Shown here: in pieces, positions 1-64,000 of the stretch
How the letters are laid out: every line of letters starts with the position of its first letter
How positions within the stretch are numbered: the stretch's first letter is position 1
Assembly (NCBI GenBank): GCA_041228345.1
Contig: CP166131.1
Location: 2,349,001 to 2,413,000 of the forward strand
DNA: 64,000 bases
Direction of reading: 5' to 3'
Source: Alphaproteobacteria bacterium LSUCC0396
GTDB taxonomy: Bacteria > Pseudomonadota > Alphaproteobacteria > Puniceispirillales > Puniceispirillaceae
Program-made: the position numbers and the translations under genes
Notes under the pieces: model-generated
Told to the model about the DNA's origin: nothing
Databases searched by the model: none
Seen by the model: the letters and a program-made list of their open reading frames with translations, nothing else

Positions 1-1
1 G

Positions 2-1687
2 GCAACGGTTCCATTCTTCTTTAAATATGTCACTGACAGTCTGGCGGGCAATGTGCTTGATTTGCCCTATTTGCCATTATTCCTGTTAACGCCGTTGATG
101 CTGATCCTTGGGTTTGTCGCGGCGCGGATCGTCAGCATTGCGTTTAACCAGCTTCGCGACGCGTTATTTGCCCGGGTTAGCCAGCATGCGGTGCGCCAGT
201 TGGCATTACAGGCCTTTCAGCACATGCATCAATTATCGCTGCGGTTTCATCTACAGCGGCGGACTGGCGGCCTGTCGCGGGTCATTGAGCGTGGCACCAA
301 AGGCATTGAGAGTGTCGTGCGCTATACGGTTTTGTCAACGCTGCCGGTGATTTTTGAATTCGCCCTCTATGCCGGTATTTTCTTTTATAATTTCGGCATC
401 GCCTACGTGGTGGTGATCGCGGTTACTGTTGTTAGCTATAGTGTTTTCACGGTGAAAACGAGTGATTGGCGAACCGTAATTCGCCGCGAGATGAACCGGG
501 CTGATACCGAGGCTAATACCCGCGCGGTTGACTCGCTTCTCAATTATGAAACCGTCAAATATTTCACCAATGAAAAGACTGAGCTGATGCGCTTTGATCA
601 GGCCATCGCGCAATATGAAAAGGCTGGGGTGCGCACCTCTACATCGCTTGGATGGCTGAATTTTGGACAAGCCGCGATTTTCTCGCTTGGGATGATGGCC
701 TCGATGCTGCTTTCGGCAAATGCCGTGATGCTTGGTGAACAGACGATTGGTGACTTTGTTTTGATCCATCTGTTTTTAATCCAGCTATCGCAGCCGCTTG
801 CCTTTATTGGCGGGGTTTACCGTGAAATCCGGCAATCGCTGACCGATATCGAGCTGTTGTTTGGTTTGCTGGAAACGCCTGCAGAAATTACTGATGCGCC
901 CGATGCGACGATGTTGTCTGTGCAATCCGGTGCGATCCGCTTTGATGATGTGCATTTCCATTATACCGCCGATCGGCCAATTCTGCGTGGTATTAGCTTT
1001 GATGTGCCAGCAGGTAAGACGCTAGCGATTGTTGGGCAGTCTGGTGCCGGAAAATCGACCATTTCGCGTTTGCTGTGCCGTTTTTATGACGTGACGGCGG
1101 GCGCCATCAGCATTGACGATCAGGACATCAGATCGGTGACAGCGACCAGTCTGCGCGAGGCCATTGGCGTGGTGCCGCAAGACACCGTGCTGTTCAATGC
1201 CAGCATTGGTTACAACATTCATTATGGGCGGCTGGCTGCGAGTGCGGACGAGGTCTGGAAGGCCGCTGAAAGTGCCAAGATTGACACTTTCATAAAATCA
1301 CTACCGGGCGGGCTTGCAACCGAGGTTGGCGAGCGCGGGTTAAAACTGTCAGGAGGAGAAAAACAGCGGGTGGCGATTGCAAGGACAGTTCTAAAAGGGC
1401 CGCCAATCCTTATTTTGGATGAGGCGACATCATCGCTGGACACAAAAACAGAGCAGGACATAAATCAGGCGCTGGACCGTGTTTCCAGAGGGCGCACTGC
1501 GGTTATTATCGCGCACCGGCTATCGACGATTGTGAACGCCGATGAAATCATCGTGCTGGATCAAGGACGTATTGCCGAGCGTGGGACGCACAGAAACCTG
1601 ATGGCTAAAAAAGGCCTTTATCAAAAAATGTGGAGCCGTCAGCAGGCGGTTCAGCAGGTTGAAGAAAAGCTGCAGAGCCTAAGCTAG
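2..1687 (+). CDS. Atm1/HMT1-type ABC exporter, fused permease and ATPase (5' end outside window)
   Basis: The reading frame is already open at base 2, so the first in-window start (GTG at 53) is not the true start and the N-terminal membrane part is cut off. The visible part has several transmembrane helices followed by a nucleotide-binding domain. That domain has Walker A GQSGAGKST (about residue 330 of the visible part), signature LSGGEKQR (about 433) and Walker B ILILDEAT (about 452), then the H-loop IIAHRLST. The membrane domain motif NYETVKYFTNE is typical of the Atm1/HMT1 half-exporters, which move glutathione-linked or Fe-S-related compounds out of the cytosol in mitochondria and alphaproteobacteria. 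The substrate here is inferred from the family. It stands alone upstream of yaaA. Confidence 0.9.
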   Translation, partial: ATVPFFFKYVTDSLAGNVLDLPYLPLFLLTPLMLILGFVAARIVSIAFNQLRDALFARVSQHAVRQLALQAFQHMHQLSLRFHLQRRTGGLSRVIERGTKGIESVVRYTVLSTLPVIFEFALYAGIFFYNFGIAYVVVIAVTVVSYSVFTVKTSDWRTVIRREMNRADTEANTRAVDSLLNYETVKYFTNEKTELMRFDQAIAQYEKAGVRTSTSLGWLNFGQAAIFSLGMMASMLLSANAVMLGEQTIGDFVLIHLFLIQLSQPLAFIGGVYREIRQSLTDIELLFGLLETPAEITDAPDATMLSVQSGAIRFDDVHFHYTADRPILRGISFDVPAGKTLAIVGQSGAGKSTISRLLCRFYDVTAGAISIDDQDIRSVTATSLREAIGVVPQDTVLFNASIGYNIHYGRLAASADEVWKAAESAKIDTFIKSLPGGLATEVGERGLKLSGGEKQRVAIARTVLKGPPILILDEATSSLDTKTEQDINQALDRVSRGRTAVIIAHRLSTIVNADEIIVLDQGRIAERGTHRNLMAKKGLYQKMWSRQQAVQQVEEKLQSLS

Positions 1688-1854
1688 CGGTGTATGGTGT
1701 AGGTGAGGCCGCGTTTAGCCGGCGGGGTGTTCTTTAAAAAGAACATCCTAGAATTCGCCGCGCCGATTTCCTATCATGCGGCAAATTGTCAAAACGCGTC
1801 ACGCGCGTTTATGGTAAAAAATACTGGATATTATTTGGATTTACGGAGATTTTT

Positions 1855-2616
1855 ATGCTGATTGTTATCTCGCCCGCCAAAAAATTAAACATGCAACCAT
1901 CGCCGGCGATCGAGCCAACCCAGCCGATGTTTGGCCAAGAGGCCGATGAATTGGCGCACGTAATGCAGAAACTCAGCCTCGATGAGTTGCAGTCTCTAAT
2001 GGGGATTAGCGCAAATCTGGCCAAGCTGAACGCCGATCGGTTTGCGAGTTTTGGTGCGCAGGATAAAAAGCCAGCGGTACTTGCATTTGCTGGTGATACC
2101 TATCAAGGGCTGGAGGCGGCAACGCTAGAACCTGAAGATATGGCATGGGCACAAAATCATCTGCGTGTGCTGTCTGGTCTTTATGGGGTGTTGCGGCCAC
2201 TTGATGGGATTGAGCCATACCGGCTTGAGATGGGCAGCCAGCTGGCTACGGCGCGGGGCAAATCGCTCTACCAATATTGGGGCTCGAAAATTGCGGGCGC
2301 GCTAAATGAGCAGGCGGTGGCTACGAACTCCAGCCTATTGGTGAATTGCGCGTCTAAAGAATATTTTGGCGCGGTTGATCTTGCCAGTCTGACATTACCC
2401 GTGGTGACGCCGGTATTTCTGGAAAATAGCGGTGGCAAAGCAAAAATTGTCAGCTTCTACGCGAAAAAGGCGCGCGGGGCGATGGCGCGTTTCATCGTGC
2501 AGAACCGGCTGAAGGAGCGTGCTGAATTGCAAGATTTTAATGCTGGCGGCTATCGCTATCAGCCCGATCGCTCAGACGCGGGTAATCTGGTCTTTATGCG
2601 GGATGCTGCGGTTTAA
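1855..2616 (+). CDS. yaaA: YaaA/DUF328 family peroxide-stress protein
   Basis: A 253-residue protein starting MLIVISPAKKLN, close to the length of E. coli YaaA (258). The frame is open upstream to 1786, but the ATG at 1855 is preceded by ACGGAGA at good spacing and begins exactly at the family N-terminus, so it is chosen. Family hallmarks seen are SPAKKL near the start, GDTYQGLEA near residue 82, LRVLSGLYGVLRPLDGI near 112 and the C-terminal FYAKKARGAMARF. E. coli YaaA is a cytosolic DNA-binding protein that limits DNA damage under hydrogen peroxide by keeping free iron low. No partner gene is evident. Confidence 0.93.
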   Translation: MLIVISPAKKLNMQPSPAIEPTQPMFGQEADELAHVMQKLSLDELQSLMGISANLAKLNADRFASFGAQDKKPAVLAFAGDTYQGLEAATLEPEDMAWAQNHLRVLSGLYGVLRPLDGIEPYRLEMGSQLATARGKSLYQYWGSKIAGALNEQAVATNSSLLVNCASKEYFGAVDLASLTLPVVTPVFLENSGGKAKIVSFYAKKARGAMARFIVQNRLKERAELQDFNAGGYRYQPDRSDAGNLVFMRDAAV

Positions 2617-2930
2617 GGATGGACTTCACTGCCAACAATTTGCGGCGCATTTGAAGAGGGTGCAAGCAATTCTCCCGCGGTTAGGGATTATAGGTTTTGC
2701 AGCGACCATTGGCACGCGACATTGCGGCATCGCCAAATCATCACCATAATCGTATGTTGTAGTATATTCCTCCGCGTGGCTGGAAAAGCTCAAAGAATGC
2801 CTCAATATGCCAGCAAGAATAGAGTGTGGCGTTCTAATATAAAAACAGACGCAACATCTTCCTAAAATTATAATTTAAGGATAGCCAGCGGCTTGAGTTT
2901 TGAGCTGGTCCAAGTTTTGATTTTCAAAGC
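2617..2930. other. Intergenic stretch, nothing recognised
   Basis: 314 bases between the convergent ends of yaaA and the H-NS-family gene. I see no coding signal, repeat, RNA gene or convincing T-tailed hairpin. The right half becomes more A+T-rich. Confidence 0.5.
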
Positions 2931-3308
2931 TTAACAGCGAAAGCGGCTATCTTTTTTAAACCCATCAATATCAATGCCTTCATTTTGGCAAATGCCCTGA
3001 ACCCATGATGGTGCCCGGCCACGCCCTGTCCAGGTTGCCGCGCTATTTGGATCTTTATATTTCGCTCTCACTTTGCTTCGCTGATCGCGTAATTTTGTTA
3101 CTTTGGCGCGCTTTTTTGTGCTACTTTTAACGCCGGTTTTGGTGATTATATTCAGATCAATATCTTGAAAATCAATTTTGTATTTCTTTAAGATAGAGCG
3201 AATTTCAACAGTTGCCGCATCAATGTTTTTGCGGCGTGTTAACTCTGCCTGTGTTTCGTCAATAATTTTATTCAATTGTGCCGCTGAAAGTTTTTTCAAA
3301 GTTGTCAT
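2931..3308 (-). CDS. H-NS family nucleoid-associated DNA-binding protein
   Basis: 125 residues. The N-terminal half is a charged, helical oligomerisation region (residues 1-60). The C-terminal half holds the H-NS DNA-binding core, with YKDPNSAATWTGRGRAPSWV at about residues 86-105, which contains the TWxGRGRxPxW signature that reaches into the minor groove of A+T-rich DNA. The linker is rich in Lys/Arg. ATG at 3308 lies behind a GGCGGA stretch. The upstream region (3340-3390) is nearly pure A/T, a plausible self-binding site for autoregulation. The gene sits beside an A+T-rich, horizontally acquired polysaccharide island, the usual target of such silencers, so a local xenogeneic silencing role is inferred. 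Confidence 0.9.
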   Translation of the reverse strand: MTTLKKLSAAQLNKIIDETQAELTRRKNIDAATVEIRSILKKYKIDFQDIDLNIITKTGVKSSTKKRAKVTKLRDQRSKVRAKYKDPNSAATWTGRGRAPSWVQGICQNEGIDIDGFKKDSRFRC

Positions 3309-3472
3309 GGATTCCGCCGAATATGATTAAACACAATATTTTGATATCGTATCTAATTAAAATAAAAAAATAAAGTTATTAATAAACGCCATCAGTTCTT
3401 TTTATTCTCTGTCATGCGTCTGCTGGTGCGCATTATCTGGAGAGGTATGGCGATAAAGATGGTCCTTATATT

Positions 3473-4015
3473 TTATCGATAGCCAATAGGCTGTAATGCG
3501 TCAGCATTAATCGCTACTTTTGTTGTCTGACCCATGATTTCAATTAGGATATTAATGCGGTTGTTGGGCTCGATGTTGTTTATTGTTGCAATAAATCCGG
3601 AAAATGGACCTTGTGTCACTTGCGCCTGATTACCAGCGTGAAGCTGTGTTTCAGTTGTTTGACGCAATATGCTTTGCTGATCACATCTCGCCATCAGTGC
3701 TTCAACAATCTTGTTTGGCACAACGCTTGGCTCGGCGCCGAAACGGACCAAGCGGTTGACGCCGCGTGTGCTATTTACTTGACGCCATGGCCCCAGTTTA
3801 GGGGCGATCTGAACGAAGAGGTATCCGGGAAATAATTGACGTATTTGCCGCTGGAATATCCTGCCCTTTTGCTTGGTGATTTCCTGCAGGGGCGAGAATG
3901 TGCCAAAACTCTGATTTTCAAGATTTTGGGCGGCGATTTTCGCCGCGTTCGGCTTACATTGAACAAGATACCAACGTAACTCATGCATTGTTTCAGTGTC
4001 AGGTTTTTCAATCAT
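3473..4015 (-). CDS. RfaH-like specialised transcription antiterminator (NusG family)
   Basis: 180 residues from ATG 4015, which has AAAAAGG upstream; a longer form from GTG 4066 is possible. The NGN domain starts at LRWYLVQCKPN and carries LFPGYLFVQ and STRGVNRLVRFGAEPSVVP. The last stretch is near-identical in pattern to the corresponding E. coli RfaH segment and distinguishes RfaH from housekeeping NusG. A KOW domain follows (about residues 125-180: GNQAQVTQGPFSGF). RfaH proteins load onto RNA polymerase paused at an ops element and suppress termination in long polysaccharide operons. An ops-like site lies 0.7 kb away in front of the divergent plus-strand island (4698-4708), which fits a cis-encoded regulator. 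Confidence 0.88.
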   Translation of the reverse strand: MIEKPDTETMHELRWYLVQCKPNAAKIAAQNLENQSFGTFSPLQEITKQKGRIFQRQIRQLFPGYLFVQIAPKLGPWRQVNSTRGVNRLVRFGAEPSVVPNKIVEALMARCDQQSILRQTTETQLHAGNQAQVTQGPFSGFIATINNIEPNNRINILIEIMGQTTKVAINADALQPIGYR

Positions 4016-4223
4016 TGGCAAGCGGCCTTTTTGTCTTGATGTTTCATTTAGTAGCACAGGCTGCACTTTCTATCTTTACCGCATTTCTCTGGCACATTTA
4101 ATTGCTTTTGTTATCGCCGTCTAGACCTGTTGACTGCTGCCCTCATTCTAGGACCTGCAGAGGATCATGTTTAAGTTTAGCTTGCGAAAAAAGGCTTATA
4201 CCTTGCTTTAAAGATCTCTGTAG

Positions 4224-4466
4224 TTACATCTTTTGGTGATAGTTGGCATTGATATAATTTTCGGTGTCTATTTTGAAATATTTTAGATACTGGGCTACTG
4301 GTTTATAAGTGAGACCATTGCCACCACCATAGCGCATGGCGCTCTGGTAGCGTCTGATTAATGTTGGCAATTCTTTAAACAAGAGGCAATGCTTTCTTAG
4401 TTTTTGGTGTTTTACACTGACCTGGCAAGGGCGCGAGATAACGTGCTTTATTTTGCGAATATCGTT
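4224..4466 (-). pseudogene. Decayed small open frame, unrecognised
   Basis: Reading leftward, a frame of 80 codons is open from 4466 to the TAA at 4224-4226. Its translation looks protein-like (for example LPTLIRRYQSAMRYGGGNG followed by LTYKPVAQYLKYFKIDTENY), but the only ATG is at 4337, giving just 37 residues. I do not recognise the family. It could be the 3' remnant of a gene once upstream of the rfaH-like gene, or chance. Confidence 0.25.
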
Positions 4467-4627
4467 TCAAAAAATTAAAGAAAGCTAGTTAACAAAAAGG
4501 CTAGCGATTAAAATTGTAATCATTTTACCCAGTTTAAAATTTTCTGGCCAGCGGTGGCAACCTTGCTCCTTTTTTTACTGGGTCATTCAATTTTATAAGT
4601 TGTCGTAGCCCTGTCACAAAAATCAAT

Positions 4628-4660
4628 TTGACATAAATGCCTAATGTGTTCAAGTTATGA
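4628..4660 (+). promoter_or_regulatory. Candidate promoter for the polysaccharide leader
   Basis: A perfect -35-like TTGACA at 4628-4633 lies upstream of the ops-like element. No good -10 is found at 17 bases; the nearest candidates (AGTTAT, TTATGA around 4653-4660) are at 19 to 21 bases. Only the -35 match and the position support this. Confidence 0.28.
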
Positions 4661-4697
4661 ACAGACGTAAACGGTTTGGGAAACATTCCCACGCCGT

Positions 4698-4708
4698 GCG
4701 GTAGCCTG
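4698..4708 (+). promoter_or_regulatory. ops-like RfaH recruitment element
   Basis: GCGGTAGCCTG matches the E. coli ops core GCGGTAGCGTG at 10 of 11 positions, including the GGTAG that RfaH reads on the non-template strand. It is followed by AGAGCG and seven T residues, as the E. coli element is followed by a T run. It is on the plus strand 24 bases before the MarR start, at the head of the polysaccharide genes and near an RfaH-like gene. Confidence 0.6.
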
Positions 4709-4732
4709 AGAGCGTTTTTTTAAATTATTTTT

Positions 4733-5050
4733 ATGAACCAAGAGTTGTCAATTAAAATTATCAGGGAGCTTGAGAAGGCTCCAGAACAGAGCCAACGCGC
4801 GCTTTCCAAAAGGTGCGGCGTTAGCCTTGGCTCCATCCATTACTGCATAAACGCGCTTGCGGAAAAGGGCTACGTGAAGGCAAGGAACTTCAAGAACGCG
4901 CAGAACAAACTGGCTTACGCTTATATTTTAACGCCGTCGGGCATAAATCTCAAAAAAGAACTAACCCTGGCCTTTTTGAAGCGCAAGCAGGCTGAGTATG
5001 AGGCGCTACAAAAAGAGATAAAGGCGCTGGAAAAGGATCTGGCGCGGTGA
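4733..5050 (+). CDS. EPS-associated MarR family transcriptional regulator
   Basis: 105 residues. A winged-helix domain fills residues 1-75 (ALSKRCGVSLGSIHYCINALAEKGYV is the recognition helix region). A charged coiled-coil tail follows (residues 80-105, KRKQAEYEALQKEIKALEKDL). This matches the small MarR proteins that stand at the head of exopolysaccharide loci (the MarR_EPS type). It is the first gene after the ops-like leader. Its codon use is richer in G+C than the A+T-rich genes further on. Its exact target is unknown; control of the downstream sugar genes is inferred from position. Confidence 0.85.
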   Translation: MNQELSIKIIRELEKAPEQSQRALSKRCGVSLGSIHYCINALAEKGYVKARNFKNAQNKLAYAYILTPSGINLKKELTLAFLKRKQAEYEALQKEIKALEKDLAR

Positions 5051-5331
5051 CGGCGTTTCGGGCGGCGGTTCCAAGCTGGAAAACTGGATTTTGCGCCTGA
5101 CGCCCGATAATGGGATTTAGTGGGCAGTAGGTTCTAGGGTTGTGAGTGCAGCTATCAAAGAATGCGATAATAGCCATTATCGGGAGTTTGTTCACCAGTA
5201 TGAGTTTGAATAATCCAAACTTGTATAAATCACATTAATTCAATAATTTAAACAAAAATTAGAAGAAAATTTTATCTGGCACTAGTTGTTAAAAATCAGA
5301 AAATTTTGGTTTAGGGAATCAAAATTCGAAC

Positions 5332-6210
5332 ATGAAACAAAAAACTATACTTGTTACTGGCGGTGCAGGCTTTATCGGTAGCCACCTCTGTGAGCAGCTA
5401 TCCAAGGATGCTTATAACCGTGTGGTATCACTGGATAACTATTCAACCGGTTCTGAGGATAACCACGTCCCCAATGTTGAGTATATCAAGGGCGACACAA
5501 AAGATATTCATTCACTGGTGATATTTTCACCTGATATTGTCTTCCATTTGGGCGAGTATTCACGGGTTGAGCAGTCTTTCGATGATATAGAAACCGTTTG
5601 GGATTACAACAAATCGGGCACGTTTGAAGTGCTTCAGTTTTGTCGAAAGCATGGTAGCAAGATTGTCTATGCGGGCAGCAGTACGAAGTTTGGTGACGGT
5701 GGATTGGGACGTTCGCAAAGCCCTTATGGTTGGACTAAGGCCAGCAATACCGAGTTAGTAAAAAACTATGGTGAATGGTTCGGTGTGCGTTATGCGATTG
5801 TGTACTTCTACAATGCTTATGGCCCGCGTGAGATAAGAACTGGTAAGTACGCTACCTTGATTGCTCTATTTGCTGAGAAAATGCGAAAAGGTGAGCCTTT
5901 AACTGTTGTTAGTCCTGGTGAACAGAAGCGTAATTTTACTCACGTTAATGATATCATCCGAGCGCTGATTCTGGTGGGCGAGAAGGGCTATGGTGATGAA
6001 TTTGGCATAGGCTGCCCTGAGTCCTTCTCAATTCTGGATATTGCCAGGCTATTTGGAGGTAAGATAGAGATGCTACCTGAGCGTCGAGGTAACCGTATGA
6101 ATGCGGATGTGATTGCAGAAAAAACCAAAGCACTCGGCTGGAATGCTGAGTGTTCAGTGGCCGATTACATTGAAACGCTGCGCGCGATGTCCTGGGACAC
6201 TGTGCAATGA
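5332..6210 (+). CDS. NAD-dependent nucleotide-sugar epimerase/dehydratase (extended SDR)
   Basis: 292 residues. The N-terminal Rossmann motif GGAGFIG is at about residues 10-16. The active site has Ser in AGSSTKFG (about 115) and the YxxxK pair in SPYGWTKAS (about 130). The C-terminal substrate domain is short. It resembles UDP-glucose 4-epimerase-type enzymes, but the exact sugar cannot be read from sequence. The stop overlaps the start of the broken ugd gene by ATGA, so the two were once translationally coupled. No strong ribosome-binding site precedes the ATG. Confidence 0.8.
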   Translation: MKQKTILVTGGAGFIGSHLCEQLSKDAYNRVVSLDNYSTGSEDNHVPNVEYIKGDTKDIHSLVIFSPDIVFHLGEYSRVEQSFDDIETVWDYNKSGTFEVLQFCRKHGSKIVYAGSSTKFGDGGLGRSQSPYGWTKASNTELVKNYGEWFGVRYAIVYFYNAYGPREIRTGKYATLIALFAEKMRKGEPLTVVSPGEQKRNFTHVNDIIRALILVGEKGYGDEFGIGCPESFSILDIARLFGGKIEMLPERRGNRMNADVIAEKTKALGWNAECSVADYIETLRAMSWDTVQ

Positions 6211-6671
6211 AGATTGCGGTTGTTGGAACAGGATATGTGGGTCTTTCCAATGCGCTGCTATTGGCGCAACACCATTAGGTAGTTGCGCTCGATATCATTC
6301 CAGAGAAAGTGGCGTTAATAAATCAGCACAAATCTCCCATCGTCGATGCAGAGATTGGAGACTTCTTAGCAAACCGTGAACTGAATCTCAAAGCCACTAG
6401 GGATAAGCAAGAAGCTTTCGTCGGGGCTGAGTATGTCGTGATTGCCACACCAACTGATTATGATCCCATGACCAATTACTTTGATACAGGATCGGTTGAA
6501 GCCGTTATTCGTGATGTGAAGGGTGTTAATCCCGATGCGGTGATGATCATCAAGTCAACCATACCGGTTGGTTATACCCAGAGGCTGATTGATAAAACTG
6601 ATAATTTGATAGACCTAGGGGTCAATGAAAGCTCGATACACTTTAGCCATCGAATTGTACTCCAGGCTTAG
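6207..6671 (+). pseudogene. ugd: Broken UDP-glucose 6-dehydrogenase
   Basis: The frame starts with MKIAVVGTGYVGLS, the NAD-binding start of UDP-glucose 6-dehydrogenase, but has an in-frame amber TAG at 6276-6278 (codon 24). The same frame continues with VVALDIIPEKVALINQ, VIATPTDYDPMTNYFD and IIKSTIPVGYTQR, all canonical for this enzyme, and stops at 6671 after about 154 codons instead of roughly 390. The end reads HFS-HRIVLQA, as if the PEFLREG segment and its neighbours had been deleted and the frame then lost. The catalytic cysteine domain is absent. A single nonsense change might be read through, but the large truncation makes this a pseudogene. Confidence 0.88.
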
Positions 6672-6763
6672 GCGGGACTTCGGTTTTTGCAGATTTCTAT
6701 AGCTTCTCGTAACATGACGCGGGACACAGAGAGGGCGGTGGGCTCCATCGTATATGTTTTTTT

Positions 6764-7519
6764 ATGATAACAAAAATGAATAATTTAATTATAAGATCCA
6801 GCGACTCTATACGGGTAGCATTAAATAAGATACAAGATAATAAAAAGAGGTTTTTGATTTGTCTTGACGATAATAATACTATTTTGGGACTCGCCACAGA
6901 TGGAGATATAAGGAGGGGATTTCTGCTAGGCTTACATATGGATGATTCAGTGCAGAAATTAATAAACATTAATTTCGATTATTTAACTGTTTTCTCAACT
7001 TTTGATGAAATATGTGAAAAATTCAAATCTAATAAAATAGATCTTTTACCTATTATAGATAGTGATATGAAGCTAGTAAATATTATTACAAAAAAACAAT
7101 TTCATATTCTGCTTTTGGAAGGTATTGAGTTAGACCTAACTTATGATTTTACCCAATTAGATAAAATAGCTTTAGAACACGAAATTTATAATAGGCCATG
7201 GGGATTTTATAAAAGTACAATTTTAACTTCTCGTGCGCAGGCAAAAATAATAACTGTTTTTCCGGGTGGTGAATTAAGTCTTCAGAAACATAAGAAAAGA
7301 GAAGAGCATTGGGTGGTTATATATGGGAATGGAAAAGCGATTTTAGGTGAGTCACTATTTGATATTTATCCTGGAAAATATATCTATGTTCCGAAAGGAT
7401 GTAAACATAAGATTATAAATGAAAGTGAGTTAAATCTCATAATCTCAGAAGTTCAGCTTGGTGAATATTTTGGGGAAGATGACATTATTCGATACAGCGA
7501 TAAATACGGCAGAAAATAA
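6764..7519 (+). CDS. CBS-pair protein fused to a ManC-type cupin
   Basis: 251 residues; ATG at 6776 (residue 5) is an alternative start. Residues 8-120 form a CBS pair (FLICLDDNNTILGLATDGDIRRG is the clear half). Residues 143-250 match the C-terminal mannose-6-phosphate isomerase cupin of ManC/type II enzymes: RPWGFYKS, ELSLQKHKKREEHWVV, VPKGCKHK and GEDDIIRYSDKYGR. In the first cupin motif the second histidine of HxH is lysine (HKK), so one usual metal ligand is missing while the glutamate and later histidines remain. The nucleotidyltransferase that usually accompanies either domain is absent. Strongly A+T-rich, like the next two genes. A link to mannose 6-phosphate supply is inferred, not shown. 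Confidence 0.75.
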   Translation: MITKMNNLIIRSSDSIRVALNKIQDNKKRFLICLDDNNTILGLATDGDIRRGFLLGLHMDDSVQKLININFDYLTVFSTFDEICEKFKSNKIDLLPIIDSDMKLVNIITKKQFHILLLEGIELDLTYDFTQLDKIALEHEIYNRPWGFYKSTILTSRAQAKIITVFPGGELSLQKHKKREEHWVVIYGNGKAILGESLFDIYPGKYIYVPKGCKHKIINESELNLIISEVQLGEYFGEDDIIRYSDKYGRK

Positions 7520-7550
7520 ATTCTACGAACAAAAAACAAAAGGAAATGAA

Positions 7551-8432
7551 ATGGCTTTTAAGTTTGATTATGAACCTCCAAAGATAATAGCAGAGATCGG
7601 CTGTAACCACATGGGCCAGATGGAAATAGCCATAGAGTTGATTGACTTAGCAAAAGATGCGGGGGCAGGATATGTAAAATTTCAAAAAAGAAACAATAAA
7701 GAACTACTTACAGAAGAACAATATAATGCACCTCATCCATGCCCTGAAAACTCATATGGTGATACATATGGAGCCCACAGGGAATTTTTAGAATTTGATG
7801 TAGCTCAAAATAGAGTGCTAAAAGAGTACTGTGATAGCATAGGTATGGTTTTTTCCACTTCTGTTTGGGATGTAACAAGTGCAAAACAGATGGTCGCTTT
7901 TCAACCTCAGTTTTTAAAAGTACCATCAGCTTGTAATAATAACTTTCAGATGCTAAGGGTGCTTAGAGATGAATTTAAAGGTCATGTACAACTTTCTATT
8001 GGAATGACAAGTAAAGATGAAGTAGAAGAAATAGTAAAGTTTTTTGAAGAGAAAAATCAAGCAAAAGCAAGACTTCTTATTTACTCTTGTACATCAGGGT
8101 ATCCAGTTCCTGCAAAAGATGTTTCGTTGCTTGAAATTAATTGGCTATATGAAAATTATGAAGACAGAGTAAATGGGATAGGTTTTTCAGGTCATCATTT
8201 AGGGGTTGCTCTTGATGTGGCTGCTTACACATTAGGTGCAAGATGGATTGAAAGGCACTTTACAAAAGACAAAACATTGAAGGGAACAGATCACGCGGCT
8301 TCACTTGAACCTCAAGGGCTTAAAAAGCTGGTTAGGGATCTTAACTCTAGTTACGAAGCGTTACGTTTCAAAGATAGTGAAATACTGCCAATAGAACGAG
8401 TGCAAAGAGATAAACTAAAGAATAGAAAATAA
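7551..8432 (+). CDS. NeuB-like nonulosonic acid synthase lacking the SAF domain
   Basis: 293 residues from ATG 7551, which has AAAGGAAATGAA just upstream; the frame is open further up but overlaps the preceding gene. A single TIM-barrel NeuB domain is seen: IIAEIGCNHMGQME at the start, VKFQKRN near 40, FSTSVWD near 105, GFSGHHLGVALD near 210, WIERHFTKD near 230 and GTDHAASLEP near 245. NeuB enzymes join phosphoenolpyruvate to a six-carbon sugar to make a nonulosonic acid. The C-terminal SAF (antifreeze-like) domain found in PseI, including the one at 14305, is missing. A+T-rich. Together with the neighbouring CMP-synthetase/phosphatase it suggests a 9-phosphate (Kdn- or Neu-type) route. Confidence 0.82.
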   Translation: MAFKFDYEPPKIIAEIGCNHMGQMEIAIELIDLAKDAGAGYVKFQKRNNKELLTEEQYNAPHPCPENSYGDTYGAHREFLEFDVAQNRVLKEYCDSIGMVFSTSVWDVTSAKQMVAFQPQFLKVPSACNNNFQMLRVLRDEFKGHVQLSIGMTSKDEVEEIVKFFEEKNQAKARLLIYSCTSGYPVPAKDVSLLEINWLYENYEDRVNGIGFSGHHLGVALDVAAYTLGARWIERHFTKDKTLKGTDHAASLEPQGLKKLVRDLNSSYEALRFKDSEILPIERVQRDKLKNRK

Positions 8433-8435
8433 AAG

Positions 8436-9584
8436 ATGAATATTGCATTTATACCCGTGAGATGTGGAAGTAAGTCAATACCACTCAAAAATATAAAGGT
8501 CTTTTGCGGTAAGCCTCTGATTTATTGGAATCTTGAAGCGTTACAAAACTCGTCAAATATAGATAAAATATTTGTAGCCGTTGATTGTGAAGCGATAAAG
8601 TGTGTCATAAATAGTTTTGGATTTTCTAAAGTTCAAATATACGATAGAGAGGCGCAGAACGCAGGGGATGCTGCAAGTACAGAATCTGTGATGTTGGAGT
8701 TTATTTTAAAGCACAGCTTTAAAAGTAGTGATTTATTTATATTGTTACAAGCTACTTCGCCATTTACGCAAACCAAGGATGTTGATGAGGCAATAAAGAC
8801 TTTAAAAAGGAAAAAAGCTGATTCACTTCTCACATGCGTAAGGACAAAAAGATTTTTTTGGAAAGAAGATGGAACACCATATAATTATGATCAAAAAAAC
8901 CGGCCAAGAAGACAAGACTTTGATGGTATTTTCATGGAGAATGGGGCCATATATATAAACAGCATTGCAAATATTAAAAACGACAAAAATCGTCTTAGTG
9001 GAAAAGTAGCTATTCATGAAATGGAAGCATTCACAGCAGTTGAAATTGATGAAGAAGATGACTGGAAGATTGCAGAAATTCTTATGGATAAGCATATCCT
9101 TTCAAAACGACCCAAACAAAATATTAAAATTTTTCTTTGTGATGTAGATGGAACACTAACAGATGCAGGCATGTATTATGGAGAAAATGGAGAAGAATTC
9201 AAAAAGTTCAATACCCACGATGGGAAGGGTTTTGAGCTTTTGCGAAAAGCAGGTATAAAAACAGGCATCATCACTAGTGAAAATACTAAAATTGTAGAAA
9301 ATAGAGCTAAAAAATTAAACGTAGACTACCTTTATCAAGGACTTGACGCTAAAGGCAAACTTGAAATAGCAAAAGAGATATGTCGAAAAGATGGTATCAC
9401 ATTAAATAATGTGGCATATATTGGAGATGATGTTAACTGCCGAGAACTACTTCAAAGCGTTAGCATTGCAGCATGCCCAGAAGATGCGATTAATGATATA
9501 AAAATGATACCTAATATTATAAATCTGACAAAAAAAGGAGGTGAGGGAGCTGTTAGAGAGTTTATAGATTTGCTTATTAAATAA
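8436..9584 (+). CDS. CMP-nonulosonate cytidylyltransferase fused to KdsC-like HAD phosphatase
   Basis: 382 residues, beginning 3 bases after the NeuB-like gene. Residues 1-225 are a NeuA-type cytidylyltransferase (RCGSKSIPLKN at about 9-19, LLQATSPF near 105). Residues 230-382 are a KdsC-type HAD phosphatase: DVDGTLTD near 236, THDGKGFELL near 260, GIITSEN near 280, IGDDVNC near 330 and the family tail KKGGEGAVREF. The same two-domain order occurs in animal CMAS and some bacteria. It would dephosphorylate a 9-phosphate sugar and activate the product with CTP. The exact sugar (Kdn, Neu5Ac-like or Kdo-like) cannot be fixed from sequence. A+T-rich like its neighbours. Confidence 0.85.
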   Translation: MNIAFIPVRCGSKSIPLKNIKVFCGKPLIYWNLEALQNSSNIDKIFVAVDCEAIKCVINSFGFSKVQIYDREAQNAGDAASTESVMLEFILKHSFKSSDLFILLQATSPFTQTKDVDEAIKTLKRKKADSLLTCVRTKRFFWKEDGTPYNYDQKNRPRRQDFDGIFMENGAIYINSIANIKNDKNRLSGKVAIHEMEAFTAVEIDEEDDWKIAEILMDKHILSKRPKQNIKIFLCDVDGTLTDAGMYYGENGEEFKKFNTHDGKGFELLRKAGIKTGIITSENTKIVENRAKKLNVDYLYQGLDAKGKLEIAKEICRKDGITLNNVAYIGDDVNCRELLQSVSIAACPEDAINDIKMIPNIINLTKKGGEGAVREFIDLLIK

Positions 9585-9699
9585 TCCGTTTAACTCGTGT
9601 TATATTAGACTTTGGCTGAAAATATTTTTTTGGATATTTAATGCAAATAACATGATATTAATTCATAACTTACATGGCCTTAACTGCACGATACAAAAA

Positions 9700-10698
9700 A
9701 TGTTGACAAACAAATCGATTTTAATCACCGGTGGTACGGGCTCTTTTGGGCATACATTTGTGCCGATGACGCTTGCAAAATACAACCCAAAGCGGATTGT
9801 TGTTTTCTCTCGAGACGAAATGAAGCAGTGGGAGATGGCGAAATTATTTGAGGGCGACGAGCGAGTGCGTTTTTTCGTCGGTGATGTAAGAGACAAAGAG
9901 CGTCTGCATCGGGCCCTAAATGGCATCGAATACGTTGTACACGCGGCAGCAACAAAAATTGTGCCAACCGCTGAGTACAATCCCTTTGAGTGTGTGAAAA
10001 CTAATGTCAATGGTGCAATGAATATTATTGATGCCTGTATTGACCAAGGTGTTAAGAAAGTCATAGCCCTTTCAACAGATAAGGCGAGTAGTCCCGCGAA
10101 TTTATATGGTGCAACCAAGCTAGCTTCAGATAAGTTGTTTATTGCGGGCAACTCATATGCAGGATCTGTAGATACGCGCTTCGCTGTAGTTCGTTACGGA
10201 AACGTTATGGGTTCTCGAGGTTCGGTGATTCCATTCTTTCTGTCCCAAAAAGATAAGGGTAGCCTCCCAATTACTGATGTTCGCATGACACGCTTTATGA
10301 TTACCTTAGAGCAAGGTGTTCAACTCGTTTGGCATGCGTTTGACGACATGATTGGCGGTGAAATCTATGTAAAAAAAATTCCTTCAATGAAAGTAACAGA
10401 CATTGCGCTCGCCGTTGATCAAAGGTCTAAACATGAAATTGTTGGCATTCGTCCGGGTGAAAAATTACACGAAGAAATGATTAGTCCAGAGGATGCGGCT
10501 CACACCTATTCGTATGATGGGTACTTTAAGATCCTTCCGGCTATTCATAACTGGAGCAGTGACCCTTTGCGAATTGGTACAGGGGTCAAGGTACCAGAGG
10601 GGTTTAGTTATACATCGGAGAATAATAAAGAATGGATGAGTCAAGATTCATTAAAATCATGGATTTCAGATAACGCTAAAAAGATTGGGAATATTTAA
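9700..10698 (+). CDS. pseB: UDP-N-acetylglucosamine 4,6-dehydratase (inverting), PseB
   Basis: 332 residues from ATG 9700, chosen because MLTNKSILITGGTGSFG is the usual PseB N-terminus; the frame is open to 9652. Seen: GGTGSFG Rossmann motif, FSRDEMKQWEMA, HAAATKIVPTAEYNP, STDKASSPANLYGATKLASD (Ser-Tyr-Lys active site with Tyr and Lys in YGATK) and RPGEKLHEEMI. It performs the first step of pseudaminic acid synthesis, making UDP-2-acetamido-2,6-dideoxy-L-arabino-hexos-4-ulose. It opens a tight run of six genes and its base composition is far less A+T-rich than the trio just upstream, marking a mosaic junction near 9590-9700. Confidence 0.93.
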   Translation: MLTNKSILITGGTGSFGHTFVPMTLAKYNPKRIVVFSRDEMKQWEMAKLFEGDERVRFFVGDVRDKERLHRALNGIEYVVHAAATKIVPTAEYNPFECVKTNVNGAMNIIDACIDQGVKKVIALSTDKASSPANLYGATKLASDKLFIAGNSYAGSVDTRFAVVRYGNVMGSRGSVIPFFLSQKDKGSLPITDVRMTRFMITLEQGVQLVWHAFDDMIGGEIYVKKIPSMKVTDIALAVDQRSKHEIVGIRPGEKLHEEMISPEDAAHTYSYDGYFKILPAIHNWSSDPLRIGTGVKVPEGFSYTSENNKEWMSQDSLKSWISDNAKKIGNI

Positions 10699-11870
10699 TG
10701 ATCCCATACGGCCGGCAGGACATTACTCAGGCAGATATTGACGCCGTTGTCGCGGTACTGCAATCAGACTTCCTTACCCAAGGCCCGAAAGTACCACTCT
10801 TAGAACAGTCTGTTGCAGATAAAGTGGGTGCAAAACACGCGGTGGCCGCAAACAGCGCTACAAGTGCACTTCATGTAGCTTGCATGGCACTTGGTCTGGG
10901 AGAGGATGATTGGCTGTGGACTGCGCCCATTACCTTTGTAGCGTCGGCAAATTGTGGCCTTTACTGTGGAGCAAACGTCGATTTTGTTGATATTGATCCT
11001 CTTACCTACAACCTATCTCCCAAAGCGCTCGAAGCCAAACTGATCGTTGCCGAACGTGAAGGTAAGTTGCCCAAGGTAGTTGTCGCGGTTCATCTGTGCG
11101 GACAGCCCTGCGATATGCAGCAAATCCATGCACTCTCGAAGCGTTATGGCTTCAAAATTATCGAAGATGCGTCTCATGCCATTGGTGGCAAGTATCAGGG
11201 GGAATATATCGGCAGCGGACGTTACAGCGACATCACGGTTTTCAGTTTTCATCCGGTAAAAATCATTACTACAGCTGAGGGCGGCATGGCGCTGACGAAT
11301 GACGACCAATTAGCCGAAAAAATGAACCTGTATCGTAGTCATGGTGTAACTCGTGACCAGAATTTAATGACGCATGAACCAGACGGACCATGGTATTACC
11401 AGCAAATTGAACTCGGTTACAACTACCGAATGACTGAGCTGCAGGCCGCTCTGGGTGTTAGCCAGATGGAACGCTTGGATGTATTTGTGTCCCGCCGCCA
11501 TGAATTGGCCAAGCGATATGATGCGTTACTGCAAGACCTACCGGTTATAACCCCTTGGCAACATCCTGATAGCTACTCGGGACTTCACCTGTATGTAATT
11601 CGGCTGAAACTCGACAAGATCGACAAAAATCATCGACAAGTGTTTGAGGGCCTGCGTGAACAAGGTATTGGTGTAAACCTGCATTACATTCCAGTTCATA
11701 CCCAACCTTATTATCAAAGTATGGGCTTCAAACAGGGCGATTTCCCTGAAGCAGAACACTATTACAGTCAAGCAATCAGCTTACCCATGTTTCAAGGTCT
11801 GACCGATGAACAGCAGTATGAGGTGGCTCGCGTACTGGGTTCGGTACTTCGGCTTGAGACAAGTGCGTAA
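10698..11870 (+). CDS. pseC: UDP-4-amino-sugar aminotransferase, PseC
   Basis: 390 residues, DegT/DnrJ/EryC1 family of PLP-dependent sugar aminotransferases. N-terminal IPYGRQDIT and FLTQGP are typical. The PLP lysine lies in FSFHPVKIITTAEGG at about residue 188, and ELGYNYRMTELQAALG follows near 240. Its start overlaps the pseB stop (TAATG), indicating translational coupling. It converts the 4-keto product of PseB to the 4-amino sugar with glutamate as donor. Length and order are as expected for pse operons. Confidence 0.93.
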   Translation: MIPYGRQDITQADIDAVVAVLQSDFLTQGPKVPLLEQSVADKVGAKHAVAANSATSALHVACMALGLGEDDWLWTAPITFVASANCGLYCGANVDFVDIDPLTYNLSPKALEAKLIVAEREGKLPKVVVAVHLCGQPCDMQQIHALSKRYGFKIIEDASHAIGGKYQGEYIGSGRYSDITVFSFHPVKIITTAEGGMALTNDDQLAEKMNLYRSHGVTRDQNLMTHEPDGPWYYQQIELGYNYRMTELQAALGVSQMERLDVFVSRRHELAKRYDALLQDLPVITPWQHPDSYSGLHLYVIRLKLDKIDKNHRQVFEGLREQGIGVNLHYIPVHTQPYYQSMGFKQGDFPEAEHYYSQAISLPMFQGLTDEQQYEVARVLGSVLRLETSA

Positions 11871-12571
11871 TGCGAATTGCCATCATTCCTGCCCGTGGAG
11901 GTAGTAAACGCATACCCCGCAAGAATATTAGAGACTTTTGCGGCAAGCCAATGATTGCCTGGTCGATAGAGGCTGCCAAAGCCAGCGGCTGCTTTGATAG
12001 AATCATCGCCTCCACGGATGATAAGGAAATAGCCAATATTGCACGGCAATGGGGTGCTGATGTGCCCTTTATGCGCCCGTCTGGACTGTCAGATGATTAC
12101 ACGGGTACCATCCCAGTCATACGTCATGCCGTTCAATGGCTGGATGCAAACAAGAGCAAAGTTGACTATGCCTGTTGTATCTATGCGACCGCGCCCTTCT
12201 TATCCGTACAGGACTTGCAGGCAGGTTGGAAGCTGATCAACGGATCAGGGCATGATTACGCTTTCTCAGTCACCAGCTATGCCTTCCCTATTCAACGTGC
12301 AATCCGGATTACTGAGCACGGCCATGTCGCCATGTTCAACCCTGAACACTTCATGACACGTTCACAAGATCTTAAAGAAGCCTGGCATGATGCGGGCCAG
12401 TTTTACTGGGGGACTGCTGAAGCCTGGTGTGAAGAGCGTCCCATCTTCGGCGAAGATTCTCTCCCTATTAAGCTACCACGCCATCGGGTGCAGGACATAG
12501 ACACTCCAGAAGACTGGGCAAGGGCTGAATGGCTATTCCGCACCATGCAAGCTGAAGGTGGGTTAAAGTGA
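11870..12571 (+). CDS. pseF: Pseudaminic acid cytidylyltransferase, PseF
   Basis: 233 residues. CTP-binding motif RGGSKRIPRKNIRDFCGKPM at the N-terminus, then YATAPFL near 105 and QDIDTPEDWARAE near the C-terminus, typical of the CMP-sugar synthetases. It activates pseudaminic acid as CMP-Pse for transfer. It overlaps pseC by one base and pseG by four. Unlike the cytidylyltransferase at 8436 it has no phosphatase domain, as expected for the Pse route, whose precursor carries no 9-phosphate. Confidence 0.92.
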   Translation: MRIAIIPARGGSKRIPRKNIRDFCGKPMIAWSIEAAKASGCFDRIIASTDDKEIANIARQWGADVPFMRPSGLSDDYTGTIPVIRHAVQWLDANKSKVDYACCIYATAPFLSVQDLQAGWKLINGSGHDYAFSVTSYAFPIQRAIRITEHGHVAMFNPEHFMTRSQDLKEAWHDAGQFYWGTAEAWCEERPIFGEDSLPIKLPRHRVQDIDTPEDWARAEWLFRTMQAEGGLK

Positions 12572-13668
12572 AAGTCGCCTTTCGCGCTGATGCCTCCATC
12601 CAAATTGGTACGGGCCATGTGACGCGCTGCCTTACGCTCGCCAATGAACTCGCACGCCAAGGCCACGAATGCTGGTTTGTGTGCCGTGAGCATCCAGGTA
12701 ATCTCGGTGATCTGATTGCAAGTCAAGGGCACAGTTTAACGTTGCTGCCGGCCCCTGCAATTCAATGGCCGCAGGAAAAGGATACAGTATCTGACGATTA
12801 TGCACTCTGGCTGGGCGCGCCCTGGCAAGAAGATGCTCGCCAAACAATGGAAGTCATTTCACCACTGAAATTGGACTGGCTGGTCGTTGACCACTACGCA
12901 CTCGATGCGCAGTGGGAATACACTGTCGCCAGCGCAGTAGGAGACATCATGGTAATTGATGATCTGGCGAATCGTCCTCATGCGTGCGCACTGCTACTGG
13001 ATCAAAATCTTGGCCGTTTCGTATCAGATTATGATGGGTTTTTACCATCAGAGTGCCATCGACTGGTCGGTCCGTGCTTTGCTCTACTACGCCCAGAATT
13101 TTCGGCTCTACGTGAACAAAGCCTTGAACGTCGAAAACAAACTGAGCTCAAGCGTATTCTCATATCTTTGGGTGGAGTAGACCGCGACAACTTTACCGGT
13201 AAAGTACTTGAGGCGCTGGCAACGTCGTCACTATACTCCAGCACTGAGTTGGACATCATTATGGGTGCTGCAGCGCCTTATCTGGATGACGTCCGTCAGC
13301 AGGCCGCCCAATTACCGTTCAAGACAACCGTAAGTGTGAACGTGAAGGATATGGCAGCGCGGATGTACCAGGCAGACCTGTCTATAGGTGCTGCAGGTAG
13401 CACTTCGTGGGAGAGGTGTTGCATGGGCTTGCCGTCGATTACGGTTATACTTGCAGAAAATCAACGATCGATTGCTGAGGCTCTTTCAAAATACAAGGCT
13501 AGTTTATTAGTTGATACGTCACGAGTTACAGAAGAGATTGCAGAAATGATTCAAGTGTACGCGAGCGATGCAGAAATTCGTTCCCTTCTTACCCAAAATG
13601 CTGCTCAGGTTTGTGATGGAGCGGGTGCTGAACGTATTGTATCCGCTTTTAACGGAGCGATTAAGTGA
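12568..13668 (+). CDS. pseG: UDP-2,4-diacetamido-trideoxy-altropyranose hydrolase, PseG
   Basis: 366 residues. The N-terminal FRADASIQIGTGHVTRCLTL is the PseG signature (GxGHxxR), and a GT-B/MurG-like fold follows with VVDHYALD near 110, LISLGGVDRDN near 200 and GAAGSTSWERCCMGLPSI near 275. PseG removes UDP from the doubly N-acylated sugar before condensation by PseI. The coding start overlaps pseF by ATGA-type spacing (GTG at 12568). Confidence 0.92.
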   Translation: MKVAFRADASIQIGTGHVTRCLTLANELARQGHECWFVCREHPGNLGDLIASQGHSLTLLPAPAIQWPQEKDTVSDDYALWLGAPWQEDARQTMEVISPLKLDWLVVDHYALDAQWEYTVASAVGDIMVIDDLANRPHACALLLDQNLGRFVSDYDGFLPSECHRLVGPCFALLRPEFSALREQSLERRKQTELKRILISLGGVDRDNFTGKVLEALATSSLYSSTELDIIMGAAAPYLDDVRQQAAQLPFKTTVSVNVKDMAARMYQADLSIGAAGSTSWERCCMGLPSITVILAENQRSIAEALSKYKASLLVDTSRVTEEIAEMIQVYASDAEIRSLLTQNAAQVCDGAGAERIVSAFNGAIK

Positions 13669-14312
13669 AGATTACTGTCCTATGCTCTGATGCTTTGCAT
13701 CCTGTTAATGCTTACTTGAATGCATGGGTTCAAGAAGTAAATGGCAGTCATAACATAACCATTGCTCGGAGCCCCGCAGAACTAACTAGCGGAGATTTTC
13801 TTTTTCTTCTTTCTTGCTCCGAAGTTATAAAAGCAGAGCACAAGGAAAGCTATTGTCATACTTTAGTACTGCACGCAAGTGATCTGCCGAAAGGGCGCGG
13901 ATGGAGCCCGCACATTTGGGATATCATACAAGGTCGCGAAGTCATTACATTGAGTCTTTTAGAAGCAGAAGATAAAGTGGACTCAGGGCGGATATGGTTA
14001 AAGCGTAAAATCCCCGTTGACAAGACTGCGATTTGGTTTGAAGTCAATCATGTTTTGTTCGAAGCAGAAATAAAGTTAATTAACGAAGCGTTGATAAACT
14101 ATGACAAAATTAAACCTTATCAGCAAGGTTTCGATATAGAACCGACATATTATAGAAAAAGAACACCTGACGATAGCAGGGTTGACCCTCACTCAAGCAT
14201 TTCCGATCAGTTTGATCTGATACGCATGTGTGATCCGGATCGTTACCCTGCTTGGTTCGAGATGCATGGGCAGAGGTACAAGTTGGTTTTGGAGAAATTG
14301 GATAATGAGTGA
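13665..14312 (+). CDS. Formyltransferase-like protein in the PseH position
   Basis: 215 residues, overlapping pseG by 4 bases and pseI by 8. It resembles the N-terminal domain of methionyl-tRNA formyltransferase: VLHASDLPKGRGWSPHIWDI (about residues 68-87) corresponds to the HxSLLPxxRG loop, and EDKVDSGRIW keeps the catalytic-type Asp. The Asn that normally sits two residues before the His is Val here. PseH, the GNAT acetyltransferase that N-acetylates C4, is absent from the island, and this gene occupies its usual slot. An acyl or formyl transfer to the 4-amino group is therefore inferred. Such proteins are known companions of pse genes, but their reaction is not settled to my knowledge. Confidence 0.72.
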   Translation: MKITVLCSDALHPVNAYLNAWVQEVNGSHNITIARSPAELTSGDFLFLLSCSEVIKAEHKESYCHTLVLHASDLPKGRGWSPHIWDIIQGREVITLSLLEAEDKVDSGRIWLKRKIPVDKTAIWFEVNHVLFEAEIKLINEALINYDKIKPYQQGFDIEPTYYRKRTPDDSRVDPHSSISDQFDLIRMCDPDRYPAWFEMHGQRYKLVLEKLDNE

Positions 14313-15357
14313 ATTTGAAATTTCTGGTCGTCGAATCGGTAGTCAATATGAGCCGTACATAATTGCTGAAATGTCTGCAAATCATAATGGTGATATAAAT
14401 ACAGCGTTTCGCATTATCGCAGAAGCTAAAAGGGCAGGTGCTGATGCTGTTAAAATTCAAACTTATACGCCTGATACCATCACGTTGAACTCCAACCTAC
14501 CTGACTTCCAGATTAAGGGCGGTTTATGGGGCGGTAAAACGCTTTATGAGCTGTATGAGTGGGCACATACGCCCTGGCAGTGGCACAAGCCCCTGTTTGA
14601 ACACGCAAAAAAGATCGGGATCCCTGTCTTCAGTTCACCCTTCGATAGCACAGCAGTAGATCTGCTCGAAGACCTGAACGCACCAGCCTACAAAATTGCC
14701 TCCTTTGAAGCCGTTGATCTACCGCTGATCCGTTATGTGGCTGCCACTGGAAAACCAATGATTATCTCCACCGGTATGGCCGATGCGGAAGAAATTCAGG
14801 AAGCGATCACCGCTGCCCGTGAAGGAGGCTGCAAAGAATTGGCTATCCTTCACTGCGTAAGCGGTTATCCTGCGCCCGCCGAAGAATACAACCTGCTTAC
14901 CATCGGCGATATGATAGAACGCTTTGGTTTGGTCACGGGACTTTCGGACCATACACTCGACAACACCACCGCTATTGCCAGCGTAGTGCTGGGTACGTGT
15001 ATCATCGAAAAGCATTTCACGCTTGATCGCAATGGGGGTGGTCCCGACGACAGCTTCTCGCTGGAGCCATCAGGTCTTGCCGCGCTTTGCCGTGATACCA
15101 AAACTGCGTGGAGAGCGCTTGGTCGTGTTGACTACGGTCGTAAATCGAGTGAGCAGGGCAATGTACAGTTCCGCCGTTCTTTGTATTTTGTGAAGAACAT
15201 GAAGGCTGGTGATGTAATAACTGAACAATGTATTCGAAGTGTTAGGCCAGGCTATGGATTAGAACCGAAATATTTTGACCAGATTGTTGGACATTTAGTG
15301 AAGCGAGATATTATAGCAAACACACCAGTTACCCGAGATAAAATAAGAAGGCGATGA
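14305..15357 (+). CDS. pseI: Pseudaminic acid synthase, PseI
   Basis: 350 residues from ATG 14305; longer upstream starts would run deep into the preceding gene. NeuB TIM barrel: YIIAEMSANHNGDIN at the start, VKIQTYTPDT near 45, FSSPFD near 110, CVSGYPAP near 190, GLSDHTLD near 215 and IEKHFTLDRNGGGPDDSFSLEP (the last part read in two pieces). A SAF domain follows at about 285-350 (RRSLYFVKNMKAGD). It condenses 6-deoxy-AltdiNAc with phosphoenolpyruvate. It is the last gene of the pse run. Confidence 0.93.
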   Translation: MSEFEISGRRIGSQYEPYIIAEMSANHNGDINTAFRIIAEAKRAGADAVKIQTYTPDTITLNSNLPDFQIKGGLWGGKTLYELYEWAHTPWQWHKPLFEHAKKIGIPVFSSPFDSTAVDLLEDLNAPAYKIASFEAVDLPLIRYVAATGKPMIISTGMADAEEIQEAITAAREGGCKELAILHCVSGYPAPAEEYNLLTIGDMIERFGLVTGLSDHTLDNTTAIASVVLGTCIIEKHFTLDRNGGGPDDSFSLEPSGLAALCRDTKTAWRALGRVDYGRKSSEQGNVQFRRSLYFVKNMKAGDVITEQCIRSVRPGYGLEPKYFDQIVGHLVKRDIIANTPVTRDKIRRR

Positions 15358-15414
15358 TCAAATGGTTCGTGAATTTTGCCCCACTCAATCATCGTATTTT
15401 GCGTTGAATGTATT

Positions 15415-16812
15415 ATGTCTAGAATTTGCCTAATTATAGACAATCCGCTGCGTGACCTCGACGGCTTATGTCTTATTTCCTGGTACCTTGCTCAAGCAGG
15501 GGTAGAGGTCTTTCTGGTACCGATGTACGCTCAGGGTTTTGATGTCCCTTCGCTACAACCCGATGTGGTTCTGGCGAACTATGCACGGGTCAATAACTTG
15601 GAGCTTCTTAAGCTATACCAGCGCCAGGGGATTCGTGTTGCTATATTGGATACAGAGGGAGTTGGAGAGTGGTGGCCTAACCATGCCCAGCTTCTTCGCC
15701 AGCAAAACGTAAAGTCGTTTGTGGATCAATACTACTGCTGGGGGAGAGAGCAAGCAAAAGAGTTGCTAGAGGCTCGAAGTTTTGCTCCTGGACAAGTCAC
15801 AGTGACGGGCTGTCCCCGTTATGACTTTATTGCCAATCAATGGCGGCCCGCACTACCCGCCAACGACGTTAAACCCGGCTATATTCTTATCAACACCAAT
15901 TTTCCAGTTGTGAATCCTCAGTTTTCTGAAGATGCGAGCACTGAAGTTCGAGGTTGGGTAGATGTTGGTTGGGGTTCTCAAAGTCGGGCGGAGGAGTTTG
16001 TCCGAGCTTCTGAACTGCTTTTTGAAGATGTTAGACAAAACGTTACTGCCATAGTGAAGGCACTACCCGAAGAAACCTTTGTTCTTCGTCCCCATCCGTT
16101 CGAAAGTATGTCCCCTTACGAAAAGATGGCAGAGTCTCTGCCAAATTTACTCCTGCGCAAAGAAGGGACGTCATTGCAGTGGATTAACCAGGCTGCTGCG
16201 TTATTGCATGTGAACTGTTTTACAGGTGTAGAAGCGGGGCTGATGCATATAGAAACGCTGGGATTCGAGTGGCTCAACCGCAAAGAAATTCGTGATCATA
16301 GCAGTGAGCCTTTTAGGGTCAGCCGTAACGCTAGCAGTTTTGAAGAGATGGTCTATTGGCTGAAGCACCTGGCCAATGAGCGGAACTCATTGCCTCCGTT
16401 ACCAAGTCGCGATGACGCGCTTCGCAGACTGGTTAACGCCAACTATCGTGCTGTGGATGGTCATTCCGCCAAACTGGTAGCAGACTCTCTGATAAGGTTA
16501 GCGGAAAAGGGGCCGCAAGCCGCTGCTGTAAATGTTCCAACATTGGCCGCGCGGCAACGAATGGTACATATGGCACGGCGATGGTTGGGCTATCGTGGAG
16601 CAAGCCTCATTAAAAATCTGACCACGCCTGCAAAACTCCAACGGGCGCGTAATGAGAAAATTCCTTCCCTCGAAGCCGTTGCTGAGGTTTTGGAGCGAAT
16701 TCAGTCGGCGAGCGCAATAATACAAAGGCCTCGGATTAGAAACACATTGCGATCGGATTATGTCAATCCATTTCAGTCGAGCTTTAAATCCCTGCGTATT
16801 TCATCCTCATGA
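15415..16812 (+). CDS. Surface carbohydrate biosynthesis protein, GT-B-like
   Basis: 465 residues from ATG 15415 (MSRICLIIDN); the frame is open to 15376. It matches the surface carbohydrate biosynthesis family whose N-terminus reads CLIIDNPLRDLDGL and VLANYARVNNLELL. The C-terminal half has a GT-B look: FVLRPHPFES near residue 225 and HVNCFTGVEAGLMHIETLG near 265. The reaction is unknown. The position after CMP-sugar genes and the RPHP...GVEA pattern shared with KpsC-type Kdo transferases suggest sugar transfer, possibly of a nonulosonic acid. The stop overlaps the next start (ATGA). Confidence 0.7.
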   Translation: MSRICLIIDNPLRDLDGLCLISWYLAQAGVEVFLVPMYAQGFDVPSLQPDVVLANYARVNNLELLKLYQRQGIRVAILDTEGVGEWWPNHAQLLRQQNVKSFVDQYYCWGREQAKELLEARSFAPGQVTVTGCPRYDFIANQWRPALPANDVKPGYILINTNFPVVNPQFSEDASTEVRGWVDVGWGSQSRAEEFVRASELLFEDVRQNVTAIVKALPEETFVLRPHPFESMSPYEKMAESLPNLLLRKEGTSLQWINQAAALLHVNCFTGVEAGLMHIETLGFEWLNRKEIRDHSSEPFRVSRNASSFEEMVYWLKHLANERNSLPPLPSRDDALRRLVNANYRAVDGHSAKLVADSLIRLAEKGPQAAAVNVPTLAARQRMVHMARRWLGYRGASLIKNLTTPAKLQRARNEKIPSLEAVAEVLERIQSASAIIQRPRIRNTLRSDYVNPFQSSFKSLRISSS

Positions 16813-18386
16813 AACTCTTTTTAATATCGAAAACTATAGTGCGTCGGTTCATAGCGTCAGCCAATGCGAGGCATTATATGGCGGCCAATCTATCCACTTT
16901 TCGGCGTCCAAGGACGAAGACTAAAAGCCATGTGCTGATCAATCAGGTGAACTCTTATCCACCAATTGAGTTGTATGCTCAAGCTGGCAACTTTCTGGCT
17001 AAAAGTAAAAATGCCTCAATTAGCCACTACCGCTTTGAATCGGAACGCCTAGATCGGTTAGCTGTCCCCAATTTGGTACTTGAACGGATTTTTTGTTCTT
17101 TCGGCTCGCGTCTGGGTTTGAGTTGGAGCTGGTGGCGGCAAGACGGTCCGACGTTGATCTGGAATGCGGTATGTAGTTTCAGAGCGCTGCAGTGCAAAAA
17201 AGATGTGCTTGAGGTCGAAATAGAGGGTATACCGGTTGGGACCTTGATTTACGATACTTATCTGCGCCGCTGCCGGCGGGAGACTATCCAGATTCGAAGT
17301 TGGGGCCTGCTATGGATCATGATCCAAGCTCATTTCATTACTCGACGCACGCAACAGTATTTTAACCGTCATCAGGTGGTCTCGGTCATCCCTGGTGATG
17401 TTGCCTATATCTACTCCGGCATTGTGGCTCGCGTGGCGATCCTGAAGGGCATTCCCACCTACTCAGTTGTGGAAACTCCTTGTCGTCTGCAGCCCATGGA
17501 TTCGAGCTTTTACAGACGGGTTCCCTACTGGCTCTACCGTGAACAGTTTGCACTGCTTCCTCGTGAAATACAACTCAGGGGCAAACAGCAGGCCACCGAA
17601 CGGATTAATGCACGCCTAAATGGTAAAATCGACGAAGGCTTGATTTATATGCGCCAATCGGCTTATGCTAAGCGAGCAAGCGCAGAAAGAGCACTGATGA
17701 GCACCCACAAAACGAAGGTGCTTGTATTGCTTCATGACTTTTTTGACAGCCCCCACATCTATCGTCATATGCTGTTTGTAGATTTCTGGGAATGGATTTG
17801 CTTTACACTCGATAGCGCTTCCCAAACCACATACGAATGGTACGTGAAGGCTCACCCCAACGGACTGCCAGGCAACGACTGCATACTTGAACGCCTGAAA
17901 GCTCGATTTCCCAAGATTCACTTTCTCGACTCAAAGACTTCCAACCGACAACTTGTTGATGAAGGCATCACCGCCGTCTTCAGTGTTTATGGATCCGCTG
18001 GACACGAATTCCCCTACTTGGGGGTCCCCGTAGTTATGGCCGGCGACAATCCGCATGTGGCCTTCAACTTCACCCTTACGCCCCAAACCATTGATGAATA
18101 CGAGCGTCTTATAAAGAATGCTGGCGAACTGCGCTGCAATACAGACCTAGATCAACTACTTGAGTTCTACTATATGCATTACTGCCATTACAAGTCGGAA
18201 TTGCCACTCGACCCAGTCTACCCACCATCAAATTTCTGCCAAATTAATGGTTTAGATAGTCTTTCAAGTAAGGAGCAGCGCAACTTTTATCATAAGGCCG
18301 ATATCACACTTCCCTATTTGCTTCAGCAGCGAAGCCCTGAGCAACAGCAAAAACTTCAAAAGTACTTCCGTGAGGTTTTTTGGTGA
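16809..18386 (+). CDS. Putative capsule-type glycosyltransferase, KpsC-like C-terminal half
   Basis: 525 residues, no confidently named family. The N-terminal third is basic. The C-terminal half shows YVKAHPNGLPGND (about residue 345) and AVFSVYGSAGHEFPYLGVPVVMAG (about 395-415, read in part), the donor-binding pattern of KpsC/KpsS and other Capsule_synth proteins. No signal peptide is evident. Tightly coupled to both neighbours by 4-base overlaps (ATGA and GTGA). It is probably a cytosolic glycosyltransferase of the same surface glycan; donor and acceptor are unknown. Confidence 0.55.
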   Translation: MKLFLISKTIVRRFIASANARHYMAANLSTFRRPRTKTKSHVLINQVNSYPPIELYAQAGNFLAKSKNASISHYRFESERLDRLAVPNLVLERIFCSFGSRLGLSWSWWRQDGPTLIWNAVCSFRALQCKKDVLEVEIEGIPVGTLIYDTYLRRCRRETIQIRSWGLLWIMIQAHFITRRTQQYFNRHQVVSVIPGDVAYIYSGIVARVAILKGIPTYSVVETPCRLQPMDSSFYRRVPYWLYREQFALLPREIQLRGKQQATERINARLNGKIDEGLIYMRQSAYAKRASAERALMSTHKTKVLVLLHDFFDSPHIYRHMLFVDFWEWICFTLDSASQTTYEWYVKAHPNGLPGNDCILERLKARFPKIHFLDSKTSNRQLVDEGITAVFSVYGSAGHEFPYLGVPVVMAGDNPHVAFNFTLTPQTIDEYERLIKNAGELRCNTDLDQLLEFYYMHYCHYKSELPLDPVYPPSNFCQINGLDSLSSKEQRNFYHKADITLPYLLQQRSPEQQQKLQKYFREVFW

Positions 18387-19819
18387 GTCAGCCTCGTATG
18401 CATCGTCAGATTATTCTGTCTTACCTGCCACGATTTATAAATTTATTAGTGGTGCCTGTTCAGATGGCTCTGCTTACCAAAAACCTTTCTGTAGAAAGCT
18501 ACGGTATTTGGAATATGCTGCTCTCCAGTGGTTTTGCCGCATCCATGATTTTTTCGCTAGGATTACAGAAAGTCCTCAGCATCAAAGTGCCAGGCCGCAG
18601 CTTATACATCCAGCTCAGTTTTTTCAAAGCAGTACTTGTGGCGGAGTCGCTAGCTTATATCGCCCTCTCCATCCTCTTTCTCGCCCTCTGTCTGCCCTGG
18701 GTGGTACCGGCTTTAAATATTGAGGGGTACGATGGTGCTGTGGTAGCAATTCTCTTAGCATTTTTGGTCAACCTTATTTATAACGAGTTTGGCCGTCTAT
18801 TCAATTACCAAAAGCGAATCGAGATTCGGTTGTTGATTGGATGCTTCGAAAAGATACTGGAACTTGGACTAATCTACGCAGCTATCTCGTGGATCGGCAA
18901 AGCAGACCTCAACCAGTTATCACTCGTTTATATAGTTCTTTACCTGATATTGCTATTAGCCAACATCTTCTTTTTCAGAGGCTTTAAAGTTTTCTTTAAA
19001 GTTAGGTTGCGATTTCCTGTTATAAAAAGCGCCTTAATGTTTGGTGCACCGCTGATACTCTCTGATGTTGCTTGGAAACTCATTCAAAATTTTGATTTTT
19101 ATATGTTGTCAGCTTTTGACCGGCAGACAGAACTTGGGCTCTATGCTTTTATGTCTCGGCTTATCAACTACATCTATCTGGCCGCCGCCCCAATAATCTG
19201 GGTTGTCTATCCTTATCTGGTAGAATCTTTTCATAAAGAGGGTAACCAGATCGGAGGGCAAGCCCGTTACCTGCTGAGCGCCCAGCTAAAATACAGCACA
19301 CTTTTTTTGCTAGCCGCAATGGGTGGTGTCTTAATTAATCTTGAATGGTTGGTCGACCTGTTGGCTAATGAGGCTTACAGCCAGAATGTAACCGCTTATC
19401 TGATGTTTGCCCCTTACCCCGTGCTAGTCACTCTTATTTTTCTGGGTCAGCAAGTGCTGCTGTTAGATAAAAAAAACCGATATGTTTTCATCAGTTACGC
19501 TGTTGGCTTGTTAGTCAACATCGGTGGGAATCTTGTGCTGATTCCTGCGTTGGGTATCATAGGCGCAATTATCACTACACTGGTATCGTTGGTGATCATA
19601 TTGAGTATTCAGGCGCGCCACTTCTCACCACTACGCTACCTGTCTGGCGCATTAGCGGCTATGATGATTATCCAGGTAGTTGTGATCGGTACGTTAGTGC
19701 ACGCCTCGCTGTCTTGGCCGGTCGAGAACCTCCTATTCGCAACTGAACTGGCGGTTACCGCTTTCTTGTTTCGCCTGGTTGATTTTCGCGCAATTAGCCT
19801 GTTACTAATCCGAACCTAA
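18383..19819 (+). CDS. wzx: Oligosaccharide flippase (Wzx-like, MATE/MOP superfamily)
   Basis: 478 residues from GTG 18383, which overlaps the previous stop as GTGA; TTG 18380 and ATG 18398 are alternatives. The sequence is hydrophobic throughout, with about 12 or more membrane helices. The start ILSYLPRFINLLVVPVQMALL and LSVESYGIWNML is typical of polysaccharide flippases, which turn lipid-linked repeat units across the inner membrane. It fits with the Wzy-like polymerase at 21255 to give a Wzx/Wzy pathway. The gene symbol is by function, as sequence conservation within Wzx is low. Confidence 0.85.
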   Translation: MSQPRMHRQIILSYLPRFINLLVVPVQMALLTKNLSVESYGIWNMLLSSGFAASMIFSLGLQKVLSIKVPGRSLYIQLSFFKAVLVAESLAYIALSILFLALCLPWVVPALNIEGYDGAVVAILLAFLVNLIYNEFGRLFNYQKRIEIRLLIGCFEKILELGLIYAAISWIGKADLNQLSLVYIVLYLILLLANIFFFRGFKVFFKVRLRFPVIKSALMFGAPLILSDVAWKLIQNFDFYMLSAFDRQTELGLYAFMSRLINYIYLAAAPIIWVVYPYLVESFHKEGNQIGGQARYLLSAQLKYSTLFLLAAMGGVLINLEWLVDLLANEAYSQNVTAYLMFAPYPVLVTLIFLGQQVLLLDKKNRYVFISYAVGLLVNIGGNLVLIPALGIIGAIITTLVSLVIILSIQARHFSPLRYLSGALAAMMIIQVVVIGTLVHASLSWPVENLLFATELAVTAFLFRLVDFRAISLLLIRT

Positions 19820-19847
19820 AGTACTTCCTGTAATTAAAAGGTTTTTT

Positions 19848-21254
19848 ATGTCTCGTTCTTTCTCCACCTGGGTCATTACCACTCTAGCTATCTATCAAAC
19901 TCGCTTTTGGGCAGAAATCGGTCAACACCTGCAGGCGCAGGGTCAGCCGGTTGCCTTTCTATCGTTTGACGACCGCTCAACTGAATACCTTGCCGAGAAA
20001 AAGTTTAAGGTCTACTCGGTCAGTGCCAAGGACAGGCGGCAAGCCGAGTACATGATGCAGAGCGTGGAAGCGAGTCTGTCGTATTATGGGATAGATAATC
20101 TGAATTTCTGGCTGACTCATGAGCGCTTTGCTTTCGATCTTCGAGATAGCCAAGAAATGTCAAGGCGGCTGATGACTTACCTGGTTTTTGCAGATCGCTC
20201 ACTATCGGACCTGTCTGAAGATTGCCAGCCGGTAATGATCCAGGAGCTTGGTGGTTTTATAAGCGTTATCGCCAGTTTCTTTTCCGCACGTAAGCATGGT
20301 GTGGACAACTGGTTTGTTGAGCCTTCCTTTTTCCGTGGTCGCCAATTTTTTCTCAAAAACCGTTTCAGTGCTATAGAAATTCCCCAAATGCCCGTGAAAG
20401 CGGCCTGCAGTGAAGTCAAAGACTATCTAAGTGAGGCCAAGGCAAACAAAACAATCGTTATGCCACTTAAAGATAAGCACCACTACTCAGCAGCCGTGCA
20501 TAAAATTTTCAATTGGCACAACATCCGTCGACTGATTGAGAAAACCATCGATAAATACCTGCTAGGAAAGCATCAGGAGTTCGGCCACCTCGGCAGTCAT
20601 GTTTTCCGCCATGTGGGGATGCTCCTTAATAGCATCAAGCTTGCTGGAAGTTATACAGAAATATCAAAGCTAGAGCGCTTTGTTTACTACCCCCTGCATG
20701 TACCTGGCGATATGGCTTTAACCCTGCGTTCACCGCAGTTCCTGGATCAACTGGGCTTAATTGATTACCTGGTGCGCAACCTCCCCAACGGCTACAAGCT
20801 GGCAATTAAAGAACACCCAGCCATGACGGGTGCGGTGGATGCCAGCCGCTTGAAAAAGTTATTGAAGCGTTATGATCAGCTTGCCCTGATCAACCCTGCT
20901 AACAACAACTATGACATACTTTGTCAGTGTGACGCCGTCGTCTCTGTCAACTCTAAGTCTGGGGCCGAGGCAATCCTATTGGGCAAGCCGGTGTTAGCTC
21001 TTGGTGATTCGTTTTATAGAACATCATCGTTAGTGTTAGCAGTAGACAACCTGAGCGAACTGCCAACAATTCTTAAAACTTTGATACGCCAGCCAAAATC
21101 AAAGAATCGAGAACAGATTGAAATTTTCTTTGAACAGGTCTGGGGATCTTCATATCCTGGCGAATTGTATATAAATGAGCCAGGAAACTTAGCACTGTTT
21201 GCGCAATCAATGCAGCAAGCAATGATTAATGAAGGCAATAGGACAACGAGATAA
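19848..21254 (+). CDS. Capsule_synth family (KpsC/KpsS-like) glycosyltransferase
   Basis: 468 residues, with AAAAGG 9 bases before the ATG. The C-terminal half holds KLAIKEHPAMTG (about residue 317) and VVSVNSKSGAEAILLGKPVLALG (about 363, read in part), the best match in the island to the Capsule_synth pattern of KpsC/KpsS. Those enzymes transfer Kdo, itself a CMP-activated ulosonic acid, so a CMP-nonulosonate donor is a reasonable guess. The N-terminal half is unlike KpsS. The exact reaction is unknown. Confidence 0.68.
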   Translation: MSRSFSTWVITTLAIYQTRFWAEIGQHLQAQGQPVAFLSFDDRSTEYLAEKKFKVYSVSAKDRRQAEYMMQSVEASLSYYGIDNLNFWLTHERFAFDLRDSQEMSRRLMTYLVFADRSLSDLSEDCQPVMIQELGGFISVIASFFSARKHGVDNWFVEPSFFRGRQFFLKNRFSAIEIPQMPVKAACSEVKDYLSEAKANKTIVMPLKDKHHYSAAVHKIFNWHNIRRLIEKTIDKYLLGKHQEFGHLGSHVFRHVGMLLNSIKLAGSYTEISKLERFVYYPLHVPGDMALTLRSPQFLDQLGLIDYLVRNLPNGYKLAIKEHPAMTGAVDASRLKKLLKRYDQLALINPANNNYDILCQCDAVVSVNSKSGAEAILLGKPVLALGDSFYRTSSLVLAVDNLSELPTILKTLIRQPKSKNREQIEIFFEQVWGSSYPGELYINEPGNLALFAQSMQQAMINEGNRTTR

Positions 21255-22580
21255 ATGATACTGCCATCTGTCGCCTTATTGTTAATAGCAATTCTTTTTT
21301 TAAGAGTTCGTTTTGCATCGCTGCTAATTATATTCCTACTAGTAATCTTTGCATGGAGAACGGTTTCTGTGATCTATATTGATCTTAATGCACCGATTTT
21401 CTCAAGCCAACTTGATAAGTTTTTGATCAATCCTACTGGTGGAGAATTCTTTGGACTTGCAATGATCGCAACACTTCTGCCTTTCTTTTTTATAAAGCCC
21501 TTGAATATAAATTGTTACAGAACTGTAAAAATAAAGTTAATTGATAAGAATGCTGTTTTTCTGATCGCAATAGCATTTATAACTGCTTTATATGCTGATT
21601 TAGTATTCAAGGGAGTTTATCCAGTTTTTCAAGGTATGGAGCGCTATGAGTATAGAGATCAATTCGCCGGGCCTATGACTTTATTTTTATTCAAGTATGG
21701 TCAACTTATTATGGCATTATTGGGCGGGTGCCTCGTATGGCCGAGCTTAAAAGGGCGCGGGCTGGATTTGAAATTTATCGTACCAATCATTCTGATTTTT
21801 ATATACTTATTTATAATATCTGTTAGATTTTCTGGCTATTTTAGTTTTTTTAGTTTTCTTGTGTTGCCATTGGGTGCACTGCTACTTAGAAAGAGTAGGA
21901 AAAATCCTGGAGTAAGTCCTTATTTAGTCCCGAAAAAATTGATAGTATCTGGCATCGTCATTATCAGTATCTTATCGGGAATATCAATAATTAACTCTTA
22001 CACTAGCCGAGTTACAAAAAATATTGCCAAAATTGAAAACGTCAACGAAGTTATAAAAGATAGATTAATTGAACGCTTTTTCGTGCAGCAAGGGGAAATG
22101 TGGGGTGAAACATTTAATCGGTTATTTTTAGGCAATGTGGATTCCAGAGAAGAAGCCTTGTATTTCATGTTTGTTGAGCCTGGCCTTGGCGGTGGAGATA
22201 CTGGTATACGCTATCTCATGCGAGCATCACTAGGAGCTCACCTAGAACAAAGCCTGTACGAAGATGGCGTTCAGTATGCCGGAGGTTATCCCGAAAGTAT
22301 ATTTGAAATGTCAGGCGCCATATTGGCATATCCCATTATTATCATTTTGAACGTTTTTTTTGCTTTATTCATGATCTTTGGCGCAAAGAACTTTAATAAG
22401 GGCCGTGCCTATACGGCTTTTTTTTCGGTATATGTATATTTTGCTATGAGCGCAATGTATACGAGTGGAACATTTACATTTCTTGTGGCATGGACGTTTT
22501 GGGTTAAGGTCGCGCTACTCGCACTCTGTTATTCTATCGAGTCGGGAAAATTGAGACTTCCACAAGGAGTTCCAAATTGA
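21255..22580 (+). CDS. Wzy-like polysaccharide repeat-unit polymerase
   Basis: 441 residues, starting directly after the previous stop. About 10 membrane helices with a large loop (residues 255-340) rich in charged residues, including ERFFVQQGEMWGETFNRLF and GGYPESIFEMSG. The topology is that of O-antigen/capsule polymerases. Low sequence conservation prevents assignment of a linkage. It is A+T-richer than its neighbours, which is common for wzy genes. The single wzy candidate in the island, it pairs with the flippase at 18383. Confidence 0.72.
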   Translation: MILPSVALLLIAILFLRVRFASLLIIFLLVIFAWRTVSVIYIDLNAPIFSSQLDKFLINPTGGEFFGLAMIATLLPFFFIKPLNINCYRTVKIKLIDKNAVFLIAIAFITALYADLVFKGVYPVFQGMERYEYRDQFAGPMTLFLFKYGQLIMALLGGCLVWPSLKGRGLDLKFIVPIILIFIYLFIISVRFSGYFSFFSFLVLPLGALLLRKSRKNPGVSPYLVPKKLIVSGIVIISILSGISIINSYTSRVTKNIAKIENVNEVIKDRLIERFFVQQGEMWGETFNRLFLGNVDSREEALYFMFVEPGLGGGDTGIRYLMRASLGAHLEQSLYEDGVQYAGGYPESIFEMSGAILAYPIIIILNVFFALFMIFGAKNFNKGRAYTAFFSVYVYFAMSAMYTSGTFTFLVAWTFWVKVALLALCYSIESGKLRLPQGVPN

Positions 22581-23374
22581 CGGGATATTTGAGTGAATCA
22601 GCTGATTGTAATATTAAAAATTGTTTGGATTTAATTTCGATAATAACTCCAGCATGGAACTCAGCATCAACAATAACGGAATGCATTTCATCAGTGCGCC
22701 AACAGACCCATCTCAACTGGGAAATGCTTGTTGTGGATGACTGCTCATCGGATAACACCTGTGAGGTTGTGCAAGGGTTGAGCTCTCAGGATGATCGTAT
22801 CCTCCTGATTCGACAACCTGAGAACGGTGGTCCGGCGCGTGCTCGTAATGCCGCTTTGCGCCATGCGCGGGGCCGATGGATAGCATTTTTAGATAGTGAC
22901 GACCTCTGGTTGCCGACAAAGCTGGAAACCCAGTTGGTGTTTCATAAAGCCCAAGGGGCTCATATCTCCTTTACTGAATACCGCCGTATCTCTGTGGACA
23001 GTCGGAGAACTGGACAGCTGATTCAAGTGCCACCGCGACTCACCTATTTTGACTTGCTGAACAATACCGCGATAGCGACCTCGACTGTGCTGGTCGATAG
23101 GCAACTGACCGGTGAGTTTGAGATGAAACCGATATACTACGATGATTTTGGTTGTTGGCTGGAGCTACTGCGCTCAGGAGGATTTGCGGCTGGTCTCAAC
23201 CATGATCTGATGCGGTATCGGGTCATGGAGGGTTCGGTGTCAAGGAATAAGTGGAAATCAGCTATGGAAGTATGGAAAACCTATCGCAATGTGGAAGCGC
23301 TTACAATACCCCGCTCAGCTTGGCATTTCGGTCACTATTGCATTAATGCGATTAAAAAATATCGAAGGTTTTGA
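22577..23374 (+). CDS. GT2 family glycosyltransferase
   Basis: 265 residues from a TTG start at 22577 that overlaps the previous stop (TTGA). A GT-A fold of family 2: ISIITPAWNSASTITECISS at the N-terminus, LVVDDCSSDNT near 50 (first Asp motif), ENGGPARARNAALRHARGRW near 82 and the DxD-like FLDSDDLW near 107. It would add one sugar to the lipid-linked repeat from a nucleotide-sugar donor at the cytoplasmic face. No transmembrane helix is seen. The donor is unknown. Confidence 0.85.
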   Translation: MTGYLSESADCNIKNCLDLISIITPAWNSASTITECISSVRQQTHLNWEMLVVDDCSSDNTCEVVQGLSSQDDRILLIRQPENGGPARARNAALRHARGRWIAFLDSDDLWLPTKLETQLVFHKAQGAHISFTEYRRISVDSRRTGQLIQVPPRLTYFDLLNNTAIATSTVLVDRQLTGEFEMKPIYYDDFGCWLELLRSGGFAAGLNHDLMRYRVMEGSVSRNKWKSAMEVWKTYRNVEALTIPRSAWHFGHYCINAIKKYRRF

Positions 23375-23861
23375 CTGTCAACTTTCCAAAAATAAGATGC
23401 TTTATAAAAGGGGGGAATAGATTTATTAGTCGTGCCCTTAGCGGTTCATTAGCCAACCTAAGCCATAATATTGCTGCTAAAATTGGGATTCTCCGCAGTT
23501 TGTGCAAAAGAACAGAGGAATTCAATGGCGTCTGCAGCAAGATTTAATTTTGAAACATTTGAAACAAGGACGGCGGATTCTTTTGTTGATGGAAAAAGGT
23601 TTGAATTAGCTAAAATGAGGCTCGCTGATAGTTAAGGCTTTTCTGTGGCAACTGGAGATGTGGAAAAATTGGTGAGATTAATAATGAAATTGGTAAAGGG
23701 TCAGTTATGGAAAAAACTAATGAGTCAGTCTTCCTCAGCTGCATTTGAAAAGTGCTTTTCTTCAACATTGCCGCTCTCGGAATGGTCTCAATTGGCGGGG
23801 CGCCCGTGAGGTGTATTTGGGTAACTGGGAGTTTGAGCTTCCATAGTGGATCCAATTGATC
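23375..23861. other. Gap with decayed coding sequence
   Basis: 487 bases between the GT2 gene and the epimerase. It contains two short open frames in different frames (23525-23635 and 23636-23809) that read like pieces of a lost glycosyltransferase. I found no promoter or terminator. This breaks the otherwise compact operon and marks a rearrangement point. Confidence 0.5.
23636..23809 (+). pseudogene. Remnant of a GT4-type glycosyltransferase C-terminus
   Basis: The frame after a TAA at 23633-23635 reads GFSVATGDVEKLVRLIMKLV followed by AAFEKCFSSTLPLSEWSQL and stops at 23809. This follows the C-terminal pattern of family 4 glycosyltransferases (GxLVPxGDxEALAxAI, then a FS...Y segment). It has no start codon in a sensible place and no N-terminal domain. 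The piece just upstream, MASAARFNFETFETRTADSF at 23525, may belong to the same ruin. The assignment is by pattern only. Confidence 0.38.
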
Positions 23862-24716
23862 ATGCATTATGTGATTACAGGTCATAGTGGATTCATTGGG
23901 TCGGAAGTTATTCGCCTTTTGGATTTGGAAAAGACAAAATACTCTTTAATAACTAGGGAAGACAATCAGCCTAAACTGCCTTTTGTAGATCCAAATGAAG
24001 AGGTTGTTTTGATTCACCTTGCCGGATTAGCTCACAGGGAAGCGAATTATGATGAATTATATCAGGCTAACGTCAATTATCTTGAGAAAACTATCAATGA
24101 GGTTTTGAGTGGATGCAATTTAAAGAGGGTTATATTTCTGAGCTCTGTTGCTGTTTATGGTGTACATGAATCTGATAAAATCATGGATGAGAGTTGCCCT
24201 TTGTATTCTGATGAAGCCTATGGAAAGGTAAAAATTTTTGCGGAGAATAAAATTATAGAACTTTCACAAAGGTATAAGTTTGATTATGTGATTTTAAGGC
24301 CTCCCTTGGTTTACGGTCGAAATTCACCTGGAAATTTATCAAAACTAAAGAAATGGGGAGAAAGGCTCCATTTTTTGCCGTTTGGTCTTGCTAAATCCAA
24401 AAGAACAATGATTCATGTTTCCGATTTATCGAGGGCCATAATTGTGTCTGCAAGTTATCCTTTAACTATCAGTATGAAGTTTAATGTGTGCGAGGACAAA
24501 GGTATTTCTACAAAAAGCTTAATGAAAAGGCTTCAACTGAAAAATTACGTCAGCGTGCCCATACCAATAATAATAATGAAGCTCATACTTGAGATGTGTG
24601 GTAAGAAAAAATTGTATCAGCAGCTTTATGGACAAAGACTTTTTAGTAATAGGTTGATTGTTGATGAAACAGGATGGAAGCCAAAATTTACTGCAATAGA
24701 GAACCTAGAGATTTAA
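23862..24716 (+). CDS. NAD-dependent nucleotide-sugar epimerase (extended SDR)
   Basis: 284 residues from ATG 23862; a TTG two codons earlier is also in frame. Rossmann motif GHSGFIGSEV at residues 7-16, catalytic Ser in FLSSVAVYG (about 103) and YxxxK in EAYGKVKIF (about 125). LRPPLVYGRNSPGN near 150 and FNVCEDKGIST near 205 complete the fold. Such enzymes usually sit just before the initiating sugar transferase in O-antigen loci and make the 4-keto reduction or epimerisation of a UDP-HexNAc. Fairly A+T-rich. Confidence 0.8.
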   Translation: MHYVITGHSGFIGSEVIRLLDLEKTKYSLITREDNQPKLPFVDPNEEVVLIHLAGLAHREANYDELYQANVNYLEKTINEVLSGCNLKRVIFLSSVAVYGVHESDKIMDESCPLYSDEAYGKVKIFAENKIIELSQRYKFDYVILRPPLVYGRNSPGNLSKLKKWGERLHFLPFGLAKSKRTMIHVSDLSRAIIVSASYPLTISMKFNVCEDKGISTKSLMKRLQLKNYVSVPIPIIIMKLILEMCGKKKLYQQLYGQRLFSNRLIVDETGWKPKFTAIENLEI

Positions 24717-24720
24717 ACTT

Positions 24721-25398
24721 ATGATCAATTTAGTTGTAGTCGCACATCCTGACGATGAGGTGCTTGGGCTCGGTGGGACTGGTAAGTTACTGGTAGACGC
24801 GGGTGAAGTGGTTCAATCGATAGTGGCTTCTGGTCAAGTTGATGCCAGAACTCATAGACCTGAAAACGATGAGCTTTTGGAAGACATAGCATCAGCAAAT
24901 AGTCTGCTGGGCTTTTCGTTCCCTGTTCTTGGTGCTTTCCCAAATATCATGTTGAATACAGTACCTCATTTGGAGTTGGTGCAGTTTGTAGAAAAAGCTA
25001 TTATCGACTTTCAGCCAGATCGGATTTTCACGCACCACCCCAATGACCTCAATGATGACCATCGCCATCTTTCGCGCGCATGTACAGCAGCTGCTCGTTT
25101 GTTTCAACGCAGAAATGACATAAAGCCTTTAAATAGTCTCTACTATATGGAAATTCCCTCATCGACTGATTGGGCCTTACCAGAGGCACAACTGCCCTTT
25201 TTGCCCAATGTTTTTTTTGATATTACTAGTTCTATTGAACAAAAAATATCTGCATTGAAATGTTACCGTAACGTGATGCGTCCTGCACCTCATCCGCGCT
25301 CAGAAGAAGTCATTAAGGGACTGGCTTCCTATAGGGGCGGGCAGAGTGGTTTTTTATACGCAGAGGCATTCCAATTGGCGTTTCGGCGAGGGTTTTAA
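24721..25398 (+). CDS. PIG-L family zinc-dependent sugar deacetylase
   Basis: 225 residues. The metal-binding motif AHPDDEVLGLGG is at residues 8-19, and FTHHPNDLNDDHRHLSRA near 103 supplies the further histidine and aspartate ligands. PIG-L enzymes remove N-acetyl groups from GlcNAc-type sugars. Here it precedes an initiating transferase and a formyltransferase. An attractive inference is that a deacetylated amino group is re-acylated by the formyltransferase at 25967. The gene starts 4 bases after the epimerase stop. Confidence 0.85.
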   Translation: MINLVVVAHPDDEVLGLGGTGKLLVDAGEVVQSIVASGQVDARTHRPENDELLEDIASANSLLGFSFPVLGAFPNIMLNTVPHLELVQFVEKAIIDFQPDRIFTHHPNDLNDDHRHLSRACTAAARLFQRRNDIKPLNSLYYMEIPSSTDWALPEAQLPFLPNVFFDITSSIEQKISALKCYRNVMRPAPHPRSEEVIKGLASYRGGQSGFLYAEAFQLAFRRGF

Positions 25399-25965
25399 TT
25401 GTACTCCTGTTGTTTAAAGCGTGGCCTTGATATCGCTTTCGGGCTATTTGCTCTCATGATTTCGTTGCCGTTATTTTTGATAATTGGTTTTTTGATTAAA
25501 AATCTAGATGGTGGCCCCATATTTTTTGTGTCCATGAGAGTGGGTAAAGATGGAAGAGTTTTTTCATTCTACAAGTTTCGAAGCATGCCAGTTAATACTG
25601 CTGTAGTGGCATCGGATAAGCTTGGCGAGGTAAGCTTAAGTTGGCTAGGTAGTTTTTTGCGGAGAACCAACTTAGATGAGTTGCCGCAGTTTTGGAATAT
25701 TTTAATAGGCGATATGTCGCTCGTCGGTCCTCGGCCTTCTTTAGTAACGCAAGTCGAATTAATTGAGAAAAGACGTTCAGTGGGGGCTTTAAAATGTCGA
25801 CCGGGATTAACTGGATTAGCACAAGTTAACTCATTTGATGGAATGTCAATTGATGAGAAATCTGAATTTGATGGGATTTATGCCAAAAATATTTCAGCTT
25901 GGAACGACCTGAAAATTGTATTATCGACGTTTAAATATCTTTCAAAGCCACCACCGGTATATTAA
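25399..25965 (+). CDS. Initiating phosphoglycosyl transferase (bacterial sugar transferase, monotopic)
   Basis: 188 residues from TTG 25399, immediately after the previous stop; no earlier start exists and the next ATG is internal to the first hydrophobic segment. One reentrant N-terminal hydrophobic segment (residues 10-32), then FYKFRSM, LRRTNLDELPQFWNIL, GDMSLVGPRP and CRPGLTGLAQVN, all signatures of the PglC/WcaJ catalytic domain. It links a sugar-1-phosphate from a UDP-sugar to undecaprenyl phosphate and so starts repeat-unit assembly. Its size matches the short PglC-like type rather than the long WbaP type. Confidence 0.9.
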   Translation: MYSCCLKRGLDIAFGLFALMISLPLFLIIGFLIKNLDGGPIFFVSMRVGKDGRVFSFYKFRSMPVNTAVVASDKLGEVSLSWLGSFLRRTNLDELPQFWNILIGDMSLVGPRPSLVTQVELIEKRRSVGALKCRPGLTGLAQVNSFDGMSIDEKSEFDGIYAKNISAWNDLKIVLSTFKYLSKPPPVY

Positions 25966-25966
25966 T

Positions 25967-26794
25967 TTGAAGTTTGGATTTGTCACTTGTGTTGAATTGG
26001 GGTTGAGCTGTATTAAAGCGATTTATAGTGAAGGGTATAACCTTGAATTAGCGATAACTTTAAATGACAGCAATTCATTGGATAAGTCGGGTCGCGTATA
26101 TTTAGACGACTTTTGCAAAGAAAAATCTATACATTTAGAGAAGTGCAATCACATTAATGACCCACACATCAGTGACACAATCAGGCGTGCTGATATTGAT
26201 TGGCTGTTTATTGTTGGATGGTCACAGATTGCCGGTACCGAAGTGTTACGAGCTCCTAAAATGGGCGTGCTTGGAATGCATCCAACGCTCTTGCCTGTCG
26301 GCCGTGGACGTGCAGCAATTCCTTGGGCAATACTTAAAGAACTCCCTGAGACAGGAGTTACTTTGTTTAAGGTAGACGAGGGCGTTGATACTGGTTTGAT
26401 TGGTGGTCAGCTTGTTATTCCACTGCATAATCGTATAACGGCTTCTGAGCTTTACAATCTGGTAAACAATGCGCATGTCGAGTTGGTAAAAAATATTTTG
26501 CCACTTTTGATTTTGGGAGCAGTCAGTTTTGAAGCTCAAGATGTCTCAAGAGCAACTGAATGGCCTGGCCGAAAACCTGAAGACGGTGAAATTGATCTTG
26601 ATGGTTCTGTATTTGAAGCTGAGCGACTAATACGGGCAGTTACTCGACCTTACCCAGGTGCATTTTTCTTTCAGGACGGGAAAAAAGTTATTGTATGGAG
26701 AGCGGAAATGACTGGTAAAAAGCCTGATCAGAGATCATTGGTTTTTCGCGATGGCTTTTTAACTTTATTGGAAATTGATGAGATTAAGGTTTGA
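25967..26794 (+). CDS. Sugar N-formyltransferase-like protein
   Basis: 275 residues from TTG 25967, one base after the previous stop; the frame is open into the preceding gene. The formyltransferase domain shows GMHPTLLPVGRGRAAIPWAI (about residues 102-121) and GVTLFKVDEGVDTGLIGGQ (about 129-147), matching the HPSLLPxxRG loop and the catalytic Asp region of Fmt/ArnA-type enzymes. The residue two before the His is Gly, where Asn is usual. A C-terminal Fmt-like subdomain follows. It would use N10-formyltetrahydrofolate to formylate an amino sugar. It is the last gene of the plus-strand polysaccharide run. Confidence 0.72.
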   Translation: MKFGFVTCVELGLSCIKAIYSEGYNLELAITLNDSNSLDKSGRVYLDDFCKEKSIHLEKCNHINDPHISDTIRRADIDWLFIVGWSQIAGTEVLRAPKMGVLGMHPTLLPVGRGRAAIPWAILKELPETGVTLFKVDEGVDTGLIGGQLVIPLHNRITASELYNLVNNAHVELVKNILPLLILGAVSFEAQDVSRATEWPGRKPEDGEIDLDGSVFEAERLIRAVTRPYPGAFFFQDGKKVIVWRAEMTGKKPDQRSLVFRDGFLTLLEIDEIKV

Positions 26795-26889
26795 GTTTTC
26801 TTAAAAAGTCAATTCACGACCTGCAGGTTTTGTAAAGTCACTTCTCTAAACTAATATCTAATTCCTGGCATCGCAGTTCTTGAAATAAC

Positions 26890-27424
26890 TTAGTGATTTG
26901 GCCTCCGACTCCCCCCCTGCAGTATGGTTCGCTCAAGCGGCACGCCCTCCTGCGTCTGGTCTGTCTTTGACTGGCGCAGGAGGATTACGCCTTGCCCATC
27001 GCCACACTTTGTCAAATCCTCGACTCTCAATGATGTCAGCTCTGACCTTCTTCGCAATGAGGTGTATACAAGAAGAAGGATCATTCTGTTTCTGATGCCG
27101 CGCAAGTCATCTCCGCAGACATGCAGCATTCTATCAAGCACAAGCCTGTTTATCTGCCACGCCTGTTTGGAGCGCGTGCCTAATTTGCGGTTTATCTTTC
27201 GGATTGCGATTTTGACCTCCGGGTGTTTGCTGGGGTCCTCAAAATAGCCGTAGCGGTGGATCGCACTTATCGAGGCGCACTTCCTCCTGATGGTTGATGC
27301 GCGGTTGTTTCTCGCATTAGCTAAGCCAAGCAAGAATTCAGAGAAGACAAAGGGGTCTGCCGGGAGAGGGCAGGCCCCCTTTTTCGTGCAGACCGATACA
27401 TGCGCAGAGCCTCAAACCAACTCG
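26890..27424 (-). pseudogene. Tyrosine recombinase/integrase remnant
   Basis: Read leftward, the frame is open from 27424. It shows a SAM-like core-binding domain: LPLPADPFVFSEFLLGL, ASTIRRKCASISAIHR and KLGTRSKQAWQINRLVLDRM. The beginning of the catalytic domain follows, with GIRNRMILLLVYTSLRRRSELTSL carrying the first catalytic Arg. The frame ends at 26890 soon after LLRQSKTDQTQEG, so the HxxR and Tyr boxes are missing; an N-terminal start is also lost. This is a decayed integrase at the right edge of the polysaccharide island, consistent with past mobility. Confidence 0.8.
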
Positions 27425-28089
27425 TTAAGGCGCTGAAGGTATCGCAAAAGGTACTATAATGTTTCCTTGAGTTAACGCTTCTGCCTAATGCGCTTTTTTA
27501 TTTTTCTTGTGGCCTAAAGTGCGGACGACGGCGATGAGGGTGCGCCAAAAGAGTGAGACATGATGCATGGGTTTGTTGACGGTGAAGCTTATTTCACGCG
27601 TCAGCAGCTAGCCATTCACCCGGCTCTATGCTGCCTCTCTCTCTCCTGCCGCGCATCGCGCTTGCAATCAAAACATAGACAACGCCGGCCATGCCACCAA
27701 CGACCACGGAGAGGGCGAGTATCAAAGGCCTTTTGCCCTTCGACTTGAAGTCTGTCGTGGCAGGCTCAAAGGACGTAGCCACGAAATCTTTTCCTTAGCC
27801 CGCTGGCGTCAAGTCAAACAGCTTCTTCGCCCTATAGACTTTCTTATCTTGTTCAAGCTCGCGTTTCCCTTGCTCCAATATAACCAGGCCATTGATAAAC
27901 GGCCGCTTGTCGTCTCTTGCCATTATCAGCTCTATCTCTTTTTCAATGGCCTCATAGCCACGCGGAGAGAGATGCATGATAAAGCCAGTTATCAGCTGTT
28001 GAGCCTGGCTGAGGTTGCTGCTGGATTTGCATTGGGGTTTGCCCTGACGCTCATATGAATGCGCCGAAAATCGTTAAGCGGTAGTTATT
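27425..28089. other. Decayed stretch downstream of wbpM
   Basis: Contains the wzz remnant (27594-27977) and otherwise no recognisable gene. 27425-27593 holds no signal I could identify. Confidence 0.5.
27594..27977 (-). pseudogene. wzz: Wzz chain-length determinant remnant
   Basis: Two open pieces in one minus-strand frame are separated by a TAA at 27795-27797. The first reads GYEAIEKEIELIMARDDKRP and LEQDKKVYRAKKLFDLTPAG, the coiled-coil part of Wzz proteins. The second reads ATTDFKSKGKRPLILALSVV then GGMAGVVYVLIASAMRGRRE, the proline-glycine-rich C-terminal membrane helix of Wzz. The N-terminal membrane segment and most of the periplasmic domain are gone. It lies downstream of wbpM on the same strand, a common order for Wzz genes. 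Confidence 0.68.
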
Positions 28090-30066
28090 CTATTCATTTC
28101 TTCTAACTGAAATCGGGACGATTTTATTTGGCTGCCTGTTAAGCTCGCTGATGAACGCGTCACTCGATCTGGCGACGTCAGCAACCCCGTCAGTGATTTC
28201 GGCAATTACTTGATACAGCTTTTGGTGGTCACCACCACGAATGGCGTTACGTGCAGTGGCCAATATTGCCTGTAATTTTTCTTTTTTCATTGGTGTCTCG
28301 GCAGTTGTATTGATGCGGGGGTGGATTGTTCCCGTCAAATTTTTGTCGTAGCTGAGCTCTTCAAATAGTTTTTCGCCTGGTCGCAGCCCAGTTACATTGA
28401 TTGCAACCTCACCCTGTTGCGACTTCGTTTCACTGTTTACTAACTTCGTTTCACTGTTTACTATAGGTAGAAGCCCCGATAGCATTGCCATCCTTTTGGC
28501 GAGGTCAATAATCTTGACGGGCTCTCCCATATCCAAAACAAAAACATCACCACCCTTGGAAATTGACCCTGCCTGAATTACCAGCTGCGCAGCTTCTGGT
28601 ATGGTCATAAAGTAGCGCGTCACATCAAGGTGGGTTAGCGTAATTGGCCCTCCGTCTTCAATTTGTTTTTTAAACAGCGGCACCACTGACCCTGAGGACC
28701 CTAAGACATTGCCAAACCGCACAATTGAAAAACAGGTCTTTTCATTGTCTAGTTGCAGGATTTGGCAGATAATTTCTGCAAGTCGTTTTGATGCGCCCAT
28801 GTAATTTGTTGGGTTAACCGCCTTGTCGGTTGAGACCAGTATAAAATGCTTTACTTTTGCGGCAATGGCGAGCTCGGCCATGTTTAGTGTGCCAAAAACG
28901 TTGTTTGCAATGCATTGCATTACATTTTGTTCCATCAGCGGTACGTGTTTGTAGGCGGCGGCGTGGTAGACAGTCTCTGGCGCGAAATGATCAAAAATCT
29001 TTTTCAAAAATTGCCTGTCTTGCACTGATCCGATCAGTGGAATTAGGTCAAATCCATTGATGGTTGGGTGCTGTTTCAACTCTTCTAATAGGGTATAGAC
29101 GGCAAATTCTGATACATCCAGAAGGATGAGTTTTTTCGGCTTCCACTGGATGATTTGTCGGCATAGCTCGCTACCTATAGACCCTCCAGCACCCGTGACT
29201 AAGACCGTTTTGTTAGCGATGGTTTTTGCCATGAGGCCCGGATTGTGATCTACCGGTTCGCGCCCCAGTAAATCCTCAATTTTTATGTCTCTTAGCTGTG
29301 TAATTTCAGCTCTTCCGGCTATCAAGCTTGAGATACTGGGGACGGTTTTTAACTTGAGAGGATGCTCTGGTAATATATTAAAAACCTTGCGGCGGGTGGC
29401 GTTGGTATCGCCTGGGGTCGCAAGGAGTAGAGTTTCGATATTTAGTTGTTTTAATTTTTTCTTGGACTGATCCAAACTGAAAATTTTAACGCCGCCTATA
29501 ATTTTACCAATCAGCTCAGGGGCTTCGTCGATAAAAAACTTGACGCGATAATTCGGGTTCTTTCGCATTGCCTCCATCAGTTGGATGCCTGCGGCACCGG
29601 CTCCATAGATTGCAACATTTTCCTGAGGTTTTTTAGCGATGCTTTGGCCGAGGCCACGAATAAGAAAGCGCGCAGATGTTGAAAAAAAACACAAAATTGT
29701 TGCGTAGATCAGTGGAACTGACCTCGGTATCTGGAGCTCGAGCAAGAGAGTTGCCGAGAGCAGGGCTGTGCAAGAGACTAGACAGCCAATAATTATGCTA
29801 TTGGCGGTCTCAATTGAAATATGCCGCGCAAAATTGTTGTAAATCCCCCGCGCCGCAAAAACAGATAGGGTCGCGATTATGGCGATCAAAACCCCAATGT
29901 AGGTATCTAGCTTGTAGAGGTAAGCGGTAGTCTCGAGCCGCATGAAGAGTGCCAGCAGAAACGCAAGTGGAGTGATGGACACGTCAAAGGCGATTTGAAG
30001 TAACCGTTTTTTCCATCGGTCAAGGCCAAATAACCAAACCGTAAAACTTTGCATTAAGTTAGACAT
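28090..30066 (-). CDS. Membrane UDP-HexNAc 4,6-dehydratase, WbpM/PglF type
   Basis: 658 residues. About four N-terminal membrane helices (residues 12-125), then a CoA-binding-like Rossmann domain (AIYGAGAAGIQL near 150), then the dehydratase domain with TGAGGSIGSELCRQ near 290. The active site has Ser in LVSTDKAVNP and NYMGASKRLAE, where Met replaces the usual Tyr (the Ser-Met-Lys type seen in WbpM and PglF). RPGEKLFEEL follows near 575. It makes UDP-4-keto-6-deoxy-GlcNAc (QuiNAc/Bac route) at the membrane. An in-frame 21-bp tandem duplication (28422-28463) repeats VNSETKL in a variable loop. Its length equals the family norm. Confidence 0.92.
   Translation of the reverse strand: MSNLMQSFTVWLFGLDRWKKRLLQIAFDVSITPLAFLLALFMRLETTAYLYKLDTYIGVLIAIIATLSVFAARGIYNNFARHISIETANSIIIGCLVSCTALLSATLLLELQIPRSVPLIYATILCFFSTSARFLIRGLGQSIAKKPQENVAIYGAGAAGIQLMEAMRKNPNYRVKFFIDEAPELIGKIIGGVKIFSLDQSKKKLKQLNIETLLLATPGDTNATRRKVFNILPEHPLKLKTVPSISSLIAGRAEITQLRDIKIEDLLGREPVDHNPGLMAKTIANKTVLVTGAGGSIGSELCRQIIQWKPKKLILLDVSEFAVYTLLEELKQHPTINGFDLIPLIGSVQDRQFLKKIFDHFAPETVYHAAAYKHVPLMEQNVMQCIANNVFGTLNMAELAIAAKVKHFILVSTDKAVNPTNYMGASKRLAEIICQILQLDNEKTCFSIVRFGNVLGSSGSVVPLFKKQIEDGGPITLTHLDVTRYFMTIPEAAQLVIQAGSISKGGDVFVLDMGEPVKIIDLAKRMAMLSGLLPIVNSETKLVNSETKSQQGEVAINVTGLRPGEKLFEELSYDKNLTGTIHPRINTTAETPMKKEKLQAILATARNAIRGGDHQKLYQVIAEITDGVADVARSSDAFISELNRQPNKIVPISVRRNE
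28422..28463. repeat. 21-bp tandem duplication inside wbpM
   Basis: Two exact adjacent copies of a 21-base unit beginning ACTTCGTTTC on the plus strand. It adds seven residues in frame to the dehydratase (VNSETK twice) in a loop before RPGEKLFEEL. Confidence 0.95.
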
Positions 30067-30334
30067 TCAAACCGTCAATGTTATTTGCGTACTTACTAAC
30101 TAGAGACACCATAGCCTCCTTTTATAAACTTTTTTAATCTAACTCGCAATTTGATAGTGAACGCTTTTTTTGAGAGTGCTTTGGAACAAAGTTTTGTAAG
30201 TTTTCCGGCCCATTTTCAATTTCTTTTCGGTTCTCAAATGTTATAGAACGATATGTCGCCTTGCGCCAAGTCTTTTGCTGAATAATGTTTTTTGTACTAT
30301 TCAGTCGAGCAATTAGTATGGGTTGGAGGTTTAA

Positions 30335-31348
30335 TTGAGAACGCTTGTCACCGGCGCTGCTGGCTTTATTGGTATGCATTGCGCATCGCGTTTGCTCGAA
30401 CGCGGTGACGAGGTTATCGGCATTGATAATCTCAATGATTATTATGATGTGTCTCTGAAACAGGCGCGCCTTGCCAAGCTTAGCCCAAAAGAAAGTTTTA
30501 ACTTTCACAAGATCGACATTAGTGACCGCGACGCCATGGCTGATACGTTCGCATCTGAACGGCCCGATCGTGTCATTCATCTCGCCGCGCAGGCCGGTGT
30601 ACGTTACTCATTGACAAACCCGCACGCCTATATCGACGCAAATCTTCAAGGTTTTATGAATGTCCTAGAGGGCTGCCGGCATCATCAGATTGGCCATCTT
30701 GTTTATGCCAGTTCATCCTCGGTCTATGGCGGCAATGAAACCATGCCCTTTAGCGAGCATGATAATATTGATCACCCTTTAAGCCTCTATGCAGCCACAA
30801 AAAAAGCCAATGAACTGATGGCGCACACCTATAGCCATCTTTATCAACTGCCGACAACTGGATTGCGGTTTTTTACCGTTTATGGCCCATGGGGGCGGCC
30901 GGATATGGCCTTGTTTCTTTTCGCCAATGCGATGCTGAAGGGAGATCTCATCGATGTGTTCAATGATGGGAATATGGTTCGTGATTTTACTTTCATCGAT
31001 GATATTGTCGAGGGGGTCATCCGCGTCCTTGACAAACCAGCAACGCCAGATGCGAAGTTTGATGCCTTGCGTCCTGATCCTGCGACATCGACCGCACCAT
31101 ATCGCGTCTTTAACATCGGTAACGGTAACCCAACACCATTGATGGACTATATAGGGGCGCTTGAGACAGCACTTGGGGTCACGGCAAGGAAAAATTTTAT
31201 GCCAATGCAACCGGGTGATGTACCCGCCACATCGGCAGATACAAGTGAACTTGGGAAATGGGTCGGTTTCCAGCCTGATACACCAGTCGTCGATGGTGTT
31301 CAAAAATTTGCCGATTGGTATTTGGCCTATTATCAAAAGAACGATTAG
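30335..31348 (+). CDS. UDP-glucuronate 4-epimerase (LpsL/CapI type)
   Basis: 337 residues from TTG 30335, which follows a strong GGAGG at 30325-30329; no ATG competes. Rossmann motif [11 protein letters not shown] at the N-terminus, [17 protein letters not shown] near 30 and [17 protein letters not shown] near 88. The active site has SSSSVYGGN (Ser) and [11 protein letters not shown] (YxxxK). The DNLNDYYD and AAQAGVRYS signatures point to UDP-glucuronate 4-epimerases, which make UDP-GalA for lipopolysaccharide or capsule. The genuine ugd that would feed it is not intact in this window. It begins a two-gene unit with the ligase. Confidence 0.88.
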
Positions 31349-31350
31349 AA

Positions 31351-32643
31351 ATGAAAAACTTAAATATCGTGAATGAGTCCGGTCAGGCGCCAGAGCCAAC
31401 AATCAAGGCAATGTTTAAAGACATCTGGACTGGCCTCTGCAACGCGCTTGCCGCAATGCCGCGTTGGGAAAAAGGCTTTCATATTTTCTGGCTTTTCGGC
31501 CCCTTTATTCTGCTGATAGAGCGGAGTCCGGCCGATATTTGGCTATCAATTCTGGCACTCGCTTTTGTCGTTCGTTCAATCATGAAACGCGATGGTGGAT
31601 GGCTAAAGGCTTTTTGGGTCAGGACAAGTTTTCTGTTTTTGGCTGTCTGCATGGTTTCATCAGCATTATCGGTTATGCCGGCCTATGCGTTTCCTGAAGG
31701 ATTAGCGTGGTTTCGCTTTCCTCTATTTGCAATGGCCACAGCCTTTTGGCTAGGCACTGATCGACGCCTTTTATATGCGATGCTGGTGTCAACCGCTCTT
31801 GGCATGATGTTGATGACCGGTATTTTGACTGCAGAAATAATAATCGAAGGCCAGAAGGGCGGACGTCTGTCTTGGCCTTATGATGATCTGGTGTCGGGCA
31901 ATTATCTGTCCAAGGTCGGTCTACCAGCCTTTACCATCATGGTGGCACTAGCGATTGGCGCCAAACCCAGGCTGGCATCGATCATGGGCGGCTTGTCTTT
32001 GATCAGCATCATTATGTCCGTGCTGACCGGTGAGCGGATTAATTTCTTGATTAGAGCCTGCGGCGGCATGTTGGCGGCGCTGGTGTGGCGGCCGCATTGG
32101 CGGCGTTACGGTATTCTAGTAATTATTGAAATTTTTGCGGTGGTGGCGCTATTCCTATCATCACCTTCAATTCAAAATAGATATGTTGATAAGTTTATAA
32201 GCCAATTACCTACTGGATCGCACAGCCCATATTATCGCGCGATTATGGCTGGGCCAGAGGCGGCGAAGGACTCACTTATACTAGGTCTAGGGCCAGCTAC
32301 TTTCCGCGATCTCTGTCCGGAAATCATTGGCGTGTCTTCCGAATTTGATTGCCATAATCACCCCCATAATTTTTATTCTCAGCTGCTAACTGAAACTGGC
32401 GTTATCGGCCTTGTTACAGGGAGCTTGATGATTGTCAGCATTGTCTGGGCGGCCTTTGCGGGCTGGCGAAAAAACCGCGATAATGTCGTTGCCGCAACTG
32501 CCTTTGTGGTGCCTTTTGGATTGTTTTTTCCGATCCAGTCGACCGGTGACTTCTTTGGCCAATGGAACAATATTTTCATGTGGAGTGCGATTGCGCTGGC
32601 CCTCGCTGCGGCGAGGACGTTAACCGCAGCACAAAAGAAATAG
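31351..32643 (+). CDS. O-antigen ligase family protein (WaaL-like)
   Basis: 430 residues from ATG 31351, two bases after the epimerase stop; an upstream frame extension overlaps that gene. About 10-12 membrane helices. The large loop before the end contains GSHSPYYRAIMAGPEAAKDS and GLGPATFRDLCPE, then CHNHPHNFYSQLLTETGVIG. The HNHPHNxYxQ motif is the hallmark of O-antigen ligases, which transfer undecaprenyl-linked glycan to lipid A-core on the periplasmic side. It indicates that at least some of the glycan made here ends on lipopolysaccharide. Confidence 0.88.
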   Translation: MKNLNIVNESGQAPEPTIKAMFKDIWTGLCNALAAMPRWEKGFHIFWLFGPFILLIERSPADIWLSILALAFVVRSIMKRDGGWLKAFWVRTSFLFLAVCMVSSALSVMPAYAFPEGLAWFRFPLFAMATAFWLGTDRRLLYAMLVSTALGMMLMTGILTAEIIIEGQKGGRLSWPYDDLVSGNYLSKVGLPAFTIMVALAIGAKPRLASIMGGLSLISIIMSVLTGERINFLIRACGGMLAALVWRPHWRRYGILVIIEIFAVVALFLSSPSIQNRYVDKFISQLPTGSHSPYYRAIMAGPEAAKDSLILGLGPATFRDLCPEIIGVSSEFDCHNHPHNFYSQLLTETGVIGLVTGSLMIVSIVWAAFAGWRKNRDNVVAATAFVVPFGLFFPIQSTGDFFGQWNNIFMWSAIALALAAARTLTAAQKK

Positions 32644-32658
32644 CACTCTTCGAATTAG

Positions 32659-33396
32659 CTATCCTCGGCCGATAAACGGCATTTTTGGTGCCATCACAGT
32701 GATAAACTGAACATTCGCATCAAGTGGCAAATTCGCCATATGCAGAACCGATGATGCCACATGCGCAACATCCATAGTTGCCTCAGGGCGAATACTGCCA
32801 TCTGGCTGGGGCATACCGGTGGTCATTGCCTGCGCCATATCGGTCAGCGCATTGCCAATGTCGATTTGCGACGCGCAGATGTTAAAGGCGCGTCCATCAA
32901 GCGACAGGCTTTTGGTCAGGCCGCTAATCGCGTGTTTCGTGCTGGTATAGGGGGTTGATCCCGGGCGCGGGGCATGCGCGGATATTGACCCGTTATTGAT
33001 AATCCGCCCACCTTGGGGCGATTGCGCGCGCATGATTTTAAAGGCCGCACGCGCACATAAAAATGATCCGGTCAAATTGATCGACACAACATTCAGCCAT
33101 GTCTCAACTGGAATTTCGTCAATGGTCGTTGAAAAACTGCCAATACCGGCATTGTTGAACAGCGTATCAAGCCGCCCCCACGCCGCCATAGTGCTTGCAA
33201 AGGCTTTGTCCACTGCGTCTGGATCAGCAACATCACACGGTAGAACCAACGCGTTTTTATGGCCGTCAGCGGTTGCCTCCAGCGTTTCTTGGCGCCGCCC
33301 GATCAAGCCAACATGATAGCCATCATCTAAAAAGGCCTTGGCGGTTGCTGCGCCAATGCCGCTTCCAGCACCGGTAATGATGATCGTCTTGCTCAT
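32659..33396 (-). CDS. Short-chain dehydrogenase/reductase, classical SDR
   Basis: 245 residues. Cofactor motif TGAGSGIGAATA at residues 8-19, NNAGIGS near 90, catalytic Ser in INNGSISAH (about 140) and YxxxK in PYTSTKHAISG (about 153). GRRQ after the second strand suggests an NADP preference, but this is not certain. The substrate is unknown. It is convergent with the ligase gene and divergent from hflX, apparently transcribed alone. Confidence 0.88.
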   Translation of the reverse strand: MSKTIIITGAGSGIGAATAKAFLDDGYHVGLIGRRQETLEATADGHKNALVLPCDVADPDAVDKAFASTMAAWGRLDTLFNNAGIGSFSTTIDEIPVETWLNVVSINLTGSFLCARAAFKIMRAQSPQGGRIINNGSISAHAPRPGSTPYTSTKHAISGLTKSLSLDGRAFNICASQIDIGNALTDMAQAMTTGMPQPDGSIRPEATMDVAHVASSVLHMANLPLDANVQFITVMAPKMPFIGRG

Positions 33397-33585
33397 GATG
33401 GGCTGTTCCTATGTTGATATGGGGCATAAGGGTGCGCGCCCAAAAAAGATCTTTTTTTGATATTAGGCGAAAACCCTGCCATTGGTCTATCAGGGAAATC
33501 GTATTGCTGGTCGAAGATTTCGCTTTTGTGCTAGCTGATCATTGCTAGCCACGCTATTGATGATGATTGATCATCGTCAGTTTCA

Positions 33586-34908
33586 ATGAGGCTTGCCTTG
33601 GGCACCCCAATTGCGTTTGTTATCCATCCCGAAGTGCGGAATGCGCCGTCGAGCCGTTCTGCCGATTTAATGCTGGATGAGGCTTGTTTGCTGGCCGAAG
33701 CCATCGGCCTTGAGGTGGTTCATGCCGAGGTTGTTGCATTGGCGAAATTGCGGGCGGGTTCGTATTTTGGCAAAGGCGTTACTGAACGTTTGGCGCATCT
33801 GACTGAAGATTTTATGTCTAGCCGCGACGCGCCGCTGATTATCATTAATACAACCCTATCGCCTGTGCAGCAGCGTAACCTTGAGACCCAGATCAAGGCC
33901 AAGGTTATTGACCGCACCCAGCTTATTCTTGAGATTTTTGGCGCACGTGCGCAAACCCATGCTGGTCGGCTGCAGGTTGAACTTGCCGCGCTCAGTTTTC
34001 AGCGAAGCCGCCTTGTGCGCAGCTGGACCCATCTTGAACGCCAGCGTGGTGGCAGCGGCTTTCTAGGAGGCCCCGGTGAGCGGCAAATCGAGCTTGATCG
34101 CCGAATGCTGATGGACCGCGTAATCCGGATTAAAGCCGAGCTGAAAGAAGTCACCCGCACACGAACCTTGCAGCGTAGCAACCGCCTTCGAAGTGAAACA
34201 CCAACATTGGCGTTAATCGGCTATACGAATGCTGGCAAATCAACCTTGTTCAACCGGCTAACAGGTGCTGGTGTTCTCTCAAAGGATATGCTGTTTGCAA
34301 CGCTTGATCCGACCATGCGCGAACTAGATTTCGCCTCTGGCCGCAAGGCGGTTCTTGCCGATACGGTCGGCTTTATCAGCCAGCTGCCAACCGAACTAAT
34401 CGAGGCGTTTAAAAGCACGCTTGAAGAGGTGGTTCATGCCAATGTCATGCTTCATGTGCATGATGCGTCATCGCCGCAGGTGGCCGAAGAGGCGGCCGAT
34501 GTGATCAAGGTGCTTGGCGACCTTGGCATGGACGCCGAAACACAGGCCGCGCGGGTTGTTCATGTGCTGAATAAAGCCGATCTGCTAGAGCCTGACGATG
34601 AACAGATTGCCAGCTTGCAAAACATGTTCCCAAGCGGTGTGTTTGTGTCTGCTGCCACGGGTGACGGCGTTGATGATTTGATGGCGCATCTTGATCGGCA
34701 TCTCGGGAAATCGGCGATTTTGGTGACTGTTGATGTGCCGCCAATTGACGGCGCGGCGCGCGCTTGGCTGCATCAGAATGCAATGGTTAAATCATCGCAT
34801 TTTGACGAGCGAGGGCATGAACAAATTCTGGTCAGTATTGATCCTGCCAATCACGCACGGCTGTGTGCGCGCTGGCCGGATCTGGCAATCTTAAACACGG
34901 TGTCGTGA
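33586..34908 (+). CDS. hflX: GTPase HflX
   Basis: 440 residues. The N-terminal HflX domain has KLRAGSYFGKGVTERL near 53, LSPVQQRNLE near 90 and the glycine-rich SGFLGGPGERQIELDRR near 157. The G domain follows with G1 GYTNAGKST near 212, DPTMRELDF, G3 DTVGFISQLPTELIEAFKST near 258 and G4 NKADL near 330. HflX binds ribosomes and splits or rescues stalled ones, especially under heat stress. It is not next to hfq, its usual neighbour in many proteobacteria. Confidence 0.96.
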   Translation: MRLALGTPIAFVIHPEVRNAPSSRSADLMLDEACLLAEAIGLEVVHAEVVALAKLRAGSYFGKGVTERLAHLTEDFMSSRDAPLIIINTTLSPVQQRNLETQIKAKVIDRTQLILEIFGARAQTHAGRLQVELAALSFQRSRLVRSWTHLERQRGGSGFLGGPGERQIELDRRMLMDRVIRIKAELKEVTRTRTLQRSNRLRSETPTLALIGYTNAGKSTLFNRLTGAGVLSKDMLFATLDPTMRELDFASGRKAVLADTVGFISQLPTELIEAFKSTLEEVVHANVMLHVHDASSPQVAEEAADVIKVLGDLGMDAETQAARVVHVLNKADLLEPDDEQIASLQNMFPSGVFVSAATGDGVDDLMAHLDRHLGKSAILVTVDVPPIDGAARAWLHQNAMVKSSHFDERGHEQILVSIDPANHARLCARWPDLAILNTVS

Positions 34909-35013
34909 TCGGTGTTTTGGTTTTGCGCGATTGTCACATAATATTTGGTTTTCATTTGTCCGTTCTGGGATTAGGGTTTTTGTCTAGCGGTGATCAACGC
35001 TGGATGCAGGATC

Positions 35014-35049
35014 TCTTTGACTGCCAGTAGTTCTTTGACATCCAGTAAT
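35014..35049. repeat. 18-bp imperfect tandem duplication
   Basis: Two adjacent 18-base units, TCTTTGACTGCCAGTAGT and TCTTTGACATCCAGTAAT, between hflX and the aminotransferase gene. Confidence 0.85.
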
Positions 35050-35099
35050 AATGAGAGATTTTTAACCAGACTATTGAAAAATATATAAAAGAGCATGGT

Positions 35100-35969
35100 A
35101 TGAGCGAGCGGATTATCTATTTAAATGGCGACTATATTACCGAGAGTGAGGCTAAGCTGCCGGTTTTTGATCGCGGCCTTTTATTCGCCGATGCTGTTTA
35201 TGAAGGCTTTGGGATTCTGGATGGGCAGATTGTTGATTTTATCTACCATATGGATCGGTTGAGACGCTCGCTTGGTGAATTGACAATCCCGATGAATTTC
35301 AGCGTCGATGAGATGTTTCATGCTTTGATGCTGCTGATCGAAAAAAACAATGCAAAATCCGGGTTCTTATACCTTCATGTTACAAGGGGTGCTGGTGATC
35401 GCGCGTTTCATTATCATGACCAGTATGTGCCGAATGTGTTTGCGTTTACCCAAGGCGAAAAGTTTGCGGCTGACGCGATGCCGCCTGTTATTGATCTTCT
35501 GACCTATCCCGATTTGCGCTGGGCGCGGCGCGATATCAAATCAACGAATCTGCTGGCGCAGGTGATGGCGAAACACGCCGCCAATCAGGCAGGTGCCTAT
35601 GAGGCATTGATGGTTGATGATGAGGGATTTGTGACCGAGGCCGGATCGTCCAGCTTCTTTTTCATTAAGGACAATGTGCTTTATGTGCGGCCGGTTAGCA
35701 ACGAAATCCTGCATGGTATTACCCGCCAGACAATGCTTAGGGTGGCAAAGGAACGCGATATTTCGTTAATCGAGCGTAATTATACTCTCCATGAGGTTAT
35801 GGCAGCTGACGAGGCATTGATCACTGCATCGTCGATTTATGTAATGCCTGTTGGGAATATTGATGGCAAACCCATTGGAGATGGCCAGGCGGGCGCGTTT
35901 ACGCTGGCGCTTCGTGAGGGCTATCTTGCCAAGGCGCGCGCTGAATTTTACACACCAAAGTCGTCGTGA
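35100..35969 (+). CDS. Class IV PLP aminotransferase, D-amino-acid transaminase-like
   Basis: 289 residues. IIYLNGDYITESEAKLPVFD and RGLLFADAVYEGF at the N-terminus, the PLP lysine in RRDIKSTNLLAQ (about residue 147) and VTEAGSSSFFF near 180 are typical of D-alanine/D-amino-acid transaminases and match Dat more closely than BCAT. It would move amino groups between D-amino acids and 2-oxo acids in the cytosol. It starts 190 bases after hflX and 54 bases before the Rieske gene, so it may be cotranscribed with the latter; no joint pathway is obvious. Confidence 0.85.
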   Translation: MSERIIYLNGDYITESEAKLPVFDRGLLFADAVYEGFGILDGQIVDFIYHMDRLRRSLGELTIPMNFSVDEMFHALMLLIEKNNAKSGFLYLHVTRGAGDRAFHYHDQYVPNVFAFTQGEKFAADAMPPVIDLLTYPDLRWARRDIKSTNLLAQVMAKHAANQAGAYEALMVDDEGFVTEAGSSSFFFIKDNVLYVRPVSNEILHGITRQTMLRVAKERDISLIERNYTLHEVMAADEALITASSIYVMPVGNIDGKPIGDGQAGAFTLALREGYLAKARAEFYTPKSS

Positions 35970-36023
35970 ATGATAGCGATGCCGTGCTAGGCGCTGGAAT
36001 ATCTTTGGGAGAGGGGTTTGGTT

Positions 36024-37196
36024 ATGATGACAACATCACCTGATCAGGCACTGCTGGCAAATACACCGCTGGCACAAACGCTGGCAGCCTTAAAAGAGCT
36101 TGCTGCAACCCCGTTATCGTCGGCAACGGCGATGCCCAAAGACATGTATGTCTCTGCCGATATTTACCAGCTTGAACGCGAGCGCCTGTTCCACCGTGAA
36201 TGGATTTGCGCTGGCCGTAGTGACGAAATTCCCGATGCTGGGGATTATATCAGTTTTGATCTCTGTGATCAGCCGCTAATCCTTGTGCGCGGCGCTGGCG
36301 GCGATATCCACGCTATGTCAAACATATGCCGGCACCGCATGATGCGGCTGGTTGATGGCAAGGGAAATACGCGGAAATTCACCTGCCGCTATCATGCTTG
36401 GACGTATGATATTGCGGGTAATCTTGTGGCGGCGCCCTATATGGATCAAACCGACTGTTTTGATAAAAAGGCAATAAGCCTGCCGCAGGTTCGCTGTGAT
36501 CAGTTTGAAGGCTGGATCTATGTCTCGCTAAATCCAGATATTGCACCGGTTGCCGAAATGCTGGCGCCCTTGACCGAGATCACCGCGCCCTATGCTCAGG
36601 CTCATTACATAACCATCTTTACCGAACAGCATGAGTGGGATTGTAACTGGAAATGCCTGACCGAAAATTTCATGGAAAGCTATCATTTGCCGGTTGCGCA
36701 CAAGGCCACGGTTGGCGCGCATTATGTGGTGAAAGACACCAGCTTTGACCAGCGCGGGATTTTTGAACATTTCACTTATCAGCTTTTCACCAAATCGGAT
36801 GGTGCGCCGGTTGGCAACGCCCATCCCGATAACAAAACCCTGACCGGAAAATGGCGAAATATTTCGGTAATGCCAACGGTTTTTCCGGCGCATATGTATG
36901 TTTTGGCCCCCGATCATCTCTGGTATTTATGCCTACAACCGGTTGGGCGCGGCAAGGTATCGATCAAATATGGCGCTGCGGTTCCGCCCGAGGTGTTGAA
37001 TGCACAACCCGATAAAGCCGCATTTATTGCCAAGACCAAAGCGTTTCTCGATATTGTTCAGGTTGAGGATCGCGGCATTGTCGAGGGAATTTACCAAGGT
37101 GCATTATCACCGCTTGGCAGCCCCGGCCCGTTAAGCTGGTTAGAGCGTGAAAACCATGAATTTACGCAATATCTGGCGCGCCGGCTTTGTGATTGA
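36024..37196 (+). CDS. Rieske non-heme iron oxygenase, alpha subunit
   Basis: 390 residues from ATG 36024, with GGGAGAGGGG upstream; a TTG two codons earlier is in frame. The Rieske cluster is CRHRMM (CxH) near residue 95 and CRYHAW (CxxH) near 115. The catalytic domain has ENFMESYHLPVAH near 215, supplying the two iron-binding histidines. The family includes glycine betaine, carnitine and aromatic monooxygenases; the substrate cannot be chosen here. A separate reductase component is not encoded nearby. The stop codon lies inside a 14-bp tandem repeat (37190-37245). Confidence 0.86.
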   Translation: MMTTSPDQALLANTPLAQTLAALKELAATPLSSATAMPKDMYVSADIYQLERERLFHREWICAGRSDEIPDAGDYISFDLCDQPLILVRGAGGDIHAMSNICRHRMMRLVDGKGNTRKFTCRYHAWTYDIAGNLVAAPYMDQTDCFDKKAISLPQVRCDQFEGWIYVSLNPDIAPVAEMLAPLTEITAPYAQAHYITIFTEQHEWDCNWKCLTENFMESYHLPVAHKATVGAHYVVKDTSFDQRGIFEHFTYQLFTKSDGAPVGNAHPDNKTLTGKWRNISVMPTVFPAHMYVLAPDHLWYLCLQPVGRGKVSIKYGAAVPPEVLNAQPDKAAFIAKTKAFLDIVQVEDRGIVEGIYQGALSPLGSPGPLSWLERENHEFTQYLARRLCD

Positions 37197-37245
37197 ATCG
37201 GGGTGATTGAATCGGGGTGACCAAATCTGGATGACCAAATCCGGA
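37190..37245. repeat. 14-bp tandem repeat, four units, over the Rieske stop codon
   Basis: Two exact copies of TGATTGAATCGGGG (37190-37203, 37204-37217), then TGACCAAATCTGGA and TGACCAAATCCGGA (37218-37245). The natural stop TGA at 37194-37196 is in the first unit. Confidence 0.95.
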
Positions 37246-37281
37246 TGATTGGCCTTTGCAGCCAAAGTGAGTATCGCCTGA

Positions 37282-38190
37282 TCAGGCAAGGGGACGTGCC
37301 ACATGACGGGTCACCAGATAAACCCCTGCCGACGCCATTAAAAAGCCGCTGATCGTAACTGGCGTCAATGGCTCGCCAAAGATGAAAAAGGCGATAATTG
37401 CGGTGACTGGCGGCACCAGAAACAACAGTGACGTTGTCGCGGCGACACTATCGCGCTTGATCAAAATCATCAAAATCACATAAGCGCCGGTCGAGACCGC
37501 TAATATCTGCCATGCCAGCGCAATCAAAAAGGGCTGGTTCCAATTGATATGTGGTGTTTCCACGGTCGAGATCAGCAGGATGAAAAACAGGCTGGCCGAG
37601 CTCGCCTGAATGATATTGCTTTTCAGCAAGCCAATCGAGCCGCCAATGCGTTTTTGCAGCAATGTGCCAGCGGTAATCGCCAATAATCCAAAGATACAGG
37701 ACATGATCGCAATTGCCGGCGCATTAACCCCCAACGATGGCAATAGCACAACCACCACACCGGCAAATCCGATAAAAACACCAACCCATTGAACCAATAG
37801 CGGTTTTTCGCCAAACAGGAAAATCGCCAAGGCGGTGGTCAATAAAGGCTGGGTGGAAACGATCAAGGCGGCCAAGGCAGCGCCGAGGCCGTTTGACATC
37901 GCGAAAAACGTGCTTCCCAGATAAACCCCATGGATTAGAACACCAACAAGGGCTGTCCAGAAAATTGGATCATTTGTGCCGGTTTTGGCATTGGCTGCAT
38001 CTTTGGTGTTTTGGCGATTTTTCTGCCAAATCCTGATGCCAATGGCGACCGCCATGAAAATCAGTGCCACAATCACAAATCTGACCGCCAAAAAGGCAAA
38101 AGGCGTTGCGTGCTGAACGCCTGCCTTGCCAGCCACAAAAGCAGACGACCATAGAACAACAAAAATTATCGGTAGAATAAATTGTGCCAT
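37282..38190 (-). CDS. EamA/DMT family transporter
   Basis: 302 residues with about ten membrane helices arranged as two EamA repeats. LPIIFVVLWSSAFVAGK at the N-terminus and GVFIGFAGVVVVLLPSLGV mid-protein are typical, and the last repeat ends with GFLMASAGVYLVTR. DMT proteins export amino acids, metabolites or nucleotide sugars; the substrate is unknown. Convergent with the Rieske gene. Confidence 0.88.
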   Translation of the reverse strand: MAQFILPIIFVVLWSSAFVAGKAGVQHATPFAFLAVRFVIVALIFMAVAIGIRIWQKNRQNTKDAANAKTGTNDPIFWTALVGVLIHGVYLGSTFFAMSNGLGAALAALIVSTQPLLTTALAIFLFGEKPLLVQWVGVFIGFAGVVVVLLPSLGVNAPAIAIMSCIFGLLAITAGTLLQKRIGGSIGLLKSNIIQASSASLFFILLISTVETPHINWNQPFLIALAWQILAVSTGAYVILMILIKRDSVAATTSLLFLVPPVTAIIAFFIFGEPLTPVTISGFLMASAGVYLVTRHVARPLA

Positions 38191-38417
38191 TAATGTCTGG
38201 TTCCGTTGATCGCCGTCGACATAATTTCGTTTTGAGGCGTTGGTCTTCAGATGCCGCGATAACGGCGTGCTAGGTGTTTGGCTGCAATATCTGATTTATG
38301 AAAGATACACAGGCTACAGATATAAAAGGCGAAAGATAATTAGGGCAAATCCTTCAGCTGCTAATATGATCGCAAATATGGGCTTTGCGCAAATGATAAC
38401 GCGCGATTCACGGTGAT

Positions 38418-40139
38418 TTAAGTAAGGCCGCCACCTTGCATATTGGCAAAGCGGCGAAAGCGGTTTTTCAGCAACAGCCAAATCACCCCATAACAGATCA
38501 GCGGGATTAAAATTTGTAACATGGCAGCAACACCGGCGGGGCCGCGACTGCCATTTGCGGCAAGGCTGACCGCCTCGACTGTAATCGTGCCAATCCTACC
38601 GCCGCCAACAAAAACGGTCGGCAGATAAAGCGCGATCGAAACAGCAAATCCGATGAATAGCGCGGCACCGATCGGCATTGCCATAAGCGGCAGATGTACT
38701 CGGTAAAACCGGCGAAATGGCGCAACGCCAAGACTGCTTGCCACCCTGTCATGGCGCCAGTCCATTTGCCCGAATGCCGGTGCAAGGACAAGCCACATAT
38801 ATGGCAGAATGAAAATCATGTGGATATAGATCAATGCTGGCCAACTGCCATCAATGCCGGCCCAGCTAAGCCCGATTTGCAATCCGAACAGAAAGCTGAT
38901 TTGCGGCACTAAAAGTGGTAGGTAAATAGCTGCCTGTAATAATCGGTTTTGCTGAAGGAGACCCTGCCCATGATAAAGCCACAAAAACACAACGCCCACC
39001 GCCAGTAATGCCGCCGTGATCGCCAATATTCCGCTATTCAGCACAAGCGGCATATAGCTTGCCGCGTCCTGCCAATGCATAAGGCTTATGCTGGCGGGAA
39101 AGGCCGCTGGAAAGAACCAGCCCGTGGCAAAAGACCAGATTAGCGCCGCAATCAGCCCCATGACGCCGATCAGCAGTGGCAGAATAGCGATGATCGATAA
39201 AATTGGTAACAGGTGATCAGCCGCAAGCCCGCGCCAGCCGCGCCACCGGCAAAACTGGACAATCTTGCCGATCATCTGTTCCAGTAAATACCAGATAAAA
39301 ACCGCAATCAGCACAAGACCGATTTGCCAGACCGCACCAAATGACGCTGGCAGCCGCGCCGCAAGATCGGCGTCATGAAAGCCGTTCAGAACCAGAATGG
39401 CGAGGGGCGGCGGCAGGCTAGGTGCCAATAGTAACGCCATATCGACAACTGACAGGCTGAAGACCAGAACCGCAATAACTGGCAGCCTGATCTGGCGATA
39501 GATAAGCGGTAAAATAAGAAAGGCCCAGCTGGCAAACCGCCCATAGCCAAGCCCCGCACCAATTGCCAGCAAACGCTGCAGCGGCAGGGTTGCGCTCGCT
39601 GAAAGGCCAAGCAGCAATAGAAATGGCAATTCTTTTGTGATCAGTCCCAAAACTAGCGCCAGCCCGGCGGGATCGGGAACAAGCCCCCATAAAGGCGGCT
39701 GGCTGAGGCCGGTCAGTGATGGCGATATCAGCCGCATTAACCAGCCGGACGGTGCCAGCAAAAACACCATCCCAACGGCGATTGTGCTGTGCGGGATTGC
39801 AATCAACGGGCCAAGCAACCGACGCAGGCGCACCATCATTTTGCTGCCAGTAAAACCGGCAAGAATAATAAAGCCGCCGATAAGCGAAAGGCCGGTTGCC
39901 AATAATCCGGTTTTAAGCGACAGCCAACTGGCCCAGATAAGGCCGGGTGTCGCCAGAAACTGTTGCGCCGCATCGGCCGAAAAACCGGTTTTGCCAAGTG
40001 CTGGGAAATATCCGGCTGCTGGCAAAATAATCCCGATTAGCCCCAGTAAAACCGGCAATCCGAACAGCAAGGCTGTAAGGCCGGTAAGGGCGGTTAGGCT
40101 GGTACTGCTGCTAATCGGCCGACGGCTGGATTTTATCAC
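38418..40139 (-). CDS. ynjC: YnjC-type ABC transporter permease (double-domain)
   Basis: 573 residues with about 12 membrane helices, two tandem permease domains each with an EAA-like loop (IGAGLGYGRFASWAFLILP near 195 and SSLGVAPFRRFYRVHLP near 480). Size and layout match YnjC (about 510) of the E. coli YnjBCD system, and the flanking binding protein and ATPase confirm this. The cargo is uncertain; links to thiamine have been proposed for the group. Stop and start of the binding-protein gene are 2 bases apart. Confidence 0.82.
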   Translation of the reverse strand: MIKSSRRPISSSTSLTALTGLTALLFGLPVLLGLIGIILPAAGYFPALGKTGFSADAAQQFLATPGLIWASWLSLKTGLLATGLSLIGGFIILAGFTGSKMMVRLRRLLGPLIAIPHSTIAVGMVFLLAPSGWLMRLISPSLTGLSQPPLWGLVPDPAGLALVLGLITKELPFLLLLGLSASATLPLQRLLAIGAGLGYGRFASWAFLILPLIYRQIRLPVIAVLVFSLSVVDMALLLAPSLPPPLAILVLNGFHDADLAARLPASFGAVWQIGLVLIAVFIWYLLEQMIGKIVQFCRWRGWRGLAADHLLPILSIIAILPLLIGVMGLIAALIWSFATGWFFPAAFPASISLMHWQDAASYMPLVLNSGILAITAALLAVGVVFLWLYHGQGLLQQNRLLQAAIYLPLLVPQISFLFGLQIGLSWAGIDGSWPALIYIHMIFILPYMWLVLAPAFGQMDWRHDRVASSLGVAPFRRFYRVHLPLMAMPIGAALFIGFAVSIALYLPTVFVGGGRIGTITVEAVSLAANGSRGPAGVAAMLQILIPLICYGVIWLLLKNRFRRFANMQGGGLT

Positions 40140-40141
40140 TG

Positions 40142-41365
40142 CTAATTGCCGCTGGCATAGCGTTTAATCCATGCCGCCTCAAGTCGGGGAACCCAGCTTG
40201 GATGCGGCTCGGCAAGGGTGCGGCCAAGGTCGGCATCACTCAAGGTTGCGATACCGCGCGGTAGCTTATGAAAGGCCATGCGCTGGGCGTCAGATAATTT
40301 ATCCATCGACAGCACGGTCGGATCGCCCCAAACGGCGGTATCGGCCTTTTTGACCTGCGCTTCGGGTGAGAGCATGAAATTTGCCACCAGCTTGGCCGCG
40401 GCGGGCGCGGATGCGTTAAACGGGATCGCAAGGAAATGCACATTGGCTAGGGTGCCGCTGTCGTGGATGTAGGTTCGAACGCTCTCGGGCAGCTCGCCCC
40501 GTGCAATCGCCGCCGAGGCATCAGCAGGGTTGAACGCAATCGCAATGTCAATTTCACCGTCACCAAGAAGCTGGCGAAGAACCGGATAATTCGCCGGATA
40601 GGCGTTGCCAGCCAGCCATAGATTTGGCCTTGCTGCATCTAGCCAGTTCCATAAAGGCGCGGTAACAGCATCAAAGCTGGCATCGCCAACAGGTTGATAA
40701 AGCGCCGGATGCGCATCACTAAGCTCGATCAAAATCTGCTTTAAAAAGGACATGCCGATGAAATCGGGCGGCTGCGGAAAGGTGAACCGGCCCGGATTTG
40801 CTGCAATATAATCAGCCAGCTCTCGGGCTGATTTTGGCGGGGTTTGCAGCCTTGCGCTATCATGGGAAAAGACTAATTGCGCGCGTCCCCACGGGCTTTC
40901 TTTGCCCTCGGTTGGTTCGGCAAAATCTGACAGGATACCGGGCAAGGCGTTGCTATCGGTATATTGCCAATTTGGCAGTGATGTAACCCATGGCCGTTCT
41001 TGCAGCAGGCCAGCCCGTTTCATCGCCGCAAAATTCTCACCATTCACCCATAAAAGATCAATCGCGCCACCATCGAGGCGTCCGGCCACCTTTTCGGCAA
41101 GAATGCGCGAAACCGCACTTGCTGTATCGGTTAATTTGACATGCACAAGCTTAATATCATGCCGGTCGGACAAGGTATCGCCGGCCCATTTGATGTAGCT
41201 GTTGATCTTGGCATCCCCGCCCCATGCGTTGAAATAGACGGTCTGGCCCTTTGCAGCTTTTTCAAGCTGGACAAATCCGTCTGCGCTAGCTGATGAAGCG
41301 GTTATGGCAAGGCCGAGACCGATCAGAAAATTGCGGGCGGTGCGGTAAAAACGATTTCTCTGCAT
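40142..41365 (-). CDS. ynjB: YnjB-type periplasmic substrate-binding protein
   Basis: 407 residues from ATG 41365, preceded by GAGGAC at good spacing; the frame is open 14 codons further. A Sec signal peptide is clear (basic MQRNRFYRTARN, hydrophobic FLIGLGLAITASSASA, cut before DG). The mature part has WGGDAKINSYIKWAGD, DLLWVNGENFAAMKRAGLL and SPWGRAQLVFSHDSARL, the pattern of YnjB-family ABC binding proteins. It delivers the unknown ligand to the YnjC permease. It is first in its minus-strand unit. Confidence 0.83.
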   Translation of the reverse strand: MQRNRFYRTARNFLIGLGLAITASSASADGFVQLEKAAKGQTVYFNAWGGDAKINSYIKWAGDTLSDRHDIKLVHVKLTDTASAVSRILAEKVAGRLDGGAIDLLWVNGENFAAMKRAGLLQERPWVTSLPNWQYTDSNALPGILSDFAEPTEGKESPWGRAQLVFSHDSARLQTPPKSARELADYIAANPGRFTFPQPPDFIGMSFLKQILIELSDAHPALYQPVGDASFDAVTAPLWNWLDAARPNLWLAGNAYPANYPVLRQLLGDGEIDIAIAFNPADASAAIARGELPESVRTYIHDSGTLANVHFLAIPFNASAPAAAKLVANFMLSPEAQVKKADTAVWGDPTVLSMDKLSDAQRMAFHKLPRGIATLSDADLGRTLAEPHPSWVPRLEAAWIKRYASGN

Positions 41366-41516
41366 GTTTCTGTCCTCTATTGCCGTTTCAAAAGTTCCGT
41401 TTTTCATTTCGATCGAGGCAAGATCGCTGATAGCATTGTCGCCGCTGTTCTGTCACATTGCAATGAACTGGTCGATTGATTTTTTAACGATCTGGGAAAT
41501 CAGGATTTTATTCGAG

Positions 41517-42167
41517 ATGCTAGAGGTTAACGCGCTTGAATTCGGATTTGAACGGCCGCTAGTAACAGGGCTTTCATTCACCGTGCCAAAAGGGCAGATC
41601 AGGTTGCTGCATGGGCCAAGCGGCTGCGGTAAATCAACTTTACTCGCGCTGATTTCCGGAACGCCAGTTGCCGGCATTATGTGGCGCGGTGATATCAGGC
41701 TTGATGGGGTTGATATTGGGGTGCTTGCGGCTCACCGGCGTTCGGTCGGAATAATTTTTCAACATGCGCTGTTATTTCCGCATTTAAGCGTTGGTGATAA
41801 TCTGGCATTTGGCTTGGCTGCATCAATCAAGGGGGCGGCGCGCGAGGCCGCGGTTCATGCCGCGCTGGCGGCGGCCGGTCTCGACGGGTTTGCCGCGCGT
41901 GATCCAGCCAGCCTGTCCGGCGGGCAGGCTGCACGTGTTGCGTTGATGCGCGCGCTGCTGGCAGAACCCAAGGCGCTGTTGTTGGATGAGGCTTTTTCCA
42001 GCCTTGACCCTGATCTGCGCCAGCAATTTGGCCAGTTTGTTGCTGCACAAATCAAATTGCTGCAGATACCGACTTTGCTTGTCAGCCATGATGCAGCAGA
42101 TGAAGAATTTGCCGTCGGTCCGATGTTGCAGTTTCCAATAGGGTCAGCAAAATATGCCAGAAAATGA
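41517..42167 (+). CDS. ynjD: YnjD-type ABC transporter ATPase
   Basis: 216 residues from ATG 41517, which gives the size of E. coli YnjD (217); a longer frame to 41364 has no family support. Walker A HGPSGCGKSTLL near residue 34, signature LSGGQAARVAL near 130, Walker B ALLLDEAFSSLD near 150 and the switch VSHDAADE near 190. It powers the YnjBC system but is encoded divergently from it, across a 151-base intergenic region, which is unlike the single operon of E. coli. Its end overlaps the serine hydrolase start by 14 bases. Confidence 0.88.
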   Translation: MLEVNALEFGFERPLVTGLSFTVPKGQIRLLHGPSGCGKSTLLALISGTPVAGIMWRGDIRLDGVDIGVLAAHRRSVGIIFQHALLFPHLSVGDNLAFGLAASIKGAAREAAVHAALAAAGLDGFAARDPASLSGGQAARVALMRALLAEPKALLLDEAFSSLDPDLRQQFGQFVAAQIKLLQIPTLLVSHDAADEEFAVGPMLQFPIGSAKYARK

Positions 42168-43380
42168 TCAAAACCCAGAAAATAATATCATGCAGATGAT
42201 GCAGGGCTTTCCGCCGCCCGCTACTTATCAGGCATTGCTCGCCAATTGGCGCGAGCCCGGGGTTGCCCGCTGGTCGTTTAATCATTTGCGGCAATTGCTG
42301 CCAACTGCGCCTGTGCAGCCTGCCTCTAACCCCATTGTGATTGATGAGGCGCGTCAAAATCTTGATGATCTTTCCTTTATCAATGCGGCTGGCGAAAAAC
42401 AGCAGCTTGGCGCATTTCTGGCCCGCAGCCAAAGCGATTGTTTTGCGGTGATGAAGGATGGAAATCTGGTTTATGACTGGTTTGGTGGATTTGGCGCGCC
42501 CGATCGCCAGCATATTATCTTTTCCGTCACCAAATCCATGGCCTCGTTGCTGGCGGGCGTTTTGGTCGGCCAAGGGGGCATTGCGCCAGAGCAGCTGGTG
42601 ACGCATTACCTGCCCGAACTTGGCAATAGTGCCTATGCTGGCGCAACGATGCGGCATCTCTTGGATATGCAGATCGCCTCATCCTTTAACGAAGATTACC
42701 TTGATACAAGCGGCGTGTTCATGGCCTATCGCCGCGCCTCGGCATGGAACCCAATCGAAGAGGGTGACCGGAATGATGGTTTGCGCGATTTTCTGACCAA
42801 GATGCCGCCGTCAAATGACCCGCATGGCACACGGCATCATTATTGCTCGCCGCATAGTGACGTTCTTGGCTGGGTTATTGAACGCTGCGGCGGCGCCAGT
42901 TTTGCCGCGCTATTTTCACGCCATATTCTGGTGCCGTGCGGGGCGCGATATGAGGGCTATATCAGCCTTGATACCTTTGGGGCGCCGCGGGTGTCTGGTG
43001 GGCTGTGCCTGACAATTCATGATTTGCTCCGGATCGGTCAGATGGTTTGCGATGGCGGCATCGCAGGCGGCCAGCAGATTATCCCCAAAAGCTGGATTGA
43101 TGATATCTATAACCGGCGTGACAACAGCATCTGGCTTCAGCAAAAAGACGGCGAGGGGCCACGACTTTTCGTCAATGGGAATTACCGTTCGCAATGGTAT
43201 CGCCCCGATCAGGATCGCCAGATTGTCTGCGCCATCGGTATCCATGGGCAATGGCTGTGGATTGACCGTGCATCACGGCTGGTGATCGTCAAGCTGGCGT
43301 CAAACGGAACCGTGGTAGATACCGAGACTGACCGTGATTTACTGGCGGTCTTTGCTGCAATTGAGGCGGCGCTGGGCTAA
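42154..43380 (+). CDS. Class C beta-lactamase-related serine hydrolase
   Basis: 408 residues, no signal peptide. SxxK motif SVTKS at residues 124-128, then the Tyr-containing YCSPHSD near 230 as second motif. IHGQWLWID near 372 is the third-motif region. The family includes 6-aminohexanoate-dimer hydrolases, esterases and D-peptidases; a true beta-lactamase is unlikely because the protein seems cytosolic. It overlaps ynjD by 14 bases, so it is translationally coupled to the transporter ATPase. Confidence 0.82.
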   Translation: MPENDQNPENNIMQMMQGFPPPATYQALLANWREPGVARWSFNHLRQLLPTAPVQPASNPIVIDEARQNLDDLSFINAAGEKQQLGAFLARSQSDCFAVMKDGNLVYDWFGGFGAPDRQHIIFSVTKSMASLLAGVLVGQGGIAPEQLVTHYLPELGNSAYAGATMRHLLDMQIASSFNEDYLDTSGVFMAYRRASAWNPIEEGDRNDGLRDFLTKMPPSNDPHGTRHHYCSPHSDVLGWVIERCGGASFAALFSRHILVPCGARYEGYISLDTFGAPRVSGGLCLTIHDLLRIGQMVCDGGIAGGQQIIPKSWIDDIYNRRDNSIWLQQKDGEGPRLFVNGNYRSQWYRPDQDRQIVCAIGIHGQWLWIDRASRLVIVKLASNGTVVDTETDRDLLAVFAAIEAALG

Positions 43381-43410
43381 TGCAGCGATCCAGGCTTTAG
43401 ATTGCGCGGC

Positions 43411-44181
43411 TTAAAACAGGCCAACCACGATCAGGCGCGCGCCCATGATCAAGAATGCCCAGAGGACAATCCGGCGGAACGAATCCTGCTGCACATAGCC
43501 GCGCAACCATTCACCAACCCGGAATCCAGCCAACACCACAACCAACCCCATCAGCGAATGCAGCACCGTATCAAAATTCAGCACACCGGCAAATGTCAGG
43601 CCAGCGGCCAGCGGGATTGATCCGGCCAGAAACAAAAAGCCTGTCGCACCGATAAATTCGGCTTTTGAGACATTATGCGCCAGCAAATACATCGCAACCG
43701 GCGGTGACCAGATCGAGCTTAATCCGCCAAGTATGCCGGAAAAAAGCCCCACGCCGATATGCCATTTGCGGCCGTGACCAAGCGGAATTTTTGCGCCAAA
43801 CATCTGTGTAAGTGAAAACGCAATCATCGCAAAACCGATTGAAACGGTGAGGACTGCCTTTGGAAATGACATAATAAAAAGTGAGGTCAGGAAAATGCTC
43901 GCCATAATCGCGAGGCCAAAAAGCCAGTATTTCTCGGCAATTTCACGTCGGTTTTCACTGCGGGTATATTGCGCGATGTTGGTAAAGATAATCGGCAGGG
44001 TCAAAAGCGAAATGGCAATTGTCGGTTCCATTACGAGAGTGAGCAAGGCCATTGCCGCCGCTGGCAAACCGATGCCAAGAAAGCCTTTGACGATCCCCGA
44101 TAGAAAAAAAACTCCCAAGACAGCAAGCGTAATGCCGAAGTCTTGGGAGGGTAGGAGTGAGGTTGTAATAAACTCGTTCAA
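43411..44181 (-). CDS. TauE/SafE family anion exporter
   Basis: 256 residues with about eight membrane helices in two halves (GIVKGFLGIGLPAAAMALLT near residue 30; the second half begins near 135 with GVGLFSGILGGLSSIWSPPV). This is the TauE/SafE pattern, whose members export sulfite or sulfoacetate. It starts 11 bases after the TctA stop, so it belongs to the tct operon. In this setting sulfite release during C2-sulfonate breakdown is the favoured role, an inference from neighbours. Confidence 0.85.
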   Translation of the reverse strand: MNEFITTSLLPSQDFGITLAVLGVFFLSGIVKGFLGIGLPAAAMALLTLVMEPTIAISLLTLPIIFTNIAQYTRSENRREIAEKYWLFGLAIMASIFLTSLFIMSFPKAVLTVSIGFAMIAFSLTQMFGAKIPLGHGRKWHIGVGLFSGILGGLSSIWSPPVAMYLLAHNVSKAEFIGATGFLFLAGSIPLAAGLTFAGVLNFDTVLHSLMGLVVVLAGFRVGEWLRGYVQQDSFRRIVLWAFLIMGARLIVVGLF

Positions 44182-44192
44182 TGGTTTCTGTT

Positions 44193-45692
44193 TTAATCCT
44201 GCGATGCGCCGGCGCGGTTTGACGCCAGCGCCTTGTAAACACCAGTACCAAGCGTGATAGCACCAGCAATGATCAGGATTGTGCAGATCGGCCGTGAGAA
44301 ATAGGTGAACAGATCATAATGCACCATCTGCATGCCTTGAGCAAAGTTCTGCTCGCCAATTTTGCCAAGGATAATCCCCAAAACAATGCCCGGAATCGAA
44401 TAGCCTGACCGGCGTAACAAAAACCCTATGATGCCAGCACCAAACATGACGATGACGTCCAGTACCAAACCGCGTCCGATATATGAGCCAATGCTGGCAA
44501 GCAGCAGGATCATTGGGGCTAGGAAATGGAACGGGATTTTCAGCAAATACAGAATTGTTTTTGTTTCAATAAGGCCGATGAACAAGATCGACACATTGGC
44601 ATAGAACATCGCGGCGAAAACAACCCAGATCAAATCTGGTGAATTGTAAAAGACCAGCGGCCCTGGTTCCATGTCATGCATCTGGAACACCGCAACCATC
44701 ATCGCGGTCAAAGCGCCGCCGGGAAGGCCAAGTGCAAGAAGCGGGATCATTGCTGCACCAGTTGCCGCGTTATTGGCGGTTTCCGATGAAATTACGCCCT
44801 CAATATTACCCTTGCCGAAGGATTTTTTGTCCTTCGACCAGCGTACCGCTTCGCCATATCCCATGAAGGCTGCAAGAGTGGCGCCGATGCCAGGCAAAAT
44901 ACCACAGAAGAACCCAACAAAAATTGAACGGACTACAGCAATTTTATAACGCCATAGCTCTGCAATTGTTGGGAAATCAACGCTAAATTTTGGTGCAGTA
45001 TGTTTTCCAAAGGCGCGCCGCTCTGCTTGAACAAAGATTTCTGACACTGCAAAAAAGCCAAGTATCGCTGGAACAAAAGCAATTCCTGCAGCCAAATCAC
45101 TAAGGCCAAAATTGTAGCGGTTGATACCGCCTACTGGATCTTGACCAATTGTCGCAATCAAAAGCCCGAGAAGAACTGACATCCAGCCCTTCCAGATGGT
45201 GTTGCCACCAACTGAAGAGGCGACAGCAAGCCCAAAAAACACTAGAGCGAAGATCTCTGGTGGGCCAATATTTCTGATCGCCCATTGTGCAAGCGGCTCC
45301 GTCGCCGCCATCATTACCAACGCCGAGGCTGTGCCGCCAACAGCTGAGCATAGAACCGCCGCTCCAACGGCTTTACCGGCCATGCCTTTACGGGTCATGG
45401 GATACCCATCAAAAGCGGTAGGCGCGTTTTCAGGTGCGCCCGGGATATTGAACAAAATTGCCGTAATTGCGCCGCCATATGTACCGGTACAATAGATTAC
45501 TGCAAACAGCATCACTCCTTGAGAGGCTTCAAGGCCCGCGGTAAATGGCAACAGTATTGCCGCAAGCGTCAGCATGCTAACACCTGGTATAGCTCCAAAC
45601 AGCATGCCCCCCAAAACGCCAAACACAAAGATTGCTATCGTGAAAGGGTCGCCAAAAAGCGCAGCAGTACCAGCAAGAAAGTTTTCAATCAT
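44193..45692 (-). CDS. tctA: Tripartite tricarboxylate transporter, large permease TctA
   Basis: 499 residues with about 11-12 membrane helices. GAIPGVSMLTLAAILLPFT near residue 33 and GILPGIGATLAAFMGYG near 260 are the two conserved TctA signatures; GIPGAPENAPTAFDGYP-type sequence (NIPGAPENAPTAFDGYPM) is near 80. The system takes up carboxylates by sodium symport using a periplasmic binding protein. It is placed with tctB and tctC upstream and tauE downstream on the same strand. Confidence 0.94.
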   Translation of the reverse strand: MIENFLAGTAALFGDPFTIAIFVFGVLGGMLFGAIPGVSMLTLAAILLPFTAGLEASQGVMLFAVIYCTGTYGGAITAILFNIPGAPENAPTAFDGYPMTRKGMAGKAVGAAVLCSAVGGTASALVMMAATEPLAQWAIRNIGPPEIFALVFFGLAVASSVGGNTIWKGWMSVLLGLLIATIGQDPVGGINRYNFGLSDLAAGIAFVPAILGFFAVSEIFVQAERRAFGKHTAPKFSVDFPTIAELWRYKIAVVRSIFVGFFCGILPGIGATLAAFMGYGEAVRWSKDKKSFGKGNIEGVISSETANNAATGAAMIPLLALGLPGGALTAMMVAVFQMHDMEPGPLVFYNSPDLIWVVFAAMFYANVSILFIGLIETKTILYLLKIPFHFLAPMILLLASIGSYIGRGLVLDVIVMFGAGIIGFLLRRSGYSIPGIVLGIILGKIGEQNFAQGMQMVHYDLFTYFSRPICTILIIAGAITLGTGVYKALASNRAGASQD

Positions 45693-45708
45693 TTTATATG
45701 ACCTAGAT

Positions 45709-46266
45709 CTAGAACAAATGTTGCAGCTGATTATTCATGCGAAGCATCAGCGCGCTGAAATCATAGAATGGCGAGACTGTGCCTTGTGGTAGCGGAGCAT
45801 TTAGCACAACCATGAACAGTCCAATCAAAATGGAATATATCAAAGTCGTGATCCCTATAATCCATTTTATTCGGCGCTCACCAAGCAGCACAATAACGGC
45901 TGCGGCAAAAATAGGTGTGGCTGCGTAAAACCCCACAGGCTTGAGTGACCAAGCGTAAATTAGAGGTAGTAGCACGAAAGCCACAATATTTAGAATTGAT
46001 GAAAAAGATTTATGAACGCCACTGAGATCATCGTCAGTTACGCCAACTCGTCCATCTTGAGCACCTGAGCCATGGTTTCTTTGATGAAAAATATTACCAA
46101 TTACAACAAGGACAAGCATGAGGATTACCGCACGGGGCCATCCAGTAGCGCCAAATTTATAGATCTCGATACCTTGATTAAACTCAAATGAAAAAACAAA
46201 AAAGACTAACGCTATGGAAGTCCAAATAAAGGCCTCTATTATATTGTATTTTGATAATTTACCCAT
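45709..46266 (-). CDS. tctB: Tripartite tricarboxylate transporter, small permease TctB
   Basis: 185 residues, four membrane helices (near residues 12-28, 75-92, 98-125 and 130-160). It shows the usual low-conservation TctB layout, with EAFIWTSIALVFFVFSFEFN at the start and GATGWPRAVILMLVLVV in the middle. ATG 46266 follows GAGG at good spacing. 17 bases separate it from tctA. A perfect 12-bp stem-loop lies between it and tctC. Confidence 0.9.
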   Translation of the reverse strand: MGKLSKYNIIEAFIWTSIALVFFVFSFEFNQGIEIYKFGATGWPRAVILMLVLVVIGNIFHQRNHGSGAQDGRVGVTDDDLSGVHKSFSSILNIVAFVLLPLIYAWSLKPVGFYAATPIFAAAVIVLLGERRIKWIIGITTLIYSILIGLFMVVLNAPLPQGTVSPFYDFSALMLRMNNQLQHLF

Positions 46267-46280
46267 GTTTAAACCTCATA

Positions 46281-46310
46281 ATGCCCTGTGGTAATTAAAC
46301 CACAGGGCAT
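46281..46310 (-). promoter_or_regulatory. Perfect stem-loop between tctC and tctB
   Basis: Arms ATGCCCTGTGGT and ACCACAGGGCAT are perfectly complementary (12 bp) around the loop AATTAA. No T run follows on the minus strand, so it is not a simple terminator. Its place just after the binding-protein gene suggests an mRNA-stabilising or attenuating element that keeps tctC message more abundant than tctBA. Confidence 0.7.
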
Positions 46311-46336
46311 ACTTTAGATTGCGAAGGCAATTGATA

Positions 46337-47374
46337 TTATTTAACTGCCATTCCCATTTGCTTGTAGACTTCACGGTACTGATTTATTGACTGGTTAATC
46401 AGTTTTTTCGCACCTTCAGTGTCGCGATAGCTGTCGATAACAGTCATAAACTTTGACTCGTTATACTTCTGGTAGCTGTCCTGACAATAAGCACGTTGGA
46501 ATGCCCACTGGAGCCACTTTACTCGATCTGCTGGTGCCTTCGCATTGACGTAGAAACCGCGGAAACGCAGTAGCGGCTCAAAGTTCATACCCATCTCCAT
46601 GTGAGTCGGAACATCAGCAAATGCCTTCGGACGTTCATTAAAAATAGTCAAGATCGGCTTAAAGTTACCGGCATCAAGAAATTTTTTGACGTCCCCAGGC
46701 TGTTCGAATAGAGCGTCTACCTGACCACCAAGAAGTGCTCCGTAACGAGGGGCGCCCTTGTCAAAGGAAATTTGTTGAATTTCCATCCCTGAGGCATCAG
46801 TAATGAACTTCATTGTAACGCGTTCCATTGAACCTTCAGCAGAAACGTTTGCTATGGTTGCTTTGCCCCCTTGGGCCTTCACCCATGAAACAAATGATTT
46901 CCAATCTGTGAAACGGTCTTCATTTGTGCGGATATAGATTTGTGAGAAGGTGACTTGAGAAACCACGAGCGGAATAAGATCGACAGCTGGGTTCACCTTC
47001 GATGAGTCAAGCGCATGTGCTGATGAGGCATCATCAATATGCTCAAGAACATTGTAACCATCGGCAGGCATTGCCATGTAGGCTGTCGTGCCAACTGAGC
47101 CGGAACCGCCCGGCTTGTGATCTCGGTTGATGTCAACACTGGTAAGGTCAGTAACAGCCTTAGCCATTGCCGCTGCAACCTGGCCTGAACCCCCGCCTGG
47201 ACCGTAAGGTACGATCATTGTCAACGCACGATCAGGGAACCCGCCCGGTTTTGCCATTGAGTCTTCACTTACTTGACATTTAAAGCCGTGCCCACCAGCG
47301 ATTGCAACTGTCGAAGCGCCAGCTACCATACCGGCAAGCAGAGCGCTTTTGGCGATAGATTTTACGATTTTCAC
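46337..47374 (-). CDS. tctC: Tripartite tricarboxylate transporter binding protein TctC
   Basis: 345 residues from GTG 47374, which lies 6 bases after a strong GGAGG; the frame continues upstream to 47455 without a better site. A Sec signal peptide occupies about residues 1-26 (KIVKSIAKSALLAGMVAGAS, cut near AIA). Family motif ALTMIVPYGPGGGSGQVAAA near residue 48, then NRDHKPGGSGSVGTTAYM near 82 and VDALFEQPGDVKKFLDAG near 205. It captures the carboxylate or sulfonate in the periplasm for TctAB. Ligand unknown; sulfoacetate is inferred from the downstream SauT/SauS-like genes. Confidence 0.92.
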   Translation of the reverse strand: MKIVKSIAKSALLAGMVAGASTVAIAGGHGFKCQVSEDSMAKPGGFPDRALTMIVPYGPGGGSGQVAAAMAKAVTDLTSVDINRDHKPGGSGSVGTTAYMAMPADGYNVLEHIDDASSAHALDSSKVNPAVDLIPLVVSQVTFSQIYIRTNEDRFTDWKSFVSWVKAQGGKATIANVSAEGSMERVTMKFITDASGMEIQQISFDKGAPRYGALLGGQVDALFEQPGDVKKFLDAGNFKPILTIFNERPKAFADVPTHMEMGMNFEPLLRFRGFYVNAKAPADRVKWLQWAFQRAYCQDSYQKYNESKFMTVIDSYRDTEGAKKLINQSINQYREVYKQMGMAVK

Positions 47375-47538
47375 AATTTCCTCCGAATTTGATTTTTGTG
47401 AGGGATAGTGTGGCCTATTGCGATACAAAAGCAAAGCATTCTCGGTAATAATCACAAAAATTTTCTAAATATTCCAAATTTTGAACAATTTGCGGAGGTG
47501 GGAGCGGCTTTCCTTCTTTTCACCCAAAAAGATCGCGC

Positions 47539-47562
47539 AAAAAACTATGAAAAACCATAGTT
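47539..47562 (-). terminator. Weak candidate terminator after the AMP-ligase gene
   Basis: On the minus strand AACTATG pairs with CATAGTT around a six-base loop and is followed by four T residues, 54 bases past the ligase stop. The stem is only 7 bp. Confidence 0.4.
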
Positions 47563-47616
47563 ATAGAAACGCAATCATCAAAAATAGGTCAAAAAAGATA
47601 GGGGATATCAGTGGAG

Positions 47617-49185
47617 TCAGGCGACTGGCAGTTCGGCAACCAGATCAAGCAGCTTCATGCGTTGCACCTTGCCAGACGGGCCTTTTGGTAGGTCATCCAG
47701 AAAATGGATGTGATCCGGTGTCTTATAGGCGCCGATCCGGCTTTTGCAGAACTCACGAAGCGCGTCTTCAGAGATGAGTTTGCCGTCCTTCAGCCGCACG
47801 CAGGCCTCGACCCGTTGGCCGTAATCCTTGCATTCACGGGCAAAAGCGGCGGCTTCTAAAACCGCGTCATGCTCCAGCAATGCCTCATCAATTTCACGCG
47901 GTGCAATATTTTCCCCGCCTTTGATGATCAGTTCTTTGATACGGCCAGTAACAAAGATAAACCCATCCTCGTCCATGCGCCCCAAATCGCCAGTGCGCAG
48001 CCATCCATCCGGTGTGATGGTTTTGGAGGTTTCCTCTGGCCGGTCGAGATAGCCTTGCATGACATTTCTGCCACGAACCAGAATTTCCCCCTCAATATTA
48101 GGCCCGAGCAGGTTCAATTCTGCATCAGCGATCGCGATTTCGTTGCCATAGCCAATGCCGGGTGACCCGATCTTGCGTTCGGCAGGAGGCAGAGGATTTG
48201 ACAGAATTTGTGCGCCAGTTTCAGTGAGGCCCATGGTCTCAATGATCGGAATATTGAACCGCTTTTCGAATTGACGGTGAATTTCTGGCGGCAGAGGCGC
48301 GGATGCTGACCGCGAAAAGCGCAGCCGTTCTCGGTTGAGCTCGGGCACTGTTTCGTCATTCAGCAAATAGGCAAATAGCGTCGGCACAGCGCTGAACCAG
48401 CTACAGTCAAAACGCTTCATCTGACCCCAAAAATGTGTGGCCGAGAACCGCCGCGGCATTACCAGCCCGCTGGCCGATACCAATGTGCCCATAACGGTTA
48501 CACAAAGGCCATTAATATGATAGATCGGCAACACGCACATTCCTGTGTCACCTGGGCTTAGTTTGTGTGCGATACAGACATTAATGCCCGCCGCAATCAG
48601 GTTTGCGTGCGACAGCAATACACCTTTGGGAACACCGGTTGTGCCGGACGTATACATCAAAAGGCCGATTGTATCAGCAGTTGGACGGCGCAATTCCTGT
48701 GGTTTTGCCGGCGTGATGCCAGTTTCGTCCCAGCGCGGCCCGTCATCAAGATCCATGCTGACGATCTTTGGCATGGTGTGCGGTGCGTCGGGCATTGCGG
48801 CCAATGCGTCTTCGACCATTTGACGCGACTCGTCAGCACATAAAATGATCTCGGTTTTGGAATGCGACAGGACAAACCCAAGTGTTTTTACCCCCGCCAC
48901 CAGATTCAACGGGGTTGCACGATAACCGGCAAACACGGTGCCAAGAAAGGCAAAGCTGGCGGCCGCACCATTGGCTGATGCGATCGCAACCGACGCACCA
49001 TCCGACAGTCCAGCCCCCTGCAGGTAGCAGGCTATTTTGGTCGCACGATCACGGCTTTCCTGCCAGCTGAACCCCTTGCCGGTTTCAGGTGTTGTCAGCC
49101 AAATAGCAGCAGGTGTCGCGGTAGCGGCGTTGATAAGCAGGTCAGCAATATTGGATGATTTCGCGCCATAAATAGGATCGGACAT
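47617..49185 (-). CDS. AMP-forming acyl-CoA ligase, SauT-like
   Basis: 522 residues. ANL superfamily motifs: LLMYTSGTTGVPKGVLLSHA near residue 170, ETMGLTETGAQI near 315, GWLRTGDLGRMDEDGF near 395 and the catalytic lysine in LPKGPSGKVQRMKL near the end. It forms an acyl-adenylate and then a CoA ester. It starts 3 bases after the SauS-like dehydrogenase, so the two act together; in Cupriavidus the same pair (SauT, SauS) activates and reduces sulfoacetate. The substrate assignment is therefore contextual; a short or medium chain acid is possible. Confidence 0.8.
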   Translation of the reverse strand: MSDPIYGAKSSNIADLLINAATATPAAIWLTTPETGKGFSWQESRDRATKIACYLQGAGLSDGASVAIASANGAAASFAFLGTVFAGYRATPLNLVAGVKTLGFVLSHSKTEIILCADESRQMVEDALAAMPDAPHTMPKIVSMDLDDGPRWDETGITPAKPQELRRPTADTIGLLMYTSGTTGVPKGVLLSHANLIAAGINVCIAHKLSPGDTGMCVLPIYHINGLCVTVMGTLVSASGLVMPRRFSATHFWGQMKRFDCSWFSAVPTLFAYLLNDETVPELNRERLRFSRSASAPLPPEIHRQFEKRFNIPIIETMGLTETGAQILSNPLPPAERKIGSPGIGYGNEIAIADAELNLLGPNIEGEILVRGRNVMQGYLDRPEETSKTITPDGWLRTGDLGRMDEDGFIFVTGRIKELIIKGGENIAPREIDEALLEHDAVLEAAAFARECKDYGQRVEACVRLKDGKLISEDALREFCKSRIGAYKTPDHIHFLDDLPKGPSGKVQRMKLLDLVAELPVA

Positions 49186-49188
49186 GAT

Positions 49189-50601
49189 TTACGCACCAGT
49201 TTGGTTGCTGGCCTTAAAATAGGCGCCAAGCATTTCATCAACAGTGGGTTCAACCGGGGCAATTGGCCGTGCGATTCGCACATGATTGACGAAATGCGTC
49301 CAATTCAAATTGTCGTCGATCGAATTGCCGCCCCACGAACCACAGCCCATAGACAACGAAAATGGTAGTCCATTATCAAATGATCCGCCGGTCGCAAAAC
49401 AATGCGCCTGATTGACAATAATCCGGCAGGCTTCCATATCCATCGCCAGTTCACGCGCTCGCGCATCATCACGGCTATGCAGCCCCAACGAATGGCCGCG
49501 TCCCTGATAGGCGTGAAGCTCGCGTGCCATTTCCTTGGCGGTGGCAAAATCTGCGGCGCGGTAAAGCGCAAAGAACAGAGCCATTTTTTCGCCAGAGATT
49601 GGCGCGTCAGGGCCAATGCCGGTTGCAGGAGCAACAAGGAATTTTGTACCTTCGGGCGCGGTCTCGGCAAAGCCAAGCGTGTCCAGAACGGCGTCGATGT
49701 CCTTTGCCAGCATATTCCGGTTTAAATGCCCATCATGCCAATGTGTGTTAATTAGATGGGCTGTTTGATCAGCGTCAAGACACATGCCGCCAGCCCGCGC
49801 AATCGCCCGCAAAAACGCATCATAAACTGCATCGACAACAATCACGGCATTTTCTGATGAGCATGAAGTCGCGTTATCAAAACATTTTGAACGGGCGATT
49901 TTACCAGCTGCATCATCGAGATCAGCGGTTTCATCAATGATTGTCACGACATTGCCCATGCCGACGCCAAGTGCCGGTGTTCCTGATGAATAGGCTGAAC
50001 GCACGTTACTTTGCGAGCCGGTTACCACCAGCATATCCACGCCCTGCATAAGCCGCGCGGTTTTCTCTTTCGATGGCGGATTCGGCACCATTTGTACAAG
50101 ATCATGATCAAGGCCAATTCGATCAAACTCCGCATAAACATATTCCAGAAGCTTTGCCAGCGGTGCAGCGCCTTTTGGTGAAGGTGCCAGAATGATTGCA
50201 TTGCCGGTTTTCAGCGCGTTGACAACGTTGTTGATTGGTGTTGCCAGCGGGTTGGTTGAAGGAACAACTGCAGCAATAACGCCTTTTGGCCGCAGATATT
50301 CGCTAACGCCTGATTGTGCGTCATCATCAATCAGGCCAAAGCTAGTCTTACCATGAATATCCCGCAGCAGACCAAGCGTTTTCCTGTGGTTTTTAGTAAT
50401 CTTATCGGCGATTTTACCAAGGCCAGTTTCAGCCACAGCAAATGCCGCAAGTTCAGCGTTACGGCTGGGTTCCATTAAGGCCCATGCAGCGGCTTCGGCG
50501 GCGCGGTCAAACCGTTCCTGAGTGCCGTTCGCCTCATAAGCCTTTTGGGCAGCACGCGCCCGCGCAATTATGGCATCAATCTCGGCCGCTACTTCACTCA
50601 T
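49189..50601 (-). CDS. CoA-acylating aldehyde dehydrogenase, SauS-like (sulfoacetaldehyde dehydrogenase)
   Basis: 470 residues from ATG 50601 (a GTG lies one codon earlier), preceded by GGGAG. EutE/AdhE-type acylating dehydrogenase: YLRPKGVIAAVVPSTNPLAT near residue 105, VVTGSQSNVRSAYSSGTPAL near 195 and the catalytic Cys in CFDNATSCSSENAVIV near 250. SauS of the sulfoacetate pathway belongs here: it interconverts sulfoacetyl-CoA and sulfoacetaldehyde with NADP(H). Neighbouring SauT-like ligase, TctABC importer and TauE exporter support this over a simple acetaldehyde role. Xsc is not in the window. Confidence 0.78.
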   Translation of the reverse strand: MSEVAAEIDAIIARARAAQKAYEANGTQERFDRAAEAAAWALMEPSRNAELAAFAVAETGLGKIADKITKNHRKTLGLLRDIHGKTSFGLIDDDAQSGVSEYLRPKGVIAAVVPSTNPLATPINNVVNALKTGNAIILAPSPKGAAPLAKLLEYVYAEFDRIGLDHDLVQMVPNPPSKEKTARLMQGVDMLVVTGSQSNVRSAYSSGTPALGVGMGNVVTIIDETADLDDAAGKIARSKCFDNATSCSSENAVIVVDAVYDAFLRAIARAGGMCLDADQTAHLINTHWHDGHLNRNMLAKDIDAVLDTLGFAETAPEGTKFLVAPATGIGPDAPISGEKMALFFALYRAADFATAKEMARELHAYQGRGHSLGLHSRDDARARELAMDMEACRIIVNQAHCFATGGSFDNGLPFSLSMGCGSWGGNSIDDNLNWTHFVNHVRIARPIAPVEPTVDEMLGAYFKASNQTGA

Positions 50602-50726
50602 CACTTTGCTCCCGATAATAAACTGCCAGCACTTAGCCTACGGAAAAATTAATTGTCAATTACTACCCCGGATTTTTTGCCGAAATTTTCAAACTTGACC
50701 CGGCAAATATTCGTCAGATCGGGCAA

Positions 50727-51119
50727 TCAGTCAGCTTTCGTTATGGGCAATGACTGGCCTTGCCACGCGGTAAAGCCTCCCTCCATATCGCGGATATTGG
50801 TAAACCCCATATCTCGCAGGGTTTTGGCAGCCAAGGCCGAGCGCCAGCTGCTGGCGCAAAATAAAATCAATTCGCCGTCTGTTGCAAATATATCTTTGTG
50901 ATAGGGGCTGTCAGGGTCGGCCCAAAATTCCAGCATCCCGCGCGGGGCATGGAATGCGCCATCAATGCGGCCGTCACGTTGAAGTTCGCGGATATCACGA
51001 ATATCAATCAAAACAGCCGCGCCCGATTTTTGGCGTTCGTAAGCGTCATCGACGCTGATGCTATTGATTTCGCTTTTGGCCTCGGCGACCAGCATTTTCA
51101 CAGTTTTCGTTATGGGCAT
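50727..51119 (-). CDS. Single-domain rhodanese-like protein
   Basis: 130 residues. One rhodanese domain with VLIDIRDIRELQRDGRIDGA near residue 35 and the active-site loop LFCASSWRSALAAKTL near 88, with the catalytic cysteine in FCASSWRS. ATG 51119 has AGGATG upstream. Such proteins move sulfane sulfur to acceptors such as cyanide or thiols. It lies 125 bases upstream of the SauS-like gene on the same strand; a sulfur-handling connection is possible but unproven. Confidence 0.87.
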   Translation of the reverse strand: MPITKTVKMLVAEAKSEINSISVDDAYERQKSGAAVLIDIRDIRELQRDGRIDGAFHAPRGMLEFWADPDSPYHKDIFATDGELILFCASSWRSALAAKTLRDMGFTNIRDMEGGFTAWQGQSLPITKAD

Positions 51120-51152
51120 GTCTTCATCCTTGTGTTTTTAACCAGTATCAGC

Positions 51153-51191
51153 ATTTAGACTGGGTATTTAGAATGGGCAACTAGAATGGCG
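51153..51191. repeat. 13-bp tandem repeat, three units
   Basis: ATTTAGACTGGGT, ATTTAGAATGGGC and AACTAGAATGGCG in direct succession between the rhodanese gene and the hypothetical gene at 51254. Confidence 0.85.
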
Positions 51192-51253
51192 AGGTATGAT
51201 GATGTGAGTTTGGGGGGCATGAATTAAGCGGCGAAAGCCCCCCGGCCAAATCA

Positions 51254-51904
51254 TCAAACGGACGGCGGATAATTTCGTCCAGCCCTTTGCCAATCGGCCA
51301 GAACGAGTTCTGGTTTTATCAAGGCCTTCAAATCGCGGCGAACGCCAATCCAGCGCAGGTGAATTGAATTGCGCACAATTTCCTCATCATCATTTTTTAA
51401 CTCATCGGCAATCGGTGCCCAACGAAACACTGCATCCGAGCTTGACTGGAAAGCGGCCGCCCCATCGGCAATAAGGTCCCAATCGGCAAAGGCGGCTCGC
51501 TGTTTGCCCTTGTCACCCATTGCTGCAAACAGGTTTGGATCGATATCGTCCTGTTGGTAATCAAGCAAAATACCATCCAGCATTTCAGCGACTAATTCGC
51601 TTGCCTTTTGATTTTTTAACCCGCCACCGCGTTTTAGCTGTGCAACGGCAAAAAGGCTAAGATCACAGATAGCAGCACCGTAAATATGCCAGCGCGCGAT
51701 GCGCAGAGATGTCAAGAAATCGGTATTTTGGAATAGCTTTGGGTACTGTGTACCGGCGCGCGCTTTTACATAGGTGTAGAGCGTAACCTGCGAGACATAG
51801 GCAGCTCTGGTGTCAATGAAATCAATAAGTTGTTGGCGTGTCTCAACTGGTGGGTCGCTCAAGAGTCCGATTGTGCGCAGCATTGATTTTAGAATTGATA
51901 TCAT
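51254..51904 (-). CDS. Hypothetical protein, alphaproteobacterial type
   Basis: 216 residues, mostly helical and soluble, with no signal peptide or membrane helix and no motif I recognise. ETRQQLIDFIDTRAAYVSQV at the N-terminus and RNSIHLRWIGVRRDLKALI near the C-terminus look conserved in style. The coding quality (codon use, base composition) equals the neighbouring housekeeping genes, so it is probably real. No partner genes indicate a role. Confidence 0.72.
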   Translation of the reverse strand: MISILKSMLRTIGLLSDPPVETRQQLIDFIDTRAAYVSQVTLYTYVKARAGTQYPKLFQNTDFLTSLRIARWHIYGAAICDLSLFAVAQLKRGGGLKNQKASELVAEMLDGILLDYQQDDIDPNLFAAMGDKGKQRAAFADWDLIADGAAAFQSSSDAVFRWAPIADELKNDDEEIVRNSIHLRWIGVRRDLKALIKPELVLADWQRAGRNYPPSV

Positions 51905-52112
51905 GGGCGATTACACCACTGTCGCGGAATTTGGTTGTCATTTGTTTCATTCTCATTAACATCTGGTGCGAGTGATGTCGTGATCAAAATAATAACAAAA
52001 TTCGGCATTGAGGTAGTTTAGTTATTGGGCTTGCTTCAAGCGGGTCAGAGGCTGGGCTGAGGGGAAGTGAGCAGTTCGGAGAGGCTGGTCACGATTATCG
52101 GAGGAAACTGTT

Positions 52113-52361
52113 ATGAGCAGTCAATCAACCGGGCACTGGGATAGGACCAAGAGTTTGTTGGTCAAGACCCTAGCGATCTGGGTATTTTTCTCTTTTGTTG
52201 TTCATTGGTTTGGCGGTGCGTTAAACGGCGCAGCTGGGTCATTCCCTGGCGGTTACTACATGGCTGGCCAGGGCTCGCAACTTGCTTTTGCCATTCTCAT
52301 TTTCTGGTTTGTAAATAAACAAAACAAACTGGACGAAGAGTTTGGTGTCGCTGAAGATTAG
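52113..52361 (+). CDS. DUF4212 small subunit of sodium:solute symporter
   Basis: 82 residues with two membrane helices (near 18-35 and 50-68), a strong GGAGG before the ATG, and the family sequence GGYYMAGQGSQLAFAILIFW. DUF4212 proteins are the small partners of a subgroup of sodium:solute symporters (VC2705 type). The large partner starts 10 bases downstream. Confidence 0.9.
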   Translation: MSSQSTGHWDRTKSLLVKTLAIWVFFSFVVHWFGGALNGAAGSFPGGYYMAGQGSQLAFAILIFWFVNKQNKLDEEFGVAED

Positions 52362-52371
52362 GAGGTTTGCT

Positions 52372-54198
52372 ATGAAACTTGAAGGAGGGTTCATTAATAA
52401 TCTCAGCAAAGTTTACGGTATCTATACACTTGGATTCCTTGGCTTTGTAATCCTCATGGCAATCCTTGAACAAGCAGGCGTCAGTGCGGATGCAATTGGC
52501 TGGATGTTCGTCGGATTTACCATTTTCATCTACGCCCTGATCGGTGTGTTATCTCGAACCATGGAGTCTAGCGAATATTACGTCGCCGGACGAGAGGTGC
52601 CGGCGGTCTTTAACGGTATGGCAACAGCTGCCGACTGGATGTCGGGAGCTTCGTTTATTGCGATGGCTGGCGGTATCTATCTGAAGGGTTACCCTTATAT
52701 GGCGTTCCTTGTCGGATGGACTGGTGGCTATGTGCTGGTGGCAAGCCTTTTAGCGCCGTATTTGCGCAAATTCGGTTGTTATACAGTGCCTGATTTCATC
52801 GGCACTCGTTATGGCGGTAATCTCGCGCGTTTTTGTGCGGTTGTTATTCTTGTGGTCGCGTCTTTCACCTATGTGACAGCGCAAATCACCGGAACTGGCA
52901 TCGTGGCATCGCGTGCGCTGAATATTCCGTTTACGGTGGCAGTCTGGATCGGTCTTGCCGGTATCCTGTTCTGCTCGATGCTTGGCGGAATGAAGGCGGT
53001 TACTTGGACACAGGTTGCACAATATATCGTTTTGATTATTGCCTATTTGTTGCCAGTGTTCTGGATGTCGAACAAATTCGATTATGGTCTGATACCTCAT
53101 TTGTCACAATTTGATGCGGTTCTTCGGGTTCAAGAACTCGAAGCCTTGCATAATGTTGGTGCCTTGAAACCGACGCCTGAGGCGCAGGCTGCTGCCGGCG
53201 GTCTTGCGGCGCTCACAGTCGGTATCAATGATGCCAGCGATACATTGATGGCAAAATGGAAGTTTCTGACCTTGGTCATTTGTATGATGGCAGGTACAGC
53301 GTCACTTCCACATGTGTTGATGCGTTATTTCACAACATCATCTGTAAGAGCCGCCAGACAGTCAGTTGGTTGGTCGCTTGTATTCATTTGCTTGTTGTAT
53401 CTGACGGCACCAGCTCTGGCTACGTTCACCAAGCTTTCACTGCTTGATCCGAACCTTGCAACTGGCATCATTGGCAAATCTATCGCTGATGTGAACTCGC
53501 TTGAGTGGGTGCAGAAATGGTCGCAAGTTGGGTTTCTGAAAGTCTTTGACGGTAACGGTGACGGTATCCTGCAGATCAACGAGTTTTTCATGAAGGGTGA
53601 TATTGTGGTTCTGGCAACGCCAGAGATTGCAGGTCTTCCTTATGTGATCTCAGGATTGGTTGCTGCTGGTGGTCTGGCAGCTGCGATGTCAACGGCTGAC
53701 GGCTTGCTGCTGGCCATTGCAAACGCTTTGTCACATGATCTGTACTACAAGATTATTGATCCAAAGGCTGACACAAAGACCCGTCTGGTGGTTGCCCGTA
53801 TCCTGCTCTTGGGTGTTGGTGCTGCTGGCGCGTTTGTGGCGGCTCAGGGATTGACCGGAATCTTGGGTGCGGTTGCGTGGGCGTTCTGCTTTGCCAATTC
53901 GGGCCTGTTCTTCCCACTTGTCCTTGGTGTCTGGTGGAAGCGGGCAAACCGTCAGGGTGCTGTTGCCGGCATGATTGGTGGTTTTGGCGCCGGTTTCTGG
54001 TACCTCTATATGGTCCAGTTCGGCGGCATGACCCCGTGGTTGGGCCTCGATGGTCTGCGCTTTGGTATGATCGGTATGCCGGTCAGTCTTGTGCTGATGA
54101 TCGTGGTATCACTTGCCACCGAGGCGCCGGATGAGGAGACCATGAAAATGGTTGATGAAATCCGTATTCCAAAGGGCAAAGTTGTTTCTGACGGCTAA
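52372..54198 (+). CDS. Sodium:solute symporter family protein (VC2705 subgroup), large subunit
   Basis: 608 residues from ATG 52372 after AGGAGG; an upstream frame extension overlaps the small-subunit gene. About 13 membrane helices. Signatures near residue 80 (AADWMSGASFIAMAGGIYLK) and 430 (AAAMSTADGLLLAIANALSH). Between them a loop holds DGNGDGILQINE (residues 393-404), which fits the 12-residue EF-hand calcium loop exactly in its key positions (D, N, D, G, L, E). Members move acetate, propionate or other carboxylates with sodium. The downstream prpE supports a short-chain acid. Confidence 0.92.
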   Translation: MKLEGGFINNLSKVYGIYTLGFLGFVILMAILEQAGVSADAIGWMFVGFTIFIYALIGVLSRTMESSEYYVAGREVPAVFNGMATAADWMSGASFIAMAGGIYLKGYPYMAFLVGWTGGYVLVASLLAPYLRKFGCYTVPDFIGTRYGGNLARFCAVVILVVASFTYVTAQITGTGIVASRALNIPFTVAVWIGLAGILFCSMLGGMKAVTWTQVAQYIVLIIAYLLPVFWMSNKFDYGLIPHLSQFDAVLRVQELEALHNVGALKPTPEAQAAAGGLAALTVGINDASDTLMAKWKFLTLVICMMAGTASLPHVLMRYFTTSSVRAARQSVGWSLVFICLLYLTAPALATFTKLSLLDPNLATGIIGKSIADVNSLEWVQKWSQVGFLKVFDGNGDGILQINEFFMKGDIVVLATPEIAGLPYVISGLVAAGGLAAAMSTADGLLLAIANALSHDLYYKIIDPKADTKTRLVVARILLLGVGAAGAFVAAQGLTGILGAVAWAFCFANSGLFFPLVLGVWWKRANRQGAVAGMIGGFGAGFWYLYMVQFGGMTPWLGLDGLRFGMIGMPVSLVLMIVVSLATEAPDEETMKMVDEIRIPKGKVVSDG

Positions 54199-54239
54199 GC
54201 ACAATCTTCCGGTCTTCTGATCGGAAATACCAATTCTTT

Positions 54240-54280
54240 AATGGAGCAGAGGGGTTCTTCTGCTCCATTTTTTATTTTTC
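54240..54280 (+). terminator. Rho-independent terminator after the symporter genes
   Basis: An 11-bp stem (AATGGAGCAGA with TCTGCTCCATT), an 8-base loop, then TTTTT-A-TTTTT. It lies 42 bases after the symporter stop and ends that transcription unit. Confidence 0.9.
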
Positions 54281-54292
54281 AAAAATTCTTTT

Positions 54293-54721
54293 GTGAAAAA
54301 GCGTCCACAAATCGAACAAATCATGCCAATCTTTACTGGTATAAACAAATATGCATGGATGGCTTTGATGGAAACAGGGTTTGGGGCAACCGTACTGGTT
54401 ATTGACTATATTCTTGGTGCTGCAATGTGGACCTTGATTGGCCGGTTTGGCATGGCGATATTTGTTGCCGAATATTCCGACTTTTTCTTCATGCGCGCTT
54501 TTGTAAAAATTACCCAGCCGATGATTGATGCAACGGCAAAACTGACACCGCCGTTTCTAATCGACCGGTTCAAACCGCTCTATGTGGCTTGGTTCCTGTT
54601 TATGATCCGGTTTTATCTTATGCCTGGGCTTCTTGGCTATGATGTTATGGGTATGCTTTCATTTCCATTGGAGTCCGATATCGCGCTGGTGATCTATGAT
54701 ATTGGCCAGATTTTCCGCTAA
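54293..54721 (+). CDS. Small membrane protein of unknown function
   Basis: 142 residues from GTG 54293; ATG 54323 would give 132. Two or three hydrophobic segments (AWMALMETGFGATVLVIDYI near 21, an aromatic-rich FLFMIRFYLMPGLLG near 100). The pattern of charged and aromatic residues suggests an inner-membrane protein. I do not recognise the family. It lies just after the terminator and before prpE on the same strand, so it may be cotranscribed with prpE. Confidence 0.6.
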   Translation: MKKRPQIEQIMPIFTGINKYAWMALMETGFGATVLVIDYILGAAMWTLIGRFGMAIFVAEYSDFFFMRAFVKITQPMIDATAKLTPPFLIDRFKPLYVAWFLFMIRFYLMPGLLGYDVMGMLSFPLESDIALVIYDIGQIFR

Positions 54722-54796
54722 TTAAAAATTGCCAAGCCATGATAAATTTTGCGCAAAAAGGGCAACAGGCAAAAAGGCAAAAAAGAAAGTGCAGCT

Positions 54797-56701
54797 ATGG
54801 GGAATTATAAAGAAATCTATCAACAGGCAACCGAGGATAAAGCTGCATTCTGGCTTGATGCCGCCGCACAGATTGACTGGATAGTCCCGCCAAAAACCGG
54901 CCTTGATACCAGCAATCCACCGTTTTACCGTTGGTTTCCCGATGGTCAGATGAACAGCTGTTTTAACGCCGTGGATCGTCATGTTCTTGCCGGTCGAGGC
55001 GCGCAGAATGCGATCATCTACGACTCGCCGATTACCGGACAGAAATCAACCCTGACCTATGCCGAATTGCAACAGCAGACGGCAAGGTTTGCCGGAATGC
55101 TTGCCGGCCTTGGTGTGGCAAAAGGTGATCGGGTTATCATCTATATGCCGATGATCCCACAAGCCGTTGTGGCGATGCTTGGCTGCGCGCGGCTTGGTGC
55201 GATCCATTCGGTTGTGTTTGGCGGCTTTGCTGCGGCCGAGCTTGCCAAGCGGATTGATGATTGTACCCCAAAGGTGATTATCAGCGCATCCTGCGGCCAT
55301 GAGCCGGGGCGCATCGTCGAATATAAGCCATTGCTTGACGGGGCTATTGATGCGGCAATGCACAAGCCCGATCATTGCGTTATCGTCCAGCGTGAGGCAT
55401 TGCGCGCTGATCTCGTCGATAGACGCGATCTGGAATGGCAGGCGGCGCATGATGGTGCGCCCGAATTACCGCCTGCCACCCTAAAGGCAACCGATCCCCT
55501 ATATATTCTCTACACATCTGGCACGACAGGCCAGCCCAAAGGCGTGGTTCGCGATAATGGCGGCCATGCGGTTGCCCTGAATTGGTCGATGCGGCATATC
55601 TATGATATGCAGCCGGGCGATGTCTATTGGGCGGCGTCTGACATTGGCTGGGTGGTCGGACATTCTTACATTGTCTACGCCCCATTGCTGTTTGGATGCA
55701 CTAGCATCTTGTTTGAGGGAAAGCCGATTGGCACGCCAGATGCGGGCGTGTTCTGGCGGGTTATTTCTGAACATAAGGTCAAGGCTCTATTTACCGCCCC
55801 TACGGCGTTTCGCGCCATCAAGCGGGCTGACCCAGACGGTGCCTTTTTAAAGGATTATGATACTGCATGCCTGAAATACCTGTTTCTGGCGGGTGAGCGG
55901 GCTGATCCTGATACGATTAGCTGGGCCGAAAAACAGCTAAAAGTTCCGGTTATTGATCATTGGTGGCAAACCGAAACCGGATGGTCAATCTGCGCCAATC
56001 CGATGGGGATTGAACATCTGCCGGTAAAGCTTGGCTCGCCATCATTGCCGATGCCCGGTTATGAAATTGATATTTTGGATGCTGATGGCGCGATATTGCC
56101 GGCTGGTGAGCTTGGGGCGATTGCGGTCAAACTGCCATTGCCGCCGTCAGGTCTTGCCACAATTTGGGGCGCGGATGATGCCTATGTCGAAAAATATCTA
56201 AGCCGGTTTCCCGGCTATTATGAAACCGGTGATGCTGGTTATTGTGATGCCGATGGCTATCTCTACATCATGGCGCGCACGGATGATGTGATTAATGTTG
56301 CCGGACACCGGCTGTCTACCGGTCAGTTAGAAGAGGTGCTGGCCGATCACCCTGACATTGCCGAATGCGCGGTTATTGGGGTCGCAGATCAGCTAAAGGG
56401 GCAATTGCCGCTTGGCCTGATTTGTCTCTATCCGAATTGTAACCGGCCGCAAAATGACATCACCACCGAGGCGATCGCTCTTGTAAAGGAGCGCGTGGGG
56501 CGCGTTTCGGCATTCAATTTGGTTGTGGTTATTGATCGCTTGCCAAAAACCCGGTCGGGTAAGGTGCTTCGCGGCACCATGGCAAAGATTGCTGATAATG
56601 AGAGCTGGACCATGCCAGCGACTATTGATGATCCGGTAATTCTTGATGAAATTACAATTGCGCTGCAGTCACTTGGTTATGCTGGTGGCGTAAAAAAATG
56701 A
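54797..56701 (+). CDS. prpE: Propionyl-CoA synthetase
   Basis: 634 residues from ATG 54797, near the family length (628 in E. coli); the frame is open to 54749. ANL motifs: ILYTSGTTGQPKGVVRDNGG near residue 238, HWWQTETGWSIC near 392, YYETGDAGYCDADGYLYIMA near 475 and the lysine in KTRSGKVLRGTMAKI near 590. The RDNGGH and DHWWQTETGW sequences separate PrpE from acetyl-CoA synthetase. It activates propionate (or acetate less well) to its CoA ester, a likely consumer of the acid imported by the symporter upstream. Confidence 0.92.
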   Translation: MGNYKEIYQQATEDKAAFWLDAAAQIDWIVPPKTGLDTSNPPFYRWFPDGQMNSCFNAVDRHVLAGRGAQNAIIYDSPITGQKSTLTYAELQQQTARFAGMLAGLGVAKGDRVIIYMPMIPQAVVAMLGCARLGAIHSVVFGGFAAAELAKRIDDCTPKVIISASCGHEPGRIVEYKPLLDGAIDAAMHKPDHCVIVQREALRADLVDRRDLEWQAAHDGAPELPPATLKATDPLYILYTSGTTGQPKGVVRDNGGHAVALNWSMRHIYDMQPGDVYWAASDIGWVVGHSYIVYAPLLFGCTSILFEGKPIGTPDAGVFWRVISEHKVKALFTAPTAFRAIKRADPDGAFLKDYDTACLKYLFLAGERADPDTISWAEKQLKVPVIDHWWQTETGWSICANPMGIEHLPVKLGSPSLPMPGYEIDILDADGAILPAGELGAIAVKLPLPPSGLATIWGADDAYVEKYLSRFPGYYETGDAGYCDADGYLYIMARTDDVINVAGHRLSTGQLEEVLADHPDIAECAVIGVADQLKGQLPLGLICLYPNCNRPQNDITTEAIALVKERVGRVSAFNLVVVIDRLPKTRSGKVLRGTMAKIADNESWTMPATIDDPVILDEITIALQSLGYAGGVKK

Positions 56702-56846
56702 CGCTGTACTGGCGCTTTTTTTGGAAAAGCGGTCAGGATATCAACGAATGTGACGCCGTTTGATAAATGCGCGGTAAAAATCGTTGCGTTTCAAGCTGGA
56801 TTTGCCTTAAACAAAACCATCGCCACCTGCATTTAGAGAAACCAAA

Positions 56847-58037
56847 ATGTTTGAAAAATTCCAGCCTGCAAAAGCCGATCCGATTCTGGGTCTTTCCAAG
56901 CTATTTCAAGCCGATCCGCGTGCCGAAAAAATTGACCTCGGTGTTGGTGTCTACAAGGATGACAGTGGCATAACACCGGTTATGACTGCAGTGAAAAAGG
57001 CCGAGGCGCGGCTCTTGCAGGAACAGAATTCAAAAGCCTATGTTTCGCTTGCTGGTGCCGAATTATTCCGTGATCAGATGCGTGATCTTGTGCTGGGCGA
57101 TGCGGTGGCGGCTGATCGGGTGGCGACATTGCAGACGCCGGGCGGCACAGGTGCAATCCGGCAGGTTTTCGAGTCAATGAAAATCCTGAATCCTGACTGC
57201 ACAATCTGGATCAGCGATCCCAGTTGGCCGTCGCATATGAGCATGGCAACGCATATGGGCTTTAAAGCCCGCGGCTATCCATATTTTGACAATGAAACGC
57301 GCCTTGTTGATACCGACGCAATGATGGCGTCGTTTCAAGAGCTGAAAGCCGGCGACCTGTTGCTGCTTCATGGGTGCTGTCATAACCCCACTGGGGCAAA
57401 TATCGACATGGACACATGGAAGGCAATCACCGATTTGGTTATCGAAAAAGGGGTAATGCCGTTCATTGATATCGCCTATCAGGGGTTTGGTGATGGGCTG
57501 GATCGGGATGCTGCGCCGCTTCGTCATATGGCGTCGCGTGTGCCGGAAATGTTTATCGCTGCATCATGTTCTAAGAATTTTGGGCTTTACCGTGACCGCG
57601 TTGGCATTGCGATGATGATTGCAAAAGACGCTGATACGGCCGAGGTGGTGCAAGGCAATTTGGCGGTTTTAAATCGGCTAAATTACTCATTTGCGCCTGA
57701 TCATGGCGCTGCTGTGGTAGGAATGATCCTTGCCGATGCCGAATTGCGCGCGGAATGGATGGCTGAGCTTGAAGATATGCGCATGACAATGTTGACGATC
57801 CGGCAAAATCTTGCCGATGCACTGCGCCAGCAATGTAATTCTGATCATTTTGATTTTGTCGCCCATCACCGCGGGATGTTTTCGCGCCTTGGATTAAATG
57901 CCGAGCAGGTTTTGTCGCTTCGTGATGATCACGGTATGTATGTCGTTGGCGATAGCCGCATCAATATTGCTGGCTTGGCCGGAAATCGTCATCTGCCATT
58001 CGCTATTGCGGTTGCGAAGGTTGCGACAGTTTCCTAA
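56847..58037 (+). CDS. Class I aromatic/aspartate aminotransferase (TyrB/AspC type)
   Basis: 396 residues, PLP fold type I. KIDLGVGVYKDDSGITPVM near residue 31, LQTPGGTGAIRQV near 92, CHNPTGANID near 175 and the PLP lysine in ASCSKNFGLYRDRVG near 240. The family transfers amino groups between aromatic amino acids or aspartate and 2-oxoglutarate. Its start is 145 bases after prpE; the TPP enzyme follows 73 bases later. Specificity between Tyr, Phe and Asp cannot be settled by sequence alone. Confidence 0.9.
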   Translation: MFEKFQPAKADPILGLSKLFQADPRAEKIDLGVGVYKDDSGITPVMTAVKKAEARLLQEQNSKAYVSLAGAELFRDQMRDLVLGDAVAADRVATLQTPGGTGAIRQVFESMKILNPDCTIWISDPSWPSHMSMATHMGFKARGYPYFDNETRLVDTDAMMASFQELKAGDLLLLHGCCHNPTGANIDMDTWKAITDLVIEKGVMPFIDIAYQGFGDGLDRDAAPLRHMASRVPEMFIAASCSKNFGLYRDRVGIAMMIAKDADTAEVVQGNLAVLNRLNYSFAPDHGAAVVGMILADAELRAEWMAELEDMRMTMLTIRQNLADALRQQCNSDHFDFVAHHRGMFSRLGLNAEQVLSLRDDHGMYVVGDSRINIAGLAGNRHLPFAIAVAKVATVS

Positions 58038-58110
58038 GATTTGACGGCAATCCGGTGGTTTGATGGCGCCGTTTGCGCCCTCTTATTCGGTTTTCTTGGG
58101 AAAAATTATC

Positions 58111-59778
58111 ATGTCATCTGATGTAAAATATGGCGGCGCTCTGTTAATGGATTGCCTGATCGCACTTGGCGGCACCAAGGGCTTTGGTGTCCCGGGCGAG
58201 AGCTATCTTGCGGTTCTTGATGCGATGTATGATCGCATGGGCAAATTTGATTTGATGCTGTGCCGGAATGAAGGCGGGGCTGCCTATATGGCCGAGGCAT
58301 GGGGCAAATTGACCGGCACGCCCGGTCTTTGTTTTGTTACACGTGGCCCGGGTGCAACCAACGCCTCGATTGGCATCCATACCGCGACGCAAAACTCAAC
58401 GCCGATGATTGTCTTTGTCGGGCAGGTTGGTGTTGGTATGAAGGGGCGCGAGGCCTTTCAGGAAATTGAATATTCACACTATTTTGGCAAGGTTGCGAAA
58501 TGGGTTGTCGAAATTGACGATGCTGACCGCATTCCTGAGATAATGTCGCGTGCATGGGCAACCGCGCTTAGCGGCAGGCCGGGGCCAGTTGTCGTGGCCT
58601 TGCCCGAGGATATGCTGACAGCGCCGACCAGTGCCAAGGCCTGTGCACCGGTGAACATTCCCGCGCCTGATATATCGCCGGCCCAGCGTGATCAGCTTGC
58701 CGGCCTATTAATGGCTGCGAGACGCCCGCTGATCCTTTATGGGGGTGCTGGCTGGACCAGCGATGCTGCGCGTCAGCTTGAGGCCTTTGCCGGGGCTAAT
58801 CACCTGCCGCTGGTGGCGGCGTTCCGCTTTCATGATATCTGCGATAATTACCATCCAAGCTATGTTGGCGATGCTGGTGTTGGGATGCTTGGCTATATCA
58901 AAACGCTCCTTGGTGAGGCTGACCTGATTATCGCAATCAATGTGCGGTTTGGTGAATGCACGACCGACGGCTATAGCCTGTTTGACTGTCCCAACATGAA
59001 ACCAAAGCTGGTTCATTGCCACCCGTCTGATGATGAAATCGGCAAAATCTACGCCGCTGATTTACCGCTTCAGGCAACGCCGAATGCAATGGCCGCCGCC
59101 TTGTCAACGATCAGTCTTGAGGCTGATCCGGTGCGCCAAGGCTGGGTTACTGCCGCCAAGGCCGCCTATGATGCCAGCTATAGCGTGAAATCACAGCCGG
59201 GCAGCCTAGATATGGGCGAGGTCATGCAGCATATCCGCGAGGTCATACCGGATGATGCGATTATCACCAATGGCGCTGGAAATTTTGCCATTTGGCCCAA
59301 TAAATTCCTGAAATTTGGTCTGAAATCACGACTTTTGGCACCGCAAAGCGGGGCAATGGGATATGGCGTTCCAGCGGCAATTGCTGCAAAGGCGTATGAT
59401 CCTAGCCGGTTTGTTCTCTGCTTTGCTGGTGATGGCGATTTCCAGATGAACGGCAACGAGCTTGGTTCGGCAATGCAGTGCGGTTTGCAGCCGATTATCC
59501 TGATTGTGAATAATGGTACCTATGGTACCATTCGGATGCATCAGGAACGTAATTATCCCGAACGCGTGTCAGGCACTGAACTAGTGAATCCGGATTTTGT
59601 TACCCTTGCCAAGGCCTATGGTTTTTACGGTGAGCGGGTCGAAAATACTGCAGATTTCGCGGATGCTTTTGCGCGTGCCTGTGCGTCTAAAACTGGTGCT
59701 GTTCTTGATCTTATTGTGTCAACCGAAGGGATTACCCCGCACCAGACTATCAATGATCTTCGCCAAGCCAGCCGTTAA
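58111..59778 (+). CDS. Thiamine pyrophosphate-dependent enzyme, acetolactate synthase-like
   Basis: 555 residues from ATG 58111; the frame is open to 58060. Three TPP-family domains: pyrimidine-binding (catalytic Glu in RNEGGAAYMAEA near 50; FVTRGPGATNASIGIHTA near 80), a central domain (GGAGWTSDAARQL near 212) and the PP domain with GDGDFQMNGNEL near 445 and NNGTYGTIRMHQER near 470. It does not look like Xsc. Possible roles are acetolactate synthase-like or a 2-oxo-acid decarboxylase working on a product of the aminotransferase upstream. No regulatory small subunit is nearby. Confidence 0.82.
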   Translation: MSSDVKYGGALLMDCLIALGGTKGFGVPGESYLAVLDAMYDRMGKFDLMLCRNEGGAAYMAEAWGKLTGTPGLCFVTRGPGATNASIGIHTATQNSTPMIVFVGQVGVGMKGREAFQEIEYSHYFGKVAKWVVEIDDADRIPEIMSRAWATALSGRPGPVVVALPEDMLTAPTSAKACAPVNIPAPDISPAQRDQLAGLLMAARRPLILYGGAGWTSDAARQLEAFAGANHLPLVAAFRFHDICDNYHPSYVGDAGVGMLGYIKTLLGEADLIIAINVRFGECTTDGYSLFDCPNMKPKLVHCHPSDDEIGKIYAADLPLQATPNAMAAALSTISLEADPVRQGWVTAAKAAYDASYSVKSQPGSLDMGEVMQHIREVIPDDAIITNGAGNFAIWPNKFLKFGLKSRLLAPQSGAMGYGVPAAIAAKAYDPSRFVLCFAGDGDFQMNGNELGSAMQCGLQPIILIVNNGTYGTIRMHQERNYPERVSGTELVNPDFVTLAKAYGFYGERVENTADFADAFARACASKTGAVLDLIVSTEGITPHQTINDLRQASR

Positions 59779-59801
59779 TTACTAGCCAGCCGGTAATTAA
59801 T
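59766..59801. repeat. 18-bp tandem duplication over the stop codon of the TPP enzyme gene
   Basis: AGCCAGCCGTTAATTACT and AGCCAGCCGGTAATTAAT are adjacent; the gene's stop TAA (59776-59778) is in the first unit. Confidence 0.9.
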
Positions 59802-59854
59802 GGATAAAGGCACCGGTTTGGGATAGGAGAAATAAAGTGTCAGGAGAGACCGGA

Positions 59855-61033
59855 ATGTCGTTCAATTTTGACGAGGTGATTGACCGCGTTGGTACCCATT
59901 CATCGAAATGGGACACGGTGCAAGCCAAATATGGCGTGTCGCCAAAAACCGGCATTCCGATGTGGGTTGCGGACATGGATTTTCGCGCACCGCCAGCCGT
60001 TCAAGAGGCCTTGGCTGGTGCGCTAGATCATGGTGTTCACGGCTATTTTGGCGATGATAGTGAGTACCGCGCTGCCCTGATCGGCTGGATGAAGCGCCGG
60101 CATCATTGGGATGTAGAGCCTGATTGGATTATCAATGCGCATGGCCTTGGCAATGCCATTAGTCTTTGTCTTCAGGCCTACAGCACGCCCGGTGACGGGG
60201 TTATCGTTTTTTCGCCGGTATATCATGCGTTTGCAAGGATTATCAAAGGCATTGACCGGCGCCTTGTCGAGTCGCCGCTGGTACAGCGTAATGGCCGCTA
60301 TCACATGGATCTGGATGCGCTTGCGGCCAGTCTGACCGGTGATGAAAAGATCGTGCTGTTTTGTTCGCCGCATAATCCGGGTGGGCGGGTCTGGTCGCCC
60401 TTGGAATTGCAACAGCTTGCCGATTTTTGTGAGGCGCATGATTTGACATTGATCAGCGATGAAGTGCATAACGACCTTGTTTTTAAGGGTAATCAGCACC
60501 ATGTCCTCGCCGCGGCGGTACCTTCAGTACGTCACCGGCTGGTCACGCTTGTCGCAACCACCAAAAGTTTTAACCTTGCTGGCTGTATGATCGGCAGCAT
60601 TGTTGTCAGTGATGATGCGCTGCGTGCGCCGCTGGCAAAGGTGGCGTTCGGCGCGGCGGGGATGTCGTTTAACCGGATTGGGATGTTGATGTGTACCGCT
60701 GCATGGCAGCATGGTGATGAATGGCTTGATGCGTTGCTTGACTATCTTGCCGAGAATAAGCTTATTTTTGATGACGGAATTGCGGCCATTCCTGGGTTGC
60801 GGTCAATGCCGATTGAGGCAACCTATCTGTGCTGGGTCAATTTTGCTGATACCGGAATGGATCGGGCTGAATTTACCCGACGTGTTGAACAGCAGGCCGA
60901 GATCGCGGTCAATCATGGCAATAGTTTTGGGGCAGGTGGGGATAGTTTCCTGCGCTTTAATATCGCCTGTCGGCGAGAATTGGTAATTGAGGCGGTGGCG
61001 CGGTTACAGGTGGCGTTTAAGGATTTGCAATAA
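59855..61033 (+). CDS. PatB/MalY-type PLP C-S lyase
   Basis: 392 residues from ATG 59855 (AGGAGA at good spacing; GTG 59837 also possible). FDEVIDRVGTHSSKWD at the N-terminus and PMWVADMDFRAPPAVQ near residue 33 are the PatB/MalY signature. HNPGGRVW near 170 and the PLP lysine in ATTKSFNLAGCMIG near 230 complete it. These enzymes cleave cystathionine, cysteine conjugates or similar thioethers to give a thiol, pyruvate and ammonia. It follows the TPP enzyme by 76 bases. Confidence 0.9.
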   Translation: MSFNFDEVIDRVGTHSSKWDTVQAKYGVSPKTGIPMWVADMDFRAPPAVQEALAGALDHGVHGYFGDDSEYRAALIGWMKRRHHWDVEPDWIINAHGLGNAISLCLQAYSTPGDGVIVFSPVYHAFARIIKGIDRRLVESPLVQRNGRYHMDLDALAASLTGDEKIVLFCSPHNPGGRVWSPLELQQLADFCEAHDLTLISDEVHNDLVFKGNQHHVLAAAVPSVRHRLVTLVATTKSFNLAGCMIGSIVVSDDALRAPLAKVAFGAAGMSFNRIGMLMCTAAWQHGDEWLDALLDYLAENKLIFDDGIAAIPGLRSMPIEATYLCWVNFADTGMDRAEFTRRVEQQAEIAVNHGNSFGAGGDSFLRFNIACRRELVIEAVARLQVAFKDLQ

Positions 61034-61048
61034 TCATCGCATCAGTAA

Positions 61049-61128
61049 ATTTGGCCTTTGATGAATTTGGCCCATCTCTGATTTGGCCCATCTCTGATTT
61101 GGCTTCTCCAAAATTTGGCATTAAGTCC
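61049..61128. repeat. 16-bp tandem repeat, five units
   Basis: Five successive 16-base units each begin ATTTGGC (61049, 61065, 61081, 61097, 61113). Units 2 and 3 are identical (ATTTGGCCCATCTCTG); the outer ones diverge in their second half. Confidence 0.95.
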
Positions 61129-61175
61129 GGTGATAAAGTGGCACCTATCACGCTGAAAGCCCGAAAAGAGAAGAT

Positions 61176-62090
61176 ATGATCTGGTTTCTATCGCTTTTTA
61201 CGCGGCAGTATGAACACCGGCAGGCATTGCTGATTATTTTTCTGGCCTCATCGCTCTGGGGCGTTTTATGGGTTCCGATGCGCTATATCGAGGGGATGGG
61301 ACTGTCCGCCCTCTGGGTTGTCGTTTTGTTTCATTTCCTGCCAGCATTGGCGATGCTGCCACTGATCTTGAAAACCGCACCAGCAACCCGCGGTGACTGG
61401 TCGCGGGCAATGATCGCCGGTTTGCTGATGGGGGCCGGCTTTACGCTTTATGCCCTTGGGCTGGTTGTTGCATCGGTGACAAAAACCGTTGTTCTGTTCT
61501 ATATGACGCCAATCTGGTCGACGGCCATTGCCTATTTTGTGCTGCGTGAGCGGGTCGGGTGGAGCCGGTGGCTTGCCATTTTTGCGGCGCTTTGCGGCTG
61601 TGTTCTGGTAACCGGTATCAGCCCCGATCAGTTAACATTCGATCCGGCTGATTTGTTGGGGCTTTTATCTGGTTTGTTCTGGGCGTTAGGGTCGGTGATG
61701 ATCCGGCGGTATGACGGGGTAAATTTTATCCATGTCAGTTTTCTACAATATCTATGTGGTGCGGGGCTGGCGTTAATCGCGGCGATTTATCTGGGTGACC
61801 CGCTTCCGCAACTGGATATCGTGATCCAAGCCACCCCTCCGGCCTTTATTGCGTCAGCGGTGGTATTTTTACCGTCGGCCTTGCTGATATTCCGCATCAT
61901 GCAATATGTATCGCCCGGCCTTGTTGGCATCTTGATGCTGTCCGAGGCGTTGGTAGCGGCCGTATCCGCCGCGTTTTGGCTGGGTGAAACGCTAAGCGTG
62001 ATACAATGGGTGGGGGTTGGCGTCATTCTTACAACCGGTGTTCTGATCGGCCTTTTTGAGGGCAAATCTGAACCGGCAGCCACCGCATAG
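61176..62090 (+). CDS. EamA/DMT family transporter
   Basis: 304 residues, about ten membrane helices as two EamA repeats (LIIFLASSLWGVLWVPMRYI near residue 18; GLLSGLFWALGSVMIRRYDG near 165; GVGVILTTGVLIGLFEG near the end). Substrate unknown. Not closely similar to the DMT protein at 37282, so probably a separate subfamily. It stands 142 bases after the PatB-like gene, with the 16-bp repeat array between them. Confidence 0.88.
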   Translation: MIWFLSLFTRQYEHRQALLIIFLASSLWGVLWVPMRYIEGMGLSALWVVVLFHFLPALAMLPLILKTAPATRGDWSRAMIAGLLMGAGFTLYALGLVVASVTKTVVLFYMTPIWSTAIAYFVLRERVGWSRWLAIFAALCGCVLVTGISPDQLTFDPADLLGLLSGLFWALGSVMIRRYDGVNFIHVSFLQYLCGAGLALIAAIYLGDPLPQLDIVIQATPPAFIASAVVFLPSALLIFRIMQYVSPGLVGILMLSEALVAAVSAAFWLGETLSVIQWVGVGVILTTGVLIGLFEGKSEPAATA

Positions 62091-62103
62091 AGCAGAACAG
62101 AAC

Positions 62104-62148
62104 CCAGCCCAAATTAGACCAGCCCAAATTAGCCCAGCCCAAATTAGC
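62104..62148. repeat. 15-bp tandem repeat, three units
   Basis: CCAGCCCAAATTAGA then two exact CCAGCCCAAATTAGC, filling the short gap between the convergent ends of the transporter and the oxidoreductase. Confidence 0.95.
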
Positions 62149-62156
62149 CTAAACTT

Positions 62157-63053
62157 TTAGCTAATTTTCTTGGCGTCCAATGCGCCGCGGATGGCACTTA
62201 ACCGCGGCTCCAGCCCCTCGGTGTCCAGCAATGAAAGCCCAAGATTGCCAAACTCGTCCTGCCAATCGATCGTGCCTGCGGTCATGCGGCCAGCTATATT
62301 GAGGTCGGCAAGGGTGATTGCGACCTCGCGCATTTCAGCCGCGCGCCTGATGCCATGTGTGGTCATTCGCTCCATATTATAGGCCGCTTGATCTTTCCAG
62401 CCATCTCTGGTTTGCGAGGCATCAAGCGAGGCCGCCACCTCATCGGCAACACCGGCAATTGAGGCCGCGCTGAAACATTCGGCGGTCAGTGCCTCAATGC
62501 CTTTGACCAGAACCGACCGGATCATTTTAATCGTCGAGGCGCGGCCAACCGGGCCGGGGACGTGAACCGGCTTCATGTCGAGTGCCAGCATCAGGTCAAT
62601 TGCCGCCTCGGCGTGGTCTCCTGCCACTAGCATTGCGGTTTGGTGATATTTGGGCGTGATCGTTGCCATGACCGCCACATCGACATAGCGTCCACCAGCC
62701 TCATTTATCAGCGCAGCATTTTTCTGTTTGGTTGATGGCGCGCAGCTGTTCAGATCAAAGAAATAGGCACCGGGCCGGATGCCCGCTGCCACCGCGGCGG
62801 CCGCGGCATGAGCCTGATCTGCTGTCACTGTGCTGAAAATCATGTCAGCCTCGCCGGCGATGCTGGCCGGATCATCACCAATGATAACATTGGCCGCCTG
62901 CATCTGGCTGATCTTCTCGGCGGCAAGCGCGGCATCGCCATGTTGTTTGATGTCATAGGCGCGCACATCGGTGCGCCCCCAGCCTTGGCACAGGCATGAT
63001 CCGGCTTCGCCAAATCCGATGACTGCAATTTTGGGTGTGTTTTGTTGGGTCAT
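62157..63053 (-). CDS. NAD(P)-binding oxidoreductase, 6-phosphogluconate dehydrogenase-like with DUF1932
   Basis: 298 residues. N-terminal Rossmann GFGEAGSCLCQGWG near residue 13 and DMIFSTVTADQAHAAA near 70; an all-helical C-terminal domain of the DUF1932 type (GPVGRASTIKMIRSVLVKGI near residue 165, with a typical catalytic-type lysine). The family is related to beta-hydroxyacid dehydrogenases. Substrate unknown. Convergent with the DMT gene. Confidence 0.85.
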   Translation of the reverse strand: MTQQNTPKIAVIGFGEAGSCLCQGWGRTDVRAYDIKQHGDAALAAEKISQMQAANVIIGDDPASIAGEADMIFSTVTADQAHAAAAAVAAGIRPGAYFFDLNSCAPSTKQKNAALINEAGGRYVDVAVMATITPKYHQTAMLVAGDHAEAAIDLMLALDMKPVHVPGPVGRASTIKMIRSVLVKGIEALTAECFSAASIAGVADEVAASLDASQTRDGWKDQAAYNMERMTTHGIRRAAEMREVAITLADLNIAGRMTAGTIDWQDEFGNLGLSLLDTEGLEPRLSAIRGALDAKKIS

Positions 63054-63194
63054 TGAATAACTGCCGTGAAAAACTGCCGAAAAAACTTATGTGAAACAAT
63101 GCCCTTAAAAAAGCGCATTGCTGTCACAAAAGACTAGCAAACTCTCCCCGGATGCCAATCAATTAGCGCTTGGTAATTGAAAAAAATATGCGCC

Positions 63195-63239
63195 ATGACC
63201 GGTTTCGCCATAACTGGTTTGGCTATGACTGGTTTGGCG
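63195..63239. repeat. 15-bp tandem repeat, three units, over the TerC-family stop codon
   Basis: ATGACCGGTTTCGCC, ATAACTGGTTTGGCT and ATGACTGGTTTGGCG are adjacent. The last unit contains the stop codon and C-terminal codons of the minus-strand TerC-family gene. Confidence 0.92.
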
Positions 63240-63927
63240 CCGATTTGCGTGCCGCGAGAAATTTGCCAAGCCCTGCCACAAAAACCGCACCAATCATCGC
63301 GGCAATCCAAGGTGACTGGACAATGATTTCAGGCAGAATATTTGCATTGATTTTGTCGTTAGCGATCAGGTCGCCACCAAGCCAGCCAAGCAATCCCGCA
63401 CCAATTGTGACGATGATTGGATAGCGTTCCATAAACCGCAAAATGATCGCACTGCCGCCAATAATGATTGGCACGCTCAGCACCAGACCAAAGATTACCA
63501 GAAACAGGCTGCCCTTGGACGCAGCGGCAATGGCAAGCGCATTGTCGAGGCTCATTACAAAATCGGCAACGATAATGGTTTGAATCGCCCCCATCAGGCT
63601 GCTTTTTTCGGCTATCTTGCCGCTAAGATCATGCTCGGTCTGATCGGTCAGTAGTTTTACCCCAATCCACAGCAACAATATGCCGCCAATCAAACGCAGG
63701 CCCGGTGTGGTCATCAACGCGCTGGCAAAAAACACCAGAATTACCCGCAGGATGATGGCACCGGCGGTACCCCACAGAATGCCGAGGCGTTTTTGTTTTG
63801 GCGGCAAATTTCGACAGGCTAGGGCAATGATGATGGCGTTGTCACCGCCAAGCACAATATCAATGGCGATAATTTGAATAAGGGCAATCAAGAACGCATC
63901 CGTACTCATTCCCATCATTATATCCAT
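63223..63927 (-). CDS. TerC family integral membrane protein (YjbE-like)
   Basis: About 234 residues from ATG 63927; ATG 63909 (the MSTDAF start) is equally likely and the frame is open to 63954. Around seven membrane helices. The TerC signature IDIVLGGDNAIIIALA is near the N-terminus and its second copy, DFVMSLDNALAIAAAS, mid-protein; these acidic, in-membrane motifs are linked to metal ion movement. The proteins are often involved in manganese export or tellurite-related functions. The cargo is unknown here. Confidence 0.88.
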   Translation of the reverse strand: MDIMMGMSTDAFLIALIQIIAIDIVLGGDNAIIIALACRNLPPKQKRLGILWGTAGAIILRVILVFFASALMTTPGLRLIGGILLLWIGVKLLTDQTEHDLSGKIAEKSSLMGAIQTIIVADFVMSLDNALAIAAASKGSLFLVIFGLVLSVPIIIGGSAIILRFMERYPIIVTIGAGLLGWLGGDLIANDKINANILPEIIVQSPWIAAMIGAVFVAGLGKFLAARKSAPNQS

Positions 63928-64000
63928 TTTTAAACACGAGCCTTTCTGGGTCATTTTTTCGCACGATAAAACCGCGAAGACGTGATAGCCTAGCCGTCAT

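Follow-up and report, generated by a model that had tools for sequence, protein, structure and literature searches.

Six genes lie at positions 43411 to 50604 of the window, the 64,000-nucleotide stretch of the Alphaproteobacteria bacterium LSUCC0396 genome that was analyzed. All are on the minus strand and are, in the order of transcription, sauS, sauT, tctC, tctB, tctA, and a gene of the TauE/SafE family (Table 1). In a profile search, all of the products exceed the gathering scores of their Pfam families (Aldedh, AMP-binding, TctC, TctB, TctA, and TauE). A first-pass annotation of this DNA had described a SauT-like and a SauS-like gene 3 bases apart, with TctABC on the same strand and a TauE/SafE gene 11 bases after tctA, and the coordinates bear out both statements. 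It had also divided the unit into two halves, separated by 0.24 kb and a weak terminator. The distance is right: the likely start of tctC, a GTG that stands behind GGAGG and gives a product of about 345 amino acids, as in relatives, lies 242 bases from sauT. The terminator did not hold up, as in a promoter/terminator scan the minus strand of this gap has no terminator-like site. Across the region, promoter and terminator matches are no more numerous than in shuffled sequence. The strongest hairpin in the unit is the one between tctC and tctB, and a strong hairpin of differing sequence is present at the same site in all 10 loci examined. No regulator gene (SauR) adjoins the cluster, and upstream of it are genes for a rhodanese (50727 to 51119) and for a protein without a family match (51254 to 51904). 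We do not count these two genes as members of the cluster, because they are missing upstream of sauS in loci of the same genus (L051 and L062).

Table 1. Features of the cluster, in order of transcription (positions in the window)
Feature	Positions	Strand	Start or structure	Assignment
sauS	49189-50604	minus	GTG start; ATG at 50601	predicted acylating (CoA-dependent) sulfoacetaldehyde dehydrogenase
sauT	47617-49185	minus		predicted AMP-forming sulfoacetate-CoA ligase
tctC	46337-47455	minus	likely start 47374	periplasmic substrate-binding protein of tripartite tricarboxylate transporter
Hairpin between tctC and tctB	46281-46310	minus	12-bp stem, 6-base loop	
tctB	45709-46266	minus		small membrane subunit
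tctA	44193-45692	minus		large membrane subunit (permease)
TauE/SafE family gene	43411-44181	minus		predicted sulfite exporter

The dehydrogenase scores 654.2 bits against the SauS equivalog NF047625 of NCBIfam (cut-off, 600 bits), with a match that covers residues 6 to 465 of 471. The first-pass annotation had named grouping with propanediol or ethanolamine enzymes as an outcome that would speak against SauS. We reject such an identity, since the scores on the AdhE-type, EutE-type, and CoA-acylating aldehyde models (333, 270, and 193 bits) are far under the respective cut-offs (951, 620, and 403 bits). No second gene elsewhere in the genome approaches the SauS equivalog score. The protein has the motif DNATSCSSE with Cys248, which is identical in SauS of Caballeronia, Paracoccus, Sulfitobacter, Ruegeria, and genome G064 and has one change in SauS of Azospirillum. 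SauS of the Caballeronia pNK83 locus L130, whose layout (IclR-sauS-sauT-MFS) we take to match that of Cupriavidus sauRSTU, scores 800 bits and is 51% identical to the protein described here. Because the equivalog is passed, the rival models lie far below, and the L130 protein is this similar, the dehydrogenase is SauS by the curated standard available, and its activity is predicted accordingly from the model.

The ligase encoded directly beside sauS scores 236 bits on the Pfam model AMP-binding and 63 bits on AMP-binding_C. The NCBIfam scan returned no model specific for SauT; hence, the substrate of the ligase is deduced from linkage. Its predicted assignment as SauT draws on the pairing with sauS and on the identity to SauT of other sauS loci, which ranges from 42.7 to 60.7% and is 42.7% for the sauRSTU-type locus L130. 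All three subunits of the tripartite tricarboxylate transporter (TTT) are present and adjacent on one strand, with scores of 427.9 bits for TctA (PF01970), 47.7 bits for TctB (PF07331), and 57.7 bits for TctC (PF03401). The genome encodes 11 TctA genes, that of the cluster among them.

Does the genome encode the remainder of a route for sulfoacetate? The first-pass annotation had tied its reading to an xsc gene and had pointed to pta as a further gene to look for elsewhere in the genome, which is complete (one contig of 2.59 Mb, rated 100% complete). A full-length xsc is present at G000:C1:1774237-1775967, and its product scores 940.5 bits (cut-off, 676 bits) and, on a second Xsc model, 1043 bits (cut-off, 620 bits). 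The outcome for Pta is less clear-cut. Two genes in the genome have a Pta domain, one for a malic enzyme-Pta fusion and the other for a 348-amino-acid protein of the Pta/Ptb type (G000:C1:1011348-1012394); acetate kinase was not found in the genome. The 348-amino-acid protein is under all Pta cut-offs (best score, 245 bits; cut-off, 282 bits) and nearest to the PRK08190/PRK11890 type, and it is 44% identical to its counterpart in an Azospirillum sau cluster. Its gene lies directly upstream of a SoeABC-like operon on the same strand, whose genes follow the soeABC order and encode, in turn, a molybdopterin oxidoreductase of 961 amino acids, a 4Fe-4S subunit, and a membrane protein. The SoeA-like and SoeB-like proteins are 62% and 65% identical, respectively, to those of the Azospirillum plasmid cluster. 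Adjoining this operon are a gene for a MocR-type regulator, one for a TauC-like permease, and one whose product, an omega-aminotransferase, passes the AptA model; together the three look like a system for taurine use that may feed the same Xsc. Each step from sulfoacetate to acetyl-CoA and sulfate thus has a candidate gene, those for the Pta and Soe steps being predicted by homology below, or without, curated cut-offs.

In our view, the cluster very probably serves the uptake and activation of sulfoacetate and feeds an Xsc route encoded elsewhere in the genome. The first-pass annotation had read the locus in terms of sulfoacetate, and this reading is borne out by the SauS equivalog, by the presence of xsc and of Pta-like and SoeABC-like genes, and by the conservation of the cluster as a unit. 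TctC would bind sulfoacetate in the periplasm and deliver it to the TctAB permease, SauT would convert it with ATP to sulfoacetyl-CoA, and SauS would use NAD(P)H to reduce the latter to sulfoacetaldehyde, which Xsc would cleave with phosphate to acetyl phosphate and sulfite. Acetyl phosphate could be converted to acetyl-CoA by the Pta-like enzyme and sulfite to sulfate by the SoeABC-like, quinone-linked dehydrogenase, and the TauE-type exporter would release surplus sulfite (or sulfate). We infer each substrate in this scheme, the direction of transport, the coupling, the regulation, and the cotranscription across the 0.24-kb gap from what is observed directly, namely the gene content, family membership, linkage, and conservation of the cluster and the presence of xsc.

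The TauE product scores 79.4 bits on PF01925, and where the contigs of SAR116-type loci extend far enough, tauE comes after sauT or tctA. Its cargo is not certain, because relatives outside the cluster occupy mixed contexts, some of them, with 55 to 56% identity, beside choline-sulfatase. The TauE/SafE family includes SafE, a proposed sulfoacetate exporter. Hence, the protein might export sulfoacetate or sulfate and not sulfite, and the cluster might serve exchange or overflow besides catabolism, as the relatives beside choline-sulfatase could suggest. We consider this unlikely in view of the complete predicted downstream route in the genome and of the ligase: AMP-forming ligases consume ATP, and such a cost points to net uptake and use of the substrate.

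Could the ligase and the acylating dehydrogenase instead act on a different small acid, for example oxalate or malonate, converting it to the acyl-CoA and then to the semialdehyde, with the TTT importing that acid? Among proteins of solved structure, oxalate-CoA ligases are the closest to SauT (287 bits), and those closest to TctC include BugD and terephthalate-binding proteins (57 to 74 bits), which bind carboxylates. However, the likeness to oxalate-CoA ligases does not discriminate, because the sauRSTU-type SauT of L130 scores about as high (273 bits) against the same closest solved relative. SauS also passes the SauS equivalog, the SAR116 clusters include TauE, and relatives have xsc, pta, or soeABC nearby; in Paracoccus and Rhodococcus, xsc lies a few kilobases from the sauS locus. 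Taken together, these points make another acid quite improbable as the substrate, and sulfoacetate remains our preferred assignment.

We surveyed 136 genomes of the order, reading the gene neighborhoods in the genomes with sauS or xsc and in 40 named loci. SauS was above the cut-off in 31 and Xsc in 46 of the 136 genomes. TctA orthologues (85 to 100% identical, with one at 63%) were present in 29 of the 136, and 28 of these 29 had sauS or a fragment of it; in G077 and G108 the sauS fragments adjoin tctA. The sole genome with the TctA orthologue and without sauS is G079, in which tctA lies on a 3.8-kb contig that begins before sauST could be visible. In SAR116-type loci, sauST, TctABC, and TauE are found together wherever the contig is long enough, ordered as SauS-SauT-TctC-TctB-TctA-TauE in the genus of the window and as TctC-TctB-TctA-SauS-SauT-TauE in other genera; the modules are permuted and the linkage is kept, so that the parts have stayed together through a rearrangement. 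The 0.24-kb gap between sauT and tctC might suggest that only the enzymes serve sulfoacetate degradation and that the TTT and TauE genes are transcribed separately, have another function, and are neighbors by chance. This is very unlikely, since outside the window's genus the TTT genes of SAR116 lead directly into sauS and TauE stands directly after sauT with short same-strand gaps, a TctA orthologue is hardly ever found without sauS, and the coding strand of the gap is free of terminator-like sites.

SauS of the window's genus is 61% identical to other SAR116 SauS, about equal to its identity to the Paracoccus protein, and the corresponding value for TctA is 87%. We considered whether sauST of this genus is a foreign replacement of SAR116 sauST and rejected this, as the SauS tree unites all SAR116-type sequences with 100/100 support. 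The xsc gene is commoner in genomes with sauS (20/31) than in those without it (28/105; Fisher p = 0.0002, not corrected for relatedness). Among near-complete genomes, xsc is present in 13/16 with sauS versus 15/27 without (p = 0.11), and it was not detected in three near-complete sauS genomes (G073, G093, and G123). The lack of significance among near-complete genomes and the three genomes without a detected xsc are the weakest points of our reading, and the test of co-occurrence is blurred because xsc also serves taurine.

A second type of locus is found in Roseobacters, Granulosicoccaceae, and Anderseniella, which mostly have a divergent LacI-type regulator gene followed by TctA-TctB-TctC-SauS-SauT. 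There is no TauE alongside in this type, and its TctA (Ruegeria) is only about 34% identical to that of the window. Two SAR116 genomes (G128 and G135) have this second type, and in the trees they fall with Anderseniella, which suggests transfer. TctA proteins linked to sauS split into separate groups, with TctA paralogues of the window's genome between them. They formed a single group in 0/200 bootstrap trees, whereas the AU test does not reject a constrained single group (p = 0.27), so that repeated recruitment of TTTs is plausible but unproven. Our tentative proposal is that TTTs were recruited for sulfoacetate more than once and that several divergent lineages are each tied to sauS. As possible lineages we would name SAR116, the Roseobacter/Granulosicoccus/Anderseniella group, a Sulfitobacter-Azospirillum group, and perhaps haloarchaea.

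Few substrates of the TTT family are known, and the cluster points to a probable substrate for one of the eleven TctA systems that the genome encodes. If recruitment was repeated, sulfonate uptake would be a recurrent and little recognized role of the family. SAR116 is an abundant group in the ocean. A clade-wide study of SAR116 (PMC12262181) explained soeABC by sulfite from ssuD/msmA and discussed sulfonates; neither sulfoacetate nor taurine is named in its main text. In part of SAR116, sulfite, carbon, and energy are likely to come from the sau-xsc route as well.

The first-pass annotation was right that TctABC stands in the place of SauU but had taken this for a different uptake route, which is no novelty. 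The swap is already published in related marine bacteria, as PMC12625764 (mSystems, October 2025) reports "hybrid" sauST clusters of dominant Arctic sponge symbionts in which a TTT replaces SauU, notes the likeness of this TTT to Bilophila SauXYZ, and also describes sau clusters from free-living bins, four of them Puniceispirillales or Rhodobacterales. TTT-linked sauS also occurs in marine Alphaproteobacteria, Granulosicoccaceae, Azospirillum, and a haloarchaeon. Going by the published description, the symbiont clusters resemble ours in combining SauS, SauT, and a TTT, with xsc and a pta (here a Pta-like gene) elsewhere in the genome; they differ in that here the genome is a closed one from the SAR116 order, TauE is part of the unit, and an operon of Pta-like and SoeABC-like genes lies elsewhere. 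Our analysis adds the distribution across the order, the TauE partner, the presence of the whole predicted pathway in a single closed genome, and the link of several divergent TTT lineages to sauS.

With sauRSTU of Cupriavidus necator H16 (Weinitschke et al. 2010, as presented in PMC12625764, which also gives the layout seen in L130), the cluster shares the adjacent sauS-sauT pair, and it differs in having TctABC for the MFS transporter SauU, no adjoining regulator, and TauE in the unit. Bilophila wadsworthia, as far as PMC12625764 relates the work of Liu et al. 2023 on sauSCD and SauXYZ, likewise has a TTT alongside SauS (SauXYZ, a putative sulfoacetate importer), but it uses a ligase of two subunits that forms ADP (SauCD) and proceeds by way of isethionate, whereas the cluster described here has an AMP-forming SauT and would feed the Xsc route. 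The plasmid cluster of Azospirillum sp. TSH58 (L132) groups pta, TctCBA, sauS, a sauCD-like pair, and soeABC. It differs from ours in the sauCD-like ligase pair and in a TctA that is only 34% identical, but both have TctCBA next to sauS, and the Pta-like and SoeABC-like genes in the genome of the window are of the same type as its pta and soeABC.

A strong hairpin lies between tctC and tctB in all 10 of the SAR116 loci examined, and its sequence differs considerably from one locus to the next. The same placement with differing sequence implies that the structure is kept rather than the letters, and the hairpin may serve to raise the level of the binding protein above that of the membrane subunits. 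Upstream of sauS, the rhodanese gene and a gene whose 216-aa product matches no Pfam or NCBIfam model are present in some members of the genus and absent in others.

Features within and outside the window
Feature	Location	Position
Strong hairpin, between tctC and tctB	window	46281-46310
Rhodanese and 216-aa protein, same strand as sauS	window	50727-51904
xsc and divergent neighbors (TauD-like dioxygenase, branched-chain/urea-type ABC transporter)	L009	8193-16614
Pta-like gene, soeABC-like genes, MocR-type regulator, omega-aminotransferase, permease	L126	G000:C1:1004000-1019000
TauE relative, choline-sulfatase, TAXI-type TRAP transporter	L139	2325-7128
TauE relative, choline-sulfatase, TAXI-type TRAP transporter	L140	6379-11759
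Haloarchaeal SauS, TctCBA, CoA-transferase gene	L134 (Haloterrigena plasmid)	2931-8559

L126, in the window's own genome, is likely a taurine dissimilation island: the Pta-like gene is directly upstream of the soeABC-like genes, the aminotransferase belongs to the AptA family, and the TauC-like permease is a fused protein of 642 aa. At the xsc locus (L009), the dioxygenase and ABC transporter genes point away from xsc, and neither pta nor tauABC adjoins it. No xsc was detected in three near-complete sauS-bearing genomes (G073, G093, and G123; sauS of G093 is truncated by a contig end); either the gene falls in a gap of the assembly or sulfoacetaldehyde has a different fate there.

TauE relatives with 55 to 56% identity to the window's TauE occur in two genomes that belong to a different family (L139 and L140). 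The adjacent choline-sulfatase and TAXI-type TRAP transporter suggest that these proteins export sulfate or sulfite during sulfate-ester use.

Within the order, G135 (L059) and G128 (L060) carry a Roseobacter/Anderseniella-type sau-TTT cluster in place of the SAR116 type, probably acquired by horizontal transfer. The Haloterrigena plasmid encodes a SauS scoring 676 bits; beside it are TctCBA and a CoA-transferase gene that takes the place of the ligase gene, possibly a third way of activating sulfoacetate.
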